A stretch of 64,000 nucleotides of DNA from Oscillospiraceae bacterium. GTDB lineage: Bacteria; Bacillota; Clostridia; Oscillospirales; Oscillospiraceae. The translations under genes were made by a program, and so were the position numbers. Every line of letters starts with the position of its first letter. Position 1 is the first letter of the stretch. Below the pieces are notes generated by a model. It did no database searches. It had not been told where the DNA came from and saw only the letters and a list, made by a program, of their open reading frames with translations. This document shows positions 1 to 64,000 of this stretch, piece by piece. The stretch is from contig JAFTFT010000033.1 of NCBI GenBank assembly GCA_017458335.1, forward strand, positions 1 through 64,000. The letters are read 5' to 3'.

Positions 1-60
1 GGAAAGTGGTGTTATCCCATGTTTCCGTTGTAGAGACCTAGTGAAAAAGATGTCCTACTT

Positions 61-199
61 CAACGGAAACAGTGTTCAGCCTCTCCGGAACAAGTGTTCA
101 ATCTCCTCGGTTTCAGTGCCCAGAATAAACGGAATATTCAAAATGATAACTCTTCATGTGAGTTCAGGTGAAAGATGCACTTTGGTGAATATTCTGGGC
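61..199. repeat. Degenerate ~22-bp repeats resembling IS21-type terminal repeats
   Basis: Four loosely conserved units of the form cGGAA-nnn-GTGTTCA recur about every 22 bp: GGAAACAGTGTTCA near 65, CGGAACAAGTGTTCA near 86, CGGTTTCAGTG near 108 and CGGAATATTCA near 130. IS21-family elements carry multiple terminal repeats of this general style as transposase-binding sites, so this may be the end of such an element lying to the left of the window. An inverted pair (gcccagaata at 118-127, tattctgggc at 190-199) lies in the same stretch. No transposase reading frame is visible here, so the assignment is inference. Confidence 0.35.
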
Positions 200-341
200 T
201 TAGTGTCCTCCAGGTTTCACTGCACCGGTATATTCAAGCGGCAAAAGCTACGATGTAAGCATGACGTTTCTAAACCCTGAGAGCAATTAGTACATCCCTT
301 TGGCAGAGTTCACATTATAGCGAATTGAGGCAAGTTAAAGC

Positions 342-1880
342 GTGGATAACTCATCAAGAGCAAATAGAATATTTAGGGGAACAGTCATTATCGTATTTGT
401 CGGTATCCTTGCTAAATTTGCTTCGTTCATCTCAGAAGCGGTGATGGCCGCATATCTTGGCACTACTTATCAAAGCGATGCTTATTATATGATTTCCAGC
501 ATACATGGTGTTGTTTACCCAATGATGAGCATAGGAATATGGAGAGTTTTTCTTCCGCTCTATAAGAGTCATGTTGCAAAAAAAGAGATAGCAACGGCAA
601 ATGCATTAACGGATAAAGCGCTGACTTTTTTTACAGCCATTTCTTTGATCGTTGTATTCTTGCTGATTATATTTGCTCCACAAGTGGTGTCTGTTGTGGC
701 ACCTGGTTTTAAAGGTGTAACTAGAGAGCTATGCATTAAGCTGGTGCGTATTTCAGCGCCGATGTATGTCTTCATCATTGCATCGGCGGTCTATGCTGCT
801 GTATTGAGATGTCACGATAAGTTCCTGGGAAGTCAGATCAGAGAAGTTGCATCCCATATACCTACCATTATTGCAGCTATATTCTTTTACAGGACGTTCG
901 GTATCGAAGCAATGGCCGTTGCTTTGGTTGTAGCGGGTATCTTGCGCTTACTGATTGAGCTGCCTTTCGTAGATTGGGGCTATCGTTATAAACCGGACTT
1001 CTCGTTTAGAACGGAAGAGTTCAATGTAATGCTGAAGCGGCTTCCTTCTGCCTTGCTGTCTGCGGGTGTCGCAGAGCTAAACACATTGATTGACAAGGCG
1101 ATGGCTTCTACATTACCGGCAGGGGCAATCTCGGCACTTAACTATGGAAATAAACTGCGGAATGTTTTCAGCGGACTTCTTTCTTCGGCGATTTCGACAG
1201 CGCTGTTTCCGCAAATGGTCGAGCTGATTGCTTTGGATAAAAAGCAGGAACTATCTAGGCTTATGCTGAAGATAATCAATATCTTCTGTGTCTTAATGAT
1301 ACCGGTTTCATTGGCGTGTGTTCTGTTTCGGACAGAGCTTGTTTCTGTGGTGTTCGAACGTGGCGCTTTTGGTCATGAGAGTACAGCGTTAACTGCTTCT
1401 ATCTTTGCTCTGTATACATTAAGCCTCTTTTCGGCCGCATGCAATTCTGTAGTCAGCAATATTTTTTATGGCTTTGGAGATACTCGCACACCTATGCAGA
1501 TAAGCGTCGTGAACCTTGGATTGAATGTTGCTCTGAATTTCTTGATGATTAATAGGCTGGGGGCAGCCGGTCTTGCCTTGGCCACATCTATTTCGTCTGT
1601 TGTGACATTGCTAATCCGCATCGTAGCTTCTGAAAAGTATGTGGAGTTGGAAATAAGATCTATGGCGTCAACAGCTGGAAAGGTGGTTTTAGCTTCCATA
1701 GTGGCGTGCGTGATCCCGAGAATCATTTTCTGGGTATATCCTATTAACAAGTATTTTGTCTTGTTTATTTCTGCCATCATGGGAATTGCAATCTATTATC
1801 TGTGTGTAAAGCTTCTGAAAGTTAGAGAGATTGATGATCTGATTAGCTTGTTCGGTAAAAGACTCAAGAAAGCCAAATGA
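342..1880 (+). CDS. MurJ/Wzx-like lipid-linked oligosaccharide flippase (MVF/MOP superfamily)
   Basis: A 512-residue polytopic membrane protein with about 12-14 hydrophobic segments across its whole length. Its length and the N-terminal pattern (VGILAKFASFISEAVMAAYL, near residues 20-40) fit MurJ/MviN and related Wzx-type flippases, which move undecaprenyl-linked precursors across the cytoplasmic membrane. The start is a GTG, chosen because the hydrophilic MDNSSRANRIFRGT segment leads directly into the first helix. The gene is visibly more AT-rich than most of the window. It is followed by a VanZ protein and two putative sugar/phosphate nucleotidyltransferases, so export of a surface polysaccharide is more likely than the housekeeping lipid II role, but the two cannot be separated from sequence alone. 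Confidence 0.8.
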   Translation: MDNSSRANRIFRGTVIIVFVGILAKFASFISEAVMAAYLGTTYQSDAYYMISSIHGVVYPMMSIGIWRVFLPLYKSHVAKKEIATANALTDKALTFFTAISLIVVFLLIIFAPQVVSVVAPGFKGVTRELCIKLVRISAPMYVFIIASAVYAAVLRCHDKFLGSQIREVASHIPTIIAAIFFYRTFGIEAMAVALVVAGILRLLIELPFVDWGYRYKPDFSFRTEEFNVMLKRLPSALLSAGVAELNTLIDKAMASTLPAGAISALNYGNKLRNVFSGLLSSAISTALFPQMVELIALDKKQELSRLMLKIINIFCVLMIPVSLACVLFRTELVSVVFERGAFGHESTALTASIFALYTLSLFSAACNSVVSNIFYGFGDTRTPMQISVVNLGLNVALNFLMINRLGAAGLALATSISSVVTLLIRIVASEKYVELEIRSMASTAGKVVLASIVACVIPRIIFWVYPINKYFVLFISAIMGIAIYYLCVKLLKVREIDDLISLFGKRLKKAK

Positions 1881-1975
1881 TAAGCTGTTCATAAGAAAAT
1901 AGTTTGGACAAGTCCCTTTTGACCATTATTTATTTGGGTAAAGTATCAGGTGAAAACATGTAAGAGCAGATTGAT

Positions 1976-2473
1976 ATGTATCGTGAACTGATAAGAGTGA
2001 TTATCCTGATCGTAATCATGCTTTGTGTGGTAGAGATGACGAAAAGGCTTGACCGATCTGGGAAACATAAAAACCTGATGCTGCTGGTCATCTCATTGAT
2101 TTATGTTTGCGGGTTAGTCTATATGGTACGTTTTCGTGGGAATAGAACGAGGCTTTCTGGAGTTAGTTTCAGGATTCCAATGCCATTTTGGAGAGCAATC
2201 AGAAATCGTCATTATGGGTTGTCTACAAACAGATCTGTCTTAAATATGCTGCTGTTCGTCCCTTTTGGGTATCTTCTCCCCCAGATGAAGCAACTGAAAT
2301 GGTACCATGTGGCCGGTTTGGGCTTCATAACTTCTCTCATGATCGAGACATGTCAGCTGGTGTTCCGATTCGGTGTGTTTGAGCTGGATGACCTGGTGAA
2401 GAACACGATGGGCGCGGCACTCGGCTGGCTGCTGTATGCGGGCCTGGAGCAGATTTATAAAAACAATGAGTAG
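1976..2473 (+). CDS. VanZ-like family membrane protein
   Basis: 165 residues with about four transmembrane segments and the VanZ-family core: the NMLLFVPFGYLLP motif near residues 88-100, then an acidic/hydrophobic pair (IETCQLVFRFGVFELDDLVKN, near 122-142). VanZ-like proteins are membrane proteins of uncertain biochemical role, linked in some species to teicoplanin resistance or surface changes. The gene lies 95 bp downstream of the flippase and overlaps the next gene by 8 bp, so it is probably co-transcribed. A second VanZ-type gene lies at 7323-7790. Base composition shifts from AT-rich to GC-rich inside or just after this gene. Confidence 0.8.
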   Translation: MYRELIRVIILIVIMLCVVEMTKRLDRSGKHKNLMLLVISLIYVCGLVYMVRFRGNRTRLSGVSFRIPMPFWRAIRNRHYGLSTNRSVLNMLLFVPFGYLLPQMKQLKWYHVAGLGFITSLMIETCQLVFRFGVFELDDLVKNTMGAALGWLLYAGLEQIYKNNE

Positions 2474-3650
2474 TATTTCGACAGAACAGAACCTAATACT
2501 GAGTGCGCTTTCTGCTGCGCTCTTTGAGAAATCGGTCCGGAATGAGCGGACTGTTAATTGGGATGCTCTTTTTCAGGAATGTGTTTCTCAGACTGTTCTG
2601 CCCATTGTTTTTTCCGTTTTGCGGGATGACCTCCCTGAAGAAATAAGTCAGAAGTGGCAGCCGGTATATCACCGGCTGCTTGGCAATAATATCAGGGTCA
2701 TCTCCGCCCATTCCAACATCCATAAATTGCTGTCACCGCGGTATGTCATCCTGAAAGGCTGCGCGGCAGCGCGGTATTATCCGAAGCCGAACCTGAGGAC
2801 GATGGGGGACGTGGACTTCCTTGTGGACAGAGCGGATCTGGATTCTGCTTCTGAAATTTTGCAAAGAGCGGGGATGGAGAGAACCGATCAGGGGAGCCAT
2901 GACTTTCATCGCAACTTCACATATCAGAAGGTATCTTATGAGATGCACTGGGAAGCTCCGGGCATTCCGAAAATTGGCGGGGAAAGAATACGGGAACTGT
3001 TTCGTGATACGCTGGAGAAAGCGGTCCTTGTAGGCAATTCCTACTTTGTGCCATCCGATCTGCACCATGGGATGATTCTTCTGCTTCATAATGCAAGTCA
3101 CATGACCGCCGGAGGGATCGGCCTTCGCCATCTCTGCGACTGGGCAGTATATATCGAAAAGATGACGGATGCGTTTGTGATCGGGGAACTTACGCCTGCG
3201 CTGAAGGTCTGCGGCCTCTGGGAATATGCCAGGGTGTTGACGGCGATGAGCGCAAGTTTCCTTGGCGCAACCGAAAGAGACTGGGCTTCGGGGGCGGACG
3301 AGGGCCTGCTGGACAGTCTCATGGATGACATCTGGAGCGGGGGGAACTTCGGATACAAGGATGCCCATCGGCTGAATCTCCGGGTGCTCAATCGGAATAC
3401 GGAGAGCCGTAAGGTCGAACGGCGCGCTGTGATCCCAAGTCTGATGAGTGAGATCCATCTTAAGGCAAAGAAATGGTATCCGGCGCTCATGAAGTTCCCG
3501 CTCACGGTTCCTCTTGCCTGGGGCGCGGTGAGTTTCCGATACTTCACGAAGCTCCTGAGAGGGGAGCGAAGCCCGATACGGCTGAAGGACGCACGAACCG
3601 CGAAGATGCGGCGGGAACTCTTTGAACAGCTGAAGCTGTTTGAAGAGTAG
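2466..3650 (+). CDS. NTP_transf_5-like nucleotidyltransferase family protein
   Basis: 394 residues from the ATG at 2466, which overlaps the VanZ stop by 8 bp; a longer frame to 2436 exists but has no better start signal. Around residues 95-130 it shows the family signature VILKGCAAARYYPKPNLRTM followed by the acidic pair GDVDFLV, typical of nucleotidyltransferase-fold proteins of the NTP_transf_5 (PF14907) type. These occur in capsule and polysaccharide clusters and in some peptide-modification clusters. The substrate is unknown. The next gene is a paralogue with the same signature, so the two may act in sequence or on related substrates. Confidence 0.65.
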   Translation: MSSISTEQNLILSALSAALFEKSVRNERTVNWDALFQECVSQTVLPIVFSVLRDDLPEEISQKWQPVYHRLLGNNIRVISAHSNIHKLLSPRYVILKGCAAARYYPKPNLRTMGDVDFLVDRADLDSASEILQRAGMERTDQGSHDFHRNFTYQKVSYEMHWEAPGIPKIGGERIRELFRDTLEKAVLVGNSYFVPSDLHHGMILLLHNASHMTAGGIGLRHLCDWAVYIEKMTDAFVIGELTPALKVCGLWEYARVLTAMSASFLGATERDWASGADEGLLDSLMDDIWSGGNFGYKDAHRLNLRVLNRNTESRKVERRAVIPSLMSEIHLKAKKWYPALMKFPLTVPLAWGAVSFRYFTKLLRGERSPIRLKDARTAKMRRELFEQLKLFEE

Positions 3651-3691
3651 GAGTATAGATAACGAAAAATCCTGTTTTGGGAGAATGTAAG

Positions 3692-4816
3692 TTGTTGACG
3701 ACGGAACAAACGTATATCATCATGCTGCTGCGGGCTGCATTCGGGCAGACCGCGGCGCCTACTGCGCCGGAGCATTTGGACGAGGCGGCGGCTGAGAGAA
3801 TGATCCGGAATAACGGAATCCTGCTGACCGTCTATGCGTCCCTGACTTCTGCTTTGCGGGATAAGCTGCGAATTGATTGCCTTTCCATGGCCAGCCAGCA
3901 GGTTCAGCAGGGATATGAGGGAAAGCAGATCATGACTGCTCTGCGGGCTGCGGGGCTGGACTGTATCGGACTCAAAGGCTGGGAAACGCGGAAGCTTTAT
4001 CCCCAGGAGACCATGCGCCAGATGGCGGATCTGGACATCCTTGTCCGGCCGTATCATTTTAAGCAGATCGCCGATATCATGCGTGGACTGAAATTTACAG
4101 TCGGAGACGAATCTTCCTGGAAGCATGACAATTTTGCAAAGGGCTGCATCACGGTTGAGATGCACAAGCGTCTCACGGATGACAGTGATCAGGTCAGGGA
4201 ATGGGAGCGGCATGTCTGGGACCGGGTGATCCGGGACGGGGACGGTCTGCGCATGTCCATGGAAGACCAGATGATTTTTCATATCGTCCATATGCAGAAG
4301 GATTTTATGAATGGATCCCTTGGCTTGCGGCGGATTGTGGATACATGGCTGCTGCAGCGGCAGGAGTTTGATCATGACTGGGTGCGGCAGGAGATGGAAC
4401 GCATGGGGCTTGCCTCGTTCTACGAGCATATGCTTCGGCTTTCCCGGCAGTGCATGGGGGAGACGGAGCTGGACGAGGATGGAGAATTCTTGCTGGATCA
4501 CGCGTTTCGTTACGGCATCTATGGTTCTCAAAAGACCTATCAGATGGGCCGGATCGTCCGGATGTCCGGTGGAAGTCTCATGAGCGGGAAGATACGCTCT
4601 GCGGCTGCGGCGGTGTTTCTGCCCCGGCCGCGTATGAAGGCGCACTTCCCGACACTGGAGCGGTATCCGGTTCTTCTTCCGTATTTCTGGGGGAAGAGAA
4701 TTGCACGGTTCCTGAAAGGGGACGTCCGGCAGCTCCGTCAGAGGTTGGATTACAGCGATCTGACCGAGGAAGACTACCGGGAGATGCAGCGTTTCTCCCG
4801 TGCCGGCGGCTGCTGA
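3692..4816 (+). CDS. NTP_transf_5-like nucleotidyltransferase family protein (second copy)
   Basis: About 374 residues. The open frame reaches back to a TTG at 3677, but the GGGAG at 3679-3683 sits 8 nt before the TTG at 3692, so I place the start there; TTG at 3695 is also possible. The signature near residues 95-125 is CIGLKGWETRKLYPQETM followed by MADLDILVRPY, matching the LKG...YP...DxD pattern of the upstream gene. Overall identity between the two copies looks low outside this core. It probably modifies a sugar or phospho-substrate in the surface polysaccharide cluster, but no substrate can be read from sequence. Confidence 0.6.
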   Translation: MLTTEQTYIIMLLRAAFGQTAAPTAPEHLDEAAAERMIRNNGILLTVYASLTSALRDKLRIDCLSMASQQVQQGYEGKQIMTALRAAGLDCIGLKGWETRKLYPQETMRQMADLDILVRPYHFKQIADIMRGLKFTVGDESSWKHDNFAKGCITVEMHKRLTDDSDQVREWERHVWDRVIRDGDGLRMSMEDQMIFHIVHMQKDFMNGSLGLRRIVDTWLLQRQEFDHDWVRQEMERMGLASFYEHMLRLSRQCMGETELDEDGEFLLDHAFRYGIYGSQKTYQMGRIVRMSGGSLMSGKIRSAAAAVFLPRPRMKAHFPTLERYPVLLPYFWGKRIARFLKGDVRQLRQRLDYSDLTEEDYREMQRFSRAGGC

Positions 4817-4845
4817 GAAAGGAAAACAAGTATCTGTATTTATAC

Positions 4846-4874
4846 TTGCCCCTCTGCCGGAGATCTGCTACAAT
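4846..4874 (+). promoter_or_regulatory. Sigma-A type promoter for the small coiled-coil protein
   Basis: TTGCCC at 4846-4851 and TACAAT at 4869-4874 with a 17-bp spacer, 36 bp upstream of the ATG at 4911. Confidence 0.6.
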
Positions 4875-4910
4875 AATTCCATCATCTATCTTATGTAGGA
4901 GGTTTATCAT

Positions 4911-5177
4911 ATGCCGCGTCCCAAAGGATCGAAAAATAAAGTCACCGTTACCGTTCCTGTTGATGAGCGGATTGCCGCTGTCGAGCAGGAGATCGAAGAA
5001 CTGAATGCAGCGCTGAAAGCAAAGAAAAAAGAACTCAGGGCGCTGGTGAAGGCGAAAGAGGAAGAGGCGAGGATCGCCGCGGAGAAGAAGGCCAAAGAGG
5101 ATCGGGAAAAGATCGATGCCGCCATCGCAGCCAGCGGAAAGACCGTTGAGGAGATTCTCGAACTGCTGAAGAAATAA
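4911..5177 (+). CDS. Small coiled-coil protein with AT-hook-like N-terminus
   Basis: 88 residues with a strong AGGAGG site 8-9 nt before the ATG. Residues 1-9 (MPRPKGSKN) resemble an AT-hook-like basic motif. Residues 20-65 are a continuous charged heptad-like helix rich in Glu, Lys and Ala, predicting a coiled coil, and the tail (GKTVEEILELLKK) is another short helix. This architecture suggests a small DNA-binding or nucleoid-associated dimer, but no named family can be assigned. It has its own promoter and stands alone between the polysaccharide cluster and rplU. Confidence 0.65.
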   Translation: MPRPKGSKNKVTVTVPVDERIAAVEQEIEELNAALKAKKKELRALVKAKEEEARIAAEKKAKEDREKIDAAIAASGKTVEEILELLKK

Positions 5178-5225
5178 GCCGGTTGCCCTGTGTTATGCGC
5201 ATAAAATCAATATCATAAAAAACCA

Positions 5226-5254
5226 TTGACACGTGCACGGAAAAGTGTTATATT
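5226..5254 (+). promoter_or_regulatory. Promoter of the rplU-rpmA operon
   Basis: TTGACA at 5226-5231 and TATATT at 5249-5254 with a 17-bp spacer, a near-consensus sigma-A promoter. Transcription would begin near 5261, giving a ~75-nt leader before rplU. Confidence 0.75.
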
Positions 5255-5260
5255 ACCTGC

Positions 5261-5335
5261 GCCGCATTGAAAGGGCCGAAGCGAACCGCGTGTTCCGCCC
5301 TGAGAGCGAGACCTGAAAAGAGGGAGGATATTCCA
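5261..5335 (+). promoter_or_regulatory. Candidate ribosomal protein L21 leader
   Basis: The ~75-nt untranslated leader between the predicted transcription start and the rplU start codon contains self-complementary GC-rich words (GCGAACCGCGTGTTCC). Firmicutes often place an L21 leader RNA here for autoregulation. I infer the class from position; no covariance match was run. Confidence 0.4.
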
Positions 5336-5650
5336 GTGAAGCATGCCGTTATTGTGACCGGAGGCAAGCAGTATCGTGTTGCCGAGGGCGACGTGATCTA
5401 TGTCGAGAAGCTCGACGCAGAAGCCGGTTCTACGGTCACCTTTGACAAGGTTCTGTGCGTGGTGGACGAAGCGAACGCCACTGTCGGTACGCCTGTTGTC
5501 GCCGGTGCGACCGTTACCGCGAAGGTTGAGAAGAGCGGAAAGTCTGCGAAGGTTCGCGTCTATAAGATGAAGCCGAAAAAGGGCTATCGCCGGACGCAGG
5601 GCCACAGACAGCCCTACACCAAGCTCACGGTAGAAGCGATCAACGCGTAA
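5336..5650 (+). CDS. rplU: 50S ribosomal protein L21
   Basis: 104 residues, the usual length for bacterial L21, starting from a GTG at 5336 with GGGAGG 9 nt upstream; the open frame continues further upstream only into the leader. The sequence has the L21 signature: [20 protein letters not shown] at the N-terminus and [17 protein letters not shown] near the C-terminus, which binds 23S rRNA. It is the first gene of rplU-rpmA. Unusually for Firmicutes, no Prp (YsxB) protease gene lies between it and rpmA; the gap is only 43 bp. Confidence 0.97.
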
Positions 5651-5693
5651 GAAATCAACAGGTTAACAGGATTCACGATGGAGGTGTAACCAG

Positions 5694-5957
5694 ATGGCTC
5701 ATAAAAAAGGTATGGGTTCTACCAAGAACGGCCGCGACAGCGAGTCCAAGCGTCTCGGCGCCAAGCGTGCGGATGGCCAGTTCGTCCTGGCAGGCAACAT
5801 TCTTGTCCGTCAGCGCGGTACGAAGATTCATCCCGGAACCAATGTCGGCAAGGGCAAGGATGATACCCTGTTCGCACTTGTTGACGGTACCGTTAAGTTC
5901 GAACGCCTGGGCAAGGAACGCAAGAAAGTCTCCGTTTATGAGGAGCTCGCCCAGTAA
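5694..5957 (+). CDS. rpmA: 50S ribosomal protein L27
   Basis: 87 residues starting [20 protein letters not shown], followed by the conserved R-x-RGTK-x-HPG-x-N-V-G core. L27 reaches the peptidyl-transferase centre with its N-terminus. In many Firmicutes L27 is made with a ~9-residue extension (ending ..LQLFA) that the Prp protease removes. Here the protein starts directly at the mature AHKKG end, like the Proteobacterial form, in keeping with the missing prp gene. The ATG has GGAGG 11 nt upstream. A terminator follows at 5972. Confidence 0.97.
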
Positions 5958-5971
5958 ATTGACGGGAATCA

Positions 5972-5997
5972 GGCCGGACGCATGTCCGGCCTTTTCC
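5972..5997 (+). terminator. Rho-independent terminator after rpmA
   Basis: Perfect 8-bp stem GGCCGGAC / GTCCGGCC with a GCAT loop (5972-5991), followed by TTTTCC. It separates rplU-rpmA from obgE, possibly with partial read-through since obgE begins 37 bp later without an obvious strong promoter. Confidence 0.8.
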
Positions 5998-6028
5998 TTA
6001 TATCGGATCAATCGGAACGGAGGAGACT

Positions 6029-7312
6029 ATGCCCTCATTTGTTGACAAAGCGCGGATCCACCTGCACGCCGGAAAGGGCGGGGACGGTGCGGTCGCCTTC
6101 CACAGGGAAAAGTACATCGCGGCCGGCGGCCCGGACGGCGGAGACGGCGGCCGGGGCGGAAGCATTGTCTTTCTCCCGGACGATAACATGACGACCCTGA
6201 TGGACTTCCGCTATAAGAGAAAATACACCGCTCCCGACGGCGCGAACGGCCATGGGAAACGCTGCGCCGGGAAGGACGGCGCCGATCTCGAGGTCCGTGT
6301 GCCGCGCGGGACCCTGATCCGGGACACCGAATCGGGAAGCCTCATGCACGACATGTCCGACGGCAAACCCTTCGTCGCGGCCAGGGGCGGCCGGGGCGGC
6401 TGGGGAAACATGCACTTTGCGACCCCGACCCGGCAGGTTCCGCGCTTTGCCAAGCCCGGGCTTCCCGGGGAAGTGCGGGACGTGACGCTGGAGCTGAAGC
6501 TGCTGGCGGACGTGGGGCTGGTGGGCTTCCCGAACGTGGGGAAGTCGACGCTGCTCTCGGTGGTGAGCAAGGCGCATCCCAAGATCGCGAACTACCACTT
6601 CACCACGCTCTATCCGAACCTGGGCGTCGTCTATGCCGATGAGGGAAGCAGCTTTGTCCTGGCCGATATCCCCGGCATCATCGAAGGCGCCTCAGAAGGG
6701 GCGGGTCTCGGCCACGACTTTCTGCGCCATGTGGAACGCTGCCGCCTGCTGGTGCATGTGGTGGACGCCTCAGGCTCGGAGGGGCGTGACCCCGTGGAGG
6801 ACTTCACGGTCATCAACCGGGAGCTGTGTGAATACGAGCCGGCGCTGGCCGAACGGCCCCAGATTGTGGTGGCGAACAAGTGCGACATCATCACCGACGG
6901 CGGGGAAGCGCTGGAAAAGCTCCGCGCCCATGTCGAGGCGCTCGGCTTTCCGCTTCTGACGATGAGTGCCGCGACACATCAGGGGACGGCGGAGCTGATC
7001 CGCCTCTGCGCCGAAAAGCTCTCCGCGCTCCCGCCGATCGCTCCCTTTGAGCCTGACTATGTGGAGCCGGAGCCCGCTCCGGAAGGGGTGGAGGATGTCC
7101 GCATCGAGCACGGCGAGGACGGCGTCTGGCAGCTGGAAGGGGAATGGCTGAAGCGGGTGGCCGCCACGGTCAACTTCTCCGATTATGAGAGTCGGATGTT
7201 CTTCGACCGCTGTCTGAGAAAGGCGGGCATCTTCGACCGCCTGGAGGAACTGGGGATCAAAGACGGCGAAACGGTCTGCATCTATGATCTGATGTTTGAC
7301 TTCCGGTACTGA
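6029..7312 (+). CDS. obgE: GTPase ObgE/CgtA
   Basis: 427 residues with the full Obg architecture. The glycine-rich Obg fold occupies about residues 1-157 (AGKGGDGAVAFHREKY, GGPDGGDGGRGG). The G domain follows, with G1 GFPNVGKST near 168, G3 DIPGIIEGASEGAGLG near 213 and G4 NKCD near 285. A C-terminal OCT domain covers about residues 350-427. Obg is an essential ribosome-associated GTPase involved in 50S assembly and stress control, and it commonly lies downstream of rplU-rpmA, as here. GGAGG precedes the ATG. GC content is very high. Confidence 0.97.
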   Translation: MPSFVDKARIHLHAGKGGDGAVAFHREKYIAAGGPDGGDGGRGGSIVFLPDDNMTTLMDFRYKRKYTAPDGANGHGKRCAGKDGADLEVRVPRGTLIRDTESGSLMHDMSDGKPFVAARGGRGGWGNMHFATPTRQVPRFAKPGLPGEVRDVTLELKLLADVGLVGFPNVGKSTLLSVVSKAHPKIANYHFTTLYPNLGVVYADEGSSFVLADIPGIIEGASEGAGLGHDFLRHVERCRLLVHVVDASGSEGRDPVEDFTVINRELCEYEPALAERPQIVVANKCDIITDGGEALEKLRAHVEALGFPLLTMSAATHQGTAELIRLCAEKLSALPPIAPFEPDYVEPEPAPEGVEDVRIEHGEDGVWQLEGEWLKRVAATVNFSDYESRMFFDRCLRKAGIFDRLEELGIKDGETVCIYDLMFDFRY

Positions 7313-7322
7313 TTCGGGTAAA

Positions 7323-7790
7323 ATGAAGCGTAACAGAAAGCTTTTGTGGCTTTACGGACTCCTGACGCTGGCGGTGATGGTTCTGATTTTCTACATGTCC
7401 GCGAAGACCGCGGACGAGTCCGGCGGAATGAGCAAGTGGCTTGTGGAAACCGCGTTCGGGAGAGCGCTGGTCCGGGTGCTTCCGAAGATCACGGACCGCG
7501 GCCCTGAGATTGACCTCCGAAAATACGCCCACATGGCGGAGTATGCCCTGCTGGCGCTTCCCTCTGCGCTGTTTTTTCGGGAACTGCTTCTGGAACGGAG
7601 GCTTCCGCTCCGCGCGGCAGGCTGTTCGCTGGTCTTCTGCTTCCTCTATGCCTGCTCCGATGAATACCACCAGACCTTCATCCCGGGAAGAGCCGGTGCG
7701 ATGATCGACGTGGCCGTCGACATGGCGGGCGTCGCCTTCGGTCTTGGTCTTGTCCTTCTTGCGTGTATGAGGAGAAAGGAATTGAAATGA
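7323..7790 (+). CDS. VanZ family protein (PF04892-type)
   Basis: 155 residues from the ATG at 7323; the frame extends upstream but MKRNRKLLWLYGLLTLAVMV begins with the expected basic N-terminus and first helix. It shows the VanZ pattern of a short cytoplasmic start, a helix, the DLRKYAHMAEYALLALP motif near residue 65, and DEYHQTFIPGRAGAMIDVAVD near 112-132, whose H-Q-x-F-x-P-G-R stretch is characteristic. Function is uncertain; homologues are small membrane proteins of the cell envelope. It overlaps the next gene by ATGA, suggesting translational coupling. Confidence 0.85.
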   Translation: MKRNRKLLWLYGLLTLAVMVLIFYMSAKTADESGGMSKWLVETAFGRALVRVLPKITDRGPEIDLRKYAHMAEYALLALPSALFFRELLLERRLPLRAAGCSLVFCFLYACSDEYHQTFIPGRAGAMIDVAVDMAGVAFGLGLVLLACMRRKELK

Positions 7791-9469
7791 TCAAACACAG
7801 CTCCGCGTTCAGCACGATACCGTCCGTGCTCTCTCTTCCCGAAAAACTGAACGCGTGGGTCCGAACGCTTCTCGGACTCCGCTTCCCCGTGGAGCGGCAT
7901 TTTTCGGGCAGGGACCTGCTCCTCGCGGCCGGATCCGGGCTGTTGCTGCTCCTGGGCGTATGGGTCCGGGCGCTCTCTCCGCTTCGTCTCTATGTCTGCA
8001 TCCTGGCGGCGCTGGCGGCGGCGGTTCCCCTCGCTCTGCAGGGCTTCGGAATGCTCCGGATGAAGCGCGCGCCGCTGGAAGAGATCACCTGGCTCCTCTC
8101 GGCGCTGCTGGCCATGCTGACCGGGGAAACGACCGCGGGTCCGCTGATCCTGATCTTTGCGGATCTCCTGATGCAGGTTGAGGCCTACAGCCTGCTGCAC
8201 CGGGACGCCGCGCCGGACCGGCTCGCGGAGAGTGACCTGAAGCTGCGGCACGCGGTGGAGACCGCGGATGCGGAGAAAAGTCCGGAGCGCCGGGTCCTGG
8301 CGTCTGCGTCGCTGGGCTTTTACGTGCTCTATGTGCTGATCGCGCTTGTTTTTGCCGTGTGTGCGCTGCTGCACCTGGCCGACTGGAAAACCTGGCTGCA
8401 CAGAGCGCTGGTTTTCCTCGTGCTCGCGTCTCCGTCGGCGGTTCTTTTTTCGGCGCTTCTGACCCACTTCGGCGCAATCTACAGCGCGGCGAAGGCCGGG
8501 ATCCTGTTTGCCGGCGACGACACGCCGGAGCGTTTCAGCCGGTGCCGGATGTTTGCCTTCAGCAAAACAGGGACCGTGACCGACGGGCGCTTCATCGTCT
8601 CGGAGATCGCGCCGGTCGGCGTAAGCGAGGCGGAGCTCCTCCGGATCGCCGCCGTGGCGGAATGCCGCTCGGAACATCCGATCGCGATGGCGCTGAAAGC
8701 CGCCGCGGGGCTCCGCGAAGGCGTCGTGCCGGAGGGTGTCCTGGAGACGAAAGAGATTTCCGGCAAAGGGGTCAGCACCTTTTTCTCCGGCCATCATATC
8801 TATGTCGGCAATGCCGGCCTGCTGGAAGAGAACGGAATCTGGTATCAGATCCCGGCCAAGACCGGCTCGGCCATCCACGTGGCGGTGGACAGCACCTACC
8901 GCGGCTACATCATGATCTCCGACTCGCTGCGGGAAAACGCCTTTGAGGCGCTGGAGGAGCTGCGCTCGCTGGGGGCTGGGACGCTTGTGATGCTGACGGG
9001 CGATGTCCGCTCCGGCGCAAGGACCCTGGCTTCCTCCCTGAATTTTGACATGGTGAAGCCGGAACTGAACCCGGAGGAGAAGGGCTCCGCCGTCCGCTAT
9101 CTCCGTTCGGCCCACGGCGACGGCGCGCGGATCGCCTGTGTCGGCGACGGTTATCACGATGCCGAAATGTTCCGCGAGGCGGATATCTCCGTCTGTCTGG
9201 AACCGAAGGCGGATGCGCCCGGCGCGGACGTCAGCATCTTTTCCGACGAGATCGCACGGATTCCGCTGGCCTTCCGGATCTGCCGGGTGACGGAACGTAC
9301 GCTGCTGATGAACACCGCCGTCCTTCTCGGGGTGAAGATCCTGCTGGCCGTTCTGGGCGCGGCGGCCGTGTTTTCGACCGGGCTTGTCGCCGCGCTGGAT
9401 TTTGTCTTCGGCGTGGCCGCGACCGTCTATGCCCTGACCTGCCTGACGCTTGAAAAGAGGGGCAGCTGA
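7787..9469 (+). CDS. Degenerate P-type ATPase-like membrane protein (pseudoenzyme)
   Basis: 560 residues with the overall order of a heavy-metal (P1B) P-type ATPase: helices at about residues 43-140, a short loop, helices near 165-240, a P/N-domain block and two C-terminal helices. The N-domain SEHP (295-298), TGD (404-406) and GDG (453-455) motifs are kept. Key residues are lost: the phosphorylated Asp of DKTGT is Ser259 (SKTGT); the CPC metal site is Ser215-Pro216-Ser217; GDGxND reads GDGYHD; and the actuator domain is reduced to about 45 residues with no TGE motif. The frame is intact over 1.7 kb, so the gene looks selected rather than decaying. Ion pumping is unlikely; a regulatory, binding or scaffolding role is inference. 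It overlaps VanZ (ATGA), and a HAD-IB phosphatase starts 4 bp after its stop. Confidence 0.75.
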   Translation: MIKHSSAFSTIPSVLSLPEKLNAWVRTLLGLRFPVERHFSGRDLLLAAGSGLLLLLGVWVRALSPLRLYVCILAALAAAVPLALQGFGMLRMKRAPLEEITWLLSALLAMLTGETTAGPLILIFADLLMQVEAYSLLHRDAAPDRLAESDLKLRHAVETADAEKSPERRVLASASLGFYVLYVLIALVFAVCALLHLADWKTWLHRALVFLVLASPSAVLFSALLTHFGAIYSAAKAGILFAGDDTPERFSRCRMFAFSKTGTVTDGRFIVSEIAPVGVSEAELLRIAAVAECRSEHPIAMALKAAAGLREGVVPEGVLETKEISGKGVSTFFSGHHIYVGNAGLLEENGIWYQIPAKTGSAIHVAVDSTYRGYIMISDSLRENAFEALEELRSLGAGTLVMLTGDVRSGARTLASSLNFDMVKPELNPEEKGSAVRYLRSAHGDGARIACVGDGYHDAEMFREADISVCLEPKADAPGADVSIFSDEIARIPLAFRICRVTERTLLMNTAVLLGVKILLAVLGAAAVFSTGLVAALDFVFGVAATVYALTCLTLEKRGS

Positions 9470-9473
9470 AGGC

Positions 9474-10046
9474 ATGAACGTCTATGACTTTGACGAGACG
9501 ATCTTTGTTCCCGACAGTTCCTTCTGCTTTGTGCGTTTCTGCATGCGGCACTACCCCCGGGCGGTCTTCAGGGTCCTGCCGGGAACGCTGTGGCAGTTCA
9601 TCCTCTATCTCCGGGAAGGCCGGAAGGACGCCGGAAAACTGAAAGAGAGCATGTTCTCCTTCCTGAACCGCGTGGACAACGTCGAGCGTATCGTGGAGGA
9701 ATTCTGGGAAGAGAACTTTGCCCGGATCGAGCCGTGGTATCTTCAGCGGAAGCGCGGCGATGATCTGATCATCTCCGCTTCGCCGGAGTTTCTGCTGAGA
9801 CCGGCGGCGGAAAGACTCGGCGTTTCGCTGATCGCGACCCCGATGAACCCGTATACGGGAAAGATTCACGGAAAGAACTGCCATGACCGGGAGAAGGTCA
9901 GGCGCTTTCTGGAGCGCTACGACGCCGGCAGCGTCGAGAACTTTTATTCCGATTCCCTGAGCGACACGCCGATGGCGGCGCTTGCCCGCAGCGCCTTTCT
10001 GGTCAAAGACCATCGGCTTTTCCCGTGGCCTGAGGAAAAAGCCTGA
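9474..10046 (+). CDS. HAD-IB family phosphatase
   Basis: 190 residues from the ATG at 9474. HAD motif I is at the very N-terminus (YDFDETIF, the DxDxT nucleophile/acid pair), motif II is near residue 100 (IISASPEF), Lys of motif III lies in DREKVRRF near 143, and motif IV is YSDSLSDTPM near 160. Members of subfamily IB include phosphoserine and phosphatidylglycerophosphate phosphatases; the aromatic FVRFCMRHYPRAVF cap segment and membrane-protein neighbours suggest a lipid or sugar phosphate substrate, but this is not certain. It starts 4 bp after the pseudo-ATPase stop, so the two are almost certainly co-transcribed. Confidence 0.8.
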   Translation: MNVYDFDETIFVPDSSFCFVRFCMRHYPRAVFRVLPGTLWQFILYLREGRKDAGKLKESMFSFLNRVDNVERIVEEFWEENFARIEPWYLQRKRGDDLIISASPEFLLRPAAERLGVSLIATPMNPYTGKIHGKNCHDREKVRRFLERYDAGSVENFYSDSLSDTPMAALARSAFLVKDHRLFPWPEEKA

Positions 10047-10109
10047 AGACACAAAAAACCCGACCTCCGTATATTCCTGCTTCACAGTCCGGTTTGCCGC
10101 GGAAAAACG

Positions 10110-10134
10110 ATCTCCCCGCCTTCGGCGGGGAGAT
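10110..10134. repeat. Palindromic intergenic element, copy 1
   Basis: Perfect 11-bp stem ATCTCCCCGCC / GGCGGGGAGAT with a TTC loop. The core and its flanks (GGAAAA before, TCGG after) recur at 21801-21829, so this looks like a dispersed palindrome rather than a gene-specific terminator. There is no T-tract. Confidence 0.6.
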
Positions 10135-10271
10135 ATTCGGACAGACAACATTCGTGAATAAGCGGAATCAGAGGCCGGGTTCTTCAGACCCGGGGAAAAG
10201 GCGCCGGCGCGTCCGGCGCGCGGCGCTACAGCCGGCCGCACCGGTCAGGCCGGAGCACTTTTCCGTGAAAA

Positions 10272-10748
10272 TCAGGTCCTGTCGTCAAACTCCGGAACAA
10301 AGCTGCTTCCGTAGCCGAGCTCGCGCAGACGACGGTTGATCTTCTTGAAATCCTTGTTGTACAGAATGGTCCGGAGCTCATCATCCGGAACAAAACGGCA
10401 GTATCCGTTGCAGAAACTCTCAAACATGCCGCGGTTGGAAGGCTTGATTTTGCCGAGGATCATCACAAGGCAGAGCGCGACGCCCACGAAGAACGAGATG
10501 ATCAGGTACTTCGGGCAGAGAAACACGACCACACCGCAGAGCACGGCGATGCTTACCACGCAGACCGCCACCGAGGTGTTGGTGTAGCGCCGGGCCCCCG
10601 GCGCGATCAGCTCCGGGTCGATCGCGTTCATTTTTTTCAGCAGCGGATCAGCAACGCGGAAATTGAACAGAAGCTGCCGGAGAAAGACATACGACATCAG
10701 CCATCCGCCGAAGAAAATGGCGGCGGCATACATGATTTTGATTTCCAT
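10272..10748 (-). CDS. Membrane protein of unknown function
   Basis: 158 residues from an ATG at 10748 preceded by GGGGGA; the open frame reaches 10787 without a start signal. There is a hydrophobic helix at about residues 5-20, a polar segment (residues 28-55) with an Asp-Pro-Glu turn, two adjacent helices near 57-95, and a basic soluble tail of about 55 residues ending in Phe-Asp-Asp-Arg-Thr. I do not recognise the family. It is convergent with the HAD gene and divergent from the Asp23 block, alone on its strand. Confidence 0.7.
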   Translation of the reverse strand: MEIKIMYAAAIFFGGWLMSYVFLRQLLFNFRVADPLLKKMNAIDPELIAPGARRYTNTSVAVCVVSIAVLCGVVVFLCPKYLIISFFVGVALCLVMILGKIKPSNRGMFESFCNGYCRFVPDDELRTILYNKDFKKINRRLRELGYGSSFVPEFDDRT

Positions 10749-10915
10749 TTCGGTTCCCCCTTTATGATACAGGGGAGAATATACCATATTTTATGGAATC
10801 TTTCAACAAAAAGAACGAAGACTTTTCTTGCAGTTTCCTGAAAATATGCAATGAGGCTTCCTTTTTTCCGGCATTCGTGTTAAAATAATAAAGATTCTGG
10901 TTTGGAGGAATAATT

Positions 10916-11278
10916 ATGGGCGACAGCTATATCAGCTACCGGGAAGAAAACGGCAGCATCAATATTTCGGAAGATGTGATCTCGGGCATTGTCCGCACGG
11001 CGGTTCTGGATGTGGAAGGGGTTTCCGGCATGTCCACGACCGCGGGGACGGAGCTTGCCGAGCTGATCGGCCTGAAGACCCTGCCCAAGGGGGTCAAGGT
11101 CCACTTTGAGGGACAGAAGATTATCATCGACGCCATCATCACCGTTGTGTACGGCAACAATGTCGTCAATGTCGCGAAAAACGTTCAGACCGCGGTCCGG
11201 TCTGTCATTCAGGCCTCCACCGGCTTTGAGGATGCCGAAGTGAACGTGCACGTCTCCGGAATCTCCTTTGACCGGTAA
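10916..11278 (+). CDS. Asp23/Gls24 family envelope stress protein
   Basis: 120 residues with the Asp23 fold signature: GSINISEDVISGIVRTAVLD near residues 12-31, a VSGMSTT turn, and the C-terminal NVAKNVQTAVRSVIQASTGF. Related proteins (YqhY, AmaP partners) are cytoplasmic or membrane-associated and linked to envelope and fatty-acid homeostasis. It is the first gene of the core block, 11 bp upstream of nusB, the standard clostridial position (yqhY-nusB). GGAGGA lies 7-9 nt before the ATG. Confidence 0.92.
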   Translation: MGDSYISYREENGSINISEDVISGIVRTAVLDVEGVSGMSTTAGTELAELIGLKTLPKGVKVHFEGQKIIIDAIITVVYGNNVVNVAKNVQTAVRSVIQASTGFEDAEVNVHVSGISFDR

Positions 11279-11289
11279 GGGAAACAGGC

Positions 11290-11751
11290 ATGATGACAAG
11301 AATGACTGCGAGGCAGATTGCCGTACAGATTCTCTTCTCCATGGAGTTGGGTTCCGCCGCGCCGGAGGATGCGATGGCACTGTTCTTCTCGGACGAGCAT
11401 TATGACAGCCTGAAAGAGGAAGACGAGCTCTACCGCGAAGCGCCGGATGAGGAACAGATCGCCTATATCCGCCGCGTTGTGGAGAATGCGGCCCTTCATC
11501 AGACGGAGATCGACGAAATCATCAGCCGCTACGCCGAGGGCTGGAAGCTCAGCCGGATTGCCAAATCGACCCTGGCGGTTCTCCGCTGCGCCCTCAGCGA
11601 GATCCTCTACCTGGACGACGTTCCGAACTCCGCCGCGGTCAATGAGGCGGTGGAACTGGGAAAGACCTATGACTCTCCCCAGGCGGGCGCCTTTATCAAC
11701 GGCCTGCTGGGCAGCTTCCTGCGGGATGAAAAGCCCGCGGCGGAGACATGA
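11290..11751 (+). CDS. nusB: Transcription antitermination factor NusB
   Basis: 153 residues. The all-helical NusB fold is clear: TARQIAVQILFSMELG at the N-terminus, the central IAYIRRVVENAALHQTEIDEII, and the conserved C-terminus EILYLDDVPNSAAVNEAVELGKTYDS followed by AGAFINGLLG. NusB binds boxA RNA with S10 (NusE) to prevent premature termination in rRNA operons. Two closely spaced ATG codons open the gene; the first is used here. Its last codons overlap xseA by ATGA. Confidence 0.95.
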   Translation: MMTRMTARQIAVQILFSMELGSAAPEDAMALFFSDEHYDSLKEEDELYREAPDEEQIAYIRRVVENAALHQTEIDEIISRYAEGWKLSRIAKSTLAVLRCALSEILYLDDVPNSAAVNEAVELGKTYDSPQAGAFINGLLGSFLRDEKPAAET

Positions 11752-12995
11752 ACGGAGACGACGGACGCCTGACCCTGACCGTCAGCGAGCTGAACGAAGC
11801 GGTCAGAGGCCTTCTGGAATCCGACCTGCGGTTTCGGAATCTGTGCGTGGAAGGGGAGATCTCCAATTACAAGATCTACCCCTCCGGACACCACTATTTT
11901 ACCCTGAAGGATCAGGAGAGCAGCCTCCGCTGCGTCATGTTCCGCAGCAGCGCGGCCCGGCTCCGCTTTCGCCCGGAGAACGGGATGCGGGTGTTTGTCA
12001 GCGGAAGTCTCCGGGTCTATCCCCGGGACGGCGCGTATCAGCTTTCCTGCACCGCGATCGTACCCGACGGCGTCGGAGAACTGCAGGCGGCCTTTGAACA
12101 GCTCAAGCAGCGGCTTTATGCGGAAGGGCTCTTCGATGAAGCCCACAAGAAGCCGCTTCCGCCCTTCCCGGCGAGGATCGCGATTATCACCTCCTCCGCG
12201 GGCGCGGCGGTACACGATATGATCCGTATTCTACGCCGGCGCTGGCCGATGACGAAGGTTCTGCTGCTGCCGGTGCGTGTCCAGGGCGTGGAGGCGCCGG
12301 CGGAAATCGCCTCGGCGATCCGCTATGCCAACCGCCATCAGGTCGCCGATCTGATCATCACGGGACGGGGCGGCGGCTCGCTGGAGGATCTCTGGGCCTT
12401 TAACGACGAGCGGGTGGCCCGGGCCATCTACGCGTCCGAGATCCCGGTGATCTCGGCGGTCGGGCATGAGCCGGATGTCACCATTTCCGACTTCGTCGCG
12501 GACCGGCGGGCCTCGACGCCCAGCAACGCGGCCGAGATCGCCGTGCCGGACCGGCACGAGATGGAAGAACTGCTCTCTTCCGTCTCGGCCCGGCTGAACC
12601 ACGCCGTTTCCCGGGATCTGCAGAGACGCAGGCAGCAGCTGGACTCCCTTCGAAACCGCGGGGTGCTCCGGGACGCGTCGTCCTTTGTCGATCTGCGGCG
12701 GATGGATCTGGACCGCGTATCCGCCAGGCTCTCGTCGGCCGGACAGAAGCTGGTCTTTGAAAAGCGCCGGGTGCTGGTCCGGCAGGCGGCGGCTCTGGAC
12801 GCGATGAGCCCCCTGAAGGTCCTGAGCCGGGGCTACGTCGCGGCAAACGACGCCGGCGGCGCACCCGTACACAGCGTGAGGCAGCTTCACAGAGGCGGCC
12901 GTGTCACGCTGCGGTTTTCCGACGGAAGAGCAGACTGCCTTGTGGAACAACTGGAGGAAGAGAACTGTCATGGCACGGAAGAAACTGTCATTTGA
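11748..12995 (+). CDS. xseA: Exodeoxyribonuclease VII large subunit
   Basis: 415 residues. The N-terminal OB-fold (residues 1-100) contains VEGEISNYKIYPSGHHYFTLKD; the catalytic region holds IAIITSSAGAAVHDMI and the conserved GRGGGSLEDLWAFNDE; EIPVISAVGHEPDVTISDFVADRRASTPS follows; and a long coiled region precedes the C-terminal SPLKVLSRGY motif. With XseB it degrades single-stranded DNA from either end in repair and recombination. It is translationally coupled to nusB and overlaps xseB by 26 bp. Confidence 0.96.
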   Translation: MNGDDGRLTLTVSELNEAVRGLLESDLRFRNLCVEGEISNYKIYPSGHHYFTLKDQESSLRCVMFRSSAARLRFRPENGMRVFVSGSLRVYPRDGAYQLSCTAIVPDGVGELQAAFEQLKQRLYAEGLFDEAHKKPLPPFPARIAIITSSAGAAVHDMIRILRRRWPMTKVLLLPVRVQGVEAPAEIASAIRYANRHQVADLIITGRGGGSLEDLWAFNDERVARAIYASEIPVISAVGHEPDVTISDFVADRRASTPSNAAEIAVPDRHEMEELLSSVSARLNHAVSRDLQRRRQQLDSLRNRGVLRDASSFVDLRRMDLDRVSARLSSAGQKLVFEKRRVLVRQAAALDAMSPLKVLSRGYVAANDAGGAPVHSVRQLHRGGRVTLRFSDGRADCLVEQLEEENCHGTEETVI

Positions 12996-13197
12996 AGATT
13001 CGATGAAACGCCTGGAGGAGATCGTCCTCCACCTGGAGAAGGGGGACATCCCCCTGCAGGAATCGATCGCCTACTTTGAAGAAGGCACCGGGCTGCTGGC
13101 CGACTGCAGCGCCATGCTGGACGAGGCCGAACAGCTGGTGGTCAAGCTCAGAAAGGGAAACGACGGGGAGCCGGAGGAACTGCCGTTTGAAGAATGA
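12970..13197 (+). CDS. xseB: Exodeoxyribonuclease VII small subunit
   Basis: 75 residues from the ATG at 12970, inside the end of xseA. The start is fixed by the family N-terminus KLSFEDSMKRLEEIVLHLEKGDIPLQESI; upstream codons in this frame only shadow xseA. It forms a helical hairpin that oligomerises on XseA. The acidic tail (EPEELPFEE) is common in Firmicute versions. It lies 4 bp before ispA. Confidence 0.95.
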   Translation: MARKKLSFEDSMKRLEEIVLHLEKGDIPLQESIAYFEEGTGLLADCSAMLDEAEQLVVKLRKGNDGEPEELPFEE

Positions 13198-13201
13198 TCC
13201 A

Positions 13202-14083
13202 ATGAATCAAACCTATACGATGGACGACTACCGGCGCATGGTGGAGAACAGACTGGAACAGTTCTTTGTCCTGCCGGAATCCGACCCGATGCACGGCTAC
13301 TGTGACGCGGCCCGATACAGCCTGCTCGCGGGCGGGAAGCGCATCCGGGCGATCCTGGTGCTGGAATTCTGCCGTGTGTGCGGAGGAAATGTGAAGGATG
13401 CGCTGGACGTGGCCTGCGCGATTGAGATGCTGCACGCCTACAGCCTGATCCACGACGACCTTCCCTGCATGGACAACGACTATCTGCGCCGCGGTAAGCC
13501 CTCAAACCACATCGTCTTCGGCGAATGCGTCGCGACGCTGGCCGGGGATGTTCTGCAGGCGGAGGCCTTCGGAACGATTCTGCGCTCCTCCCTCCCGGAC
13601 GCGGCCAGACTCCGCTGCGCGACACAGCTGGCAAACGCCGTGGGCTTTGACGGCATGTGCGGCGGGCAGTATCTGGACATGACCGGAGAGGGGAAGCAGC
13701 TCACAGCCGCCGAGCTGGATGAAATCAACGCCCGCAAGACGGGCGCCCTCCTGATCGCGGCCTGCACCATGGGGGTCGCCGCGGCCGGCGGAACCGGCGC
13801 GCAGGAAGAGGCGGCCGCCCGTTACGGCGCCGCCGTCGGCCTGGCGTTTCAGATCCGGGACGACATGCTTGACGCACTGAGCAGCGAGGCGGAGCTGGGC
13901 AAGCCCATCGGCTCGGACGCGGCGGAACACAAGAACACCTATATGGTTCTCCTGGGCGAAGAGGCCTGCTCCCGGCTGGTGGACCGCCTGACCGAAGAGG
14001 CCTGCGTCTGTCTGCGCGGCGCTTTCGACGACACCGGATTCCTGGAAGTGCTTGCGACAAAATTAGCGAAGCGGAATCATTGA
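13202..14083 (+). CDS. ispA: Polyprenyl (farnesyl/geranyl) diphosphate synthase
   Basis: 293 residues, the normal length of an IspA-type short-chain prenyl transferase. The ATG at 13202 matches the family start (MDDYRRMVENRLEQFFVLPE); the frame continues upstream through xseB and is a shadow there. The first Asp-rich motif is HDDLPCMDNDYLRRGKP near residue 85, the second is FQIRDDMLD near 217, and the basic AGGKRIRAIL lies near 43. It condenses DMAPP/GPP with IPP to make C10-C20 allylic diphosphates. The adjacency to dxs places it in MEP-pathway isoprenoid supply. Confidence 0.94.
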   Translation: MNQTYTMDDYRRMVENRLEQFFVLPESDPMHGYCDAARYSLLAGGKRIRAILVLEFCRVCGGNVKDALDVACAIEMLHAYSLIHDDLPCMDNDYLRRGKPSNHIVFGECVATLAGDVLQAEAFGTILRSSLPDAARLRCATQLANAVGFDGMCGGQYLDMTGEGKQLTAAELDEINARKTGALLIAACTMGVAAAGGTGAQEEAAARYGAAVGLAFQIRDDMLDALSSEAELGKPIGSDAAEHKNTYMVLLGEEACSRLVDRLTEEACVCLRGAFDDTGFLEVLATKLAKRNH

Positions 14084-14087
14084 TTTT

Positions 14088-15935
14088 ATGAATATTCTCA
14101 ATTCGATCAACTCTTCACTGGACATCAAGCGCCTTTCAGAGGAAGAGCTCACGGAGCTTGCCGCTGAGCTGCGCTGCTTTCTGGTGGAGTCCGTATCCAA
14201 AACCGGCGGGCACCTGGCGTCCAATCTCGGCGCCGTGGAGCTGACGCTGGCGCTGCACCGCGTCTATAACACCGAAAAGGACCGGATCGTCTTTGACGTG
14301 GGACACCAGAGCTATGCCCACAAGATCATCACCGGGCGGAGAGACCGCTTCGATACCCTGCGTCAGTACGGCGGCCTCTCGGGCTTCCCGAAGCCCTATG
14401 AGAGCCGGGACGACGCCTTTATCGCGGGACACGCTTCCAACTCGGTCTCCGTGGCGGTGGGGATGGCAAAGGCGCGCACCCTGCTTCATGAAGACTATGA
14501 CGTCGTGGCCGTGATCGGAGACGGCGCGCTCACGGGCGGGCTTGCCTATGAGGGGCTGGCCGCGGCGGCGGCGAGCAGGGAACCCATGGTCATCGTCCTG
14601 AACGACAACAACATGTCGATCGATCCGAATGTGGGCGGAACCGCCCGGCTGCTGCAGGGAATGCGGATCAGGCCGGGGTATATCCGCTTCAAGCGCTGGT
14701 ATCGGGATGTGTTTATGGGGATGCCGGCCCTCTATTCCTTCAACCACGACCTGAAGGAAAAAATGAAGGACAAGCTGCTGCCGGTCAATATGTTCAGCGC
14801 CATGGGACTGAACTATCTCGGACCGGTGGACGGACACAATCTCCAGGAGCTGGAGACGGTTTTCCGGCTTGCGAGGGATTCGAAGGAACCGGTTCTGGTC
14901 CACGTGCTGACCCGGAAGGGCCGCGGGATTGAATATGCCGAGGCGCACCCGGAAATCTATCACGGCGTCGGCCCCTTCAATGCCCTGACGGGGGAACTCG
15001 CACCCGCCGACAGATGCTTTTCCGACTGCTTTGGAGAGACGGTCTGTGAGCTTGCCGAAGAGGAACCGAAGCTGGTGGCGATCACGGCGGCCATGACCAA
15101 CGGCACCGGGCTGGACGGCTTTGCCGCCCGTTTCCCGGAGCGGTTTACGGATGTCGGCATCGCCGAAGGCGGCGCCGCCGCCATGGCGGCCGGAATGGCC
15201 AAACAGGGGCTGCTTCCGGTATTTGCGGTGTATTCCAGCTTCCTGCAGCGCGGCTTTGACATGCTGATCCATGACGTCGCCCTGCAGCAGCTGCATGTTG
15301 TTTTCGCGGTTGACCGTGCCGGCCTGGTGGGCAGCGACGGGGAAACCCATCACGGGATTTTTGACGTCTCCTATCTGAGAACGGTCCCCGGGATGAAGAT
15401 CTTCTGTCCCGCGAGCTTTGCGGAACTGCGCGCGATGCTGAAAACGGCCGTCTTTGAGACGGACGGACCGGCCGCGATCCGTTACCCCAGAGGCGGAGAG
15501 TGCGGCTACGGCGCGCTTCACCCGGAGAAGGAAACCCTTCTGCAGTCTGGACATGACCTCACCCTGGTTGCCTACGGAACCATGATCTGTGAAGTGCAGC
15601 GTGCCGCGGGCATCCTCGCCCAGCGCGGCATCTCGGCCGAAGTCATCAAGCTCGGCGAGATCGGCGGGGAGGACTTCCCGATGGTTCTGGCCTCCCTGGA
15701 GAAGACGAAGCTGCTTCTGACGGCGGAGGAAGTCTGCGAGGCCGGCTGCATCGGCACGGTGCTCTCCGCGCTTGCGGCGGAGAAGGGAATCCGTTTCCGC
15801 GCCGCGATGCTGAACCTGGGCGGAGGGATCGTCCCGCACGGCGGTCGGGCACAGCTCCTGATGGATAACAGCCTGGACGCCGCGTCCATTGCCGACCGGG
15901 CGGAAGCGCTGCTTCGGGAGCGCGGGCATGAATAA
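14088..15935 (+). CDS. dxs: 1-deoxy-D-xylulose-5-phosphate synthase
   Basis: 615 residues with both transketolase halves. The N-terminal thiamine diphosphate domain has GGHLASNLGAVELTLALH, DVGHQSYAHKIITGR and the GDGALTGGLAYEGL...NDNNMSI metal-binding motif. The pyrimidine domain has DVGIAEGGAAAMAAGMA and FAVDRAGLVGSDGETHHG, and a C-terminal transketolase domain follows. Dxs condenses pyruvate and glyceraldehyde 3-phosphate in the first step of the MEP pathway. It starts 4 bp after ispA and overlaps tlyA by 8 bp, so it belongs to the same transcript. Confidence 0.97.
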   Translation: MNILNSINSSLDIKRLSEEELTELAAELRCFLVESVSKTGGHLASNLGAVELTLALHRVYNTEKDRIVFDVGHQSYAHKIITGRRDRFDTLRQYGGLSGFPKPYESRDDAFIAGHASNSVSVAVGMAKARTLLHEDYDVVAVIGDGALTGGLAYEGLAAAAASREPMVIVLNDNNMSIDPNVGGTARLLQGMRIRPGYIRFKRWYRDVFMGMPALYSFNHDLKEKMKDKLLPVNMFSAMGLNYLGPVDGHNLQELETVFRLARDSKEPVLVHVLTRKGRGIEYAEAHPEIYHGVGPFNALTGELAPADRCFSDCFGETVCELAEEEPKLVAITAAMTNGTGLDGFAARFPERFTDVGIAEGGAAAMAAGMAKQGLLPVFAVYSSFLQRGFDMLIHDVALQQLHVVFAVDRAGLVGSDGETHHGIFDVSYLRTVPGMKIFCPASFAELRAMLKTAVFETDGPAAIRYPRGGECGYGALHPEKETLLQSGHDLTLVAYGTMICEVQRAAGILAQRGISAEVIKLGEIGGEDFPMVLASLEKTKLLLTAEEVCEAGCIGTVLSALAAEKGIRFRAAMLNLGGGIVPHGGRAQLLMDNSLDAASIADRAEALLRERGHE

Positions 15936-16725
15936 GACCCGCCTTGACCAGAGAGTCTTTGAGCTTGGCCTTGCCGAGAGCCGGGAAAAGGCGAAGGCCG
16001 TCATCATGAGCGGCGCCGTCTATCTGAACGGTCAGAAGGCGGACAAGCCCGGCATGTCGGTACCGGCGGACTGCCTGCCGGAGGTACGGGGTGAGACGCT
16101 GAAGTACGTCTCCCGCGGCGGCCTGAAACTCGAAAAGGCGCTTCGGGTCTTCCCGGTCGAGGTGACGGGGAAAACCTGCATCGACTGCGGCGCCTCCACG
16201 GGCGGGTTTACGGATGTGCTTCTTCAAAACGGAGCCGAAAAGGTATATGCGGTGGATGTGGGCTACGGACAGCTGGCCTGGAAACTGCGGCAGGACCCCA
16301 GAGTGGTGAACCTGGAGCGCTGCAACCTGCGCTATCTCACTTCCGATCAGGTTCCGGAGCCGCTGGATGCCGCGGTGATGGATGTATCGTTTATTTCGAT
16401 CCGGCTGATTCTTCCGGTGATCCGGCAGTTCCTGAAGCCGGGTGCGGACTATATCTGCCTGATCAAGCCGCAGTTTGAGGCGGGGCGGGAACAGGTCGGT
16501 AAGAAAGGCGTTGTCCGGGATGCCGCCGTGCACCGCAGCGTGATCGAAACCTGCCTGGCCGCGGCGCGTGAGGCGGGCTACAGCGTGATGGGGCTGGACT
16601 GGTCTCCGATCCGGGGACCGGAGGGCAACATCGAGTTTCTGACCTGGCTGGTGAATGACACGCGTGAAGAGCCAGTACTGGATATCAGCGCGGTGGTGGA
16701 AGCCGCGCACGGAGGAAAACTATGA
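15928..16725 (+). CDS. TlyA family rRNA 2'-O-methyltransferase / hemolysin-like protein
   Basis: 265 residues from the ATG at 15928, which overlaps dxs by 8 bp. An N-terminal S4 RNA-binding domain (RLDQRVFELGLAESREKAKA) is joined to an FtsJ-like methyltransferase domain: VSRGGLKLEKAL, the SAM motif DCGASTGGFTDVLLQNGA near 90, and DVSFISIRLILP near 153. TlyA proteins methylate ribosomal RNA cytidines (capreomycin sensitivity in mycobacteria). The position between dxs and nadK is typical of Clostridia. The end overlaps nadK by ATGA. Confidence 0.93.
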   Translation: MNKTRLDQRVFELGLAESREKAKAVIMSGAVYLNGQKADKPGMSVPADCLPEVRGETLKYVSRGGLKLEKALRVFPVEVTGKTCIDCGASTGGFTDVLLQNGAEKVYAVDVGYGQLAWKLRQDPRVVNLERCNLRYLTSDQVPEPLDAAVMDVSFISIRLILPVIRQFLKPGADYICLIKPQFEAGREQVGKKGVVRDAAVHRSVIETCLAAAREAGYSVMGLDWSPIRGPEGNIEFLTWLVNDTREEPVLDISAVVEAAHGGKL

Positions 16726-17561
16726 TAGCGCTCTGCCCGAATCCGTTTCGTGACGCAGGTCTTGTGAGAACCCTGGAATGCCGCTCCCTTCTCTCCGCGG
16801 CGGGTTTTGAAACCTGTGTCTGTCCCGTGTTCACCGGGGCCGACTGGCAGCCGCCGGAGAATATGGAGATCCGTACGATCCGGGAGGTTCTGCCGCGGCT
16901 CAGTCATGCGGTGGTTCTGGGCGGGGACGGAACGATTCTGGCGGTGGTGCGCGAACTGGACGGGGCGGAGATCCCGATTCTCGGGGTGAATCTCGGCACC
17001 AAGGGATTCATGACCAGTATGGAGCCCGAGGAACTGTCCGGAATCGTACAGGCTCTTCAGCCCGGCGTTCCCGTGAGCGAGCGGATGATGCTGGAGGTTT
17101 CGCTGCTGCGGGGCGGCGAGGTGATTCTGCACGACTGCGCGCTCAACGACGTTGTGGTCCACGGCTACGGCGAATGTATCCAACCGACCGCCTGGGCGGA
17201 CGGGAAGGAGATGTTCTCCTTCTCCGGAGACGGCCTGATCGTCGCGACCCCGACGGGATCGACCGGCTATTCCATGTCGGCCGGCGGCCCGATCGCCGAA
17301 CCGGATGCCCGGGCGATCCTCCTGACGCCGATCTGCGCCCACACGCTCTCCGCCAAGCCCTATGTGCTCTCTCCGAAGCGCGACGTACGCGTCCTGACGG
17401 AGAAGCTCACCGGCCGGCGGGCGTATCTCGCGGTGGACGGCTATCAGGTCGCGGACCTGGAGAGCGGAGATCTGCTGGAAATCCGCTGTGCCGACCGCTG
17501 CGTCCCGATGATCGATCTGTGCAAGAGAAGTTTTTTTGAGCAGCTTGCCAAGCTGATGTAA
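16722..17561 (+). CDS. nadK: NAD kinase
   Basis: 279 residues, standard length. The NAD kinase motif VVLGGDGTILAVVREL is near residues 64-79, followed by GVNLGTKGFM, the catalytic/ribose-binding ALNDVVVHG with its NE/ND pair, and the TPTGSTGYSMSAGGPIA stretch. It phosphorylates NAD to NADP using ATP or polyphosphate. Translational coupling to tlyA is indicated by the ATGA overlap. Confidence 0.95.
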   Translation: MIALCPNPFRDAGLVRTLECRSLLSAAGFETCVCPVFTGADWQPPENMEIRTIREVLPRLSHAVVLGGDGTILAVVRELDGAEIPILGVNLGTKGFMTSMEPEELSGIVQALQPGVPVSERMMLEVSLLRGGEVILHDCALNDVVVHGYGECIQPTAWADGKEMFSFSGDGLIVATPTGSTGYSMSAGGPIAEPDARAILLTPICAHTLSAKPYVLSPKRDVRVLTEKLTGRRAYLAVDGYQVADLESGDLLEIRCADRCVPMIDLCKRSFFEQLAKLM

Positions 17562-17633
17562 GGATTTTGTCAGTAAAGCCCGCATACACGGGTTTTCAGA
17601 TATCAAAAAACGAAGGAAAGGAGGAATGGAACG

Positions 17634-18080
17634 ATGAAGAGCAACCGTCAGGCAGTGATTCTGGAGATCATCTCCACCGAAGCGATCGAGACACAGAACC
17701 AGCTGATGCACGCCCTGGAGCAGCGGGGAATCCACACCACGCAGGCCACGCTGTCCAGAGACATCCGTGACATGCATCTGGCGAAGGAGGTTTCTCCCGA
17801 AGGAGGATATCGCTATGTCGCGACCAGACGCGAGTCGGGCGATCACCTGCAGCGGCTTCAGAAGATCTTCCGGGAGAGTGTGGTATCCTACGATGTAGCA
17901 CAGAACCTTTTTGTCCTTCGCACGCTTCCGGGCCTGGCGTCCGCTGCCTGCAGCGCCATGGATGCCATCGAAGTGGACGGCCTGGTGGGTACCCTGGCCG
18001 GCGACGACACGGCGTTTATCGCCATGCGCGACAATGCGGCCGCACTGGCCCTGTTTGATGAAATTCAGCACCTGTTTTAA
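17634..18080 (+). CDS. argR: Arginine repressor ArgR/AhrC
   Basis: 148 residues with an N-terminal winged helix (RQAVILEIISTEAIETQNQLMHAL...TTQATLSRDIRDMHLAK) and a C-terminal oligomerisation/arginine-binding domain (LRTLPGLASAACSAMDAIEVDGLVGTLAGDDTAFI). In Clostridia argR sits immediately before recN, as here, and it controls arginine synthesis and catabolism in trans. GGAGGA sits upstream of the ATG. Confidence 0.95.
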   Translation: MKSNRQAVILEIISTEAIETQNQLMHALEQRGIHTTQATLSRDIRDMHLAKEVSPEGGYRYVATRRESGDHLQRLQKIFRESVVSYDVAQNLFVLRTLPGLASAACSAMDAIEVDGLVGTLAGDDTAFIAMRDNAAALALFDEIQHLF

Positions 18081-18109
18081 TACAGTCAGGTATTGGGGTA
18101 TGGAGAGCC

Positions 18110-19810
18110 ATGCTGCGAGAACTCAGAATTGAAAACATCGCCGTGATCGAACGGGCGGACATACGCTTTGACGCGGGGCTCAACGTCATGACCGGTGAGA
18201 CCGGCGCGGGCAAGAGCATTGTGATTGACAGCATTGCGGCGCTGACCGGCGCCCGCGTCACCCGGGACCTGATCCGCAGCGGTGCGGAAAGGGCGACGGT
18301 GACGGGCGTGTTTGACCGGGCCGACGCGGAAGCTTGGCTCCGGGACAACGAACTCGACGACGGGGACGACTCGGATGAGCTGATTGTTCAGCGCCGGATC
18401 ACCCGGGACGGGAAGAGCAGCTGCCGCGTCTGCGGCAATCCGGTCAGCGCCCAGCAGCTCAGAGAGCTGGGGAGCGGCCTGCTGGAAATCCACGGTCAGA
18501 ACGACGGACTCCAGCTCCTGGATGAAAAACGGCATCTCGCGGCGCTGGACCGCTTTGCCGGCTTGGATCTCGACCCCTACCGCGAAGCCTATCGGACGCT
18601 CTGTACGCTGCGGGAGGAGTGGGAACGGCTCAACCTCGACGAAGAGGAAAAAGAGCGGCTTTCTCTCCGCCTGACTGAGGCGGTCGCGGAGCTGGAGCGC
18701 GCCGCGCTTCGCCCGGAGGAGCGGGAAGAACTCACCGCCCGTCGGGATCTCCTGCGCAATGCCGAAAAACTGACCGAAGCCCTTCACATCGCCGCCGAAG
18801 CGCTGAACGGGGACGAGGGCGCGCTCAACGGCGCGCAGACCGCCGCCTGGCAATGCCGCCATGCCGCGGGCTTTGCCCCGGAACTCGGCAGCGCCGCCGA
18901 CACCCTGGACCAGGCGGTCTTCCTGCTGAACGACGCGTCGGAAACCCTGCGTGATTTTGAAGAATCGCTCAGCTTTTCCCCCGAGGAATACGACCGCATC
19001 GAAGAGCGGCTGCGGGAACTGAGCCGTCTGGAGCGGAAATACCGCCGCAGCCTGGAAGATCTTCCGGCCTATCTCGACGAATGCCGCGGCCGCCTGGAGG
19101 AGATCAGCTTCTCGGAGGAGCGGCTGCAGGAACTGGACCGGGAAATCACCCGGCAGGAGAAACGCTGCGTTGCCCTGGCCGAAGAACTGCGAAAAGAGCG
19201 CAGCAGGGCAGCCGGCCGTCTGGCTTCCCTCATTGAAAAGGAACTGCACGATCTATCCATGCCGGCGGCGCGCTTTCTGGTGGAGCTTACCCCTCTGCCG
19301 GAGCCGGGCCCGGTCGGCCTTGACAGCGCCCGCTTCCTGCTCTCGGCCAACCGCGGAGAGCTCCCCGGCCGCATCAGCCGCATCGCCTCTGGCGGCGAGC
19401 TCAGCCGCATCATGCTGGCCATGAAACAGGTTCTGTCCCGCTCGGATCCGGTTCCGACGATGATCTTTGACGAGATCGACACCGGCGTCTCGGGCATCGC
19501 GGCGCAGCGCGTCGGCGAAAAGCTCGCCGAACTCTCCGGCCGGAAGCAGGTCCTCTGTGTGACGCATCTGCCGCAGATCGCCGCCATGGCCGACCGGCAT
19601 GCCGTCATCGTCAAGACCGAACGGGAGGGCCGGACCCTGACCGAAGTGATCCCGCTGGATCACCTTGGCCGTCAACGTGAAATCGCCCGCCTGCACGGCG
19701 GCGACAATATCACCGAAACCACGCTGCGCTCCGCGGAGGAACAGCTTGGTTACGCGGCGGAATACAAGATTCAACATCAGAACAAGGAGAAGACAAATGG
19801 GAGTATATGA
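18110..19810 (+). CDS. recN: DNA repair protein RecN
   Basis: 566 residues of SMC-like architecture. The N-terminal ATPase half has LRELRIENIAVIERADIRFD and Walker A GETGAGKSIVIDS near residues 29-41; a coiled-coil centre runs from about 170 to 390; and the C-terminal half has the ABC signature ASGGELSRIMLAMK and Walker B TMIFDEIDTGVSG. RecN acts at double-strand breaks. It overlaps tyrS by 14 bp. In sporulating relatives spoIVB and spo0A come next; here they are absent. Confidence 0.95.
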   Translation: MLRELRIENIAVIERADIRFDAGLNVMTGETGAGKSIVIDSIAALTGARVTRDLIRSGAERATVTGVFDRADAEAWLRDNELDDGDDSDELIVQRRITRDGKSSCRVCGNPVSAQQLRELGSGLLEIHGQNDGLQLLDEKRHLAALDRFAGLDLDPYREAYRTLCTLREEWERLNLDEEEKERLSLRLTEAVAELERAALRPEEREELTARRDLLRNAEKLTEALHIAAEALNGDEGALNGAQTAAWQCRHAAGFAPELGSAADTLDQAVFLLNDASETLRDFEESLSFSPEEYDRIEERLRELSRLERKYRRSLEDLPAYLDECRGRLEEISFSEERLQELDREITRQEKRCVALAEELRKERSRAAGRLASLIEKELHDLSMPAARFLVELTPLPEPGPVGLDSARFLLSANRGELPGRISRIASGGELSRIMLAMKQVLSRSDPVPTMIFDEIDTGVSGIAAQRVGEKLAELSGRKQVLCVTHLPQIAAMADRHAVIVKTEREGRTLTEVIPLDHLGRQREIARLHGGDNITETTLRSAEEQLGYAAEYKIQHQNKEKTNGSI

Positions 19811-21023
19811 AGAACTGACTGCGCGCGGCCTGATCGCGCAGGTAACCAACGAGGAAGAAATCCGCAAGCTGGTCAATTCCGGCAAGGCCCGGTTTTATAT
19901 CGGCTTTGACTGCACCGCCGACAGCCTGACGGCAGGACATTTTATGGCACTCTGCCTGATGAAACGGCTCCAGATGGCGGGCAATACTCCCATCGCCCTG
20001 ATCGGCGGCGGCACGACAATGATCGGCGACCCCTCCGGCCGTACGGATATGCGCAAGATGCTGACGCGCGAGGACATCAACCACAACGCCGAGTGCTTCC
20101 GCAGACAGATGGAGCGCTTCATCGACTTTTCCGACGGCAAGGCCCTGATGGTCAACAACGCCGACTGGCTGCTGGACCTCAACTATGTCGAGCTGCTGCG
20201 TGAGGTCGGAACCCACTTCTCGGTGAACAACATGCTGCGTGCCGAGTGCTACAAGAACCGCATGGAGCGCGGCCTGAGCTTCTTTGAGTTCAACTACATG
20301 ATCATGCAGTCCTATGACTTCTACTACCTGTTCCAGCACTATGACTGCAACATGCAGTTCGGCGGCGACGATCAGTGGAGCAACATGCTCGGCGGCACGG
20401 AGCTCATCCGCCGCAAGCTCGGCAAGGACGCGCACGCGATGACCATCACGCTCCTCACCGACTCCAACGGCAACAAGATGGGCAAGACCGCCGGCAACGC
20501 CGTGTGGCTCGATCCGAACAAGACGAGCCCCTATGACTTCTATCAGTACTGGCGCAACGTCGGCGACGCGGACGTGATGAAGTGCCTGCGCATGTTGACC
20601 TTCCTGCCGCTGGAGCAGATCGATGAGATGTCCTCCTGGGAGGGCAGCGATCTCAACCGCGCCAAGGAAATCCTGGCCTGGGAGCTCACCGCGCTGGTCC
20701 ACGGCGAAGAGGAAGCCGACAAGGCTCAGCAGCAGGCCCGCGCCCTGTTTGGCGGCGGCGCATCCGACGGCGGCGACGCCCCGGTGGTCGAGGTCGGCGC
20801 CGAAGAGCTCAATGATGACGGAATCACCCTTCCGGCGCTGCTGGTCCTCGCGGGACTCTGCAAGAGCCGCAGCGACGCGCGTACGAACATTCAGCAGGGC
20901 GGCGTCAGCATCGACGGGGAAGCCGAGAAAAACCCCGCCCGCATGATCACGGAGGACGAGCTCCGCAAGGGATTCCTGCTGCGCCGCGGCAAGAAGGCCT
21001 ACAAGCGCGTCACGCTCAAGTGA
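19797..21023 (+). CDS. tyrS: Tyrosyl-tRNA synthetase
   Basis: 408 residues from the ATG at 19797, preceded by AAGGAG; an in-frame extension upstream lies inside recN and is not used. The class I signature is TAGHFMALCLMKRLQ (HIGH-like). The tyrosine-binding region has GGDDQWSNMLGGTELIRR, the KMSKS-like loop is KMGKTAGNAVWLDP, and a C-terminal S4 domain (CKSRSDARTNIQQGGVSIDG) is present. It charges tRNA-Tyr. Co-transcription with recN is indicated by overlap. Confidence 0.96.
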   Translation: MGVYEELTARGLIAQVTNEEEIRKLVNSGKARFYIGFDCTADSLTAGHFMALCLMKRLQMAGNTPIALIGGGTTMIGDPSGRTDMRKMLTREDINHNAECFRRQMERFIDFSDGKALMVNNADWLLDLNYVELLREVGTHFSVNNMLRAECYKNRMERGLSFFEFNYMIMQSYDFYYLFQHYDCNMQFGGDDQWSNMLGGTELIRRKLGKDAHAMTITLLTDSNGNKMGKTAGNAVWLDPNKTSPYDFYQYWRNVGDADVMKCLRMLTFLPLEQIDEMSSWEGSDLNRAKEILAWELTALVHGEEEADKAQQQARALFGGGASDGGDAPVVEVGAEELNDDGITLPALLVLAGLCKSRSDARTNIQQGGVSIDGEAEKNPARMITEDELRKGFLLRRGKKAYKRVTLK

Positions 21024-21769
21024 AATCAAGACGGATTCCGATTCTGCTCTGTCTGTTGCTCTGCCTCTCGCTCGCCGCGGCGCCGTTCGCGGCGGCCGAT
21101 CTGGTGAACATCGGCGGCAAGCTCCGCTATTACGATGAGTACGGCAGGGAAGCGGAGCAGATCGGTCTCGATCTCTCACAGTTCAACAATCAGATCGACT
21201 TCTCCGCGCTGCGGGACCAGGGCTTTACTTTCGTGATCATCCGTCTGGGCGGACGGGGCTGGGGCGGAAGCGGCCGGCTCTACGGTGATCGCGAGACCCG
21301 GGCCAATCTTCAGTTGGCGCGGGAAGCCGGCCTTGAGGTCGGCGCCTATTTCTACTCCACCGCGGTGAATCCCGCGGAAGCGCTGGAAGAGGCGGAGGCC
21401 GCGCTGAAGACACTGGACGGATTCCCCCTGGACCTGCCGGTTTACATCGATATGGAGTATTCCGGCGACTATCCCTACGGGCGATCCGATACCCTGACGC
21501 CCGGAGAGCGGGCCGACGTGATCGAAGCCTTCTGCGGTGCGGTCCGTCAGGCCGGATATGAAGCGGGACTCTATGCCTCGGAAGGCTATGCCCGCTTTGA
21601 TCTGGACACGGAAGCGGTGAAGTATCTTCCGTTCTGGATGGCGAGCTATACGGTGGAGAACCGCCTGCCGGCCCATATCCACAGCTATTCCGTCTGGCAG
21701 CAGACGGATTCCACCTACGCCGGCGGTGTCGACGGCGCCTTTGATCTCAACATCATTCTGCCCTCATAA
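21020..21769 (+). CDS. Secreted GH25 family lysozyme
   Basis: 249 residues starting at a GTG that overlaps the tyrS stop (GTGA). Residues 1-27 form a signal peptide (KSRRIPILLCLLLCLSLAAA, cleavage near AAA). The GH25 barrel has GLDLSQFNNQIDF near 50, a central GAYFYSTAVNPAEALEEA, and the catalytic DxE pair in PVYIDMEYSG near 140. It ends with SYSVWQQTDSTYAGGVDGAFDLN, typical of GH25. The protein cleaves the N-acetylmuramic acid backbone of peptidoglycan. There is no cell-wall-binding repeat, so it may act in wall turnover. Confidence 0.92.
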   Translation: MKSRRIPILLCLLLCLSLAAAPFAAADLVNIGGKLRYYDEYGREAEQIGLDLSQFNNQIDFSALRDQGFTFVIIRLGGRGWGGSGRLYGDRETRANLQLAREAGLEVGAYFYSTAVNPAEALEEAEAALKTLDGFPLDLPVYIDMEYSGDYPYGRSDTLTPGERADVIEAFCGAVRQAGYEAGLYASEGYARFDLDTEAVKYLPFWMASYTVENRLPAHIHSYSVWQQTDSTYAGGVDGAFDLNIILPS

Positions 21770-21800
21770 CGGCTGAACGGAACTGCCAAACCGGAAAAGA

Positions 21801-21829
21801 ATACCTCCCCGCCCCCGGCGGGGAGGTAT
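21801..21829. repeat. Palindromic intergenic element, copy 2
   Basis: Perfect 13-bp stem ATACCTCCCCGCC / GGCGGGGAGGTAT with a CCC loop, between the lysozyme gene and glgB. The core and flanking GGAAAA and CGG match the element at 10110-10134. No T-tract follows. Confidence 0.6.
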
Positions 21830-21895
21830 CCGGGCCCTGCATTTCATGAAAGGCTATGGCTGCGGCCCCAGGCCGCGACGGAAAGGAGACATACG

Positions 21896-23800
21896 ATGGA
21901 CGAACGGCATCTTTCCTGTATCCCGAGAGACGACATCTGGCTCTATAACACCGGACACGCGCGAAAGGCCTGGCTGTGCTACGGCTGCCGGCCGGTTCCC
22001 GAACTCGGCGAATATCGGTTTGTGGTCTGGGCCCCGAATGCTCGGGCGGTGAGCCTCACCGGCGACTTCAACGCCTGGGGGGATCAGCCGATGGAGCGCA
22101 TGGAAGGCGGCGTCTGGGTGGCGTTTCGTGCCGACGTCTCCGTCGGGCAGCACTATAAGTACAGCATTACCGGTGCCGACGGGAGGACTTTTCTGAAATC
22201 AGATCCCTTTGCCGCCTGGTCCGAAAACCGCTCCGAAACCGCGTCCATCGTCTGGGACGGCGGGCACTATGCCTGGCTGGATGGGGAGTATATGGAGGCC
22301 AGGAAGCAGAAGAACTTCATGACCGAGCCTATGAGCATCTATGAGCTGCACCTCGGTTCCTGGCGCTCTCCGGCCTATGGCGTCACCTACCGGACCGTGG
22401 CGGATGAACTCGCGGAATACTGCGCGGAAATGGGCTTTACGCATGTGGAGATCATGCCGGTTACGGAATACCCGTATGACGGCTCCTGGGGCTACCAGGT
22501 GACCGGCTACTATGCCCCCACGTCCCGCTACGGCACGCCGGACGACTTCCGCTATTTTGTCGATACCCTCCACCGCGCGGGCATCGGCGTGATCATGGAC
22601 TGGGTTCCGGCCCACTTCCCGAAAGACGGTCACGGTCTGGCCCGCTTTGACGGGACCAACCTCTTCGAATGCAAGGAACAGCGCATGGCCGAGCACCCCG
22701 ACTGGGGCACGCTGATCTTCGACTATGCAAGTCCTCCGGTCCAGAGCTTCCTGATCTCCTCCGCCTGTCTGTTCTTTGAGGAATACCACATCGACGGTAT
22801 CCGCGTCGACGCCGTCTCCTCGATGCTGTACCTCAACTACGGCCGGAAGGAGGGCGAGTATACGCCCAACCGTGAGGGAGGGTATATCAACCTTGACGCG
22901 CTGGACTTCCTGCGCAACTTGAACGAAGCGGTTCTGACCACCTATCCGGGCGCCGTCACCATCGCCGAGGAATCCACGGCCTTCCCTCTGATCACGGCCC
23001 CGCCCGATGTCGGCGGCGTCGGTTTCTGTCTGAAGTGGGATATGGGCTTCATGCACGATACGCTGGACTATATGTCCCTGAATCCCTTCTTCCGCTCGGC
23101 CAATCACAACCGGCTGACCTTCTCGATGATGTATGCCTTCTCGGAGAACTATGTCCTGGCGTATTCCCACGACGAGGTGGTCCACGGGAAGTATTCCATG
23201 ATCAACAAGATGAGCGGCGATTATGACCAGAAGTTCGCCTCCCTCCGGACCCTGTACGGGTATCAGTTTGCGCACCCGGGCAAGAAGCTCACCTTCATGG
23301 GAAGCGAATTCGCGCAGTTCATCGAATGGAACTGGCAGCAGCCGCTGGACTGGATGCTGCTGGATTATCCGAAACACCGCGGCATGAGAGACTGGGTCCG
23401 GGCGCTGAACCGGCTTTATCGGACATATCCCGCACTCTGGCGTCAGGATCACTCCTGGGACGGCTTCCGATGGCTGAACGTGGACGATGCCTCACGCAGC
23501 TCCATCGCCTTCCTGCGCATCCCCGGTGACGACAGCCGCAGCCTGGTCTGCGTGTTCAACTTCACCCCGGTACGGTATGACGGGTTTGTCTTCGGCCTGC
23601 CCTGCAACGGCACCCTGAAGGAAATCCTCTGCAGCGACGATCCCGCCTTCGGCGGCGACGGCAAGGGCAATCCCCACGCGATCCGGGCGAAGAAGCAGCC
23701 GTTTACCGAGTTTGAATGGTCGGCGGCCGTGACGCTTCCGCCGCTCTCTGCGCTGTTCTTTGAGTTCCGTCCCGTCAAGGCACGGAAACACAAAGCCTGA
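21896..23800 (+). CDS. glgB: 1,4-alpha-glucan branching enzyme
   Basis: 634 residues. An N-terminal CBM48 module (FVVWAPNARAVSLTGDFNAW) precedes the GH13 barrel: YELHLGSWR, THVEIMPVTEYPYDGSWGYQVTGYYAPTSRYG, GVIMDWVPAHFP, the nucleophile region DGIRVDAVSSMLYLNYGR, the acid TIAEESTAFP, and the YSHDEVVHGK motif, followed by a C-terminal beta domain. This full set identifies a GlgB that forms alpha-1,6 branches in glycogen. GGAGA precedes the ATG. The next gene is another GH13 enzyme; glgC and glgA are not in the window. Confidence 0.96.
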   Translation: MDERHLSCIPRDDIWLYNTGHARKAWLCYGCRPVPELGEYRFVVWAPNARAVSLTGDFNAWGDQPMERMEGGVWVAFRADVSVGQHYKYSITGADGRTFLKSDPFAAWSENRSETASIVWDGGHYAWLDGEYMEARKQKNFMTEPMSIYELHLGSWRSPAYGVTYRTVADELAEYCAEMGFTHVEIMPVTEYPYDGSWGYQVTGYYAPTSRYGTPDDFRYFVDTLHRAGIGVIMDWVPAHFPKDGHGLARFDGTNLFECKEQRMAEHPDWGTLIFDYASPPVQSFLISSACLFFEEYHIDGIRVDAVSSMLYLNYGRKEGEYTPNREGGYINLDALDFLRNLNEAVLTTYPGAVTIAEESTAFPLITAPPDVGGVGFCLKWDMGFMHDTLDYMSLNPFFRSANHNRLTFSMMYAFSENYVLAYSHDEVVHGKYSMINKMSGDYDQKFASLRTLYGYQFAHPGKKLTFMGSEFAQFIEWNWQQPLDWMLLDYPKHRGMRDWVRALNRLYRTYPALWRQDHSWDGFRWLNVDDASRSSIAFLRIPGDDSRSLVCVFNFTPVRYDGFVFGLPCNGTLKEILCSDDPAFGGDGKGNPHAIRAKKQPFTEFEWSAAVTLPPLSALFFEFRPVKARKHKA

Positions 23801-23835
23801 TGCGCAAAAGATCTCTTCCTGGAGTGTGAACCTGT

Positions 23836-26178
23836 TTGAATCTGACCCGTACCATCTCATACGGCGGAAGCTACCGCGAGGTATGGGATGACGACTATCA
23901 CCTGAAAATCGAATATCAGCATCAGCAGCAGCTCCGCCTCTGTTTTCGCGGCGGGGCCTGGTGCGTTTCAGAAGGCGAGCTTCCGGAAGGCTCGCTTTCC
24001 GCACGCTTTTTCCCGGAAGCGGCGGACGCGGCGGTTGCCGCGGCGCGTTTTCTCGGTTCCGGACGGATGGAGAGAGACCTGCGCAGGCTGTCTCCGGACG
24101 GAAAGGTCGGACCGGTTTTTACGGCGGAGTTTCTGCGGATCCTGATGGATGATTACGGCATGAATCTCGAGACCGTCTATCCTTATGCGGCGGCCTGTGC
24201 CGATGAAGACCTGACCGAGGAGGAGATGGAGGAGCTGAACCGGCTGCAGCCGCGCAGCTGCCACCTGTTTCGAATGATGCGGGATTTCGAGCGCTATATC
24301 CCGCCGGTCCTCCATGACATCCGCCTTAAGGACTGCCGCTTTCCCCGCGGCGCGGTGACGGCCGGAGAGAAGCTGCGCCTCGCCTTTGAGGCGCAGCAGG
24401 GAAGCGTGACGGAGGCCGTGCTGGAACTCTGGGGCGACAATTTCCGCGAAGAATTCCCCATGAAACCCTCCGAACGGGGCTGGGCGGTGGAATTCGCGGC
24501 GCCGGAAATCCCCGCCGCGCTCTGGTACCGCTTCCGCATCCGTCCGGCCGGCCGGGACGTGACGCGCTGGATCTGCCGCTCGCCGGACGGGCTGCATTCC
24601 TGGCTGCTGACGGAAGCGAAGGACGGCTTCCGCCTCACGGTTTCCGCCCGGGGCTTTGAAACGCCGGCGTGGTTTCAGAGCTGCGTCCTGTACCAGATCT
24701 TTCCGGACCGCTTCGCCTTTTTCGACGACGATACGGCCGGAAAGGGCGTGGACTATCACCGGCATCTCGGCCAGACCCCGGACCTGCACGCCTCCCGGGA
24801 AGAGGAGGTGCGCTGGCAGGCGAGAGAATTCGAGAAGGACTATATCCCCGATGACTTCTACGGCGGGACCCTGCGGGGGATCCGGGAGCAGCTTGGGTAC
24901 CTCAGGGACCTCGGCGTGAGCTGTCTGTATCTCAATCCGATTGTCGAATCCCGCTCCAACCACCGCTACGACACCTCGGACTATCTGCGCGTTGACCCGA
25001 TCCTCGGCACGAATGAGGACTTCACCGCCCTCTGTGAGGCGGCGGAAGGACTCGGGATCCGGATCCTCTGTGACGGCGTGTTTTCCCATACGGGGGCGGA
25101 CAGCATCTACTTTAACCGTGACGGTCATTACCCGGAACCGGGCGCCTGCCAGAAGGAGCCCTCGCCCTACGACAGCTGGTACGATTTCCGGCATTTTCCC
25201 GACGACTATCGAAGCTGGTGGGGGTTCCGGGAGCTGCCGGAGGTCAACGAGACGGATCCCGCCTGGCAGGACTTCGTCGTGACGGGGGAAAACTCCGTCG
25301 TGCGTCAGTGGCTCCGCCGCGGGGCGTCCGGCTGGCGCCTGGATGTGGCGGACGAGCTCCCCGACGAAGTCCTGGAGCTGATCCGCAGCGCGGCCAGGAA
25401 GGAAAAACCGGACAGCCTGATCCTGGGCGAGGTCTGGGAAGACGCGGTGCTGAAGGAGAGCTACGGTTCCCGGCGCCGCTATGCCCTGGGCACGGCGCTG
25501 GACTCCGTCATGAACTATCCCTTCCGTACGGCGGTTCTGGACTTCCTTCACCGCCGCATCAGCGCGTTTGAGATGGCGGATTTCCTCACGGCCCAGCAGC
25601 TGCACTATCCCAAACCGCTGTACCGGAGCCTGATGAACCTTCTCGGTTCGCATGACGTCGAGCGCCTGCGCAACGCTCTGGCGAGCGGGGAATGCTGGAA
25701 GGAGCGCTCCCGCGAGGACCAGCTGGCGCTGGAGGCCTCTCTGCGTCCGGAGGACTGGCAGCGCGCCGACCGGTTGGAACGGCTGGCGCTGGCGATCCAG
25801 TTTTCGATTCCGGGCGTTCCCAGCGTCTACTACGGCGACGAGCTTGCCATGACCGGTACCGGGGATCCCTTTAACCGCAGGCCCGTTCGGGACGGAATGC
25901 TCTCCGGCGAAGCGCGAAGCAGCGAGGCAGCCTCTCTTCACGACTATGTGAAGGAGCTGGCCGGGAGGAGAAACGCCCACGCGGCGCTGAGCACCGGGGA
26001 CGCGTTCTTCCTCGCGTCCGATGCGGACGTTCTGCTGATCTTCCGAACGGACGGAGCCGAACGGATCCTGACGGCGGTAAACCGCGCGGAGGAGGAGAGA
26101 GCCTACACCCTGTGGCTCCCGGACTGCAGGACGGAGGGCCGGATCGGCCCCTGTACGGCGGAGACGGTGTTCCTGTAA
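23836..26178 (+). CDS. GH13 alpha-glucosidase/maltodextrin-degrading enzyme
   Basis: 780 residues from a TTG at 23836. The first ~270 residues are unusual, with an N-terminal region of unknown fold followed by a CBM34-like beta domain (residues 150-270). The GH13 barrel begins near 275 (WFQSCVLYQIFPDRF). It contains VSCLYLNPIVESRSNHRYDTSDY, the nucleophile GWRLDVADELP, the acid ILGEVWED, the transition-state Asp in NLLGSHDVERLRN and VPSVYYGDE near the end. This pattern fits neopullulanase, cyclomaltodextrinase or maltogenic amylase rather than a secreted amylase; there is no signal peptide. It lies 35 bp after glgB, so turnover of glycogen or imported maltodextrin is likely. Confidence 0.88.
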   Translation: MNLTRTISYGGSYREVWDDDYHLKIEYQHQQQLRLCFRGGAWCVSEGELPEGSLSARFFPEAADAAVAAARFLGSGRMERDLRRLSPDGKVGPVFTAEFLRILMDDYGMNLETVYPYAAACADEDLTEEEMEELNRLQPRSCHLFRMMRDFERYIPPVLHDIRLKDCRFPRGAVTAGEKLRLAFEAQQGSVTEAVLELWGDNFREEFPMKPSERGWAVEFAAPEIPAALWYRFRIRPAGRDVTRWICRSPDGLHSWLLTEAKDGFRLTVSARGFETPAWFQSCVLYQIFPDRFAFFDDDTAGKGVDYHRHLGQTPDLHASREEEVRWQAREFEKDYIPDDFYGGTLRGIREQLGYLRDLGVSCLYLNPIVESRSNHRYDTSDYLRVDPILGTNEDFTALCEAAEGLGIRILCDGVFSHTGADSIYFNRDGHYPEPGACQKEPSPYDSWYDFRHFPDDYRSWWGFRELPEVNETDPAWQDFVVTGENSVVRQWLRRGASGWRLDVADELPDEVLELIRSAARKEKPDSLILGEVWEDAVLKESYGSRRRYALGTALDSVMNYPFRTAVLDFLHRRISAFEMADFLTAQQLHYPKPLYRSLMNLLGSHDVERLRNALASGECWKERSREDQLALEASLRPEDWQRADRLERLALAIQFSIPGVPSVYYGDELAMTGTGDPFNRRPVRDGMLSGEARSSEAASLHDYVKELAGRRNAHAALSTGDAFFLASDADVLLIFRTDGAERILTAVNRAEEERAYTLWLPDCRTEGRIGPCTAETVFL

Positions 26179-26366
26179 TGCTTCCAGAGGAAGGTAATGC
26201 GAAAAAAGGAGCGGTGATGCCCCGAAGAAAGGCGAAAAAACCATTATCCTGTCTTACAGAGCCCCTAAATTATATGCCGGCAAGGAAACTCAGGCTGTTT
26301 TTCGCGAGATTTTAATTTGTCAAAGGTGGCTTCCTGACATTCGCCTCTTATCTCTTTAACACCCAA

Positions 26367-26404
26367 CGACGGTCTGCGCAGTATATTAACTGCACAGACC
26401 GTCG
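26367..26404. terminator. Long hairpin between convergent genes
   Basis: CGACGGTCTG-C-GCAGT pairs with ACTGC-A-CAGACCGTCG around an ATATTA loop: 10 bp, one C/A mismatch and 5 bp. It lies between the plus-strand GH13 gene and the minus-strand secreted-protein gene, so it may end both transcripts, although neither side has a clear T-tract. Confidence 0.5.
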
Positions 26405-26438
26405 CTGCTTCATTATAAGCACTATCGTTTTTGCGAGT

Positions 26439-26942
26439 TCAGTCTGCAGTCAGCACGCATGTGCCCTCGCTGATCTGAAGTGCCGTGCCTTCCTCCAGCG
26501 TGATCCGCACGGAATCACCGGCTTTCATCTCGAAGGATTTCAGCACTGTGCCGTAGTTGCCGAGAATTTCAACCTCCGCGTTGATCACATCGCCCATCAT
26601 TCCGCCGAGGGAACCCATCAGGCCGCCCAGAGCACTGTCGAAAGAACTGTATGCGTCGCCCAGAGAGGAGTACAGATCACCGTAGGTGTCGCCGGACGTT
26701 GCCGTGCATTTCAGGGTATAGGAGCCGGGAAGAATATCCTGACCGACGATGAACTTCCCTTCACGGAGCGTAACTTCCTGGGCGAGAGGAATCCCGCGGC
26801 TCACCATTTCCTCCCGAATCATTTTGTATAGCTGCTTCAGCTGGTCGTCGTTGTAGTTGGCAAGCGAATTTTCAGCGAAGGCGCAGGTCATCACGGACAG
26901 GAACATGAGCAGGACAAGGACAACAGAGACAAGCTTTTTCAT
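26439..26942 (-). CDS. Secreted protein of unknown function
   Basis: 167 residues from the ATG at 26942, with AAGGAGG 8 nt upstream; the frame continues to 27023 but without a start signal. The signal peptide MKKLVSVVLVLLMFLSVMTC-AFAE is probably cleaved after AFA. A helical stretch follows (NDDQLKQLYKMIREEMVSRG), then REGKFIVGQDILPGSYTLKC, a Ser/Gly-rich segment and a beta-rich end (KSFEMKAGDSVRITLEEGTAL). The G-x-D-I-L/P-x-G-x-Y motif is shared by small clostridial exported proteins of unknown role. It lies downstream of the XRE-like gene on the same strand. Confidence 0.75.
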   Translation of the reverse strand: MKKLVSVVLVLLMFLSVMTCAFAENSLANYNDDQLKQLYKMIREEMVSRGIPLAQEVTLREGKFIVGQDILPGSYTLKCTATSGDTYGDLYSSLGDAYSSFDSALGGLMGSLGGMMGDVINAEVEILGNYGTVLKSFEMKAGDSVRITLEEGTALQISEGTCVLTAD

Positions 26943-27055
26943 GGGGTAATCCTCCTTCAAATTTGTTGATGGTTCCAGTATAGCAGAATCGTCTGGAAGA
27001 TATTGCCCCCGCACAGGTGGCAAATCTGTGATTTCTGTGCAGGGGAGTAGGATTC

Positions 27056-27505
27056 TCAGTCCGGATCCGGTAGCAGAAATGGCGGCAGTTCATTCACGCG
27101 CAGGATCGCATCCACGTCGTGAATGTCATAGATCCGGTTGCGGAAAGCGACGATGAACGCCGTATCGCGCCGGATCTTTTCATACAGCGGCGCCATGCCG
27201 TACAGGATCAGCGCTTCCTGTGTTTCGCCAAGCGTAAACCCTGCCGCGAGGCAGATGCGCAGAATGGTATCACGCTGCTGGGTCTGTTTTTCTCCGGAGA
27301 TCAGTTTGTAGCCGTAGCGGTCATCCAGATCGGCCCGGATGAAAACCTCTTTCTGAGTGATTTCTTTCTCCCGGAATTTCTGACGCATGAAGTCTGTGAA
27401 GGGACGAGGGGAAAAGGCCTGGGTCGCGAGGTAAGACGGAAGCTCGGTGGGGGAGAGCCGCAACAGCGATGCATTCATGGATTTGCTGACTTCTTCAAAA
27501 GTCAT
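27056..27505 (-). CDS. XRE-like helix-turn-helix protein
   Basis: 149 residues. The frame can start at a TTG at 27514, but AAGGAG abuts that codon with no spacer and sits 9 nt from the ATG at 27505, so the ATG is used. Residues 35-90 (FTDFMRQKFREKEITQKEVFIRADLDDRYGYKLISG...QQRDTILRICLAAGF) look like a Cro/C1-type HTH, followed by a segment ending in DVDAILRVNELPPFLLP. Homologous stand-alone proteins in gut Clostridia are putative regulators. A perfect 12-bp palindrome lies just upstream at 27533-27560. Confidence 0.7.
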   Translation of the reverse strand: MTFEEVSKSMNASLLRLSPTELPSYLATQAFSPRPFTDFMRQKFREKEITQKEVFIRADLDDRYGYKLISGEKQTQQRDTILRICLAAGFTLGETQEALILYGMAPLYEKIRRDTAFIVAFRNRIYDIHDVDAILRVNELPPFLLPDPD

Positions 27506-27532
27506 GGTATTCAACTCCTTACAGATAGTCGA

Positions 27533-27560
27533 ACACCGGCCGGCAGGCGCCGGCCGGTGT
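27533..27560. repeat. Perfect 12-bp palindrome upstream of the XRE-like gene
   Basis: ACACCGGCCGGC / GCCGGCCGGTGT with a 4-nt AGGC loop, 28-55 bp upstream of the XRE-like start codon. It could be an operator for that regulator or a leader hairpin. Confidence 0.55.
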
Positions 27561-27663
27561 CCTCTGCTATAGGAGCTGTAAATTTTGCGAATGAATATTT
27601 CTTCTTTGGGAAAGAGTACAGCTTTATCAGCGTAGCGCGGAATCGTTCAAATAAAGGTTTTCG

Positions 27664-27692
27664 TTGATTTTTTGCTGTCTGTCTGGTAAACT
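27664..27692 (+). promoter_or_regulatory. Promoter of the structured leader / acyl-CoA synthetase gene
   Basis: TTGATT at 27664-27669 and TAAACT at 27687-27692 with a 17-bp spacer. The predicted start of transcription, about 27699, coincides with the first base of a long base-paired leader. Confidence 0.65.
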
Positions 27693-27698
27693 AATCGT

Positions 27699-27803
27699 GC
27701 CACACAAACCGAATACTTTACGACTGTTAGGGAATCATTTTTACCTCGGTAAAAATGCATTCTCCATCTTTGCGTTCCCTACGGTCGTAAAGGTTTGTGT
27801 GGC
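27699..27803 (+). ncRNA. Structured leader RNA of unknown class (candidate cis-regulator)
   Basis: The ~105-nt segment folds as nested stems: GCCACACAAAC (27699-27709) with GTTTGTGTGGC (27793-27803); CTTTACGAC (27716-27724) with GTCGTAAAG (27784-27792); AGGGAA (27729-27734) with TTCCCT (27775-27780). Inside these is a local hairpin ATTTTTACC-TC-GGTAAAAAT (27737-27756) and a single-stranded 18-nt stretch. The leader begins at the predicted transcription start and is followed by a strong terminator, the layout of a riboswitch or attenuator. I do not match it to any known class; a small palindromic mobile element is the alternative. Confidence 0.55.
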
Positions 27804-27827
27804 AGCAAACGGAGCTCTGCATTTTTC

Positions 27828-27858
27828 GTGCGCGGCTTCGGCTGCGCACTTTTTATTT
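27828..27858 (+). terminator. Intrinsic terminator between leader and coding region
   Basis: GTGCGCGGC / GCTGCGCAC (8 pairs plus one G-T) with a TTCG tetraloop, followed by TTTTTATTT. It ends 18 bp upstream of the acyl-CoA synthetase ATG, inside the same leader, so it can act as an attenuator. Confidence 0.8.
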
Positions 27859-27876
27859 ATCGGGGGAAATCAGAGA

Positions 27877-29595
27877 ATGACAGAAGAAAAGGAACTGACC
27901 GGTTATCCGTCCATTGATAAGCCGTGGCTGAAGTACTATTCCGAAGAAGCAATCAATGCGCAACTGCCAGATGATACAATATTTATTCATATTAAAAAAT
28001 GTTGTGAGAACAGATTGCAGGAAACAGCAATAAATTACTATGGGAATAGTATTACTTATCGAGTTTTATTTGAAAAGATAGAGTTGGTTGCAAGTGCACT
28101 CGAAGGCATGGGTGTACGTGAAGGATCCATCGTGAGTGTTTGCATGCTAAATTCTCCGGAAACAATCTTCCTGACATTAGCTTTGAACAAGATTGGTGCA
28201 ACTGCCAATATGTTATGCGGCATGGATTCCTCTTCTGAAATCAAGCAGCATATATTAGATGCTGAATCCAAATATGTTTTTACGCTCGATATCTTCCAAG
28301 AAAAAATACAAGCATTAATCAGCGATACTTGTGTTGAGAAAGTTGTTGTGTCAACTCTAACGCAGGAAATGTCATTTTTCAGCAAGATCGGTGCAAGGCT
28401 TCTCAAAAAAGCGCCTGCTCTTCCGCTTGTGAATGATCACCGATTTATAAGCTGGAAACAATTTGTAAAATACAATACAGGAGAGTCATCTACAGCAAAT
28501 AATCCAACCGCACCGGCTTTCATAACTTATACCGGTGGCACCACCGGCGGTTCAAAAGGTGTATTACTGAGTAGTGCTGCGGTGCTTGCGGTATCCGAGC
28601 AGTATATTATTGGGGAGGCACAGATAAGTTCTGATAGTAAATGGATGCTGGTTCTACCGTTGTTTATTGCCTTTGGCCTTATCTGTGTTTCGATTCCTCT
28701 TATGACTGGGATGACGATAATAGTACGCCTCCCGATGGGAGAAACAATAGGAGACGTTTGTAAGAAATTCAGGCCAAATTATTATGTGTTCAGTCCTGCT
28801 TTCTGGGAAGAATTTGCTGACAAAGATGAAAAGCTTGACCTCTCCAGCTTAGTTTCTCCCATTTCGGGTGGAGATGTGTTAACAGAAAAAGCCGAAAAAA
28901 AGATTGATGACTATTTGCAAAGGTGTGGCTGCAAGACAAAACTTATGAACGGTTATGGAATGTCTGAAGTATGTGCAGCAGTTTCCGTAAATTTTGACCA
29001 TATTTATGAGTTTGGCAGTGTAGGAGCACCATTCGTAAAAAACACTATTTCTGCTTTTGATGTTGATAGTGGTGAAGAACTACAATATGGGCAAGAAGGT
29101 GAAATCTGTATTCACACACCTTCCATGATGATTGGCTATCTAAAAAACGAAGAAGAGTCTAACAACATAATACGCAAGCACGATGATGGACTGTTATGGG
29201 TTCATTCCGGTGACTTGGGTTATATATCTGAAAATGGGTTTATACATATCAGCGGGAGGCTGAAACGTTATATTCTGACTTTTTACAATGGTGTAGCGAA
29301 GAAAGTCTTTAGTCTTGATATTGAAAAGAAATTGGTAGAAAACCCAATAGTTGAAAAATGTGTCGCGGTTCCGTATGACAGCGAAGAATTCAATCAAGTC
29401 CCCGTCGCTTTTGTTATTCTCTCAAAAGGCGTTGTGTCAGATAAAGAGGCCGAAAAGGTTCTGAAAAAATATGCTGATGAGAACATGGAGGATATATACA
29501 GGCCCGTGAGGTATTTCTTCGTTGATTCATTCCCACATACAAAAGTCGGTAAAATAGATTACCGGTCTTTGGAAACAAAGGCTAAGGAACTTTGA
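27877..29595 (+). CDS. AMP-binding acyl-CoA synthetase/ligase
   Basis: 572 residues from the ATG at 27877, preceded by GGGGGA; the open frame runs upstream through the hairpin leader and is not coding there. ANL-family motifs are present: the phosphate loop TYTGGTTGGSKGV near residue 222, the NGYGMSEVCAAVS adenine motif near 365, SGDLGYISENGFIHISGRLKRYI near 448, and the catalytic Lys in HTKVGKIDYRSL at the C-terminus. It should activate a carboxylic acid as an adenylate and pass it to CoA or a carrier. The gene is far more AT-rich than its neighbours, suggesting recent transfer. No carrier-protein or partner gene is adjacent, so the substrate is open. Confidence 0.85.
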   Translation: MTEEKELTGYPSIDKPWLKYYSEEAINAQLPDDTIFIHIKKCCENRLQETAINYYGNSITYRVLFEKIELVASALEGMGVREGSIVSVCMLNSPETIFLTLALNKIGATANMLCGMDSSSEIKQHILDAESKYVFTLDIFQEKIQALISDTCVEKVVVSTLTQEMSFFSKIGARLLKKAPALPLVNDHRFISWKQFVKYNTGESSTANNPTAPAFITYTGGTTGGSKGVLLSSAAVLAVSEQYIIGEAQISSDSKWMLVLPLFIAFGLICVSIPLMTGMTIIVRLPMGETIGDVCKKFRPNYYVFSPAFWEEFADKDEKLDLSSLVSPISGGDVLTEKAEKKIDDYLQRCGCKTKLMNGYGMSEVCAAVSVNFDHIYEFGSVGAPFVKNTISAFDVDSGEELQYGQEGEICIHTPSMMIGYLKNEEESNNIIRKHDDGLLWVHSGDLGYISENGFIHISGRLKRYILTFYNGVAKKVFSLDIEKKLVENPIVEKCVAVPYDSEEFNQVPVAFVILSKGVVSDKEAEKVLKKYADENMEDIYRPVRYFFVDSFPHTKVGKIDYRSLETKAKEL

Positions 29596-29674
29596 ACCCC
29601 TTTTTGCCATTTGCACCCCTCCGTAAAATGGAATGCCCCCCTGAGCAGGCGGTGCACCTCAGCGAACAGGCGGA

Positions 29675-29699
29675 CACGGGGACGTAGTTTTCGTCTTAC
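29675..29699. repeat. Imperfect direct repeat flanking the type I TA locus (left copy)
   Basis: CACGGGGACGTAGTTTTCGTC..., matching 30196-30219 in the same orientation with few differences (shared core GACGTAGYTTTYGTCTT). Confidence 0.45.
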
Positions 29700-29715
29700 T
29701 CAGATAACAGAAAAA

Positions 29716-29741
29716 CTCCTGCACCTTCGTTACGGCGCAGG
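29716..29741 (-). terminator. Minus-strand terminator left of the type I TA locus
   Basis: Read on the minus strand, CTCCTGC pairs with GCAGGAG across a 14-nt loop and is followed by TTTTTCTGTT. It would stop leftward transcription from the antitoxin region or protect the acyl-CoA synthetase gene from antisense transcription. Confidence 0.55.
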
Positions 29742-29771
29742 AGCGGAGCAATGATTCTTTCTCTGTTTTTC

Positions 29772-29800
29772 TTGCTACGAGACCGGTCTTATGCTATGAT
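29772..29800 (+). promoter_or_regulatory. Toxin mRNA promoter
   Basis: TTGCTA at 29772-29777, a 17-bp spacer and TATGAT at 29795-29800. Transcription would start near 29807, giving a ~105-nt leader before the toxin peptide. Confidence 0.6.
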
Positions 29801-29911
29801 AAGAGCAAGCAAAGGCACGAAACTGGTGCGGTCAGTCCTTCTATTCATTCCCCTGGAACGTTAGGAGGGCAGCTTCTTTTCGTCGCACCCTCCGGAGAGG
29901 AGGGACGGCCA

Positions 29912-30001
29912 ATGGTGATGACCTACTCGGATTTTATCCAGACTGGCATTTTCCTCGTTGCGTTGATAAACCTCGTTTATCAGATTGCAAAAAAGAAGTG
30001 A
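29912..30001 (+). CDS. Holin-like type I toxin peptide (Hol_Tox/TxpA-like)
   Basis: A 29-residue peptide: MVMTYSDFIQ, then a single hydrophobic helix (TGIFLVALINLVYQI) and a basic AKKK end. This is the pattern of the 'putative holin-like toxin' peptides (PF16935-like) of type I toxin-antitoxin systems. AGGAGGG (29898-29904) lies 7 nt before the ATG. This Shine-Dalgarno is paired in the DNA-encoded hairpin CCCTCC-GGAGA-GGAGGG (29888-29904), so translation of the full mRNA should be repressed. A second in-frame ATG at 29918 is possible. An antisense RNA gene converges on its 3' end. Confidence 0.8.
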   Translation: MVMTYSDFIQTGIFLVALINLVYQIAKKK

Positions 30002-30084
30002 CCGCCGGTACCCTCGCAAAGTTCGGCGATCACTTCAAAGACAATGTAAGGGCTGACCGCTAAAAACCAGCGGAGTGCCTTTGT
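29989..30084 (-). ncRNA. Antitoxin antisense RNA of the type I toxin locus
   Basis: A consensus minus-strand promoter (30091-30119) would start an RNA near 30084. On the same strand the hairpin formed by 29998-30007 and 30024-30033 (GTGATCGCCG / CGGCGGTCAC) is followed by TTCTTTTTTGC, a terminator ending near 29989. The resulting ~95-nt RNA is complementary to the 3' end of the toxin reading frame and its downstream region, as in txpA/RatA-type systems. Both ends are predictions. Confidence 0.65.
30048..30082 (+). terminator. Terminator of the toxin mRNA
   Basis: AAGGGC-TGA-CCGCT pairs with AGCGG-AGT-GCCTTT around an AAAAACC loop, followed by GTGTTTATATT. The antisense RNA would start at the foot of this stem. 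Confidence 0.5.
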
Positions 30085-30090
30085 GTTTAT

Positions 30091-30119
30091 ATTATATGCG
30101 GAATCTGTGTGCTTGTCAA
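30091..30119 (-). promoter_or_regulatory. Consensus promoter of the antisense RNA
   Basis: On the minus strand TTGACA (30114-30119), a 17-bp spacer and TATAAT (30091-30096): a perfect sigma-A promoter, far stronger than the toxin promoter, as expected for an antitoxin RNA. Confidence 0.8.
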
Positions 30120-30144
30120 TAAATTTTCAACCAGACATTAAGCC

Positions 30145-30175
30145 CGAACAGCCTCCCAGCCTGAGAGGCTGTTCG
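30145..30175. repeat. Hairpin right of the TA locus
   Basis: GAACAGCCTC and GAGGCTGTTC form a perfect 10-bp stem around a 9-nt loop. No T-tract follows. Confidence 0.45.
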
Positions 30176-30195
30176 AGACGAGGCACCCGGCAAAG

Positions 30196-30219
30196 CACGT
30201 GACGTAGCTTTTGTCTTGC
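30196..30219. repeat. Imperfect direct repeat flanking the type I TA locus (right copy)
   Basis: CACGTGACGTAGCTTTTGTC..., sharing the core GACGTAGYTTTYGTCTT with 29675-29699. Confidence 0.45.
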
Positions 30220-30795
30220 GCTGACCCGGCCGACGCACTCAACCTGTTAAACTACGCAGCCGTTCTGCTTCCGCAGCGACGGAAGACTTGCTTCCTAGTG
30301 GCTCCTTTTTGCTTCAGCCGTATTGCGGTTTTACGTTTTCGTTGTGGCGTCCGCCGCAACGGCCTTCGGCCTTGTTCGGTACCGGCCGCTCAGCAGCGAC
30401 GCGAAGATAGTCCCGACGCGCAGCGTAGTGAAGCTAGTGGACGCGGCCCTTGCACTGGCTGTGGTCTTTCCATTGGCCTGGGCCGCAGGTCTGTGTCTTC
30501 GTCAGATCCATGCAGGTATCTCCGGCCTCCGCTGCCGCGGGCGTCGCTCGGGGCTGACCTGTGCGTTGTAGACAAGAGGATGTATCTCAATGGCATTATG
30601 CAATCATATGAATCGAGATAGAGAGGAACACGCCATGAAAAGACTGCCGACTGAAATCATGGGGAAAGGAATTCATGAAAGCTGCCGATTAAATGCGACG
30701 GGTGCAGAGAAAGAATTCGATCCGGCACCGGGCAGAGAAGGTAATCCATCATGAAGTCGTCTTGAGTAAGTGAAACTAAAAAAAGCATCAGAGGA
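30220..30795. other. GC-rich stretch without a recognised gene
   Basis: Several short open frames exist on both strands, but none has a convincing start site, codon bias or recognisable protein features. On the minus strand a 25-residue frame starts near 30510 after GGAG; I could not support it further. Composition changes sharply from GC-rich (30220-30560) to ordinary (after 30600), suggesting a patchwork of remnants. Confidence 0.4.
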
Positions 30796-30824
30796 TTGAT
30801 ATTCACATCTTTCTGTGCTATTAT
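30796..30824 (+). promoter_or_regulatory. Promoter of the AbiE-type operon
   Basis: TTGATA at 30796-30801, 17-bp spacer, TATTAT at 30819-30824. Transcription would start near 30831, directly before AAAGGAGGA, so the 5' leader is only about 16 nt. Confidence 0.7.
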
Positions 30825-30846
30825 TAGTTCGAAAGGAGGAGTGTGC

Positions 30847-31611
30847 ATGAAACACTACGAGAAGCTGATAGAACTTGGTTGCTTTTCACGAAGCGATATT
30901 GCCAAATATCTTGGCAATGACGCAACAGCCGCGTCCCTCCTTCGCGATTATCAGAAAAAGGGTTATATCGAACGGGTGCGGCCTGATCTGTACACGGTCA
31001 TTAGCCTTGAGACGCATCAGCCTGTACGTACGCGATATCAAATCGGCGCCCAACTGTTTTCGGATGCAGTCATTTCCCATCACAGCAGTTTTGAGGTCTT
31101 TGGATATGCAAATCAGGTTTTCAATGAAGTTTATGTTGCGACCAACAGCCGGTTTCCTGATTTTGAGTACAATGGAGTTTTATACCATCGCGTCTTGCTT
31201 CGGCCAGGAACGCACATGGACGCCGGACATAGATTCCGTCTCACAAGCCTGGAGCAGACACTGATTGACAGCATCGCCGATTTTGAAAAGATTGCCGGTC
31301 TGGAGGAAACGTTGCGTTGCATGATGCTAATTCCGGCACTTGATGAACAGGCAATGGTCGAAATCCTGACCCACCGCCAGAACGGTTTCCTTTGGCAAAA
31401 ATGCGGTTATATCCTGAGCCAGTTCAGCAATGAGCTTCGCCTTACGCGTGAATTCTTTGAGACTTGCAAAGCGCACATCCCGGGCGGGAAAAGAGCACTG
31501 CAAAAAGAAAGCACGACACCACTTGTCTGGGAGACAGAGTGGAAGCTTTTCGCTCCGCGCAACTTACGAAGCATGCTGGAAAAAGGAGTGAACGAATCAG
31601 ATGGATTATGA
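30847..31611 (+). CDS. AbiEi-like antitoxin/transcriptional regulator
   Basis: 254 residues from the ATG at 30847, after AAAGGAGGA. The N-terminal winged helix (LGCFSRSDIAKYLGNDATAASLLRDYQKKGYIERVRPDLYTV) and the following domain with AVISHHSSFEVFGYANQVFNEVYVATNSR fit the AbiEi antitoxin family (AbiEi_4/DUF6088-like). In type IV systems this protein represses its own operon and counteracts AbiEii without binding it. The coding end overlaps the next gene by 11 bp. The short leader puts likely operator DNA across the promoter. Confidence 0.85.
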   Translation: MKHYEKLIELGCFSRSDIAKYLGNDATAASLLRDYQKKGYIERVRPDLYTVISLETHQPVRTRYQIGAQLFSDAVISHHSSFEVFGYANQVFNEVYVATNSRFPDFEYNGVLYHRVLLRPGTHMDAGHRFRLTSLEQTLIDSIADFEKIAGLEETLRCMMLIPALDEQAMVEILTHRQNGFLWQKCGYILSQFSNELRLTREFFETCKAHIPGGKRALQKESTTPLVWETEWKLFAPRNLRSMLEKGVNESDGL

Positions 31612-32563
31612 TCGAATTACTCTCGGAAGATTAGCGAAAGAGCAGGGTTTTGTTCGGGATACATTGGAAAAGGTCTGCCGTCTGACAGACATCCTGCTCT
31701 TTATGCAGCAGGACAGTGTGTTGAATGGCCGGCTTGCGCTTAAAGGTGGCACGGCTATCAATCTGACTGTGCTTGATCTGCCGCGGCTCTCTGTAGATAT
31801 CGATCTGGATTATATGGGCAATGTCGGCAGAGAACAGATGATGGAGGAGCGCGGATGGATTCGCGATCAGATCAGCAAATATATGGCTGCAGCCGGGTAT
31901 ACGGTGAGCCCGAAATCAAAACAGTATCATGCATTGGACTCTTTTGTATACGAATATCAGAATGCCGGTGGCATGAGGGACAATCTGAAGATTGAAATCA
32001 ACTACATGCTACGCAGCCATGTGTTCATTGTGGATCGCCGCCGGATAGGGATTCCCTGGCTTGCCACGGATTCCACGATCATAACAGTAAATCCCGTCGA
32101 AATCTATGGTTCAAAAATCATAGCTCTGATCAATCGCAATGCACCCCGTGATCTGTATGATGTATACAATATGATCCAGGCGTCATTGATTCCTGAATCC
32201 GAAATGATCCCGCTACGGAAATGTGTTGCCTTTTATGGGGCGATTGGATCCGGCACAACTCCACTCGGGTTTTCAGTTGATGAGATTGCGAAGACAAGTC
32301 CAATGCGAATCAAAACTGATTTGGTTCCAGTATTGCGGCGAGGCGAAAGATTTGATGCAGGCACGGCAGAGACAACTGTCAGGGATTATCTACGACAGCT
32401 TCTGAAGCTGACAGATGATGAGAAACAATTCCTGCTGCTATTCTCTCAAAAACAGTACAAACCTGAACTGTTATTCAATGATGCTGATGTGCTGGCCCGA
32501 ATCGCACATCATCCGATGGCAGTATGGAAATGCGAATCGCGTGATGTACAACTGTCACATTAA
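31601..32563 (+). CDS. AbiEii-like nucleotidyltransferase toxin
   Basis: 320 residues. AbiEii/AbiGii-type nucleotidyltransferase motifs are visible: LALKGGTAINLTVLDLPRLS near residue 45 with the acidic DIDLDY pair near 66, the KIEINY motif near 132, and the NRNAPRDLYDVYNM motif with its R-D-x-x-D near 185. Such toxins block growth by transferring nucleotides, in several cases to tRNA acceptor ends, and give abortive phage defence. The gene overlaps the AbiEi gene by 11 bp, forming a standard two-gene module. The alternative reading is a stand-alone MenA/AbiEii toxin without phage function. Confidence 0.88.
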   Translation: MDYDRITLGRLAKEQGFVRDTLEKVCRLTDILLFMQQDSVLNGRLALKGGTAINLTVLDLPRLSVDIDLDYMGNVGREQMMEERGWIRDQISKYMAAAGYTVSPKSKQYHALDSFVYEYQNAGGMRDNLKIEINYMLRSHVFIVDRRRIGIPWLATDSTIITVNPVEIYGSKIIALINRNAPRDLYDVYNMIQASLIPESEMIPLRKCVAFYGAIGSGTTPLGFSVDEIAKTSPMRIKTDLVPVLRRGERFDAGTAETTVRDYLRQLLKLTDDEKQFLLLFSQKQYKPELLFNDADVLARIAHHPMAVWKCESRDVQLSH

Positions 32564-32620
32564 AAAGAAAAGCAGTGCACCGTTTAACCGGCCCGACTGC
32601 TAAAGTGAGGAAAAAAAACC

Positions 32621-32649
32621 TTGCATTCCGTGAGGAACTGTGGTATCTT
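32621..32649 (+). promoter_or_regulatory. Promoter of rplS
   Basis: TTGCAT at 32621-32626, 17-bp spacer, TATCTT at 32644-32649. It gives an ~85-nt leader. Confidence 0.6.
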
Positions 32650-32655
32650 ATTTAA

Positions 32656-32741
32656 GCTTGTGATTACACAGGTGATGAGAAAGGCGGTCCGCTGCCGTGA
32701 ATTCGCTCCGGTATGAACGTCTATAGTGAAAGGATTGGATT
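32656..32741 (+). promoter_or_regulatory. Candidate ribosomal protein L19 leader
   Basis: The ~85-nt untranslated region before rplS holds short GC-rich complementary words (GGCGGTCCGCTGCC). An L19 leader is known at this position in Firmicutes; the call is positional only. Confidence 0.35.
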
Positions 32742-33083
32742 ATGGATCTGGTCAAAATTCTCAGCGAGCGGTACATGAAGCCCGAGCTTCCCGAAATGAA
32801 CGTCGGTGATACCGTTCGTGTCCTCGTCCGCGTGAAGGAAGGCAACCGTGAGCGTACCCAGGCTTTCGAAGGCACCATCATTGCCAAGAAGCATGGCGGC
32901 ATCAACGAGACCATCACCGTCCGCCGCATCTCCTACGGTGTCGGCTGCGAGAAGGTCTTCCCGGTTCACTCTCCCTCGATTGTCTCCGTTACCACTGTCC
33001 GCAAGGGTAAGGTTCGCCGTGCGAAGCTGTACTATCTGCGTGACCGTGTCGGCAAGAAGGCAAAGGTCAAGGAGCGCCTGTAA
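32742..33083 (+). CDS. rplS: 50S ribosomal protein L19
   Basis: 113 residues, the usual L19 length. The signature covers the whole protein: [60 protein letters not shown] and the basic end [21 protein letters not shown]19 sits at the 30S-50S interface. It is normally the last gene of rpsP-rimM-trmD-rplS; here it stands alone with its own promoter and terminator, next to polysaccharide genes. Confidence 0.97.
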
Positions 33084-33094
33084 GGGTGCATGTC

Positions 33095-33125
33095 AAATGG
33101 CGTCTTCGAACAGAAGACGCCATTT
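33095..33125 (+). terminator. Terminator of rplS
   Basis: AAATGGCGTCTTC / GAAGACGCCATTT, a perfect 13-bp stem with a GAACA loop. It rules out the alternative ATG at 33090 for the following gene. Confidence 0.75.
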
Positions 33126-33143
33126 CCATTCTTGGGAGAGGAG

Positions 33144-34622
33144 ATGAGAACGCTGACGGAGACGACTGAACGAATCCGGCGGCCCGGATTCTGGCTGATG
33201 CTGCTGTTTGCGGCACAGTCCTGTCTGGACGTGCTGGCCTACTGGACACGGAATGAGACCGTCACACCCGCCGGAATTATCCGGCTGGTCCTGCTGGTGG
33301 TTCTGCCGGCGGCGGTGTTTCTTGCCACCCGGCGGAAGAAGGCCTTTTTCTGCTTCCTGCTGGCGGTGGGCGGCTTCTGCCTGCTCCATTTCCTGAACTC
33401 CTGGAAGCATGGCTATATCAGCCCCGTCACGGATATCCGATACCTGGCCGGCGTGGTGCAGATGCCGGTCTTCGCGGTATGCTTTCTGCTCCTGATCCAA
33501 AATGAAGAGACCAAGCGGGATGCGTTTCGAGGGGTATGGATCGGCGCCGCGCTGACCCTTCTGTTCCTGGTTCTTGCGCGGCTGACGCGCACCGGGAACG
33601 TGACCTACGGAGAAGGCCTTGGCTACAGCGGCTGGGTCATCGACGAAAACCGCAACGCCAACAGCACGAATCTTGTGATCTACGCCTGCTTCTGCCTGTT
33701 CCTTGCGCTGTCCGGAAACCGCCGCTGGCTGAGCCTTGCGGTGCCCGTGGCGATCGATGCGGTGTTCCTCCTTAACGGAACAAAAGGCTGTTACTTTTCG
33801 ATTTTTGCGATTTTCCTTTCTTTTGCGGCCTTTTTGCTGATCGACCGGGTCTGGCTGAAGCATGACTCGCGCAGAGAGGCTGCGGTGGTGCTGCTGGTGC
33901 TGAGCATCTTTTCGGCGGCGATCTATCACTGGACGCCGCGCTATAAGGTCACCCAGGCCCAGCAGGCCACGGCCCGCGGCACCCAGGGAGAGATTGAAGC
34001 GACGCTCTTGGAGAAGGGGATCGACATCACCGGCATGAGCCCGGAGGAGCGCTTTGAGAACCCGACGGTCAGGGAAGTCTTCGAACACTATTACTGGAAG
34101 TACCTGGGGGTGAAGCCGGACCTGATCGACCGCTTCACCATGGACCGGGTGCTGATGCAGTACCGCATGAGCACCGATGTCGCAAAACTGATTGACGCGC
34201 GCGTGATGGAGCGCAACTACGCGGATCTTGTCTTCCAGGACAGCGACCTGCCCACGAAGCTGGTGGGCTTTGAGGTCTCCGAGATGGGGCCGGACGGCTA
34301 TGACGGGTCCTATGACATGGAAAACGACTGGCACGCCATTTTCTATTATTACGGATATCTCGGCTTTGCCCTGTATGTCGGCTTCGTGCTGTACTTCCTG
34401 CTGCGCATGGGGAAGAAGCTTCGCGCAACGGGCCTGAAAAGCTGCCTGACGCTCGAGAACTTTTTCCTGCTGCTCACCCTGGGGCTGATCATCGGCCTGG
34501 CGCATTTTTCCGGGGCGACCCTGCGCCGGCCGAATGTGTCCATCTGGTTTTCTCTGGTGCTGGCGCTGATCTATTATGCCACGGAGATCCGTGACGCGGA
34601 GGTGGAAAAGAATGAAGCTTAG
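33144..34622 (+). CDS. O-antigen ligase/polymerase-like membrane protein
   Basis: 492 residues from the ATG at 33144, with GGGAG 5 nt upstream; the longer frame from 33090 passes through the rplS terminator. About 11 hydrophobic segments flank one large extracellular loop (residues 265-405). The central RNANSTNLVIYACFCLFLAL-SGNR and LNGTKGCYFSIFAIFLSF patterns fit the Wzy/WaaL O-antigen ligase superfamily. Such proteins polymerise or ligate lipid-linked polysaccharide. It overlaps the GT2 gene by 11 bp, so the pair forms a small surface-glycan operon. Confidence 0.7.
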   Translation: MRTLTETTERIRRPGFWLMLLFAAQSCLDVLAYWTRNETVTPAGIIRLVLLVVLPAAVFLATRRKKAFFCFLLAVGGFCLLHFLNSWKHGYISPVTDIRYLAGVVQMPVFAVCFLLLIQNEETKRDAFRGVWIGAALTLLFLVLARLTRTGNVTYGEGLGYSGWVIDENRNANSTNLVIYACFCLFLALSGNRRWLSLAVPVAIDAVFLLNGTKGCYFSIFAIFLSFAAFLLIDRVWLKHDSRREAAVVLLVLSIFSAAIYHWTPRYKVTQAQQATARGTQGEIEATLLEKGIDITGMSPEERFENPTVREVFEHYYWKYLGVKPDLIDRFTMDRVLMQYRMSTDVAKLIDARVMERNYADLVFQDSDLPTKLVGFEVSEMGPDGYDGSYDMENDWHAIFYYYGYLGFALYVGFVLYFLLRMGKKLRATGLKSCLTLENFFLLLTLGLIIGLAHFSGATLRRPNVSIWFSLVLALIYYATEIRDAEVEKNEA

Positions 34623-35541
34623 TGTGATTGTTCCCGCCTACAATGCGGAAAAAACCATCCGGCAGAGCCTGGATTCGATCCTTGCCCAGACCAGACCGGT
34701 GGACGAACTCATCGTCATCAACGACGGCTCGACAGACGGCACGGAAGAGATTCTGCAGGAATACCGCGACGCGTATCCGGACTGCTTCCGCTTCCGCACG
34801 GTCGAAAACGGCGGGCAGGGGAGAGCGCGCAACATCGGCTTTGACCTCTCCAGCGGCGGCTGGATCGGCTACGTGGACAGCGACGACTGGATCGATCCCG
34901 AGATGTACGAACGCCTGATCGCCGCGGCGGAGCGTGAACATGCCGACCTCGCCCTCTGCGAGGTTCTGGCCCACTTCCCGGACGGCAGTACGGCCAGGGA
35001 ATCTATCTATCGCGAGACAAAGGCAATGGCGGCCGCCGGCTTTGCCAACAACAAGCTCTTCCGGCGCAGCCTGATCGAGAATGTCCGCTTCCCGGAGGAA
35101 AAGCTCTGGTACGAGGATGCCGAGTTTACCGCCGTCGCGATCCACCGCGCCGGGAAGATCACCCATCTTGAGGACCCGCTCTATCACTACCGCCGCGGTC
35201 TGCCCTCCACCATGAACAACAACAACGCCCGGAAGAATCTCGACCTGCTCGAGGTGATGCGGCACCTGGAGGATGAGCTTCTGCCGGATGACAGAGACGA
35301 TTTTGAGTTTCTGGTACTGAACCATGTTCTGCTGGACGCCATGAACCGTGTCCAGGCCATGACGGCGGAGGACAAAAAGGACGTGCTCTGGCTGCTGCGG
35401 CAGTATGTGCGGGAAACAATTCCGCATCTGAACGCCTCCCGCAGCTTCCGCGAAGAGAGCCGAAACCGCCGGATCATCATGCGCCTGCATTATCTCGGCC
35501 TCTCCGGCCTTGCGGAGAGTATCCTGAAATTAAAAAGATAA
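34612..35541 (+). CDS. Family 2 glycosyltransferase
   Basis: 309 residues from the ATG at 34612. The GT-A fold is evident: KLSVIVPAYNAEKTIRQSLDSIL at the N-terminus, VINDGSTDGTEEIL, NGGQGRARNIGFDLSSGGWIGYVDSDDWIDP with the DSDD metal site near residue 90, and WYEDAEFT near 166. It transfers a sugar from an activated donor to a growing surface glycan. It overlaps the upstream O-antigen-ligase-like gene and is followed by a bidirectional terminator. Confidence 0.93.
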   Translation: MKLSVIVPAYNAEKTIRQSLDSILAQTRPVDELIVINDGSTDGTEEILQEYRDAYPDCFRFRTVENGGQGRARNIGFDLSSGGWIGYVDSDDWIDPEMYERLIAAAEREHADLALCEVLAHFPDGSTARESIYRETKAMAAAGFANNKLFRRSLIENVRFPEEKLWYEDAEFTAVAIHRAGKITHLEDPLYHYRRGLPSTMNNNNARKNLDLLEVMRHLEDELLPDDRDDFEFLVLNHVLLDAMNRVQAMTAEDKKDVLWLLRQYVRETIPHLNASRSFREESRNRRIIMRLHYLGLSGLAESILKLKR

Positions 35542-35582
35542 AAAAGCACAGCTTCCCGTCTCGGCGTGGAGCTGTGCTTTTT
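35541..35582. terminator. Bidirectional terminator between convergent operons
   Basis: AAAAAGCACAGCT / AGCTGTGCTTTTT around a 16-nt loop. The A-run and T-run let it end the GT2 transcript (plus) and the MoxR operon (minus). Confidence 0.85.
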
Positions 35583-35595
35583 AAGAAGCCCGGAT

Positions 35596-36015
35596 TCACA
35601 TGAATCTGGGTTTTTCTTTTCCGGTGGGTTTGAAGCCGATTTCGATCTCCGGACGGATCTCCTTCAGGCGTTCGAGAACCTTGTCGGCCACGTCCTCCTC
35701 ATTGATAATGAGGTTGGCAAACTCCTGGTCGCCGTGCATGAGGATGACGCGGTAATAGTAATAGGCCGGACTGTCGTCGGGCTGACATTCGCTGATACGG
35801 ACGAAGCTGCGGTCGATGTAGTCATAGGGAACGTAATAGTCCTTGCCGAGGTCGCGGAAATAGAGCGCGAGCTTCCCCAGCCGGATGCGGGGGAGCTTCC
35901 GCAGGCCCTGATGACCGTACTGCTCCGCTTCCGCGTGGTCGGGGATCATGGGCCCGTCGGTGACGACGGATTTATCCGGCCCGCGCAGACGGAGCTTTCT
36001 GCTGCCGAAGATCAT
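35596..36015 (-). CDS. Protein of unknown function, last gene of the MoxR operon
   Basis: 139 residues from the ATG at 36015, with AAAGGAG 7 nt upstream; the start overlaps the PAP2 stop by 4 bp. It is a small soluble protein with mixed beta strands (KLALYFRDLGKDYYVPYDYIDRSFVRI, YYYRVILMHGDQEFANLII) and a helix (EEDVADKVLERLKEI). There is no signal peptide or membrane segment. The family is not recognised. Position suggests a cytoplasmic partner of the membrane proteins upstream. Confidence 0.7.
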   Translation of the reverse strand: MIFGSRKLRLRGPDKSVVTDGPMIPDHAEAEQYGHQGLRKLPRIRLGKLALYFRDLGKDYYVPYDYIDRSFVRISECQPDDSPAYYYYRVILMHGDQEFANLIINEEDVADKVLERLKEIRPEIEIGFKPTGKEKPRFM

Positions 36016-36653
36016 TCGTGGGCTCCTTTCCTGCGCTGCTTCCGAAGGTCCCAGCCGTACCACTTTGAGTCATCCGGAATCCGCAGCGCGATCAGCGTTC
36101 CGATGATGCCCGCGATGGTTCCGGTGACGGCGCCGCAGAGCACGTCGCTGGGATAGTGAACCATGAGGTGGATGCGGGAGATGCCCATCAGCACGGCGAA
36201 GACCAGGGCCAGCCAGGACCAGCGCTTGTTCCCGAGCCAGAAGACGGGAACCATCGCCGCGAAGGCCGCGTTGGTGTGTCCGCTGGGGAAGCTGAAGTCG
36301 CTCTCCGTGTGGCTGCCGTGGGCGAGCCAGATGGGATAGAAGATGCTCTGGGGATCCGCATAGGGCCGGGGTCTTGCGATCACGACCTTCAGCCAGAGGT
36401 TGACGGCGATGGCGCCGATAGCGAGCCCCAGGCACATGGCCGTGCCGAAGCGTCTGGTAGGACGGCAGAGGACCAGTACCAGCGACAGAATGATTAGGGC
36501 GATCCCTCCCTTGCCGAGCAGTGAAATAAATTCCCCGAACGGCTGGGTCCAGTCTCCGGCACAGTCATGGAGCTTATGAATCAGGTTGACGACGCCCTCG
36601 TCGAAGCCCGCGAAAAACGAGTTGAGCCAGGCGGCTCCTGCGGTCATGGTCAT
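36012..36653 (-). CDS. PAP2 family phosphatase (undecaprenyl-diphosphatase type)
   Basis: 213 residues with about six membrane segments and all three PAP2 motifs: KVVIARPRPY (KxxxxxxRP), FPSGHTNAA (PSGH) and SRIHLMVHYPSD (SRxxxxxHxxxD). Such enzymes remove phosphate from undecaprenyl diphosphate or phosphatidylglycerophosphate in the membrane. AGGAG precedes the ATG. It follows the transglutaminase gene by 39 bp on the same strand. Confidence 0.92.
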   Translation of the reverse strand: MTMTAGAAWLNSFFAGFDEGVVNLIHKLHDCAGDWTQPFGEFISLLGKGGIALIILSLVLVLCRPTRRFGTAMCLGLAIGAIAVNLWLKVVIARPRPYADPQSIFYPIWLAHGSHTESDFSFPSGHTNAAFAAMVPVFWLGNKRWSWLALVFAVLMGISRIHLMVHYPSDVLCGAVTGTIAGIIGTLIALRIPDDSKWYGWDLRKQRRKGAHE

Positions 36654-36692
36654 GGGTGAAGATCTCCTTTACAGTTAGGATTAAATGAAAGA

Positions 36693-38930
36693 TTAAAGAT
36701 TCCCGGAGCCAAAGCGGAAGAGCAGTTTTTTCCACCGGTTCAGTCCGTCTGCGACCCGCTGTGTCAGCTCCTCCAGCTGCGCCGCGCACTGCTGCAGTTC
36801 CTCTTCGCCGATCTCATGCTGGCTGAAGCGGGCCTTCTCTGCGCACTGCTGCAGCTCCTGCGGCATTTCCCCGCCGTAGCGGAGGACGCGTTCGGCCTGC
36901 CGGTAGAAATTCACGGCGCGCTTTTTCCCGTCCGGGTCCTGAAGCCGCACCTGAAGCAGCTTCCGCAGAATCAGGTAGCGCCCGAAAACCAGCGCTGTGA
37001 CCGCGGCGAGAACCGCAAGTCCCGTCAGCACTCCTCTCAGGACCGGCGGCAAAGGCTGCGGCGCGGATGATGAGATGCCCGGGCCGGTTTCGCCGGGGCG
37101 GTTGGCCGGAACGGCCGGCGTGCTGCCCGGCTCGTCAGGACTGTGCTCCGTGGGGTTTTCGTCTTCTCCCTGTTCCGGGGGCGGCGTCTGCTCGAGCGGA
37201 TCTGAAGGGAGGGCGTCGGGCGTCGGGGCCACGCTGCCTTCTGATGGCTGATACTCGCCCTCGGCGGCCGAGGCGGTCACCTCCACCGGGATCCAGCCGA
37301 GTCCGTCAATATAGACCTCCGCCCAGGCGTGGGCGTCCGCACCCGTGACTTTGACCGAACTGCCGGGGGCCGTGTTGTTCACGAGGTACCCTTCACAGAC
37401 GCGGGCGGGAATGCCGAGCGTCCGATAGAGCGCCGCCGCCGCGGTTGCGAAATGGATGCAGTAGCCGGTATGGGACTGGGTCAGGAAATAGACGGCGTAA
37501 TCGTCGCTCGGATAAGGGGCGACGTTCACGTCATAGATGCCCTGAGAGCGGACATATTCCGCCACGCGCCAGAGAATTCCGCTCTGACCGGCGCTCCAGT
37601 CCATGCTGCTGCAGATTTGCTGCAGCGCGCTGCGGGTGCCATCCGGCAGCCTGGTGTAGTACGAATGGGCATAGTCCCGGTAGCGGAGCTCTTCCGCCTG
37701 CTCCGCTTCCGAAAACACGACAGAGGGAGCGAGCGCGTCGGCGCCGACGGAACTGAGGTAATAGACCCCGCCGTAACTGCTGTAGTTTCCGGCGGGGACG
37801 CGGACATCGCCTTCCGCCGCCGAGATGGAATAGTAGGGGAGATACAGCACGTCATAGGCCTTCGGGCTCTTCAGCTGAAACTCTCCGACCGTGGTCTCCG
37901 GCATCGCGGCGATTCCCCGGGCGACAAAGCTCAGGGCCTGACCGTGGGAGTTCTCCACCGCGGCGGACCAGGACGTGCCGTTGTAGTCGCCGTAACTGCG
38001 GCCTCTGAAGTAGAGGCTGCCGTCCGTGTCGGCCGTGACGCGGAAGGCCTCGTCATCCAGGGCAGAGGCGTCGAAGCTTGCCGTCAGGTCGAGATCATCC
38101 TTTCCCTGATCCCAGCCGCTGGGGGCGCGCTGCTGTACCGGTTCCCGGGTCGGAACGGGGGTGAAGCTGAGGCCGGGGGATTCCTGACGCTCGCCCCCCT
38201 CGTCGCTCATCCAGTCGGCCAGCGCGTTGCCGAGTTTGTCAAAGCGCTGAGAGAGGTCGATGTCCCGCTCGGTGGGCTCATAGTTGTCGGGGTTATAGAG
38301 CAGAAGCAGCGCGCTCAGTACCAGCAGACAGGGGATCAGCCCGAGAAACAGCGATTTCCCGGCCCCGTCCTCGAAGCGGAACACGTCTCCGCCCAGCTGC
38401 AGCCCGGTCAGCGAGAGCAGAAAGCCCAATACCGGAAGAATCTTCGGTGTGCCGTTGACGGCGATGCAGAGGGCGAAAAGCGGCACGGTCGCCAGCACCA
38501 CCAGAGAGACACGGAAGCTGCCGGAACAGAGGGCGGTGGAGACAAAAGCCGCCAGAATGAAGAACACAAACAGCAGCACCACCATGTGATTCCCGCTGAG
38601 CCCCTCCACCGAGGCAGCCGCGTTCGAGGAGGAATAGTGGCCGTAATACACGGCGCTGATCCGCTCCAGCAGATCCTGGGCTTCCGCGATCAGATCGACG
38701 CTGCGGTTCTGATACAGATACCAGAGCACCGCCGCGGAAAACGGCAGGCCGATCAGAGCACCGAAGCGGAAGGATTCGGCAATCCACAGAAGCCCGCACA
38801 GAAGCGCGAGCCACAGAAAGGCCTCGGGGGGGAGCACAAGGGCAAAACTGTCGCGTACCAGGGCGCAGAGACTGAGCATGCTCAGCTCCAGAATCACGAG
38901 ATTGGCAAAACGGTTGAGGTGACGGTTCAT
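36693..38930 (-). CDS. Transglutaminase-domain membrane protein (TgpA-like)
   Basis: 745 residues. The N-terminal ~215 residues contain about six helices, followed by an extracellular region with the transglutaminase-like core (residues ~440-560): SHTGYCIHFATAAAALYRTLGIPARVCEGY contains the catalytic Cys, and GADAHAWAEVYIDGLGWIPVEVT the His with a Glu where Asp is common. A Pro/Glu-rich linker, another helix (VLTGLAVLAAVTALVFGRYL) and a cytoplasmic helical tail follow. It belongs to the widespread MoxR-DUF58-transglutaminase cassette and probably acts on envelope proteins. Its start overlaps the DUF58 stop by 4 bp. Confidence 0.88.
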   Translation of the reverse strand: MNRHLNRFANLVILELSMLSLCALVRDSFALVLPPEAFLWLALLCGLLWIAESFRFGALIGLPFSAAVLWYLYQNRSVDLIAEAQDLLERISAVYYGHYSSSNAAASVEGLSGNHMVVLLFVFFILAAFVSTALCSGSFRVSLVVLATVPLFALCIAVNGTPKILPVLGFLLSLTGLQLGGDVFRFEDGAGKSLFLGLIPCLLVLSALLLLYNPDNYEPTERDIDLSQRFDKLGNALADWMSDEGGERQESPGLSFTPVPTREPVQQRAPSGWDQGKDDLDLTASFDASALDDEAFRVTADTDGSLYFRGRSYGDYNGTSWSAAVENSHGQALSFVARGIAAMPETTVGEFQLKSPKAYDVLYLPYYSISAAEGDVRVPAGNYSSYGGVYYLSSVGADALAPSVVFSEAEQAEELRYRDYAHSYYTRLPDGTRSALQQICSSMDWSAGQSGILWRVAEYVRSQGIYDVNVAPYPSDDYAVYFLTQSHTGYCIHFATAAAALYRTLGIPARVCEGYLVNNTAPGSSVKVTGADAHAWAEVYIDGLGWIPVEVTASAAEGEYQPSEGSVAPTPDALPSDPLEQTPPPEQGEDENPTEHSPDEPGSTPAVPANRPGETGPGISSSAPQPLPPVLRGVLTGLAVLAAVTALVFGRYLILRKLLQVRLQDPDGKKRAVNFYRQAERVLRYGGEMPQELQQCAEKARFSQHEIGEEELQQCAAQLEELTQRVADGLNRWKKLLFRFGSGNL

Positions 38931-39871
38931 TGCCAGCGCACCTCCCCGGCGGAAATCGTGAAGATACAGCGGGCGCCGTTTGCGTCAAAGCCGCAGGGCT
39001 CACGCAGCGGCCAGGAGAGGATCGACGCAACGGCGTCATCCGTCTCTTCCTCGTTGCCGACCGGATAGAGGCTGTCCGCGACGATCACATGCGGCTCGTC
39101 CAGTTCCGTGAGTTTTCGGGAGAGCCAGCGCAGAACCTCCAGACCGCGATCCCCCTCGCCCACGCGGGAGAGGACGATGAAGATCGTGCTGTTCTCGGGG
39201 ATCAGCGGTTCCCGGACGATGGGCTCGTCCAGCTTGGAGCTGAGCTTCCAGTGGATGCTGTTGGCGGTATCGCCCGGACGGTACGGACGCAGGTCGTGGT
39301 CCTCGGCAAAGCCGCCGCCGTATTTCGGTTTGAGGATGGTGCCCGCCTTCAGGGCCGCTTCAAAATTCACCGGCTCGTCACCCTCGGCGGCCTGGGGCAT
39401 TACGGTGCAGCTGGCTGTGGAGCTGCCTTTTCTTCGGATGGCGAAAATCCCCAGCGCGTCTCGACATTCAAAGCGCAGCACGCGGCATTCCAGCTCGCCG
39501 CAGAGCGAAGTGTTCAGGGGCAGCTCACTCCGGCTGCTCTCCAGATTCCGAAAGATATAGTTCAGCCTGCTGCGGTCCCCGGTATAGCGGTTGTAGATCT
39601 CCAGATGCAGCGTAATGGAATGGACCGGGAGCAGACGCCGGTTGACAAAGTCGACGGTCAGCTTCGCGGAGCTTCCGCGGATGACCCGCTTCGGCGTCAG
39701 CAACGTGATCTTCAGCCCCATCATCGACGGCAGCGAGATCAGCAGTACGACAAGCGGCAGCAGCACCGCCGCGGCGAACACATAGGGCCCCAGCCAGCCG
39801 ACATAGCTGGCCCGGAAGAGCCAGGCACCGCCGACAAGCAGCAGATAACCGATCAGATGCAGAATCGGCAT
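38927..39871 (-). CDS. DUF58 domain-containing protein
   Basis: 314 residues. Two helices at the N-terminus (about residues 5-50) anchor the protein; the DUF58 signature appears at 200-235 as DLRPYRPGDTANSIHWKLSSKLDEPIVRE; and a von-Willebrand-like segment follows (TIFIVLSRVGEGDRGLEVLRWL). DUF58 proteins work with MoxR ATPases. The gene overlaps its neighbours at both ends by 1-4 bp, which indicates translational coupling. Confidence 0.9.
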   Translation of the reverse strand: MPILHLIGYLLLVGGAWLFRASYVGWLGPYVFAAAVLLPLVVLLISLPSMMGLKITLLTPKRVIRGSSAKLTVDFVNRRLLPVHSITLHLEIYNRYTGDRSRLNYIFRNLESSRSELPLNTSLCGELECRVLRFECRDALGIFAIRRKGSSTASCTVMPQAAEGDEPVNFEAALKAGTILKPKYGGGFAEDHDLRPYRPGDTANSIHWKLSSKLDEPIVREPLIPENSTIFIVLSRVGEGDRGLEVLRWLSRKLTELDEPHVIVADSLYPVGNEEETDDAVASILSWPLREPCGFDANGARCIFTISAGEVRWQ

Positions 39872-40815
39872 TATGAAATCCGCGGTGCCGGAACCGACGA
39901 GAAAAGCTCCTGAAGGGCGGCTTTCTTGGCGGCGGCGTCCGGCATCTCCTGCGACCAGATCAGGCGGTGCTCAATGCAGTCAAAGAAAACAAAGCGGATG
40001 TCCTTCGGGAGAACATAGTCCCTGCCCTGAATCCAGGCTGTGGCCTTGCTCAGCGCGGTCAGCGCCAGCGAGGCACGGGGGCTCGCGCCCTGGATGATCC
40101 GACCGTCGTTGCGCGTGATATCGCACAGGCGCACGATATAGTCGATGATCTCGTCCTTCACATAGACCTGATCGGCTTCCTTCCGGATTCGCATCAGCTC
40201 GTCACGGCTCACGACCTCCTGCACGGTCTCGGTGCTGACGCCCTTCTGCTTGCGGCGGATCATCTCAATCTCATCGTCATGGGACGGATACCCCATGGAC
40301 AGGCGCAGCATGAAGCGGTCCATCTGCGAATCGGGCAGCATCTGGGTGCCCTTGGCGCCGGTGGGATTCTGGGTCGCGATGACGATGAAGGGCTTTGGGA
40401 CGGGATAGGTGTGGTTGTCAACCGTGACGATGCCTTCTTCCATGGCCTGCAGCAGGGCGGACTGGGTCCTACTGGTGGCACGGTTGAGCTCGTCGGCGAG
40501 GAAGAGGTTGCAGAGGACGGCGCCCTTCTGATAGTTCATCTTGCCGCTTTCCTTGTCGTAGATCGAAAACCCCGTGATATCCGAGGGCAGAACGTCCGGT
40601 GTAAACTGGACGCGGTTATAGTCCAGGCCGAGCGCCTTGGAGACGGAGATGGCCATGGTGGTCTTTCCGACGCCGGGGATATCCTCCATGAGGATGTGGC
40701 CTCCGGCGATGACGGCCAGAAGAATCTTGATCAGGGATTCGTCTTTTCCGACGATGACCTTGCTGACCTCGCGGATGATCAGACGTGCATTGCCGATGGA
40801 ATTGATATCGTTCAT
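39871..40815 (-). CDS. MoxR family AAA+ ATPase
   Basis: 314 residues. AAA+ features are clear: HILMEDIPGVGKTTMA (Walker A, near 38-53), NLFLADELNRATSRTQSALLQAMEE (Walker B), VIATQNPTGAKGTQMLPDSQMDRF (sensor 1/Arg finger region) and the C-terminal lid with IIQGASPRASLAL. MoxR ATPases act as chaperones for partner complexes, here presumably the DUF58 and transglutaminase proteins encoded directly downstream. It is the first gene of the five-gene minus-strand operon. Confidence 0.94.
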   Translation of the reverse strand: MNDINSIGNARLIIREVSKVIVGKDESLIKILLAVIAGGHILMEDIPGVGKTTMAISVSKALGLDYNRVQFTPDVLPSDITGFSIYDKESGKMNYQKGAVLCNLFLADELNRATSRTQSALLQAMEEGIVTVDNHTYPVPKPFIVIATQNPTGAKGTQMLPDSQMDRFMLRLSMGYPSHDDEIEMIRRKQKGVSTETVQEVVSRDELMRIRKEADQVYVKDEIIDYIVRLCDITRNDGRIIQGASPRASLALTALSKATAWIQGRDYVLPKDIRFVFFDCIEHRLIWSQEMPDAAAKKAALQELFSSVPAPRIS

Positions 40816-40862
40816 GAACTTGCTCCTGAAGATGCAGATATACTTTTATAAAAAAGCAAATT

Positions 40863-40891
40863 ATTATACCATGCTTTTATCACGCGGGCAA
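40863..40891 (-). promoter_or_regulatory. Promoter of the MoxR operon
   Basis: On the minus strand TTGCCC (40886-40891), 17-bp spacer, TATAAT (40863-40868). Transcription would start near 40856, about 40 nt before the MoxR start. Confidence 0.75.
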
Positions 40892-40921
40892 GAGGTATTT
40901 CAGCAGACGGAGATTTTCCCC

Positions 40922-40950
40922 TTGTGTTCCGACCGAATTGATGATAAAAT
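40922..40950 (+). promoter_or_regulatory. Promoter of mgtE
   Basis: TTGTGT at 40922-40927, 17-bp spacer, TAAAAT at 40945-40950. The short leader (~30 nt) leaves no room for an M-box riboswitch. Confidence 0.55.
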
Positions 40951-40986
40951 ACATTGTTTTCAGCTGATGCGGGGGAGGCGGGTTTC

Positions 40987-42408
40987 ATGGATGAACCGGG
41001 GCGCGAATCTGTTCAGAACGAAGCCATGGATTATGAAGCGATTCAGGAAAAGCGCAGTGACGAACTGACGGCTCTTCTGGATCACCGCAGCATGCGTACG
41101 CTCAAGCAGCGGATGGAGGAGATGAACGAGTTCGACGTGGCGGAGTTCCTCTCCGGGATTGAAGACAACCGCATGCCGATGGTGTTCCGCCTGCTGTCAA
41201 AGGAGACTGCCGCAGACGTCTTCGCAAACTTCGACGTGCCCGATCAGGAGCGGATCATCAACTCCATGACCGACTCGGAACTGGCCGGGATCATCGAAGA
41301 ACTGTATGTGGACGACGCGGTGGACCTGATGGAGGAACTTCCGGCCAATGTGGTCAAGCGGGTCATGCGCACCGCCACGCCGCAGACCCGGGCTCTGATC
41401 AACCAGTATCTCCACTATCCGGAGGACTCGGCCGGAAGCATCATGACTTCCGAGTTCGTGGACCTCAAGAAGTACATGAGCGTGAAGGAGTCCTTCGCCC
41501 GGATCCGGAGAATCGGAGAGGATAAGGAGACCATCTACATCTGCTTTGTCATCTCCGCCCACCGGAAGCTGGAGGGGATCGTCACGGTGAAGGATCTGCT
41601 CCTGGCCGACGACGATGCCATTGTCGAGGATCTGATGGACCGGAATGTCATCTTTGCCACCACGACGGAGGACCAGGAGAGCGTCTCCGAGAAGTTCTCG
41701 GACTACGACCTGATGGCGCTGCCGGTGGTGGACACCGAAGGCCGCCTGGTGGGCATCGTCACCGTCGACGACATCATTGACGTCATGGAGCAGGAGACCA
41801 CCGAGGACTTCGAACTCATGGCCGCCATGACGCCTTCGGACAAGCCCTATTCCCGCAGCACCATTCTGGAGATCTGGAAAAACCGCATCCCCTGGCTCAT
41901 GTTTCTGATGCTCTCGGCCACCTTTACCAGCATGATCCTGACCCATTTTGAGGATATGCTGGCGGTTCAGGCGGCCCTGATCGCGTTTATTCCCACGCTC
42001 ATGGGGACCGGCGGAAACAGCGGCGCGCAGGCCAGCACCGCGGTGATCCGTTCACTTTCCCTGGGAGATACCGAGCCAAAGGACGCTTTCAGCGTCATGT
42101 GGAAGGAATTCCGGGTGGCCTTCCTCTGCGGCCTGACGCTGTGCGCGGTTAACTTTGTCAAAATGCTGGTCCTCGACGGCATGATCATGCACAACGACGG
42201 CATTACGGTCTCTGTGGCCCTGACCGTGAGTCTCGCAATCCTCTTCATCGTCATCTTCGCCAAGGTGGTTGGCAGCATGCTGCCCATCGGCGCGGAAAAG
42301 ATCGGCGTCGACCCCGCCGTCATGGCAAACCCCCTGATCTCCACCGTCACCGACACGGTGTCGCTGCTGATCTACATCTACATGGCCAAACTGATCCTGC
42401 ATATCTGA
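40987..42408 (+). CDS. mgtE: Magnesium transporter MgtE
   Basis: 473 residues from the ATG at 40987, with GGGAGG upstream. The MgtE N-domain covers about residues 25-155 (FDVAEFLSGIEDNRMPMVFRLL, DDAVDLMEELPANVVKRVMR), two CBS domains about 160-285, and five helices in the C-terminal channel domain (PYSRSTILEIWKNRIPWLMFLML, GTGGNSGAQASTAVIRSLSLGD). Cytoplasmic magnesium bound to the N and CBS domains gates the channel in this family. It lies 9 bp upstream of the AEC transporter. Confidence 0.95.
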   Translation: MDEPGRESVQNEAMDYEAIQEKRSDELTALLDHRSMRTLKQRMEEMNEFDVAEFLSGIEDNRMPMVFRLLSKETAADVFANFDVPDQERIINSMTDSELAGIIEELYVDDAVDLMEELPANVVKRVMRTATPQTRALINQYLHYPEDSAGSIMTSEFVDLKKYMSVKESFARIRRIGEDKETIYICFVISAHRKLEGIVTVKDLLLADDDAIVEDLMDRNVIFATTTEDQESVSEKFSDYDLMALPVVDTEGRLVGIVTVDDIIDVMEQETTEDFELMAAMTPSDKPYSRSTILEIWKNRIPWLMFLMLSATFTSMILTHFEDMLAVQAALIAFIPTLMGTGGNSGAQASTAVIRSLSLGDTEPKDAFSVMWKEFRVAFLCGLTLCAVNFVKMLVLDGMIMHNDGITVSVALTVSLAILFIVIFAKVVGSMLPIGAEKIGVDPAVMANPLISTVTDTVSLLIYIYMAKLILHI

Positions 42409-42417
42409 GGTGCTCCT

Positions 42418-43344
42418 ATGGAACTGTCTACGCTGCTGAGTAAAATGCTTGTCTTCGTCGTGCTCATGCTGATCGGCTATCTGCTGACCCGGCGCGGTGT
42501 CATTACTCCGGTCTTCACCCGCACGGCCAGCAGTCTGGTCCTGAACGTGTTCATGGTCGGCACGATCCTGAACTCCATGATCTCCACCGGGGCAGAGCGG
42601 GATCTCTCCAATCTTCCGGAGATCATCCTCCTGACCTTCGTGATGACGCTGATCGGCTATGTAACGGCGTGGGCGGTGACGCGGCTGGTCCGTGTGGATG
42701 CCGCAAATGCCCCGTCCTATGAGATCCTGATGGGTGTGGGCAATTCCATGTTCATCGCGCTTCCCATCGCCGGTGCGCTCTACGGCGCCTATGCGGTGTT
42801 CATCGTCTCGCTCTCCTGCATTCCCTTCAATGTCTTTCTCTACTCCTACGGGGTGTGGCGAATCCGGGGGACGGAATCCGGGAAACTGCGGATCAGGGAC
42901 ATGTTCAGCATTCCCTTTGCCGCAACCCTGCTGGGGCTTCTGATCCTGCTGACGGATCTCACGGTGCCGAAGGTCGTCACGGACCTCTTCGGCTCCCTCT
43001 CCGGGGCTACGATGCCCATGTCGATGATGGTGATCGGTGCGTCGCTCGGCTCGGTGAGCCTGCTCGATGCCTTCCGCAAGCCGAAGCTCGCGGTTCTGAG
43101 CGCGGTGCGCCTGATCCTGATCCCGGTGCTGACCTGGCTGATCTGCCGATTCCTCACGGACGATCCGGTCCTGCTTATGACCTGCATGATCATCGCGGCC
43201 TCACCCAGCGCGGTCATCGTCTCGGTCATCGCCATCCAGTACGGCCGTGACGGGGTCTTTGCCTCCGAGGCGGTCCAGCACAGCACGATCTGCTCGATCG
43301 TGACCATACCGCTGCTGATCCGGATCTTTTCCGGGCTCGGCTGA
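42418..43344 (+). CDS. AEC family transporter (auxin efflux carrier type)
   Basis: 308 residues with about ten membrane segments in two halves. Motifs such as GVGNSMFIALPIAGALYG (residues 106-123) and the pattern of small residues in helices IV and IX (MTCMIIAASPSAVIVSVIAI) fit the AEC/MleP-like carriers that move organic acids or amino acids. It follows mgtE by 9 bp and precedes trkA by 41 bp. The substrate is unknown. Confidence 0.85.
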   Translation: MELSTLLSKMLVFVVLMLIGYLLTRRGVITPVFTRTASSLVLNVFMVGTILNSMISTGAERDLSNLPEIILLTFVMTLIGYVTAWAVTRLVRVDAANAPSYEILMGVGNSMFIALPIAGALYGAYAVFIVSLSCIPFNVFLYSYGVWRIRGTESGKLRIRDMFSIPFAATLLGLLILLTDLTVPKVVTDLFGSLSGATMPMSMMVIGASLGSVSLLDAFRKPKLAVLSAVRLILIPVLTWLICRFLTDDPVLLMTCMIIAASPSAVIVSVIAIQYGRDGVFASEAVQHSTICSIVTIPLLIRIFSGLG

Positions 43345-43385
43345 TTCAAAGCGCGGATGCAAGTTCGCATGGGAGGAACTCTGCA

Positions 43386-44750
43386 GTGAAAATTGTGATT
43401 GCCGGTACCGGAAAGGTCGGCCGCACGGTCGCGGCGGTGCTCTCCGAAGAGGAAAACGACGTCACCGTCATCGACCTGGACCCGGAAACCGTCTCCCTGG
43501 TCTCGAACGACCTTGACGTCATCTGTGTCGAGGGAAACGCCGCCGATCCGGAGGCACTCCGGGGCGCCGGCGTCGCTTCGGCCGACCTCGTGGTGGCCGC
43601 GACGGAAAAGGACGAGGTGAACATGGTCTGCGGCATCGCATCACGGAAACTCGGGGCGAAACATGTGATTGCCCGGATCCGGGATCCCCTGTACCTGCAT
43701 CAGGTGGCCTTCCTGCGAGATGCCATGGGCCTGTCCCAGATCATCAACCCGGAGTATGAGTGCGCCAAGGAAATCTCGCGGATTCTGCGCTTCCCGGGCG
43801 CTTCCCGGGTGGACGCCTTTTCCAAGGGCAGCGTCGAGATCGTGGAACATCGGATCCCGGAAAAAGGGGCGCTGGACGGTGTCGCGCTGCGGGATCTCGG
43901 CACGCGCTTCGGGGCCAGGGTCCTGGTCGCGCTGGTGGAGCGGGAAGGAAACGCCCTGATCCCGAACGGCAGTACGGTCCTGCACAGCGGCGACCGCCTC
44001 AGCATTACGGGCTCGTCCAGAGAGCTGAGAAGGTTCTTTGTCGCGATCGGGGAGTATAAGCGTCCGGTCCGGCGGGTGATGATCATGGGCGGCGGCCGCA
44101 CGGCGGTGTATCTCACACGCCTGCTGGAAGAGAGCGGCATTGACGTTACGATCGTGGAGCGCAGCCGGGAACGCTGCGACCTGCTCTGCGACCTGGTGCC
44201 GCAGGCCCACATCGTGTGCGGCGACGCCACCTTCAGCGATGTGCTGCAGGAGGACGGCATCGCGACGGCCGACGGCTTCGTGGCCCTGACCGGTGACGAC
44301 GGGGACAACATCATTACCTCCCTCTATGCCCGCAGCTGCAGGGTCGAGAAGGTTGTCACAAAGGTCAATCATGAGCACTTTGCCGACATCCTGAACGACT
44401 CCGGCCTGGACAGCATCGTTTCGCCCAAGGAGATTGTCGCACTGCAGCTGGCGCGATATGTACGCGGCCTGAGTGATTCTGCCGGCAGCAGCGTGGAAAC
44501 ACTCTACCGCCTGGTGGACGGCAAGGTCGAGGTGCTGGAGTTTCAGGTGCTGGAGGAATCCGCCTGCGTTCACGTTCCGCTGCGGGAGCTGCGCCTGCGG
44601 GAAAACATCCTGATCAGCGCCCTGATCCGCGGTTCCAAGACCATTCTCCCGAACGGCAGCACCGTCATCATGCCCGGAGACCACGCCATCGTGGTGACGG
44701 CGGCGGGCCGGCTGCGGAGCCTGGATGAGATCCTGGAGAGCGCCCGATGA
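43386..44750 (+). CDS. trkA: Trk potassium uptake regulator TrkA
   Basis: 454 residues from a GTG at 43386, preceded by GGGAGGA. Two RCK_N/RCK_C modules are arranged in tandem: the first begins KIVIAGTGKVGRTVAAVLSEE (NAD-binding GxGxxG), the second RRVMIMGGGRTAVYLTRLLEE near residue 225. Each is followed by a TrkA_C domain (PNGSTVLHSGDRLSITGSS, PNGSTVIMPGDHAIVV). It forms the cytoplasmic gating ring of TrkH, whose gene overlaps by ATGA. Confidence 0.96.
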   Translation: MKIVIAGTGKVGRTVAAVLSEEENDVTVIDLDPETVSLVSNDLDVICVEGNAADPEALRGAGVASADLVVAATEKDEVNMVCGIASRKLGAKHVIARIRDPLYLHQVAFLRDAMGLSQIINPEYECAKEISRILRFPGASRVDAFSKGSVEIVEHRIPEKGALDGVALRDLGTRFGARVLVALVEREGNALIPNGSTVLHSGDRLSITGSSRELRRFFVAIGEYKRPVRRVMIMGGGRTAVYLTRLLEESGIDVTIVERSRERCDLLCDLVPQAHIVCGDATFSDVLQEDGIATADGFVALTGDDGDNIITSLYARSCRVEKVVTKVNHEHFADILNDSGLDSIVSPKEIVALQLARYVRGLSDSAGSSVETLYRLVDGKVEVLEFQVLEESACVHVPLRELRLRENILISALIRGSKTILPNGSTVIMPGDHAIVVTAAGRLRSLDEILESAR

Positions 44751-46192
44751 ACTATCGCATGATCGGCCGGGTTCTTGGCCTCATTCTCCTGATTTACGCG
44801 GCGCTGCTTCTCCTGCCGCTCATCGCGGGGCTCTGCTTTCGGGAATCGCCGGCGCCTTTTCTGGTGACCATGGCCGCGGCGGCGGTGCCCGGAGGACTGT
44901 TGCTGCTTTTGTCGAAGCCGAAAAAGAACAGCCTCGTCGCCCGCGACGGCTTTGTCATCGTCGGGCTGGGCTGGATCCTGATTTCCCTGATCGGGGCGCT
45001 GCCCTTTGTCCTGTCGGGCAGCATGCCGCACTACATCGACGCTCTGTTTGAGACCGTGTCCGGCCTCACGACGACCGGCGCCACGGTGCTGTCGAACTTC
45101 GACGGCATGCCGAGAGGGGTGATGTTTTGGCGCGTGTTTACGCACTGGATCGGTGGCATGGGCGTGCTGGTCTTCCTGATGGCGGTGCTGCCCATGAGCG
45201 GGGAACACTCCATGCACATCATGCGCGCCGAGGTCCCCGGACCGACTGTCGGCAAGCTCGTGCCGCGGGTCCGCCATACCGCCAGGATCCTCTACATGAT
45301 CTACATCGCTCTCACGCTCATTGAGGCACTGGTTCTGCTGCTGATGGGGATGAGCTTCTATGACGCGCTGCTCCACGCCTTTTCGACGGCGGGGACCGGC
45401 GGCTTTTCCACCATGTCCAACAGCATCTCCGGCTTCCACAGCCCTGCGATCGAGACTGCGCTGGGCGTGTTCATGATCCTTTTCGGACTGAACTTCAACC
45501 TCTACTATCTCATCCTGATCGGGTCTGCAGGAAAAGCGCTGAAGAACGAAGAACTGCGGGACTTCCTGCTGTTGATTCTCGCTTCGGTGCTGGTAATCGC
45601 CTGCTCCCTTTGGCGGGATGCCGGATATTCCTTCCGGTACGCTCTTCATGATGCCTTTTTCAACGTAACCACCGTGATCAGTACGACGGGCTTCGGCACG
45701 TCGGACTTCACCCGCTGGCCCGAGATCTGCAAGTGGGTTCTGATCCTGCTGATGTTCTGCGGGGGCTGTGCGGGCAGCACGGGCGGCGGAATCAAGCTCT
45801 CCCGACTGATGATCCTCTTTAAGTCCGTGATCGCGGATCTCCGGCATATCAGCCGGCCGCGCAATGTGGTCCGGGTTCAATTGGACGGACACCGTGTGGA
45901 GAGTGAGACCATCCGGGCAACCTACACCTTTGTCTCACTTTATCTCGTGCTGCTTCTGCTGTTTTCGCTGCTCCTCTCCCTGGATGGGAAAGACATTGCG
46001 ACCTGCTTCACCGCGGCGCTGTCCTGCCTGTCCAACGTGGGACCCGGTATGACCCCGATCATCGGGCCGGCGGGGAACTTCGCGTTCTTCTCGGTCCACA
46101 GCAAGCTTCTGTTGTCTCTGGCGATGCTGCTGGGACGGCTGGAGATCTATCCAATCCTGGTACTCCTGATGCCGCGCACCTGGCGGCGCTGA
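44747..46192 (+). CDS. trkH: Trk potassium channel subunit TrkH
   Basis: 481 residues with about 10-12 helices and the four-fold pseudo-repeats of TrkH/KtrB: filter sequences ETVSGLTTTGATVLSNFD near residue 100, FSTAGTGGFSTMSNS near 215, VTTVISTTGFGTSDF near 310 and CLSNVGPGMTPI near 425, plus MFCGGCAGSTGGGIKLSR near 336. It imports potassium under control of TrkA. Translational coupling to trkA is clear. Confidence 0.95.
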   Translation: MNYRMIGRVLGLILLIYAALLLLPLIAGLCFRESPAPFLVTMAAAAVPGGLLLLLSKPKKNSLVARDGFVIVGLGWILISLIGALPFVLSGSMPHYIDALFETVSGLTTTGATVLSNFDGMPRGVMFWRVFTHWIGGMGVLVFLMAVLPMSGEHSMHIMRAEVPGPTVGKLVPRVRHTARILYMIYIALTLIEALVLLLMGMSFYDALLHAFSTAGTGGFSTMSNSISGFHSPAIETALGVFMILFGLNFNLYYLILIGSAGKALKNEELRDFLLLILASVLVIACSLWRDAGYSFRYALHDAFFNVTTVISTTGFGTSDFTRWPEICKWVLILLMFCGGCAGSTGGGIKLSRLMILFKSVIADLRHISRPRNVVRVQLDGHRVESETIRATYTFVSLYLVLLLLFSLLLSLDGKDIATCFTAALSCLSNVGPGMTPIIGPAGNFAFFSVHSKLLLSLAMLLGRLEIYPILVLLMPRTWRR

Positions 46193-46247
46193 GTACCGGC
46201 CGGAAGCAATTTTATCTTGTTAATTTGAAAGGTTTTGTATTTGATTT

Positions 46248-47333
46248 ATGATTTATCTGATTGATTTTGAAAATGTTCACGAAGAGGGCTTCAGCGCCCT
46301 GGGACGTCTCGGTGACAAGGATGCGGTTTACTGCTTCTTTACCCGCAACGTCGCCAAGATCAGCATGTCGGCCCTCGCCGGCATGCGCAGCGGCCAGCTC
46401 CACTTCATCGAAGCCGAGAGCGGCAAGCAGAGCCTTGACCTGGCCCTGGTCAGTTTCCTCGGCTACCTGATCGGCACCCGCCCGCAGGAGCTCTACTATG
46501 ACATCGTGAGCAACGACAACGGCTTTGCCAAGGTGGCCGAGTTCTGGAACAGGCGCGGCAACGGACTGCGCGTCCGGATCCGGAAAACGACCGATATGAA
46601 GCCCAGACTTGAGCCTGTGAAAGCCCAGCCTCAGACCACGGTAAATCCTCAGCGTCGTGTCCAGCCGCAGAATCCTGTGACGGAGCAGCCTGTGCCTGTG
46701 GCTGAACCCGATGAACCGACATCTGCGCCCGCTGCGGCGGCAGAGACCGCTGCCAATACGGAACAGACGCCTGCCACGGCCGCTGCTGCAGAAGTGAAGC
46801 AGGAAAGCGGCAGAGCCGGACAGAGCAAAACCAGAGGCCGCCAGCGCTCCCAGCGCCAGCGCGGCGCCCGGCAGGAGCAGCAGGCGAACGCCGCAGCTGC
46901 CGCAGCTCCCGCACCCGAAGCGGGAACGGCACCGGCGGCTGAAGCGGCGCCCGTCGTGGAAGCGGTACCCCTTCAGGTGACTCCCGTTCCCGCAGAAAAG
47001 GTGAGTGAAGAGAAATCAGCGGAACCGACACCTGCCGAGAAGCAGGCGGAAAAGAGTGCAGAGGCGAAAACCGCGCCAAAACAGACCGAGGCAAAGCCTT
47101 CTGAGTCCGCCAAGCCGAAAGCGGAGACCAAACCGGTGGATGCGGCCACCCTTTCCGCTCTGGAGACAGCCGGCATCAACGCCGCGGCAGCCGAGTTCAT
47201 TCAGGCCCAGGCAGAGAAATACCGTTCCGATAAGAACATGAAGCAGCTGGTCTACCGGGCCGTCGTGAAAAAATACGGCCAGAAGACCGGTACGCAGATC
47301 TATAACAGCGCGAAGAAGCTGCTTCTGAAATAA
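46248..47333 (+). CDS. PIN/NYN-like domain protein with long low-complexity linker
   Basis: 361 residues. The N-terminal ~118 residues form a PIN-like nuclease fold of the PIN_7 type (MIYLIDFENVHEEGFSALGR with the DFEN motif, then AESGKQSLDLALVSFLGYLIG, DIVSNDNGFAKVAEFWNRRG with conserved Asp). Residues 120-285 are an Ala/Pro/Glu-rich disordered linker with a basic RGRQRSQRQRGARQ patch. A helical C-terminal domain (residues 290-361, AAAEFIQAQAEKYRSDKNMKQLVYRAVVKKYGQKTG) follows. The acidic residues suggest metal-dependent RNase activity; the target is unknown. A tRNA-Ser gene starts 69 bp downstream. Confidence 0.75.
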   Translation: MIYLIDFENVHEEGFSALGRLGDKDAVYCFFTRNVAKISMSALAGMRSGQLHFIEAESGKQSLDLALVSFLGYLIGTRPQELYYDIVSNDNGFAKVAEFWNRRGNGLRVRIRKTTDMKPRLEPVKAQPQTTVNPQRRVQPQNPVTEQPVPVAEPDEPTSAPAAAAETAANTEQTPATAAAAEVKQESGRAGQSKTRGRQRSQRQRGARQEQQANAAAAAAPAPEAGTAPAAEAAPVVEAVPLQVTPVPAEKVSEEKSAEPTPAEKQAEKSAEAKTAPKQTEAKPSESAKPKAETKPVDAATLSALETAGINAAAAEFIQAQAEKYRSDKNMKQLVYRAVVKKYGQKTGTQIYNSAKKLLLK

Positions 47334-47340
47334 GAAAAAG

Positions 47341-47393
47341 GGGATTATAGCAGGAAGATACTTGCACTGTGAGGCAAAATCTGTTATAATCCC
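47341..47393. promoter_or_regulatory. tRNA-Ser promoter inside an inverted repeat
   Basis: TTGCAC at 47362-47367, 17-bp spacer, TATAAT at 47385-47390. The -10 box is part of a 13-bp inverted repeat (GGGATTATAGCAG at 47341-47353, CTGTTATAATCCC at 47381-47393, one mismatch), so the left arm shows a TATAAT on the minus strand. It may also act as the terminator hairpin of the PIN gene (TTTGCTT follows). Confidence 0.65.
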
Positions 47394-47402
47394 TTTGCTT
47401 AC

Positions 47403-47491
47403 GGAGGGTTACCGAAGCGGTCATAACGGGGCGGTCTTGAAAACCGTTAGGGCGAAAGTCCACAGGGGTTCGAATCCCTTACCCTCCGCCA
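47403..47491 (+). tRNA. tRNA-Ser (anticodon UGA)
   Basis: 89 nt including an encoded CCA. The acceptor stem GGAGGGT pairs with ACCCTCC; the anticodon loop is CTTGAAA with TGA; the long variable arm (TTAGGGCGAAAGTCCAC region) marks a class II tRNA; and the T-arm loop contains GTTCGAATC. It has its own promoter and terminator. Confidence 0.95.
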
Positions 47492-47502
47492 TAATTTGTA
47501 AA

Positions 47503-47534
47503 AACCTCACCAATTCCGGTGGGGTTTTTATTTA
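47503..47534 (+). terminator. Terminator after tRNA-Ser
   Basis: AACCTCACC pairs with GGTGGGGTT (one G-T pair) across a 6-nt loop, followed by TTTTATTT. Confidence 0.8.
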
Positions 47535-47648
47535 TCGGGTTTCACATGAAATCCTTATTATTTGCGATGCTTCTACTTTTGCGTCTGACACAATGTTCAG
47601 AGATGACCGGAATGGAAGAGAAAAGGCCTGAACCATAAGTGGAAATCA

Positions 47649-47677
47649 TTGCCATCTCTCTGCTGCTGTGATAAACT
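47649..47677 (+). promoter_or_regulatory. Promoter of the first lipoprotein gene
   Basis: TTGCCA at 47649-47654, 17-bp spacer, TAAACT at 47672-47677. Confidence 0.5.
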
Positions 47678-47713
47678 GATGACATTGAAGATGGAAAACA
47701 GGAGGTTTCAATC

Positions 47714-48346
47714 GTGAAAAGAGTAAAGAAAGTATGGCTGATTGCAGCGATTCTGCTGCTGGCGGCATGCATGGCGGGATGTGCCAGGCTGCGGAGCGGA
47801 ATTCATGATCTTCATGGGAGTATTATCGGAAATGAGTACTATATTGACGTGTTTGATAACACAGGCATTCGCACCTTGAGAACACATGGGAAAAAGATCG
47901 ATATAGACAATAATGTTGTGGAGGAAAGGACGTATTCCTCGACTACGGATGAATGGTATTCAACGAAGACATTGAGCTCTGTAATTACAATCACCGTTGA
48001 TGGGAACCAGCTGATCTCATGCGGGGACACCTGTGTCTTCTATGATAAACGGCTTGTACCGGAGCATGAATTTTATCTTGACAGCATCGACAGCAATTCA
48101 TCAGGGCTTATGGATTCCGCGCTGATCAGCGGTCTTGTGAACAATGTGAAAAATCAATTCGGAAAACCAATGGTTGTTGTCATCAAATCCCAGATGGGTG
48201 CGCCGATCTATGCCTTTTCCGGCAATAAAGTGTATTGGGAAGTTCAGGAGGATCTGCCACGCTTTACAAAACTGATGATCGACGGGAAAGCCCTTTATAT
48301 CCATCGGGCAAACTTCCAGATTATTGACAAAGATCTGCTGGATTAA
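47714..48346 (+). CDS. DUF5052-like lipoprotein
   Basis: 210 residues from a GTG with AGGAGG upstream. A lipoprotein signal (VWLIAAILLLAACMAGC, lipobox AGC with Cys near residue 23) precedes an exported domain with the conserved pattern ARLRSGIHDLHGSIIGNEYYIDVFDNTGIRTLRTHGKKI and SSVITITVDGNQLISCGDTCVFYDK. This resembles the DUF5052 family of clostridial and lactobacillar lipoproteins of unknown role. The gene is more AT-rich than most of the window. It has its own promoter. Confidence 0.7.
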   Translation: MKRVKKVWLIAAILLLAACMAGCARLRSGIHDLHGSIIGNEYYIDVFDNTGIRTLRTHGKKIDIDNNVVEERTYSSTTDEWYSTKTLSSVITITVDGNQLISCGDTCVFYDKRLVPEHEFYLDSIDSNSSGLMDSALISGLVNNVKNQFGKPMVVVIKSQMGAPIYAFSGNKVYWEVQEDLPRFTKLMIDGKALYIHRANFQIIDKDLLD

Positions 48347-48473
48347 TTCAATGAAACGGCAAAATATGTCAGAGCAGCAAAACAATTATTGAATGGTTCC
48401 AATATGCGAAGATGATGATTTCCTTCTTCCGCGGCATGCCTGACGTGAGCTTTCTTGATTTCTGTTAAGCTGC

Positions 48474-48502
48474 TTGCATTCGCTTTGATTCGAGACTATA
48501 AT
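48474..48502 (+). promoter_or_regulatory. Promoter of the second lipoprotein gene
   Basis: TTGCAT at 48474-48479, 17-bp spacer, TATAAT at 48497-48502, 31 bp upstream of the ATG. Confidence 0.7.
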
Positions 48503-48532
48503 TTTCCTAGCAAGAAAAAGATGGAGGAAACA

Positions 48533-49207
48533 ATGAAAAAGACACTATTTCTATTTCTTCTCTCTGCGGCGCTCATGCTCATTCTGGCCGGTTGCGGGAA
48601 GGCTCCTGCCCCTGTCACCGAATCAAGCACACCTGAAACCGCCACGCCTGCTGCCGAGTCGCAGAGCGCGGTGATTGAGACCCCGGCGCCTTCATCGGTG
48701 CCAGGCAGACAGGACGGCGAACGCTTTGAAGACGTCATCATACTTGAAGGCATGGAAGAAACCGTGAAATACGAGCATGTCGTAAACAAGACGCTTGGGA
48801 TTGAGATGGATTACGACTATGAATCCTTTGTGCGGCGCTGCGAGGCCGATCGGGAGCGCTTTGTTTCGGTCTGGGACAACGCGGCGAACCCCGAAAACTG
48901 GCTTGAAGTGACATACAGCGCAGAGAGCGCCGAGACCGCCGCAGCTTCCGTCCGTGAGGCGCTTTCCCTGGAGTATGATCTTCTGGAAGATACGCGCACG
49001 CTGGACCGTGCGGGCGACTGCCTGCGGATCGAAGCGTCCGTAATCAAAGGCACCAATAACATGGCGCCTCAGATTCAGACGGTGTATATCATTCCTGCGC
49101 CCGATGGCTGCCTCATTGCCACGGCCCATTGCGCGATTGAAGCCTCGGAAGGATTTGGAAGACGTTTTGCCTATATGTTGAATACGCTGTCCGTCATAAG
49201 CAGATAA
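48533..49207 (+). CDS. Lipoprotein of unknown function
   Basis: 224 residues from the ATG at 48533, preceded by GGAGG with a 5-nt spacer; in-frame upstream codons are disregarded. The lipobox is LILAGCGK, with the lipidated Cys near residue 20. A Pro/Thr/Ser-rich linker of ~40 residues leads to a globular domain with repeated short strands (EHVVNKTLGIEMDYDYESFVRR, WLEVTYSAESAETAAASVREAL, IQTVYIIPAPDGCLIATAHCAIEASEGFGRRF). The family is not recognised. It is followed by a bidirectional terminator. Confidence 0.75.
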   Translation: MKKTLFLFLLSAALMLILAGCGKAPAPVTESSTPETATPAAESQSAVIETPAPSSVPGRQDGERFEDVIILEGMEETVKYEHVVNKTLGIEMDYDYESFVRRCEADRERFVSVWDNAANPENWLEVTYSAESAETAAASVREALSLEYDLLEDTRTLDRAGDCLRIEASVIKGTNNMAPQIQTVYIIPAPDGCLIATAHCAIEASEGFGRRFAYMLNTLSVISR

Positions 49208-49233
49208 CGGACGGAAAAGCCGCAGCCACGAAA

Positions 49234-49265
49234 AAACGACCGCTCGATTGGGCGGTCGTTTCTGT
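49234..49265. terminator. Bidirectional terminator between the lipoprotein gene and gatD
   Basis: AAACGACCGC / GCGGTCGTTT around an 8-nt loop, with A and T runs on the two sides. Confidence 0.85.
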
Positions 49266-49266
49266 T

Positions 49267-50007
49267 TCAGGTTTTGTGCTTGGTCAGGCGTCGGAACATG
49301 TTGTCGTGGGCGGTCTGCTCAGCCCGGTCGTCCAGCGGCTCCAGCTTGACAGCACCGTAGCGCCGTGTCAGCGCGGTCTCCAGCAGGTGGTCGCAGAAGG
49401 CTGGGTTCTTGGGCAGCATCGGGCCGTGGCTGTAACTGCCGAAGACGTTCTTATAGTGTGCCCCCTCGGTCTTGTCTTCTCCGTTGTTGCCGAAGCCTAC
49501 CTCCACCTTCGCAAGCGGCTCTACCGTGCTTCCGAGCCAGGTTTTCCCGCTGTGATTTTCAAAGCCGATCACGGTGCTGCCGCCGCATTCGGGCGTACAG
49601 TGAAAGACGGTGTTGCCGATCATGCGGGTTCTGGATCCGACGGTATACAGGTCCAGCGCCCCGACAAAGTCACAGCGGACCCCGTCATAGGTCTCATAAT
49701 ATTGCCCAAGCATCTGATAGCCCCCGCAGATCGTGAGAGCGGTGAGCCCATCCTCAACGGCGGCGCGGATTTCCGTGTCCTTGCCGCTCTGCAGATCCGG
49801 CAGAAGCACTTCCTGCTCAAAGTCCTGCCCGCCGCCGATAAAGAGCAGGTCATACTCGCTGAGCTTCAGGCGGTCGCCGATCATGACGCGTGTTACGTCC
49901 GAGTCGATCCCGCGCCACTTCAGGCGCTGCTGCATGCAGATGATGTTGCCGCCGTCGCCATAGAGGTTCAGAACGTCGGGGTAGAGGTGACAGATTCTCA
50001 GTTTCAT
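49267..50007 (-). CDS. gatD: Lipid II isoglutaminyl synthase, glutaminase subunit GatD
   Basis: 246 residues. It is a class I glutamine amidotransferase: LRICHLYPDVLNLYGDGGNIICMQQRL at the N-terminus, FIGGGQDFEQ, the nucleophile motif TICGGYQMLGQYYE (Cys near residue 94), and the catalytic His in GSYSHGPMLPKNP near 190. GatD supplies ammonia to MurT, which amidates the D-Glu of lipid II. It lies 25 bp downstream of murT. Confidence 0.94.
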   Translation of the reverse strand: MKLRICHLYPDVLNLYGDGGNIICMQQRLKWRGIDSDVTRVMIGDRLKLSEYDLLFIGGGQDFEQEVLLPDLQSGKDTEIRAAVEDGLTALTICGGYQMLGQYYETYDGVRCDFVGALDLYTVGSRTRMIGNTVFHCTPECGGSTVIGFENHSGKTWLGSTVEPLAKVEVGFGNNGEDKTEGAHYKNVFGSYSHGPMLPKNPAFCDHLLETALTRRYGAVKLEPLDDRAEQTAHDNMFRRLTKHKT

Positions 50008-50032
50008 GCTCCGCTTCGCTCCCTTCTCCGTC

Positions 50033-51412
50033 TTATTCCCAGAACTCGGCCCCGCCGCAGCGGTGAACGATCACGCTCCGCAGCTCAAGCATCGCGGTGT
50101 AGGTCGGCAGAATATAGACCGGAAGCGTCTCTCCGGCAAGCGCGTCGGTGAGCTTCTCGGGGCTGTATTCCACCGTGATGCGCTCATCCGGCGCACCGGC
50201 GTACTTCAGGCGCAGACGCATGTCGTCGGCCCGGTCCCCGGAGACGTAGATCTTCCGGATCCGCCCGGCGAAGGAGGCGAGCAGCTCGAAGTTCGCGTCC
50301 CAGATCCACGAAATGTCCGTTCCGTCCGCGCCGCGGTCGTTCAGACAGCAGACCAGAATGATGTCCGTCTGCAGGCCGGAGAGAAACTCCAGCGCCTGCG
50401 AGCATCCGGCGGGGTTCTTCACCAGGATCATCCGCGTGCCGCCGGCGAGAGGGAAGTTCTCCATTCGCCCGAAGCCGCAGGAGAAACGCCCCAGAGACCG
50501 GACGGCGGTCGCGGTGGGGATCCCCATGGCCGTTGAGGCGCAGACGGCGGCCGCCGCGTTGTACAGATTGTAGCCGGCCGGAAGATTGACCGAGAGCTCC
50601 TGCTCTCCCTCCGGGCTGCGCAGCGTAACCTCGCTGTGCCGCTCGTCCATACAATGGATCTTCGTGACGGCAAAGTCCGGCTCATGCCGGTGATAGCCGC
50701 ACTTCGGGCAGCGGAAGCCACCCAGATGGGCATAGGTGTGATAGTCGTATTCGTATTCCGCCTTGCAGTGGATGCAGTGGCTGGCATCCGAGAGGGCGGA
50801 GGGGACCGCCTTTAGTCCGGCGGAGGCGTTCACCCCGTACCAGAGGACCGGGTTGGGCAGGCCGTCATCGGCCAGGGACGCCGTCAGCGAGCAGTCCGCG
50901 TTCAGGCAAAGCACCGCCTCCGGCACGTCGCCGATTCCCTGACGGATGTTCGCAAGGGTGTGGGTGATTTCGCCGTAGCGGTCAAGCTGATCGCGAAACA
51001 GGTTCGTCACCACGATTACCTTCGGCTTCAGCTGTCGGAAGACCTTGGTCGCGGCCGCCTCGTCGCACTCGATGACGGCGTACTCCTTCTTCATCCGTCC
51101 GGAGAGCGTGCAGTTCATGACAAACTCCGTGGTGATGCCACTCATCAGGTTGGCACCGGAGCGGTTGGCAAAATAGTTAAGCCCGGACTCCGCGAAGGCC
51201 TCCTCCATCATCCGAGAGCAGGTGGTTTTCCCGTTGGTCCCGGTGACGGCCACGGTCTTCACGCCGCCGGAGAGACGGGAGAGAAGATCCGGACACACCT
51301 TCATTGCAAAGCGGCCCGGCATGGCGGTCCCGCCGCGATGAAGAAGGCGGGAAACAGCCCGAAGAAGTTTACATAATACCAAAGCCAGAAAGGCACGAAA
51401 TGACAGTTTCAT
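50033..51412 (-). CDS. murT: Lipid II isoglutaminyl synthase, Mur-ligase subunit MurT
   Basis: 459 residues from the ATG at 51412, which opens the family N-terminus MKLSFRAFLALVLCKLLRAVSRLLHRGGTAMPG; the frame continues upstream but without a start signal. The Mur ligase P-loop is VAVTGTNGKTTCSRM near 74. A MurT-specific zinc ribbon (CIHCKAEYEYDYHTYAHLGG then FRCPKCGYH) lies at about residues 210-245, and the C-terminal DUF1727 domain has LVKNPAGCSQALEFL. MurT/GatD amidates glutamate in lipid II, needed for efficient cross-linking. Its promoter is at 51483-51511. Confidence 0.94.
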   Translation of the reverse strand: MKLSFRAFLALVLCKLLRAVSRLLHRGGTAMPGRFAMKVCPDLLSRLSGGVKTVAVTGTNGKTTCSRMMEEAFAESGLNYFANRSGANLMSGITTEFVMNCTLSGRMKKEYAVIECDEAAATKVFRQLKPKVIVVTNLFRDQLDRYGEITHTLANIRQGIGDVPEAVLCLNADCSLTASLADDGLPNPVLWYGVNASAGLKAVPSALSDASHCIHCKAEYEYDYHTYAHLGGFRCPKCGYHRHEPDFAVTKIHCMDERHSEVTLRSPEGEQELSVNLPAGYNLYNAAAAVCASTAMGIPTATAVRSLGRFSCGFGRMENFPLAGGTRMILVKNPAGCSQALEFLSGLQTDIILVCCLNDRGADGTDISWIWDANFELLASFAGRIRKIYVSGDRADDMRLRLKYAGAPDERITVEYSPEKLTDALAGETLPVYILPTYTAMLELRSVIVHRCGGAEFWE

Positions 51413-51482
51413 GAAGAATCCCCGTTCAGAAGTATTCAAAGCGCAGAGGAAGCGCCGGTAGAGTTGCGGATAAAGCGGAGGT

Positions 51483-51511
51483 ATTATAGCATGCGCGTCG
51501 CCCGATGGCAA
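51483..51511 (-). promoter_or_regulatory. Promoter of murT-gatD
   Basis: On the minus strand TTGCCA (51506-51511), 17-bp spacer, TATAAT (51483-51488). Transcription would start near 51476, giving a 64-nt leader. Confidence 0.75.
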
Positions 51512-51892
51512 GAAAAAGCACGGCGGACAAAAAGAAAACGAAGCGGGGAAACCCGCTTCGCTTCCTATATGGGTTGAGGACAAAATGAAAAAGATGAAAA
51601 ACTGTTACTTGCATATTTAATATACCCTGAGAATGTTACAGAAATAAGGAAGATATTGTTTCATGTTTGTAAAATACAACAGAAAACAAAATTTTCCCAC
51701 ATTTCGTTTCCGCTCTTTTCCGGCGCGGTGATTTGTGGTATACTGATTCGAATCGTTATCTGCCGCTGACAGGATCTCAATCCTGCCAAAGGCGGGGAGT
51801 GATCCGGCAGACTTTTTGTGAAGGAAAACACCGGTTTTTATCATCATGTCAAAGTCGGCCCCGGGGATCCGGCGCCGCGGGAAGGAGCAGGA
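51512..51892. other. Divergent intergenic region between murT and a small membrane-protein gene
   Basis: A short stem GAAGCGGG / CCCGCTTC lies near 51540-51565. A possible weak plus-strand -10 (TATACT near 51737) precedes the next gene. Otherwise AT-rich and featureless. Confidence 0.4.
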
Positions 51893-52195
51893 ATGGAAAT
51901 GAAACCACATGTTTCCGGCTATGAGCGGGGGAGAAATATCGTCAGGGTCCTCGTGGTACTGGCGATCATTCTGGGCGTTGCGGCTCTGATGTTTACGCAG
52001 GAGAATTCACGGGAGCAGATGCTTCTTGTGATCGGCTCGGCGGCCTGCGTGGTCGGCGTGATCGTGGTGGCGCGGCTTCTCTGTGTCTGCCCGCACTGCG
52101 GAAAGCGGATTGTGAGCGGCGTGCTGGTCCTGCGGGTCTGCCCGAAGTGCAGGCATGACCTGCTTACCGGAGCGAAGGTGAAAAAGCAGCGCTGA
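51893..52195 (+). CDS. Small membrane protein with zinc-ribbon tail
   Basis: 100 residues from the ATG at 51893, with AAGGAG 6-7 nt upstream; the longer frame from 51818 lacks a start signal. Two helices (residues 17-34 and 42-62) are followed by a cytoplasmic zinc-ribbon (CVCPHCGKRIVSGVLVLRVC and CPKCRHDL) and a basic end. Such short zinc-ribbon membrane proteins are common but have no named role. It stands alone upstream of glpK. Confidence 0.7.
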   Translation: MEMKPHVSGYERGRNIVRVLVVLAIILGVAALMFTQENSREQMLLVIGSAACVVGVIVVARLLCVCPHCGKRIVSGVLVLRVCPKCRHDLLTGAKVKKQR

Positions 52196-52247
52196 AGCGG
52201 CATGAATCCGTCTGGATCGGGTTGATTTGGCCAAAATTCCCGCCGGT

Positions 52248-52319
52248 TTTTCACAGTGCTGCCTGCCGGTATTCCCGCCGTGCTGCTCACCGGTGTTCCC
52301 GCAGTGTTTTCCGCCGCGT
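52248..52319. repeat. Degenerate 24-bp tandem repeat upstream of glpK
   Basis: About three units of a 24-bp repeat (for example TTCCCGCCGTGCTGCTCACC at 52272), roughly 65% identical to each other, end about 30 bp before the glpK promoter. Confidence 0.45.
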
Positions 52320-52345
52320 TTTTGCCGGGAAAACACCACAAAACC

Positions 52346-52373
52346 TTGACTTTTTCTGAATTATCGGTACAAT
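52346..52373 (+). promoter_or_regulatory. Promoter of glpK
   Basis: TTGACT at 52346-52351, 16-bp spacer, TACAAT at 52368-52373. The leader is about 90 nt. Confidence 0.6.
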
Positions 52374-52469
52374 ATATTCCATCTGAGGAATCTGCCTGCA
52401 ACATGAACCAGGCAATTTGTCTTGCGGAGGAGCATCTACCATCTGAAACGCGGAAAGGAATCGGAACGC

Positions 52470-53963
52470 ATGAAGTACATTATGGCCCTCGACCAGGGAA
52501 CGACCAGTTCCCGCTGCATTCTCTTTGACCACAACGGAAATATCTGCAGTTCGGTGCAGAAGGAATTCCGCCAGATCTATCCCCAGCCCGGCTGGGTGGA
52601 GCATGACGCAAATGAAATCTGGGATGTCACACTGGAGGTCTCCCGCGCCGCGCTGGACAAGCTGGACGCGACGGCGGCCGACGTGGCTGCCATCGGCATC
52701 ACGAATCAGCGTGAAACCACGATCATCTGGGATAAGGAAACCGGCGAGCCCATCGCCAATGCCATCGTCTGGCAGTGCCGCCGCACCACCGAAACCATTG
52801 ACGAGCTGGTCAAAGCCGGCTATGGGGATACCATCCGCAAAAAGACCGGCCTGATCCCTGACGCCTATTTTTCCGGATCGAAGATCAAGTGGCTGCTGGA
52901 CCACGTGCCCGGCGCCCGTCGGCGCGCCGAGGCGGGGAAGCTGCTCTTCGGCACGGTCGATACCTGGCTGATCTGGAAGCTGACAGGCGGCCGTGTCCAC
53001 GTGACCGACTATACCAATGCCAGCCGCACCATGCTCTTCAACATCCATGAGCTAAAGTGGGATGAGGAGCTTCTGAGGATTTTGAACATTCCGGCCTGCA
53101 TCCTTCCGGAGGTCCGGCCTTCCAGCGCCGTCTACGGCAAGACGGATTTCGAGCTCTACGGCGGCGAGATCCCCATCGCCGGCGCGGCCGGGGACCAGCA
53201 GTGCGCCCTCTTCGGCCAGTGCTGTTTTGAGCCTGGAAGCATGAAGAACACCTACGGAACCGGCTGCTTCCTTCTGATGAATACCGGGCGGGAGATCGTC
53301 GAGAGCAAGAACGGCCTCGTGACAAGCATCGCCGTCGGCTTTGAGGATCATGTGGAATATGCCCTTGAAGGCTCCGTGTTTATTGCCGGCGCCGCCATCC
53401 AGTGGCTCCGCGACGAGCTTGGCGTCATCTCCACCGCGGCCGAGAGTTCTCAGTATGCTGCGAAGGTGACCGACTCCAACGGCGGCTACGTGGTGCCGGC
53501 CTTTACGGGCCTCGGCGCTCCCTACTGGAATCAGCGCGCCCGCGGCGCGATCGTTGGCCTGACACGGGGCTTTAACCGCGCCCATCTGGTCCGTGCCACG
53601 CTGGAGTCCCTGGCCTACCAGACCTATGATGTGGTCCGCGCCATGGAGCGTGACGCCGGCATCCACATTGGCGAGCTGAAGGTGGACGGCGGCGCCTGCG
53701 CCAACAACTTCCTGATGCAGTTCCAGTCCGACCTGATCGGCAGCGACGTGGTACGTCCGCGCTGCATTGAAACCACGGCCCTGGGCGCCGCGTACCTGGC
53801 GGGCCTCGCGGTGAAGTACTGGGACAGCCTGGACGATGTAAAGAACAACTGGGCCGTCGACCGGGTCTTTACCTCTGAGCTGGAGGAAGAAAAACGCGTG
53901 AAGCTCCTGAACGGCTGGCACAAGGCCGTCAAGTGCGCGCTGCTGTGGGCTGAGGAGGAATAA
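52470..53963 (+). CDS. glpK: Glycerol kinase
   Basis: 497 residues, standard GlpK length, from the ATG at 52470 with AAAGGA upstream. FGGY-kinase features are [21 protein letters not shown] at the N-terminus, [84 protein letters not shown] and [20 protein letters not shown] near residue 408. It phosphorylates glycerol to glycerol 3-phosphate. There is no glpF or glpD beside it; the next gene is a HAD-IIA phosphatase. Confidence 0.97.
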
Positions 53964-53968
53964 GAACC

Positions 53969-54784
53969 ATGGATCTGACCAAACTGAAATCCTGTGAACT
54001 CTTCCTTTTTGACATGGACGGGACCCTGTATCTGGGGGACAACGTCTACCCCGGCGCTCATGAGCTGATGGAGGCGCTGCCCTCCCTCGGCAAGCGCTAT
54101 ATCTATCTGACGAACAATTCCTCCCGTGCGGGGACGGACTATATCACGCGGCTGCGCCGTCTGGGCTTCCCCTGCGAGGCGGAGAATGTCTTTACCTCCG
54201 GTATGGCCACCGGTCTGTATCTGAATCAGAACTACCCCGGTGCCCGTGTCTACCTGGCCGGCACAAAGGCCTTTTACCGCGAGCTGCAGAGCTATCACAT
54301 CAACCTTGTAAACGACGAACTCGGTCATACCGACGAGACCACCGTCGACGTTGTGGTGCAGGGCTTCGATACCGAGCTTGTGTATGAAAAGCTGAACCTC
54401 GCCTGCCACTTCCTGCGGCGCGGTGCTGCTTTTATTGCCGCCAATCCCGACTGGGTCTGCCCGATGCCTGAGGACGAGGTTCTTCCCGACTGCGGAAGCA
54501 TCTGCGCCCTGCTCACCGCCTCCAGCGGTGTGAAGCCGACCTACATCGGCAAACCGAACCGGAACATGATCGATGTGATCTCGAAGCAGACCGGTATCCC
54601 CAATGAAAAGATCTGCGCGGTGGGGGACCGCCTGTACACCGATATCGCGGTGGCACAGAATGCCGGCTCCGTGTCGGTTCTGGTCCTTTCCGGTGAGACC
54701 ACACCCGAGATGGCTTCCGCTGCCGAGCGGCAGCCGGATTATATCCTGCCTTCGGTCAAGGAGCTTCTGGACGCTTTATGCTGA
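53969..54784 (+). CDS. HAD-IIA family phosphatase (NagD/PGP-like)
   Basis: 271 residues. HAD motif I is LFDMDGTLYLGD near residue 13, motif II is YLTNNSSRAG near 50, the C2 cap contains VVVQGFDTELVYEKLNLACHF, and motifs III/IV are YIGKPNRNMIDV and AVGDRLYTDIAVAQNAG. The family includes NagD, AraL and phosphoglycolate/glycerol-3-phosphate phosphatases. Its position 5 bp after glpK suggests a role in glycerol-phosphate balance or repair, but this is inference. Confidence 0.88.
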   Translation: MDLTKLKSCELFLFDMDGTLYLGDNVYPGAHELMEALPSLGKRYIYLTNNSSRAGTDYITRLRRLGFPCEAENVFTSGMATGLYLNQNYPGARVYLAGTKAFYRELQSYHINLVNDELGHTDETTVDVVVQGFDTELVYEKLNLACHFLRRGAAFIAANPDWVCPMPEDEVLPDCGSICALLTASSGVKPTYIGKPNRNMIDVISKQTGIPNEKICAVGDRLYTDIAVAQNAGSVSVLVLSGETTPEMASAAERQPDYILPSVKELLDALC

Positions 54785-56667
54785 CTCCTTCCTTCGCATT
54801 CGCTGTTGTCTGTTTTGTGCTGCTGCTCCTGTTCTTCTCGGGGCTTCCGAACCTGAGAACCTGTGAGCTGCCGCGGACGCTTATGAAAAGCGAGCCGGAT
54901 CGTCAGAACCGGCTCGCTGTCATGCTGATTACCGTGCTCTATGCTGTCTGCGCTTTTTGGAACCTGGGCAATACCGCTTCGCCCCAGAGCTTTGTGCCGA
55001 TGGAAGGCCGCGACGTGATTCTCCGTCTTCCGGAGAACACCGTGCCCGACCGGCTGGTTCTGTTTCCCGGAGTGGGACAGGGGAGCTACAGCGTTGAATA
55101 CTCCAACGACGCGGAAGGCTGGCGCCCGCAGACGACCTTCGATCAGGACCATGTCGCGGTGCTGAAGTGGCAGATTCTGCCCCTGAACCTGAGCGAACCG
55201 GTAAACTTCCTCCGCATCCACTGCACCTCCGGCTCTCCCTGGCTGGGTGAGATCGCACTCTGGGACGCGCAGGGCAGCGGCATCCCGGCGGCCGCATCCA
55301 TCCCGGAACTGACGGATGAAGGCGGGCTTGTTCCGCCGGTGTCAAACTTCCTGAACTCCTCTTACTTTGACGAGATCTATCACGCCAGGACGGCCTGGGA
55401 ACATCTGCACGGGATCTGGCCGTACGAGATCTCCCATCCGCCGCTCGGCAAGGAGCTTCTCTCCCTCGGCATTCTGCTCTTCGGCATGACCCCCTTCGGC
55501 TGGCGCTTTTCCGGGACGGTGGTCGGGGTTCTGATGCTCCCGGCGATGTATCGTTTTCTGAAGCGTCTTTTCGGAACGGGGCGTGTTCCCGTGTTGGGAA
55601 CCGCGCTTCTTGCCTCCGGTTTCCTGCATTATGTCCAGACCCGCATTGCCACCATCGACAGCTATGCCGTGTTCTTCATTCTGCTGATGTACGACGCGAT
55701 GTACGCGTGGCTCACAGAAGGGAAGACAAAGGATCTCGCCCTCTGCGGTATTCTCTTCGGCCTCGGCGCCGCCTGCAAGTGGATCTGCCTGTACGCGGGC
55801 GCCGGACTTGGTGTGCTATGGCTCGCTCACTGGATTTCGGAACTGCTTCATGCCCGTCACGGTGTGCGATATGAGAGGGGAGGGGCTTCTGAACCCGACA
55901 GAGAAACCCGGGACTCGCTTCTCCATGCCGCACCCGATCAGGAAATGCTGCGGCAGACTACGACTCGGGGGGAAACCGGCGCGTCATCCGCTTATGTTCT
56001 TCGCGCCTTCTTCAAGAATGCCTCACTCTGTATCGTGTTCTTTGTCCTGATCCCTGTCCTGATCTATTACCTCAGCTATCTGCCCTACGGCATCTCCCAG
56101 AATGCCCCGCTCTTCAGCCGGGCATATACGAAGCTGGTTCTGGACAACCAGTCCTTCATGTTCTCCTACCATGCACATATCAGGGCGGAGCATCCTTATT
56201 CCTCCCGCTGGTACCAGTGGGTGCTGGACATCCGGCCGATTCTGTACTATCTGGAGTACCTCCCGGACGGAAAGCGGGTGAGCTTCGGAGCCTTTGTGAA
56301 CCCGATGATCTGCTGGGGCGGGCTGCTGAGCCTCATGGTCCTTTTCTACACGGCGCTTTTCCGGCGCGATCGGACCGCGGCCTTCCTGCTTGTGGCCTAC
56401 GCCTCCGGGCTGGTTCCCTGGATGTTCATTTCGCGCCTGACCTTTGCCTATCACTACTTTGCCTCCGCACTGTTTCTGGTGCCGTCGCTGTGCTATGTGT
56501 TCGCGCTGTTTGAGAATGCTCCGCGTCGTTTCCGCCTCTACCCAGGCTGCTTCACGGCAGTATCGGTGCTGCTCTTCGCCTGGTTTTTCCCGGCCCTGAA
56601 CGGCATCACGGTCTCAAACGAGCTCGCGACAAAACTTCTCGGCTGGCTCCCCACCTGGCCCTTCTGA
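54778..56667 (+). CDS. GT39/PMT-like phospholipid-carrier-dependent glycosyltransferase
   Basis: 629 residues, overlapping the HAD gene by 7 bp. Two N-terminal helices are separated by an extracellular beta-rich domain of ~130 residues (residues 70-185, discoidin-like in appearance). The catalytic PMT-like region then begins with SYFDEIYHARTAWEHLHG, the acidic DE motif of the first extracellular loop, and SHPPLGKELLSLGI. About ten further helices follow. Such enzymes transfer mannose or other sugars from a polyprenyl phosphate to proteins or glycans on the outer face of the membrane. Confidence 0.82.
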   Translation: MLTPSFAFAVVCFVLLLLFFSGLPNLRTCELPRTLMKSEPDRQNRLAVMLITVLYAVCAFWNLGNTASPQSFVPMEGRDVILRLPENTVPDRLVLFPGVGQGSYSVEYSNDAEGWRPQTTFDQDHVAVLKWQILPLNLSEPVNFLRIHCTSGSPWLGEIALWDAQGSGIPAAASIPELTDEGGLVPPVSNFLNSSYFDEIYHARTAWEHLHGIWPYEISHPPLGKELLSLGILLFGMTPFGWRFSGTVVGVLMLPAMYRFLKRLFGTGRVPVLGTALLASGFLHYVQTRIATIDSYAVFFILLMYDAMYAWLTEGKTKDLALCGILFGLGAACKWICLYAGAGLGVLWLAHWISELLHARHGVRYERGGASEPDRETRDSLLHAAPDQEMLRQTTTRGETGASSAYVLRAFFKNASLCIVFFVLIPVLIYYLSYLPYGISQNAPLFSRAYTKLVLDNQSFMFSYHAHIRAEHPYSSRWYQWVLDIRPILYYLEYLPDGKRVSFGAFVNPMICWGGLLSLMVLFYTALFRRDRTAAFLLVAYASGLVPWMFISRLTFAYHYFASALFLVPSLCYVFALFENAPRRFRLYPGCFTAVSVLLFAWFFPALNGITVSNELATKLLGWLPTWPF

Positions 56668-56709
56668 AGCCCACCTGGCCGCCTGGCCTTTCTGACGCAA
56701 TCCCGATCC

Positions 56710-56751
56710 CATTTATCATTGAACATTTCTCATTTACCATTTCTCATCGGG
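56710..56751 (+). repeat. Heptad repeat array A (CATTNNN)
   Basis: Five contiguous 7-bp units CATTTAT, CATTGAA, CATTTCT, CATTTAC, CATTTCT and a partial CATCGGG, between the GT39 gene and bofA. Confidence 0.8.
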
Positions 56752-56759
56752 GGTGACCC

Positions 56760-57050
56760 ATGAACCTGCAAACCCTGGACTGGAGCACGATTCTCATCGA
56801 CGTCGGCATGCTGGCCTTTCTGATCCTGGCGGTCGTTGTGGTGGTACGGCTCCTGGCCAAGCCCATCAAGGCGCTGCTGAAGTTCCTTGTCCATGCCGCG
56901 ACCGGAATTCTGGTCTTCTACGCGGTAAACTATGTCGGAGGCCGCTTCTTCGGCTTCACCATGGAGCCGACCAATCTGCGCCTTGTGATCGCCGGCCTCG
57001 GCGGCGTCCCCGGCGTCGCCCTCATGGTCCTCTACCAGCTCCTGTTCTGA
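56760..57050 (+). CDS. BofA-like (pro-sigma-K processing inhibitor) family protein
   Basis: 96 residues with three hydrophobic segments (residues 16-29, 45-60 and 75-95). The pattern KPIKALLKFLVHAATGILVFYAVNYVGG followed by LRLVIAGLGGVPGVALMVLYQLL is typical of BofA. In Bacillus BofA holds the SpoIVFB protease inactive during sporulation. No sporulation genes are visible here, so its role may be different. GGGGG precedes the ATG. It lies downstream of heptad array A. Confidence 0.8.
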   Translation: MNLQTLDWSTILIDVGMLAFLILAVVVVVRLLAKPIKALLKFLVHAATGILVFYAVNYVGGRFFGFTMEPTNLRLVIAGLGGVPGVALMVLYQLLF

Positions 57051-57255
57051 TCCGGACTCCGCGCCCGGTCTCCCGCGCCCGCTCTCCCGCGCCCGGCCTA
57101 CCGCGCCGCCGCCGCGGAAGGATCTGGCTCCGGTTTCCCCTCCGGAACGCGTCTCTCCGGCGCCCGACACTGCCCCTGTTCCGCAAAACCCGCATCGAGT
57201 CCGAAAAACGGGACAGGTCCGGGAGTAGAATGGATCCTGACATCAATTCCGACAT
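57051..57255. other. Extremely GC-rich tract without a gene
   Basis: CTCCCGCGCCCG-like words repeat in 57060-57115. A long frame runs through this stretch into parE, but it begins as a shadow of bofA and has no start signal. Confidence 0.5.
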
Positions 57256-57290
57256 CATTTTCCATTTCTCATTCAACATTACACATTGTA
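57256..57290 (+). repeat. Heptad repeat array B (CATTNNN)
   Basis: Five contiguous units: CATTTTC, CATTTCT, CATTCAA, CATTACA, CATTGTA. It ends 15 bp upstream of the parE ATG and so may cover its leader. Confidence 0.8.
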
Positions 57291-57304
57291 CAAAAGGGTG
57301 TTTT

Positions 57305-59323
57305 ATGGCAAAAGCAAAATCTTCCAAACCGGCCTCTCCCGCCGAGTACGGCAATGACAGTATCTCACAGCTCCAGGGCGCGGACCGCGTCCGGCTTCGC
57401 CCAGGGGTCATCTTCGGCTCGGACGGGCTGGACGGCTGCGAGCATGCGGTGTTCGAGATCCTCTCCAACTCCATCGACGAAGCGCGCGAGGGCTACGGCG
57501 ACCTGATCATCCTGACCTACTACCAGGACAAGAGCATCGAGGTCGAGGACTTCGGCCGAGGCTGTCCGCTGGACTGGAACAGCCGGGAGCAGCGCTGGAA
57601 CTGGGAGCTTGTCTACTGCGAGCTCTACGCCGGCGGCAAGTACAACAACAACGACGGCGGCGACTACGGCTTCGCCCTGGGCCTGAACGGTCTGGGCGCC
57701 TGCGCGACGCAGTACGCCTCCCGCTACATGGACGTGACGGTGCGCCGTGACGGGTATCGCTACGACCTGCGCTTTGAGCGCGGCAGCGTGGTGGGCGAGC
57801 CGGGCAAGGAGCTGCACAAAACGGAAGCGGACCGGAAGAAGACGGGTACGGTGACGCGCTGGCTCCCGGACCTGGAGGTCTTCACGGACATCGACATCCC
57901 GCCGGAGTACTTCGACGACGTGCTGAAGCGCCAGGCGGTGGCCAACGCCGGCATCACCTTCCGCCTCCGCCTGGAGAAGCCGGGCGGCGGCTTCGAGACG
58001 AAGGACTTCCTCTACCCCAACGGCATCCTGGACTACGTGACGGAGCTGGCGGGGGAGAAGCCCCTCACCCTGCCGCACTTCATTCAGACCGAGCGCCGCG
58101 GCCGCGACCGGGAGGACAAGGACGATTACCGGGTGAAGATCTCCTGCGCCTTCTGCTTCTCGAACCGGGTCAGCGTCCTGGAGTATTACCACAACTCCTC
58201 CTGGCTGGAAAACGGCGGCGCGCCGGACAAGGCGGTGAAGAGCGCCTTCGTGTCGTCCATTGACGCGTATCTGCGCAGCACGAACCGCTACCAGAAGAAC
58301 GAGTCGGCCATCCGCTTCCAGGACGTGCAGGACTGCCTGGTCCTGGTGACGAACTGCTTCTCGACCCAGACCTCCTACGAGAACCAGACCAAGAAGGCGA
58401 TCAACAACCGCTTCATCCAGCAGGCCATGACCGAGTTTTTCAAGGAGCAGCTGGAGGTCTACTTCCTGGAGAACAAGCCGGAGGCGGAGCTCATCGCCAA
58501 CCAGGTCCTGGTGAACAAGCGCAGCCGCGAGACGGCCGAGAAGGCGCGCCTTGGGATGAAGAAGAAGCTCTCCGGCACCATCGACATCGCCAACCGGGTG
58601 CAGAAGTTTGTCGACTGCCGCAGCCGCGACCCCGAGCGCCGCGAGATCTACATCGTCGAGGGCGACTCGGCCCTGGGCGCCTGCAAGCTCTCCCGGGACG
58701 CCGAGTTCCAGGGCATCATGCCGGTCCGCGGCAAGATCCTGAACTGCCTGAAGGCGGACTATGTGCGCATCTTCAAGTCGGACGTCATCACGGACCTGAT
58801 GAAGGTGCTGGGCTGCGGCGTGGAGGTGAAGGACAAGCACACGAAGGAGCTGCAGAGCTTCGACCTCTCGGCCCTGCGCTGGAGCAAGATCATCATCTGC
58901 ACCGACGCCGACGTGGACGGCTACCAGATCCGCACCCTGATCCTCACCATGCTCTACCGCCTGGTGCCCACCCTGATCCGGGAGGGTTTTGTGTATATTG
59001 CCGAATCCCCCCTCTATGAGATCAACGCAAAGGGCAAGACCTGGTTTGCCTACACCGAGAAGGAGAAGGCGGAGATCCTGGCCGGGCTGAAGAACGCGAA
59101 GGTTACGATCTCCCGCTCCAAGGGCCTGGGCGAGAACGACCCGGACATGATGTGGCTGACCACCATGAACCCCGAGACCCGCCGCCTGATCAAGGTCATG
59201 CCCGAGGACGTAAACCGCATGGCGGAGGTCTTCGACCTGCTCCTGGGCGACAACCTGGAGGGGCGCAAGGCCCACATCGCCGAAGTCGGCGCGAGCTTCC
59301 TGGACATCGCGGACCTCTCGTAG
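57305..59323 (+). CDS. parE: DNA topoisomerase IV-like subunit B (GyrB/ParE family)
   Basis: 672 residues from the ATG at 57305. The GHKL ATPase domain has EILSNSIDEAREGYGD near residue 53, the VEDFGRGCPLDW motif and ALGLNGLGACATQYASRYMD. The TOPRIM domain has IVEGDSALGACKLSRDAEFQ (EGDSA at 452-456), PVRGKILN and CTDADVDGYQIRTLILTMLYR. The N-terminus (FGSDGLDGCEHAVFEI) differs from canonical GyrB. This is a second, divergent type IIA topoisomerase of Clostridia, paired with the subunit A gene downstream. AAAGGG is a weak Shine-Dalgarno. Confidence 0.9.
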   Translation: MAKAKSSKPASPAEYGNDSISQLQGADRVRLRPGVIFGSDGLDGCEHAVFEILSNSIDEAREGYGDLIILTYYQDKSIEVEDFGRGCPLDWNSREQRWNWELVYCELYAGGKYNNNDGGDYGFALGLNGLGACATQYASRYMDVTVRRDGYRYDLRFERGSVVGEPGKELHKTEADRKKTGTVTRWLPDLEVFTDIDIPPEYFDDVLKRQAVANAGITFRLRLEKPGGGFETKDFLYPNGILDYVTELAGEKPLTLPHFIQTERRGRDREDKDDYRVKISCAFCFSNRVSVLEYYHNSSWLENGGAPDKAVKSAFVSSIDAYLRSTNRYQKNESAIRFQDVQDCLVLVTNCFSTQTSYENQTKKAINNRFIQQAMTEFFKEQLEVYFLENKPEAELIANQVLVNKRSRETAEKARLGMKKKLSGTIDIANRVQKFVDCRSRDPERREIYIVEGDSALGACKLSRDAEFQGIMPVRGKILNCLKADYVRIFKSDVITDLMKVLGCGVEVKDKHTKELQSFDLSALRWSKIIICTDADVDGYQIRTLILTMLYRLVPTLIREGFVYIAESPLYEINAKGKTWFAYTEKEKAEILAGLKNAKVTISRSKGLGENDPDMMWLTTMNPETRRLIKVMPEDVNRMAEVFDLLLGDNLEGRKAHIAEVGASFLDIADLS

Positions 59324-59325
59324 TA

Positions 59326-59360
59326 AAGTAAAAAGTGCAAAGTTCAAAGTGCAAATGGAG
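59326..59360 (-). repeat. Heptad repeat array C (AAGTGCA units, inverted relative to array D)
   Basis: AAGTAAA, AAGTGCA, AAGTTCA, AAGTGCA, AATGGAG: 7-bp units starting just after the parE stop. Their reverse complement gives the TTTGCAC-type units of array D, so the two arrays flank the next gene in opposite orientation. Confidence 0.8.
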
Positions 59361-59369
59361 GGGAAGACT

Positions 59370-59735
59370 GTGCCGGATAATATTGCACTTCAGAAGAGCA
59401 AGGAATTTGCCATTCGCATGGTGAGGCTTTATAAATATCTTTCCGAAGACAGGAAAGAATTTATTCTGTCCAAACAGATTATACGCAGTGGAACCAGTAT
59501 CGGGGCAAATCTTGCCGAATCTGAGTGCGCAATCAGCCGTAATGACTTTCTTTCCAAAATTTATATTGCTCTGAAAGAAGCATCCGAAACCAGATACTGG
59601 CTTGAATTGCTCTATCGCACGGATTATCTTTCTCAGGAACAATACAGCAGTCTTGACAAAGACTGCGCTGAAATCTTTAAGATTCTTCAATCCACAACAA
59701 AAACCATAAAAGAACGCCAAAAAGCGAAGGAATAA
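59370..59735 (+). CDS. Four-helix-bundle protein (23S rRNA intervening-sequence/S23 family)
   Basis: 121 residues from a GTG at 59370 with GGAGGGG 6 nt upstream; frames starting at 59349 or 59355 begin inside heptad array C and have poorer signals. The family pattern is plain: LQKSKEFAIRMVRLYKYLSED, then FILSKQIIRSGTSIGANLAESECAISRNDFLSKIYIALKEASETRYWLELL. These proteins are often encoded in intervening sequences of 23S rRNA genes or as stand-alone ORFs, and are related to the Avd accessory proteins of retroelements. The gene is much more AT-rich than its neighbours and splits parE from parC, so it is probably a recent arrival. Confidence 0.9.
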   Translation: MPDNIALQKSKEFAIRMVRLYKYLSEDRKEFILSKQIIRSGTSIGANLAESECAISRNDFLSKIYIALKEASETRYWLELLYRTDYLSQEQYSSLDKDCAEIFKILQSTTKTIKERQKAKE

Positions 59736-59746
59736 TCTATTTCTAA

Positions 59747-59826
59747 TTCCACTTTGCACTTTGATCATTGTCCATTGATCATCATTCCACTTTGCACTTT
59801 CCACATTCCACTTTATATCTAATTCC
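59747..59826 (+). repeat. Heptad repeat array D (TTCCACT/TTGCACT units)
   Basis: Ten or more 7-bp units: TTCCACT, TTGCACT, TTGATCA, TTGTCCA, TTGATCA, a 3-bp slip (TCA), then TTCCACT, TTGCACT, TTCCACA, TTCCACT, TTATATC, TAATTCC. It fills the space between the S23-like gene and parC. Confidence 0.85.
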
Positions 59827-59836
59827 GGAGTCTTAA

Positions 59837-62080
59837 ATGAAGAAGAAATCCTCCCCCAACGACACCGCCCCGCGTCCCGTTTCCAACCCCAACGTCCTCG
59901 GGCTCCGGGGCGAGACCACGGAGCAGCCCATCACCGATACGCTGGAGCAGAACTACATGCCCTACGCCATGAGCGTCATCGTCTCCCGCGCCATCCCGGA
60001 GATCGACGGCTTCAAGCCCTCCCACCGCAAGCTCCTCTACACCATGTACAAGATGGGCCTGCTGACGGGTCCGCGCACCAAGAGCGCCAACATCGTGGGC
60101 CAGACCATGAAACTAAACCCTCACGGCGACGCGGCGATCTACGAGACCATGGTCCGCCTCTCCGCGGGCAACCAGGCCCTGCTCACCCCCTTCGTGGACT
60201 CGAAGGGGAACTTCGGCAAGGTCTACTCCCGGGACATGTCCTACGCGGCCTCCCGCTACACCGAGGCGAAGCTCTCGAAGATCTGCACGGCCCTCTTCGA
60301 GGACATCGACAAGGACGCCGTGGACTTCACGGACAACTATGACGGCACCATGCTCGAGCCGACGCTCCTGCCCACGGCCTTCCCGAACGTCCTGGTCTCG
60401 GCCAACTCCGGCATCGCCGTCGGCATGGCGAGCCAGATCTGCGGCTTCAACCTCAACGAGGTCTGCAACGCCGCGATTGCGCTTCTCCGCGACGGGGACG
60501 CAGACCTGCTGAGCCTGATGCCCGCGCCGGACTTCCCCACGGGGGCGGAGGTGCTCTACGACCGGGCGGCGCTGGAGACGGTGTACCGCACCGGCCGGGG
60601 CAGCATCCAGGTCCGGGCCCGCTGGCGCTACCTCCAGAAGGAGAACATGATCGAGATCACCGAGATCCCCTACACCGCCACCTGCGAGGCGATCCTGGAC
60701 AAGGTGGCCGAGCTCATCAAGGCGGGGAAGATCCGCGAGATCAACGACATGCGGGACGAGACGGACCTCTCCGGCCTGCGCCTGGCCATCGACCTGAAGC
60801 GGGGCGCGGACCCCGACCGCCTCATGCAGAAGCTCTTCAAGTCGACGCCCCTGCAGGACGCCTTTCCCTGTAATTTTAATATTCTGATCGCCGGCAACCC
60901 CCGGGTCATGGGCGTGCGGGAGATCCTGGACGAGTGGATCGCCTGGCGCACCGAGTGTGTCCGCCGCCGGATCTACCACGAGCTGGCGGGGAAGAAGGAC
61001 AGGCTCCACCTGCTCCAGGGGCTGCAGCGCATCCTCCTGGACATCGACCGGGCGATTGAGATTATACGCAACACCGAGCTCGAGGCGGACGTGGTGCCGA
61101 ACCTGATGATGGGCTTCGGCATTGACGAGCCCCAGGCGGAGTACGTGGCGGAGATCCGCCTGCGCAACATCAACCGGGAGTATATCCTCAAGCGCACCTC
61201 GGACATTGACGCCCTGGAGAAGGACATCGCGGACCTGGAGGCCACCCTGAACAGCCGCCGCCGTCTGCGGAATGTGCTGATCGCCGAGCTCGAGAAGATC
61301 AACAAGCAGTTCCCGACCCCGCGCCGCACGGGCATCGTGTATGAGGATGAGCTGCCGGAGTTCACCGAAGAGGAGGCGCCGGACACGGACCCGGTCACGG
61401 TCTTCCTCTCGAAAGAGGGCTACTTCAAGAAGATCACGCCCCAGTCCCTGCGCATGTCCTCCGAGCAGAAGTACAAGGAGGGCGACGGCCTCCGGCGCCA
61501 GCTGGAGAGCGCGAACCACCACGAACTTCTCATCTTCACCGACCGCCAGCAGGTCTACCGTCTGCGCCTCAGCGACGTCGAGCCGACCAAGGCCTCGGTC
61601 CTGGGCAGCTTCCTGCCCACCATGCTGAACATGGACGAGGGCGAGTCGGTCCTGGACATGGTGGACCCGGGGGACTACCGGGGCAGCCTGATCCTGGCCT
61701 TTGCCAACGGCAAGCTCGCCCACATCCCGCTGGAGTCGTACCAGACCAAGGGCAACCGGAAGAAGCTTCTGAACGCATACTCGGATAAGAGCCGCCTGGT
61801 GGGTCTGGTGCATCTGACGGAGGAAAAAGACCTCTTCCTGCTGACGAACGACGGCCGCGGCCTGGTCGTGAACAGCTCACTCGTCGCCCTGAAGACCACA
61901 CGCAATACCCAGGGGGTCTCGGCGGTGAGCCTTCGGGGGAGAAAGGAGCTCGCGGAAATCCTGCCGGCGGAAGCCGCGCATCTGTCCGATCTGTCCCGCT
62001 ACCGCGCCAAGGCGATCCCGAAAGCTCCGGTGGCGCTGACCATGGAGGACAGAGGCGAGGAGCAGCTCAGCCTGCTGTGA
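59837..62080 (+). CDS. parC: DNA topoisomerase IV-like subunit A (GyrA/ParC family)
   Basis: 747 residues. The breakage-reunion domain opens with YAMSVIVSRAIPEIDGFKPSHRKLLYTMYKMGL. The quinolone region reads HGDAAIYETMVRL, so the usual Ser (E. coli GyrA S83) is Ala99. The active-site Tyr141 lies in AASRYTEAKLSKI. A coiled segment follows near 420-480, then a shortened beta-propeller-like C-domain (residues 500-710) without a GyrA box. With ParE it should decatenate or relax DNA. It is encoded downstream of parE but separated from it by the S23-like gene. Confidence 0.9.
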   Translation: MKKKSSPNDTAPRPVSNPNVLGLRGETTEQPITDTLEQNYMPYAMSVIVSRAIPEIDGFKPSHRKLLYTMYKMGLLTGPRTKSANIVGQTMKLNPHGDAAIYETMVRLSAGNQALLTPFVDSKGNFGKVYSRDMSYAASRYTEAKLSKICTALFEDIDKDAVDFTDNYDGTMLEPTLLPTAFPNVLVSANSGIAVGMASQICGFNLNEVCNAAIALLRDGDADLLSLMPAPDFPTGAEVLYDRAALETVYRTGRGSIQVRARWRYLQKENMIEITEIPYTATCEAILDKVAELIKAGKIREINDMRDETDLSGLRLAIDLKRGADPDRLMQKLFKSTPLQDAFPCNFNILIAGNPRVMGVREILDEWIAWRTECVRRRIYHELAGKKDRLHLLQGLQRILLDIDRAIEIIRNTELEADVVPNLMMGFGIDEPQAEYVAEIRLRNINREYILKRTSDIDALEKDIADLEATLNSRRRLRNVLIAELEKINKQFPTPRRTGIVYEDELPEFTEEEAPDTDPVTVFLSKEGYFKKITPQSLRMSSEQKYKEGDGLRRQLESANHHELLIFTDRQQVYRLRLSDVEPTKASVLGSFLPTMLNMDEGESVLDMVDPGDYRGSLILAFANGKLAHIPLESYQTKGNRKKLLNAYSDKSRLVGLVHLTEEKDLFLLTNDGRGLVVNSSLVALKTTRNTQGVSAVSLRGRKELAEILPAEAAHLSDLSRYRAKAIPKAPVALTMEDRGEEQLSLL

Positions 62081-62092
62081 AAGGAGAAGCGT

Positions 62093-62290
62093 ATGATGGA
62101 AAAGCTGAACGAAGAGAAGCTGAAAGCGGTGTCCGGGGGAGTGAAACGGGAGAAATACGTCTCTGCCTTTTACTGCGAGTATTGCCGAAAGACCATCCAT
62201 CTCCCCGGTGTGTATAGCCTTGAGAACGCAAAAAAGGATCATATGACCAAATACCACCCCACCATTTTGACCGATTTTTCCCATCCGTGA
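62093..62290 (+). CDS. Small peptide with double-glycine-type leader and Cys/His-rich core
   Basis: 65 residues with AAGGAG 6 nt before the ATG. Residues 1-16 (MMEKLNEEKLKAVSGG) look like a double-glycine leader of exported peptides or RiPP precursors. The predicted 49-residue core contains FYCEYCRKTIHL (CxxC) and KKDHMTKYHP (HxxxxH), a possible zinc finger. No peptidase-type ABC transporter or modification enzyme is nearby. It may instead be a small C2H2-like protein with a coincidental GG. Confidence 0.55.
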   Translation: MMEKLNEEKLKAVSGGVKREKYVSAFYCEYCRKTIHLPGVYSLENAKKDHMTKYHPTILTDFSHP

Positions 62291-62409
62291 TCATGAACGG
62301 GCAGAAAACAGGAACGAATCTGGAAGTTTTTGTATAAAAGTACCATATACTTTTCTATATAATGATGCTATAATCCTGAAGTAACCTAAATGTAGGAGGA
62401 ATGTATAAA

Positions 62410-62796
62410 ATGGCACCGAAAAAAGCTGCTGTTGCTGATGTTAAGACCGAGGCCAAAAAGCCTGTTGAAACCAAAGCCGTCGCGGAGAAGACCGTCGTCG
62501 AGAAGGCCGTTGCTGAGAAGGCTCCCGAAGTTGTGAAGGAAGTCAAGGCTCCCGCAAAGAAGGCCGCTGCGAAGAAGCCGGTCGAAAAGAAGGTCGCTGC
62601 GAAGAAGCCCGCGGAAAAGAAGCCCGCTTCGAAGAAAGCCGCAGAAGTGATCATCCAGTCCGCCCTCGGCGGCGAGATCACGCCGGATGCGATCCTTGAG
62701 AAGGTCGGCGCTGTGGACAAGATCTATGTGAGAGTTGACCAGAACAAGGCGTACTGGGTACGCGGAGAAGAGACCGGCAGCGTCGATCTCTGGTAA
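62410..62796 (+). CDS. DUF6465-like protein with lysine/alanine-rich tail
   Basis: 128 residues from the ATG at 62410: AGGAGGA lies 9 nt upstream and directly abuts the alternative ATG at 62401. Residues 1-78 are a low-complexity Lys/Ala/Pro/Val/Glu region with repeated AAKKPAEKK-type motifs, similar in composition to histone H1-like tails. Residues 80-128 (AEVIIQSALGGEITPDAILEKV and KIYVRVDQNKAYWVRGEETG) fit the DUF6465 family of Clostridia. It may be abundant and nucleic-acid-binding. A terminator follows. Confidence 0.75.
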   Translation: MAPKKAAVADVKTEAKKPVETKAVAEKTVVEKAVAEKAPEVVKEVKAPAKKAAAKKPVEKKVAAKKPAEKKPASKKAAEVIIQSALGGEITPDAILEKVGAVDKIYVRVDQNKAYWVRGEETGSVDLW

Positions 62797-62810
62797 TCGG
62801 TTTTGAAAGC

Positions 62811-62841
62811 AGCCCGGCATGAGTGCCGGGCTTTTTCTTTT
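62811..62841 (+). terminator. Terminator after the DUF6465-like gene
   Basis: AGCCCGGCA / TGCCGGGCT with a short loop, followed by TTTTCTTTTC. Confidence 0.85.
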
Positions 62842-62911
62842 CTTGGCACCGGCTGAAGCGTGTGCTCTATGTGGATTGATGACACAGATTTCCGAATTCA
62901 CAAACAGGTCA

Positions 62912-62939
62912 TTGAAAAAACGAAAGGATTCGTTATAAT
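62912..62939 (+). promoter_or_regulatory. Promoter of the histidine kinase gene
   Basis: TTGAAA at 62912-62917, 16-bp spacer, TATAAT at 62934-62939. Confidence 0.65.
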
Positions 62940-62974
62940 GATTGAAACATCATGTGTTGAGGCGTGATCGTGCT

Positions 62975-64000
62975 GTGAAGAGCATTTTTATCAAAAACTT
63001 TGCCACCACCGCGCTCCTGCTGGCGTTCAGCTTCCTGCTGCTGGCGGTAAGCTTTGTCGGGATCGGCCGAACCTATCTGATCGAAGACTATCGGCGGGGG
63101 ATGATGTCCGCGGCGGGCGAGGTTGCCCATACGGCGTCGGCCGTTGCCCGCGGCAACTCGCTTTCCGACTGGACGATGAGCATGGTGATCAGCTCAATTT
63201 CCGGTTCCACCGGGAACCACATTTTCATCACGGATGAAGAGGGCACGATCATTACCTGCTCAGAGAAGCGGCCTCACTGCGAACACATCGGAAAACAGGT
63301 CCCGTCGGATACCATCCGCCAGATGGAACTCGGCAGCTTTGATCAGCTGACGACCCTGGACGGCATCTATCCCGAGAAGCGCTATGTGGTCGGAAAACCC
63401 ATTTCCGCGGAGACCGACGGAACGCTGCTGGGCTACTGCTTCATCAGTTCCGAGATCTCCCATATGCTGGGGGCCTGGACAAGTTACCTGAGTTGGGCAA
63501 TTGTGGCTTTCTCCATCGTCTCTCTGATCGCGATGCTGATGGTGATGGTGTATTCCAAAAGGATGGCCAGACCCTTGGACGAGATTGCTTCCGCCTCGCG
63601 GAAGTTTGCCAGAGGGGACTTCTCCGTCCGCGTGAAGCAGACCGCCGACACCACGGACGAGATGGGCGCTCTGATCGACTCATTCAACAAGATGGCGGAC
63701 TCTCTCGAGCAGGCGGAAAACCGCAGGAGCGAGTTCATCGCAAACATCTCGCACGAGCTCCGCACCCCGATGACGACCATTGCGGGCTTTGCCGACGGCA
63801 TCCTGGATGGGACGATCCCACCGGAGCAGGAGCGCAAGTATCTCATCTCAATCCGCGATGAGACAAGACGCCTCTCCAGACTGGTGCGCGATATGCTGGA
63901 TGTCTCCCGGGCGAAGGCGAAGGCGGCGGATGCTTCTCGCAGAAGCGTGTTCGACCTTACCGAGCTCATTCTCCAGACCATGTTGAGCTTTGAAAGCCGG
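62975..64000 (+). CDS. Sensor histidine kinase (partial, cut by the right edge)
   Basis: 342 codons in an open frame without a stop inside the window. The start is taken as the GTG at 62975; upstream in-frame GTG/TTG codons at 62954 and 62957 are alternatives. A first membrane helix (TTALLLAFSFLLLAVSFVG) precedes an extracellular sensor domain of ~130 residues containing Cys residues (TCSEKRPHCEH). A second helix (AIVAFSIVSLIAMLMVMVYS) and a HAMP domain follow, then the HisKA segment with EFIANISHELRTPMTTIAGF, the phospho-His. The ATPase domain lies beyond the window. It has its own promoter; no response-regulator gene is visible upstream. Confidence 0.92.
   Translation, partial: MKSIFIKNFATTALLLAFSFLLLAVSFVGIGRTYLIEDYRRGMMSAAGEVAHTASAVARGNSLSDWTMSMVISSISGSTGNHIFITDEEGTIITCSEKRPHCEHIGKQVPSDTIRQMELGSFDQLTTLDGIYPEKRYVVGKPISAETDGTLLGYCFISSEISHMLGAWTSYLSWAIVAFSIVSLIAMLMVMVYSKRMARPLDEIASASRKFARGDFSVRVKQTADTTDEMGALIDSFNKMADSLEQAENRRSEFIANISHELRTPMTTIAGFADGILDGTIPPEQERKYLISIRDETRRLSRLVRDMLDVSRAKAKAADASRRSVFDLTELILQTMLSFESR

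Follow-up and report, generated by a model that had tools for sequence, protein, structure and literature searches.

The window, a stretch of 64,000 nucleotides from an Oscillospiraceae genome, carries a tightly packed run of genes that reads rplU-rpmA-obgE-vanZ-ATPase-HAD-IB (rplU, rpmA and obgE were named by eye), in which the vanZ stop and the ATPase start overlap by 4 nt (ATGA) and a further 4 nt separate the ATPase stop from the HAD-IB start. The host of the ATPase gene is a gut bacterium. The features of the locus are the following.

6029..7312, + strand: obgE (named by eye), the upstream locus marker
7323..7790, + strand: VanZ-family membrane protein (PF04892, NF037970)
7787..9469, + strand: pseudo-P1B-ATPase gene of family A in its short form, 560 codons and a stop
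8192..8305, + strand: actuator remnant of about 38 codons (ends set by eye) with the TGE core deleted, from alignment to orthologues of 650-700 aa and to the canonical paralogue
8429..8437, + strand: Ser-Pro-Ser (Ser215-Pro216-Ser217), replacing the CPC membrane metal site
8561..8563, + strand: Ser259 codon AGC, replacing the phosphorylated Asp of canonical P-type ATPases
8675..8680, + strand: His297-Pro298, the N-domain ATP motif, retained (SEHP)
8996..9004, + strand: TGD motif, residues 404-406, retained
9143..9160, + strand: GDGYHD, residues 453-458, replacing GDGxND
9474..10046, + strand: HAD-IB family phosphatase (PF12710, TIGR01488)

Motifs and profile matches of the window protein

The ATPase gene runs uninterrupted on the + strand from an ATG at 7787 to a TGA ending at 9469 and encodes 560 amino acids, whose kin are the Zn/Cd P1B-ATPases; the SKTGT sequence (Ser259-Lys-Thr-Gly-Thr) occupies 8561-8575. 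A first-pass annotation had described this open frame with SKTGT, SPS, GDGYHD, SEHP and TGD at these residues, together with a shortened actuator domain devoid of TGE, and all of this was borne out, the M2-M3 (actuator) region measuring about 40 residues by eye and containing no TGE. Its broader statement, that the protein has lost every catalytic hallmark, goes slightly too far, as K260, TGD, K432 and GDG remain. Residues 112-114 happen to read Thr-Gly-Glu; we rejected this string as an actuator motif because it lies inside a hydrophobic segment and is missing from two aligned orthologues, from which absence we take it to be a chance occurrence.

By descent the protein is a P-type ATPase: TIGR01494 (P-type/HAD-IC ATPase, NCBIfam; 110.2 bits, cut-off 62.3) and PF00702 (Pfam; 75.2 bits, cut-off 26.4) match above their cut-offs and the tree described below agrees, with PF00122 (Pfam; 22.1 bits) remaining under its cut-off of 28.1. 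As a functional P-type ATPase it is deficient, with Ser259 in place of the Asp and the TGE core deleted, and as a P1B-2 heavy-metal ATPase likewise, since it falls under the NCBIfam cut-offs of both TIGR01525 (232.3 bits against 346.25) and TIGR01512 (Cd-ATPase; 183 bits against 313.5) and has SPS for CPC. The label 'HAD-IC family P-type ATPase' that TIGR01494 supplies would therefore mislead here. In passages of PMC10973460 the phosphorylated Asp of DKTGT is termed invariant, and the actuator TGE omnipresent, in P-type ATPases; the two are described as carrying out phosphorylation and dephosphorylation (passages of PMC10973460 and PMC11970713). A P1B paralogue with a complete set of motifs is also encoded in the window genome (G000:C38).

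Orthologues and the residues they have lost

A protein search returned family A matches at E <= 1e-70 in 74 of the 102 genomes of the window's genus, 70 of them without an internal stop; the four flagged for a stop proved to be ORFs of 656 (G006), 303 (G011, at a contig edge), 653 (G030) and 658 aa (G394). The genomes are in part incomplete MAGs, which affects these and all later presence counts. Genus and family codes (g1, g125, g64, f1) are assigned codes, and alignment A2 omitted L022, L023 and L026. Near-full-length orthologues of 50-71% identity in eight further genomes of the genus likewise have a shortened actuator and carry Ser or Gly where the Asp would be, so the losses in the window protein are more than chance. 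With the window genome (G000) these make up an actuator-less clade of nine, namely G405 (71%), G371 (68%), G385, G015, G360, G010, G369 and G378 besides G000, with an SH-aLRT support of 100.

At the phospho-Asp site, which 88 genus proteins cover, we found D in 29, G in 25, S in 14, E in 9, N in 9, T in 1 and C in 1, the Asp thus being absent from 59. The Glu of TGE survives in 8 of 78 proteins, an exact TGE in two genus members only (G417 and G357) and an exact CPC in one of 87 (G008), and the full set of TGE, CPC, Asp and GDGxND was found in none of the 88 proteins that cover the phosphorylation site.

A Glu-to-Gln change in TGE is a laboratory means of trapping E2P, and 16 of the 29 proteins that keep the Asp carry Gln at this very position. 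The Asp-keeping species might accordingly possess a partly active or trapped ATPase, its phospho-enzyme stuck for want of TGE, of which the Asp-less forms would be end states. The 29 might still autophosphorylate; we consider a trapped ATPase improbable, since it is inapplicable to the window protein with its Ser and the metal site has gone in nearly all members.

The membrane domain bears on a further proposal, a metal transporter (facilitator) that works independently of phosphorylation. By eye the membrane segments look retained, but the CPC is lost, the M7 Lys and M8 Asp are present in only 55 and 30 of 89 proteins, respectively, against 12 of 12 for each in motif-complete relatives, and the same genome already has the motif-complete P1B paralogue, so that we hold a facilitator to be extremely improbable. 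Metal transport through a variant site was considered too and set aside as unlikely, given the drift of CPC, M7 Lys and M8 Asp.

Residues that are kept

The rest of the DKTGT motif is retained almost without exception (K260 88/88, T261 88/88, G262 85/88), as are the N-domain residues E292 (88/88), H297 (81/88), P298 (87/88), G326 (80/88) and G328 (88/88), and both D406 of TGD and the P-domain K432 are present in 89 of 89; less well kept are D454 (60/89) and the N of GDGxND (40/89). We take E292, H297, G328, K260, T261, D406 and K432 to be the residues that meet the nucleotide in P1B-ATPases and D454 to be a Mg-binding position.

An unbiased column test gave a similar picture. We scored the 49 columns that are near-invariant in 79 canonical motif-bearing relatives in 87 family members, omitting the partial rows G011 and G381 and the off-locus proteins G168 and G321. 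Retention was highest for K, T, G, G, D and K on the nucleotide side (87/87 each) and for two columns of the actuator fold (78/78 in the proteins that have it). Near the bottom stood the Asp (29/87), the two cysteines of CPC (16/87 and 7/87) and the Glu of TGE (8/78); lowest of all were two Val columns, with changes to Leu, Ile, Ala and similar residues (5/87 each). Many membrane columns drift in family A.

This pattern has to be weighed against a nucleotide-independent scaffold or membrane chaperone, in which the P/N head would serve as a folded platform for contacts with other proteins, the ATP-site residues being there to keep it in shape. Several of the invariant columns are indeed glycines and hydrophobics, and K432, TGD and the glycines may be kept for the fold and not for ATP. 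D454 of the Mg site is missing from 29 of 89 proteins and H297 from 7 of 88, and some lineages may therefore have given up nucleotide binding. Against this, the invariant set clusters on the residues that we presume to meet the nucleotide while many membrane columns drift, and two actuator-fold columns are preserved too wherever that domain exists; we regard the scaffold as a rather unlikely explanation. By sequence the window protein has kept its ATP-pocket residues, if the roles given above for the single residues are right, and so has the marks of a nucleotide-binding pseudoenzyme.

In a scan of named genomes, the best 80 of at least 485 relatives (at least 594 stretches) were examined for motifs: the 13 that adjoin HAD-IB are all motif-degenerate, three of them keeping the Asp, while the Asp is present in every one of the remaining 67, almost always together with TGE and CPC. 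The eight top out-of-genus matches examined are motif-complete, one of them being G318 of genus g125.

Purifying selection

We estimated dN/dS by the method of Nei and Gojobori with the Jukes-Cantor correction for 24 pairs, of which 22 were counted after the identical pair G385/RUG282 and a repeat of G385/G015 had been dropped; one of the 22 is off-locus (G168/G321), pairs share genomes and several dS values exceed 1. Whole-protein dN/dS lay between 0.05 and 0.45, below 0.5 in all 22 informative pairs and mostly near 0.1. For the P/N region it was under the whole-protein value in 22 of 22 pairs and below 0.15 in 20, including 13 of the 15 pairs in which neither protein has the Asp; the exceptions comprise the outlier G417/G418 (0.45 for the whole protein, 0.43 for the P/N region) and G000/G371 (0.21 for the P/N region). 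Over eight genome pairs HAD-IB gave 0.08-0.17 and family A 0.05-0.24, which are similar, and in the two genome pairs available for the canonical paralogue this gave 0.097 and 0.331 against 0.138 and 0.126 for family A.

The first-pass annotation had named a dN/dS near 1 as the value that would speak against a selected gene, and all values observed are below 0.5. A gene decaying under relaxed selection and still uninterrupted would account for the independent losses of the Asp, the long branches, the absence from the position upstream of HAD-IB in three genomes and the one pair at 0.45; it is, however, hard to reconcile with the low P/N values, their similarity to those of the HAD-IB neighbour, the invariance of the ATP-site residues and the scarcity of internal stops, the four flagged matches being ORFs, and we judge it very improbable. 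A recent pseudogene or a sequencing error we reject in view of the shared changes, the dN/dS values and the open frames in many assemblies. The gene has probably been repurposed rather than broken, because related species have eroded the same gene similarly under selection.

The HAD-IB neighbourhood

Of the genes around family A, only HAD-IB is constant. All 29 contexts have it downstream in the same orientation, whereas the other elements of the locus vary: obgE was matched upstream, likewise co-oriented, in 8 of the 29 and in 5 of 10 contexts added to these, several contexts having no obgE match in the several-kb upstream stretch examined; asp23, nusB or xseA was matched downstream in 10 of 29; and mem10272 was matched in 13 of 29. 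One or more of these flanking markers is present in 21 of 29. A fixed locus is thus only partly shown, its constant element being the HAD-IB neighbour. The gene order VanZ-pseudoATPase-HAD, whose conservation the first-pass annotation had proposed to check, is not general, VanZ being upstream in 7 of 29 genus contexts.

HAD-IB was detected in 93 of the 102 genus genomes, each of the nine without it being listed as at most 80% complete. A family A gene lies upstream in 89 of these 93 (81 from a first pass and 8 added later; one is a fragment). In G168, G321 and G366 there is none upstream of HAD-IB, so that in these genomes the gene is either dispensable or has moved, and G168 and G321 do have a relative elsewhere; in G393 only 175 nt of contig precede HAD-IB. 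The gap between the two genes is at most 20 nt in 55 of 81 genus loci and exceeds 100 nt in 25, where it frequently contains another gene.

Such a pairing could mean that the protein is dedicated to regulating the phosphatase next to it, which it would tether to the membrane and gate in response to nucleotide. The pair in 89 of 93 genomes, the short gaps and its occurrence in 5 of 5 g125 genomes with HAD-IB (see below) favour this; the three genomes without the ATPase upstream, the 25 wide gaps and the situation beyond the genus do not. Among 54 HAD-IB loci, mostly from other genera, a P1B-type ATPase lies upstream in 7 (two of the other 47 have less than 500 nt of upstream sequence), and for this reason we see the link to HAD-IB as suggestive and not obligatory. 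An obligatory pair of ATPase and HAD-IB was not upheld outside the genus and g125. Regulation of the phosphatase, which the first-pass annotation had also proposed, is possible and not required by the data, and in its dedicated form we think it rather unlikely. In genus g64 (G100, G189 and G249) the P-type ATPase next to HAD-IB is another one, whose motifs are ITGES, DKTGT and GDGVND; this is a weak lead.

Relatives in genus g125 and the history of the family

Genus g125 has an ATPase of family A's clade directly upstream of HAD-IB in all five genomes with HAD-IB. Three of these ATPases (G228, G278 and G318) are motif-complete, with LTGES or LTGEA, CPC, DKTGT and GDGVND, and two of the three have His-rich N-termini; that of G161 is partial with its visible motifs intact, and that of G355 is part-degenerate with the Asp kept. 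G228 scores 506.7 bits with TIGR01512, over the cut-off of 313.5, and even the part-degenerate G355 exceeds the cut-offs of both TIGR01525 and TIGR01512. Motif-complete HAD-IB-linked relatives were found in g125 only, and the close relatives with normal motifs that would have pointed to a recent pseudogene did not appear.

A tree was built by a quick search, with SH-aLRT as its sole support measure and the diagnostic columns blanked; the partial rows G011 and sG161, the duplicate RUG282 and the eight later-added family A members were omitted, and long-branch warnings were raised for G001, sG355 and other rows. In this tree all family A proteins included form a single clade (SH-aLRT 100), which has the g125 ATPases as its sister group and is separate from the genus's canonical paralogues. 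At least six changes between Asp and non-Asp states fall on this tree. The motif-complete g125 ATPases adjoin the same HAD-IB gene, so the simplest course of events is that catalysis was dismantled afterwards. We infer that, most likely, an active P1B-ATPase beside HAD-IB was converted, with several losses of the Asp, although the counts do not give the direction, and that the actuator core was most likely deleted once, in the window's clade.

A second degenerate family and sporulation

The genus contains a second degenerate P1B lineage, family B (L031-L036), of about 550 aa with a short actuator and an origin separate from that of family A. Both are derived from P1B-ATPases; family A keeps the ATP motifs, whereas family B has lost HP, TGD and GDGxND but still has the P-domain Lys and the first two residues (D-K) of DKTGT. 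It occurs in 71 of the 102 genus genomes (E <= 1e-90) and, among 300 genomes of the family, also in five of g125 and three of g64. Profiles identify xerC/D, cwlD and spoIVA near it in L033; similar ORFs were seen by eye in L034 and L036 and not in L031. SpoIVA was detected in 64 of the 102 genus genomes, all 64 of which carry family A (one as a fragment); of the 38 SpoIVA-negative genomes 25 do so, including all nine of the window's clade. Since incomplete assemblies and kinship confound these counts, the link between family A and sporulation is a lead only. One could go further and imagine that the whole genus has made a membrane device for nucleotide sensing out of an ion pump, with families A and B in one signalling system, possibly together with HAD-IB and originally tied to sporulation, and the window's clade as a stripped-down sensor left after the loss of sporulation genes; we look on this as doubtful.

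Discussion

The window protein has the attributes of a pseudoenzyme: it is the homologue of an enzyme, a catalytic residue has been lost and selection has retained the gene. The claim of the first-pass annotation that it is a selected pseudoenzyme is strongly supported by the orthologues throughout the genus, the constant neighbour, the dN/dS values and the retention of the nucleotide site. The reading that we prefer, and hold to be moderately likely, is of a selected nucleotide-binding membrane pseudoenzyme, a sensor or scaffold, derived from a Zn/Cd-type P1B-ATPase; the nucleotide-gated sensor of the first-pass annotation would fit with it.

In such a protein ATP or another nucleotide would still be bound between the N and P domains, a phospho-enzyme would be neither formed nor cleaved and no metal would be pumped. 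As the nucleotide came and went, the N/P head would open and close and so shift the membrane helices, and the protein may thereby act as a nucleotide-responsive membrane sensor, scaffold or regulator, without cycling. The window's clade has in addition lost the actuator core, which a pump cycle requires. The first candidate for a partner would be the adjacent HAD-IB enzyme.

If this is right, a clade that has repeatedly lost the 'invariant' Asp, the TGE and the metal site while keeping the ATP-pocket residues almost unchanged would represent a natural split of nucleotide binding from catalysis, for which motif-complete, part-degenerate and actuator-less forms are all available among related species. 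No family of P-type pseudo-ATPases was found in the literature searched, which covers few subscription journals.

Comparison with known systems

The best sequence match in the PDB is ZntA, the Zn/Cd/Pb P1B-2 ATPase (4umv; E 3.9e-35, query residues 154-546), which has the same order of N and P domains and the ATP-site residues in common with the window protein. In contrast to the ZntA type, the window protein is without the phospho-Asp, the TGE and actuator core and the CPC, and is under the TIGR01525 and TIGR01512 cut-offs. Closer in descent are the g125 ATPases of G228, G278 and G318, a sister clade with the same HAD-IB neighbour (HAD-IB 45-49% identical), which differ in that all of their motifs are intact; window-locus genes, obgE included, gave no match in the upstream stretches of G228 and G318 (L303 and L304). 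Pseudoenzymes such as the pseudokinases keep a nucleotide pocket under purifying selection after the loss of catalytic residues, and it is these that family A resembles in having kept the pocket and lost catalysis, with the difference that it is a P-type ATPase.

Gene neighbourhood of the HAD-IB phosphatase

In g64, another genus of the family to which the window's genus belongs, a HAD-IB phosphatase of the same protein family adjoins a different P-type ATPase in three genomes; this ATPase matches TIGR01494 and has the motifs ITGES, DKTGT and GDGVND. Genomes G168 and G321 have obgE followed directly by HAD-IB, and their relative of the pseudo-P1B-ATPase (family A), which carries Asn at the position of the phosphorylated Asp, is located elsewhere.

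Loci L187, L201, L211: HAD-IB with the other P-type ATPase (g64)
Contigs G168:C4, G321:C1 (loci L283, L284): family A relatives apart from HAD-IB

The gap between the ATPase gene and HAD-IB exceeds 100 nt in 25 of 81 loci (L050, L052, L053, L056 and others), and a small ORF, named by eye as nitroreductase-like, lies within it in seven of the nine wide-gap loci read.

Sporulation genes

SpoIIIAB and SpoIIIAE matches, scoring below the curated cut-offs, sit between HAD-IB and asp23 in genome G036. The window leaves no space for them at 10787-10916 (for comparison, L045:10400-15000); in locus L042 other ORFs occupy the stretch. The window's clade comprises nine genomes, and SpoIVA was found in none of them, which suggests that sporulation has been lost there.

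Related degenerate ATPases

A second degenerate P1B-ATPase family (family B), independently derived with respect to family A, is present in 71 of the 102 genomes of the genus; it retains Asp-Lys and the ATP motifs are gone.

Loci L031-L036: family B members
L033:5259-6902, (-) strand: family B gene, with xerC/D, cwlD and spoIVA in the vicinity

Within family A itself, one sub-clade (G022, G031, G027, G390, G401 and others) retains the phospho-Asp, yet the actuator TGE is replaced by Ser-Gly-Gln, a kind of change employed in the laboratory to trap the phospho-enzyme.
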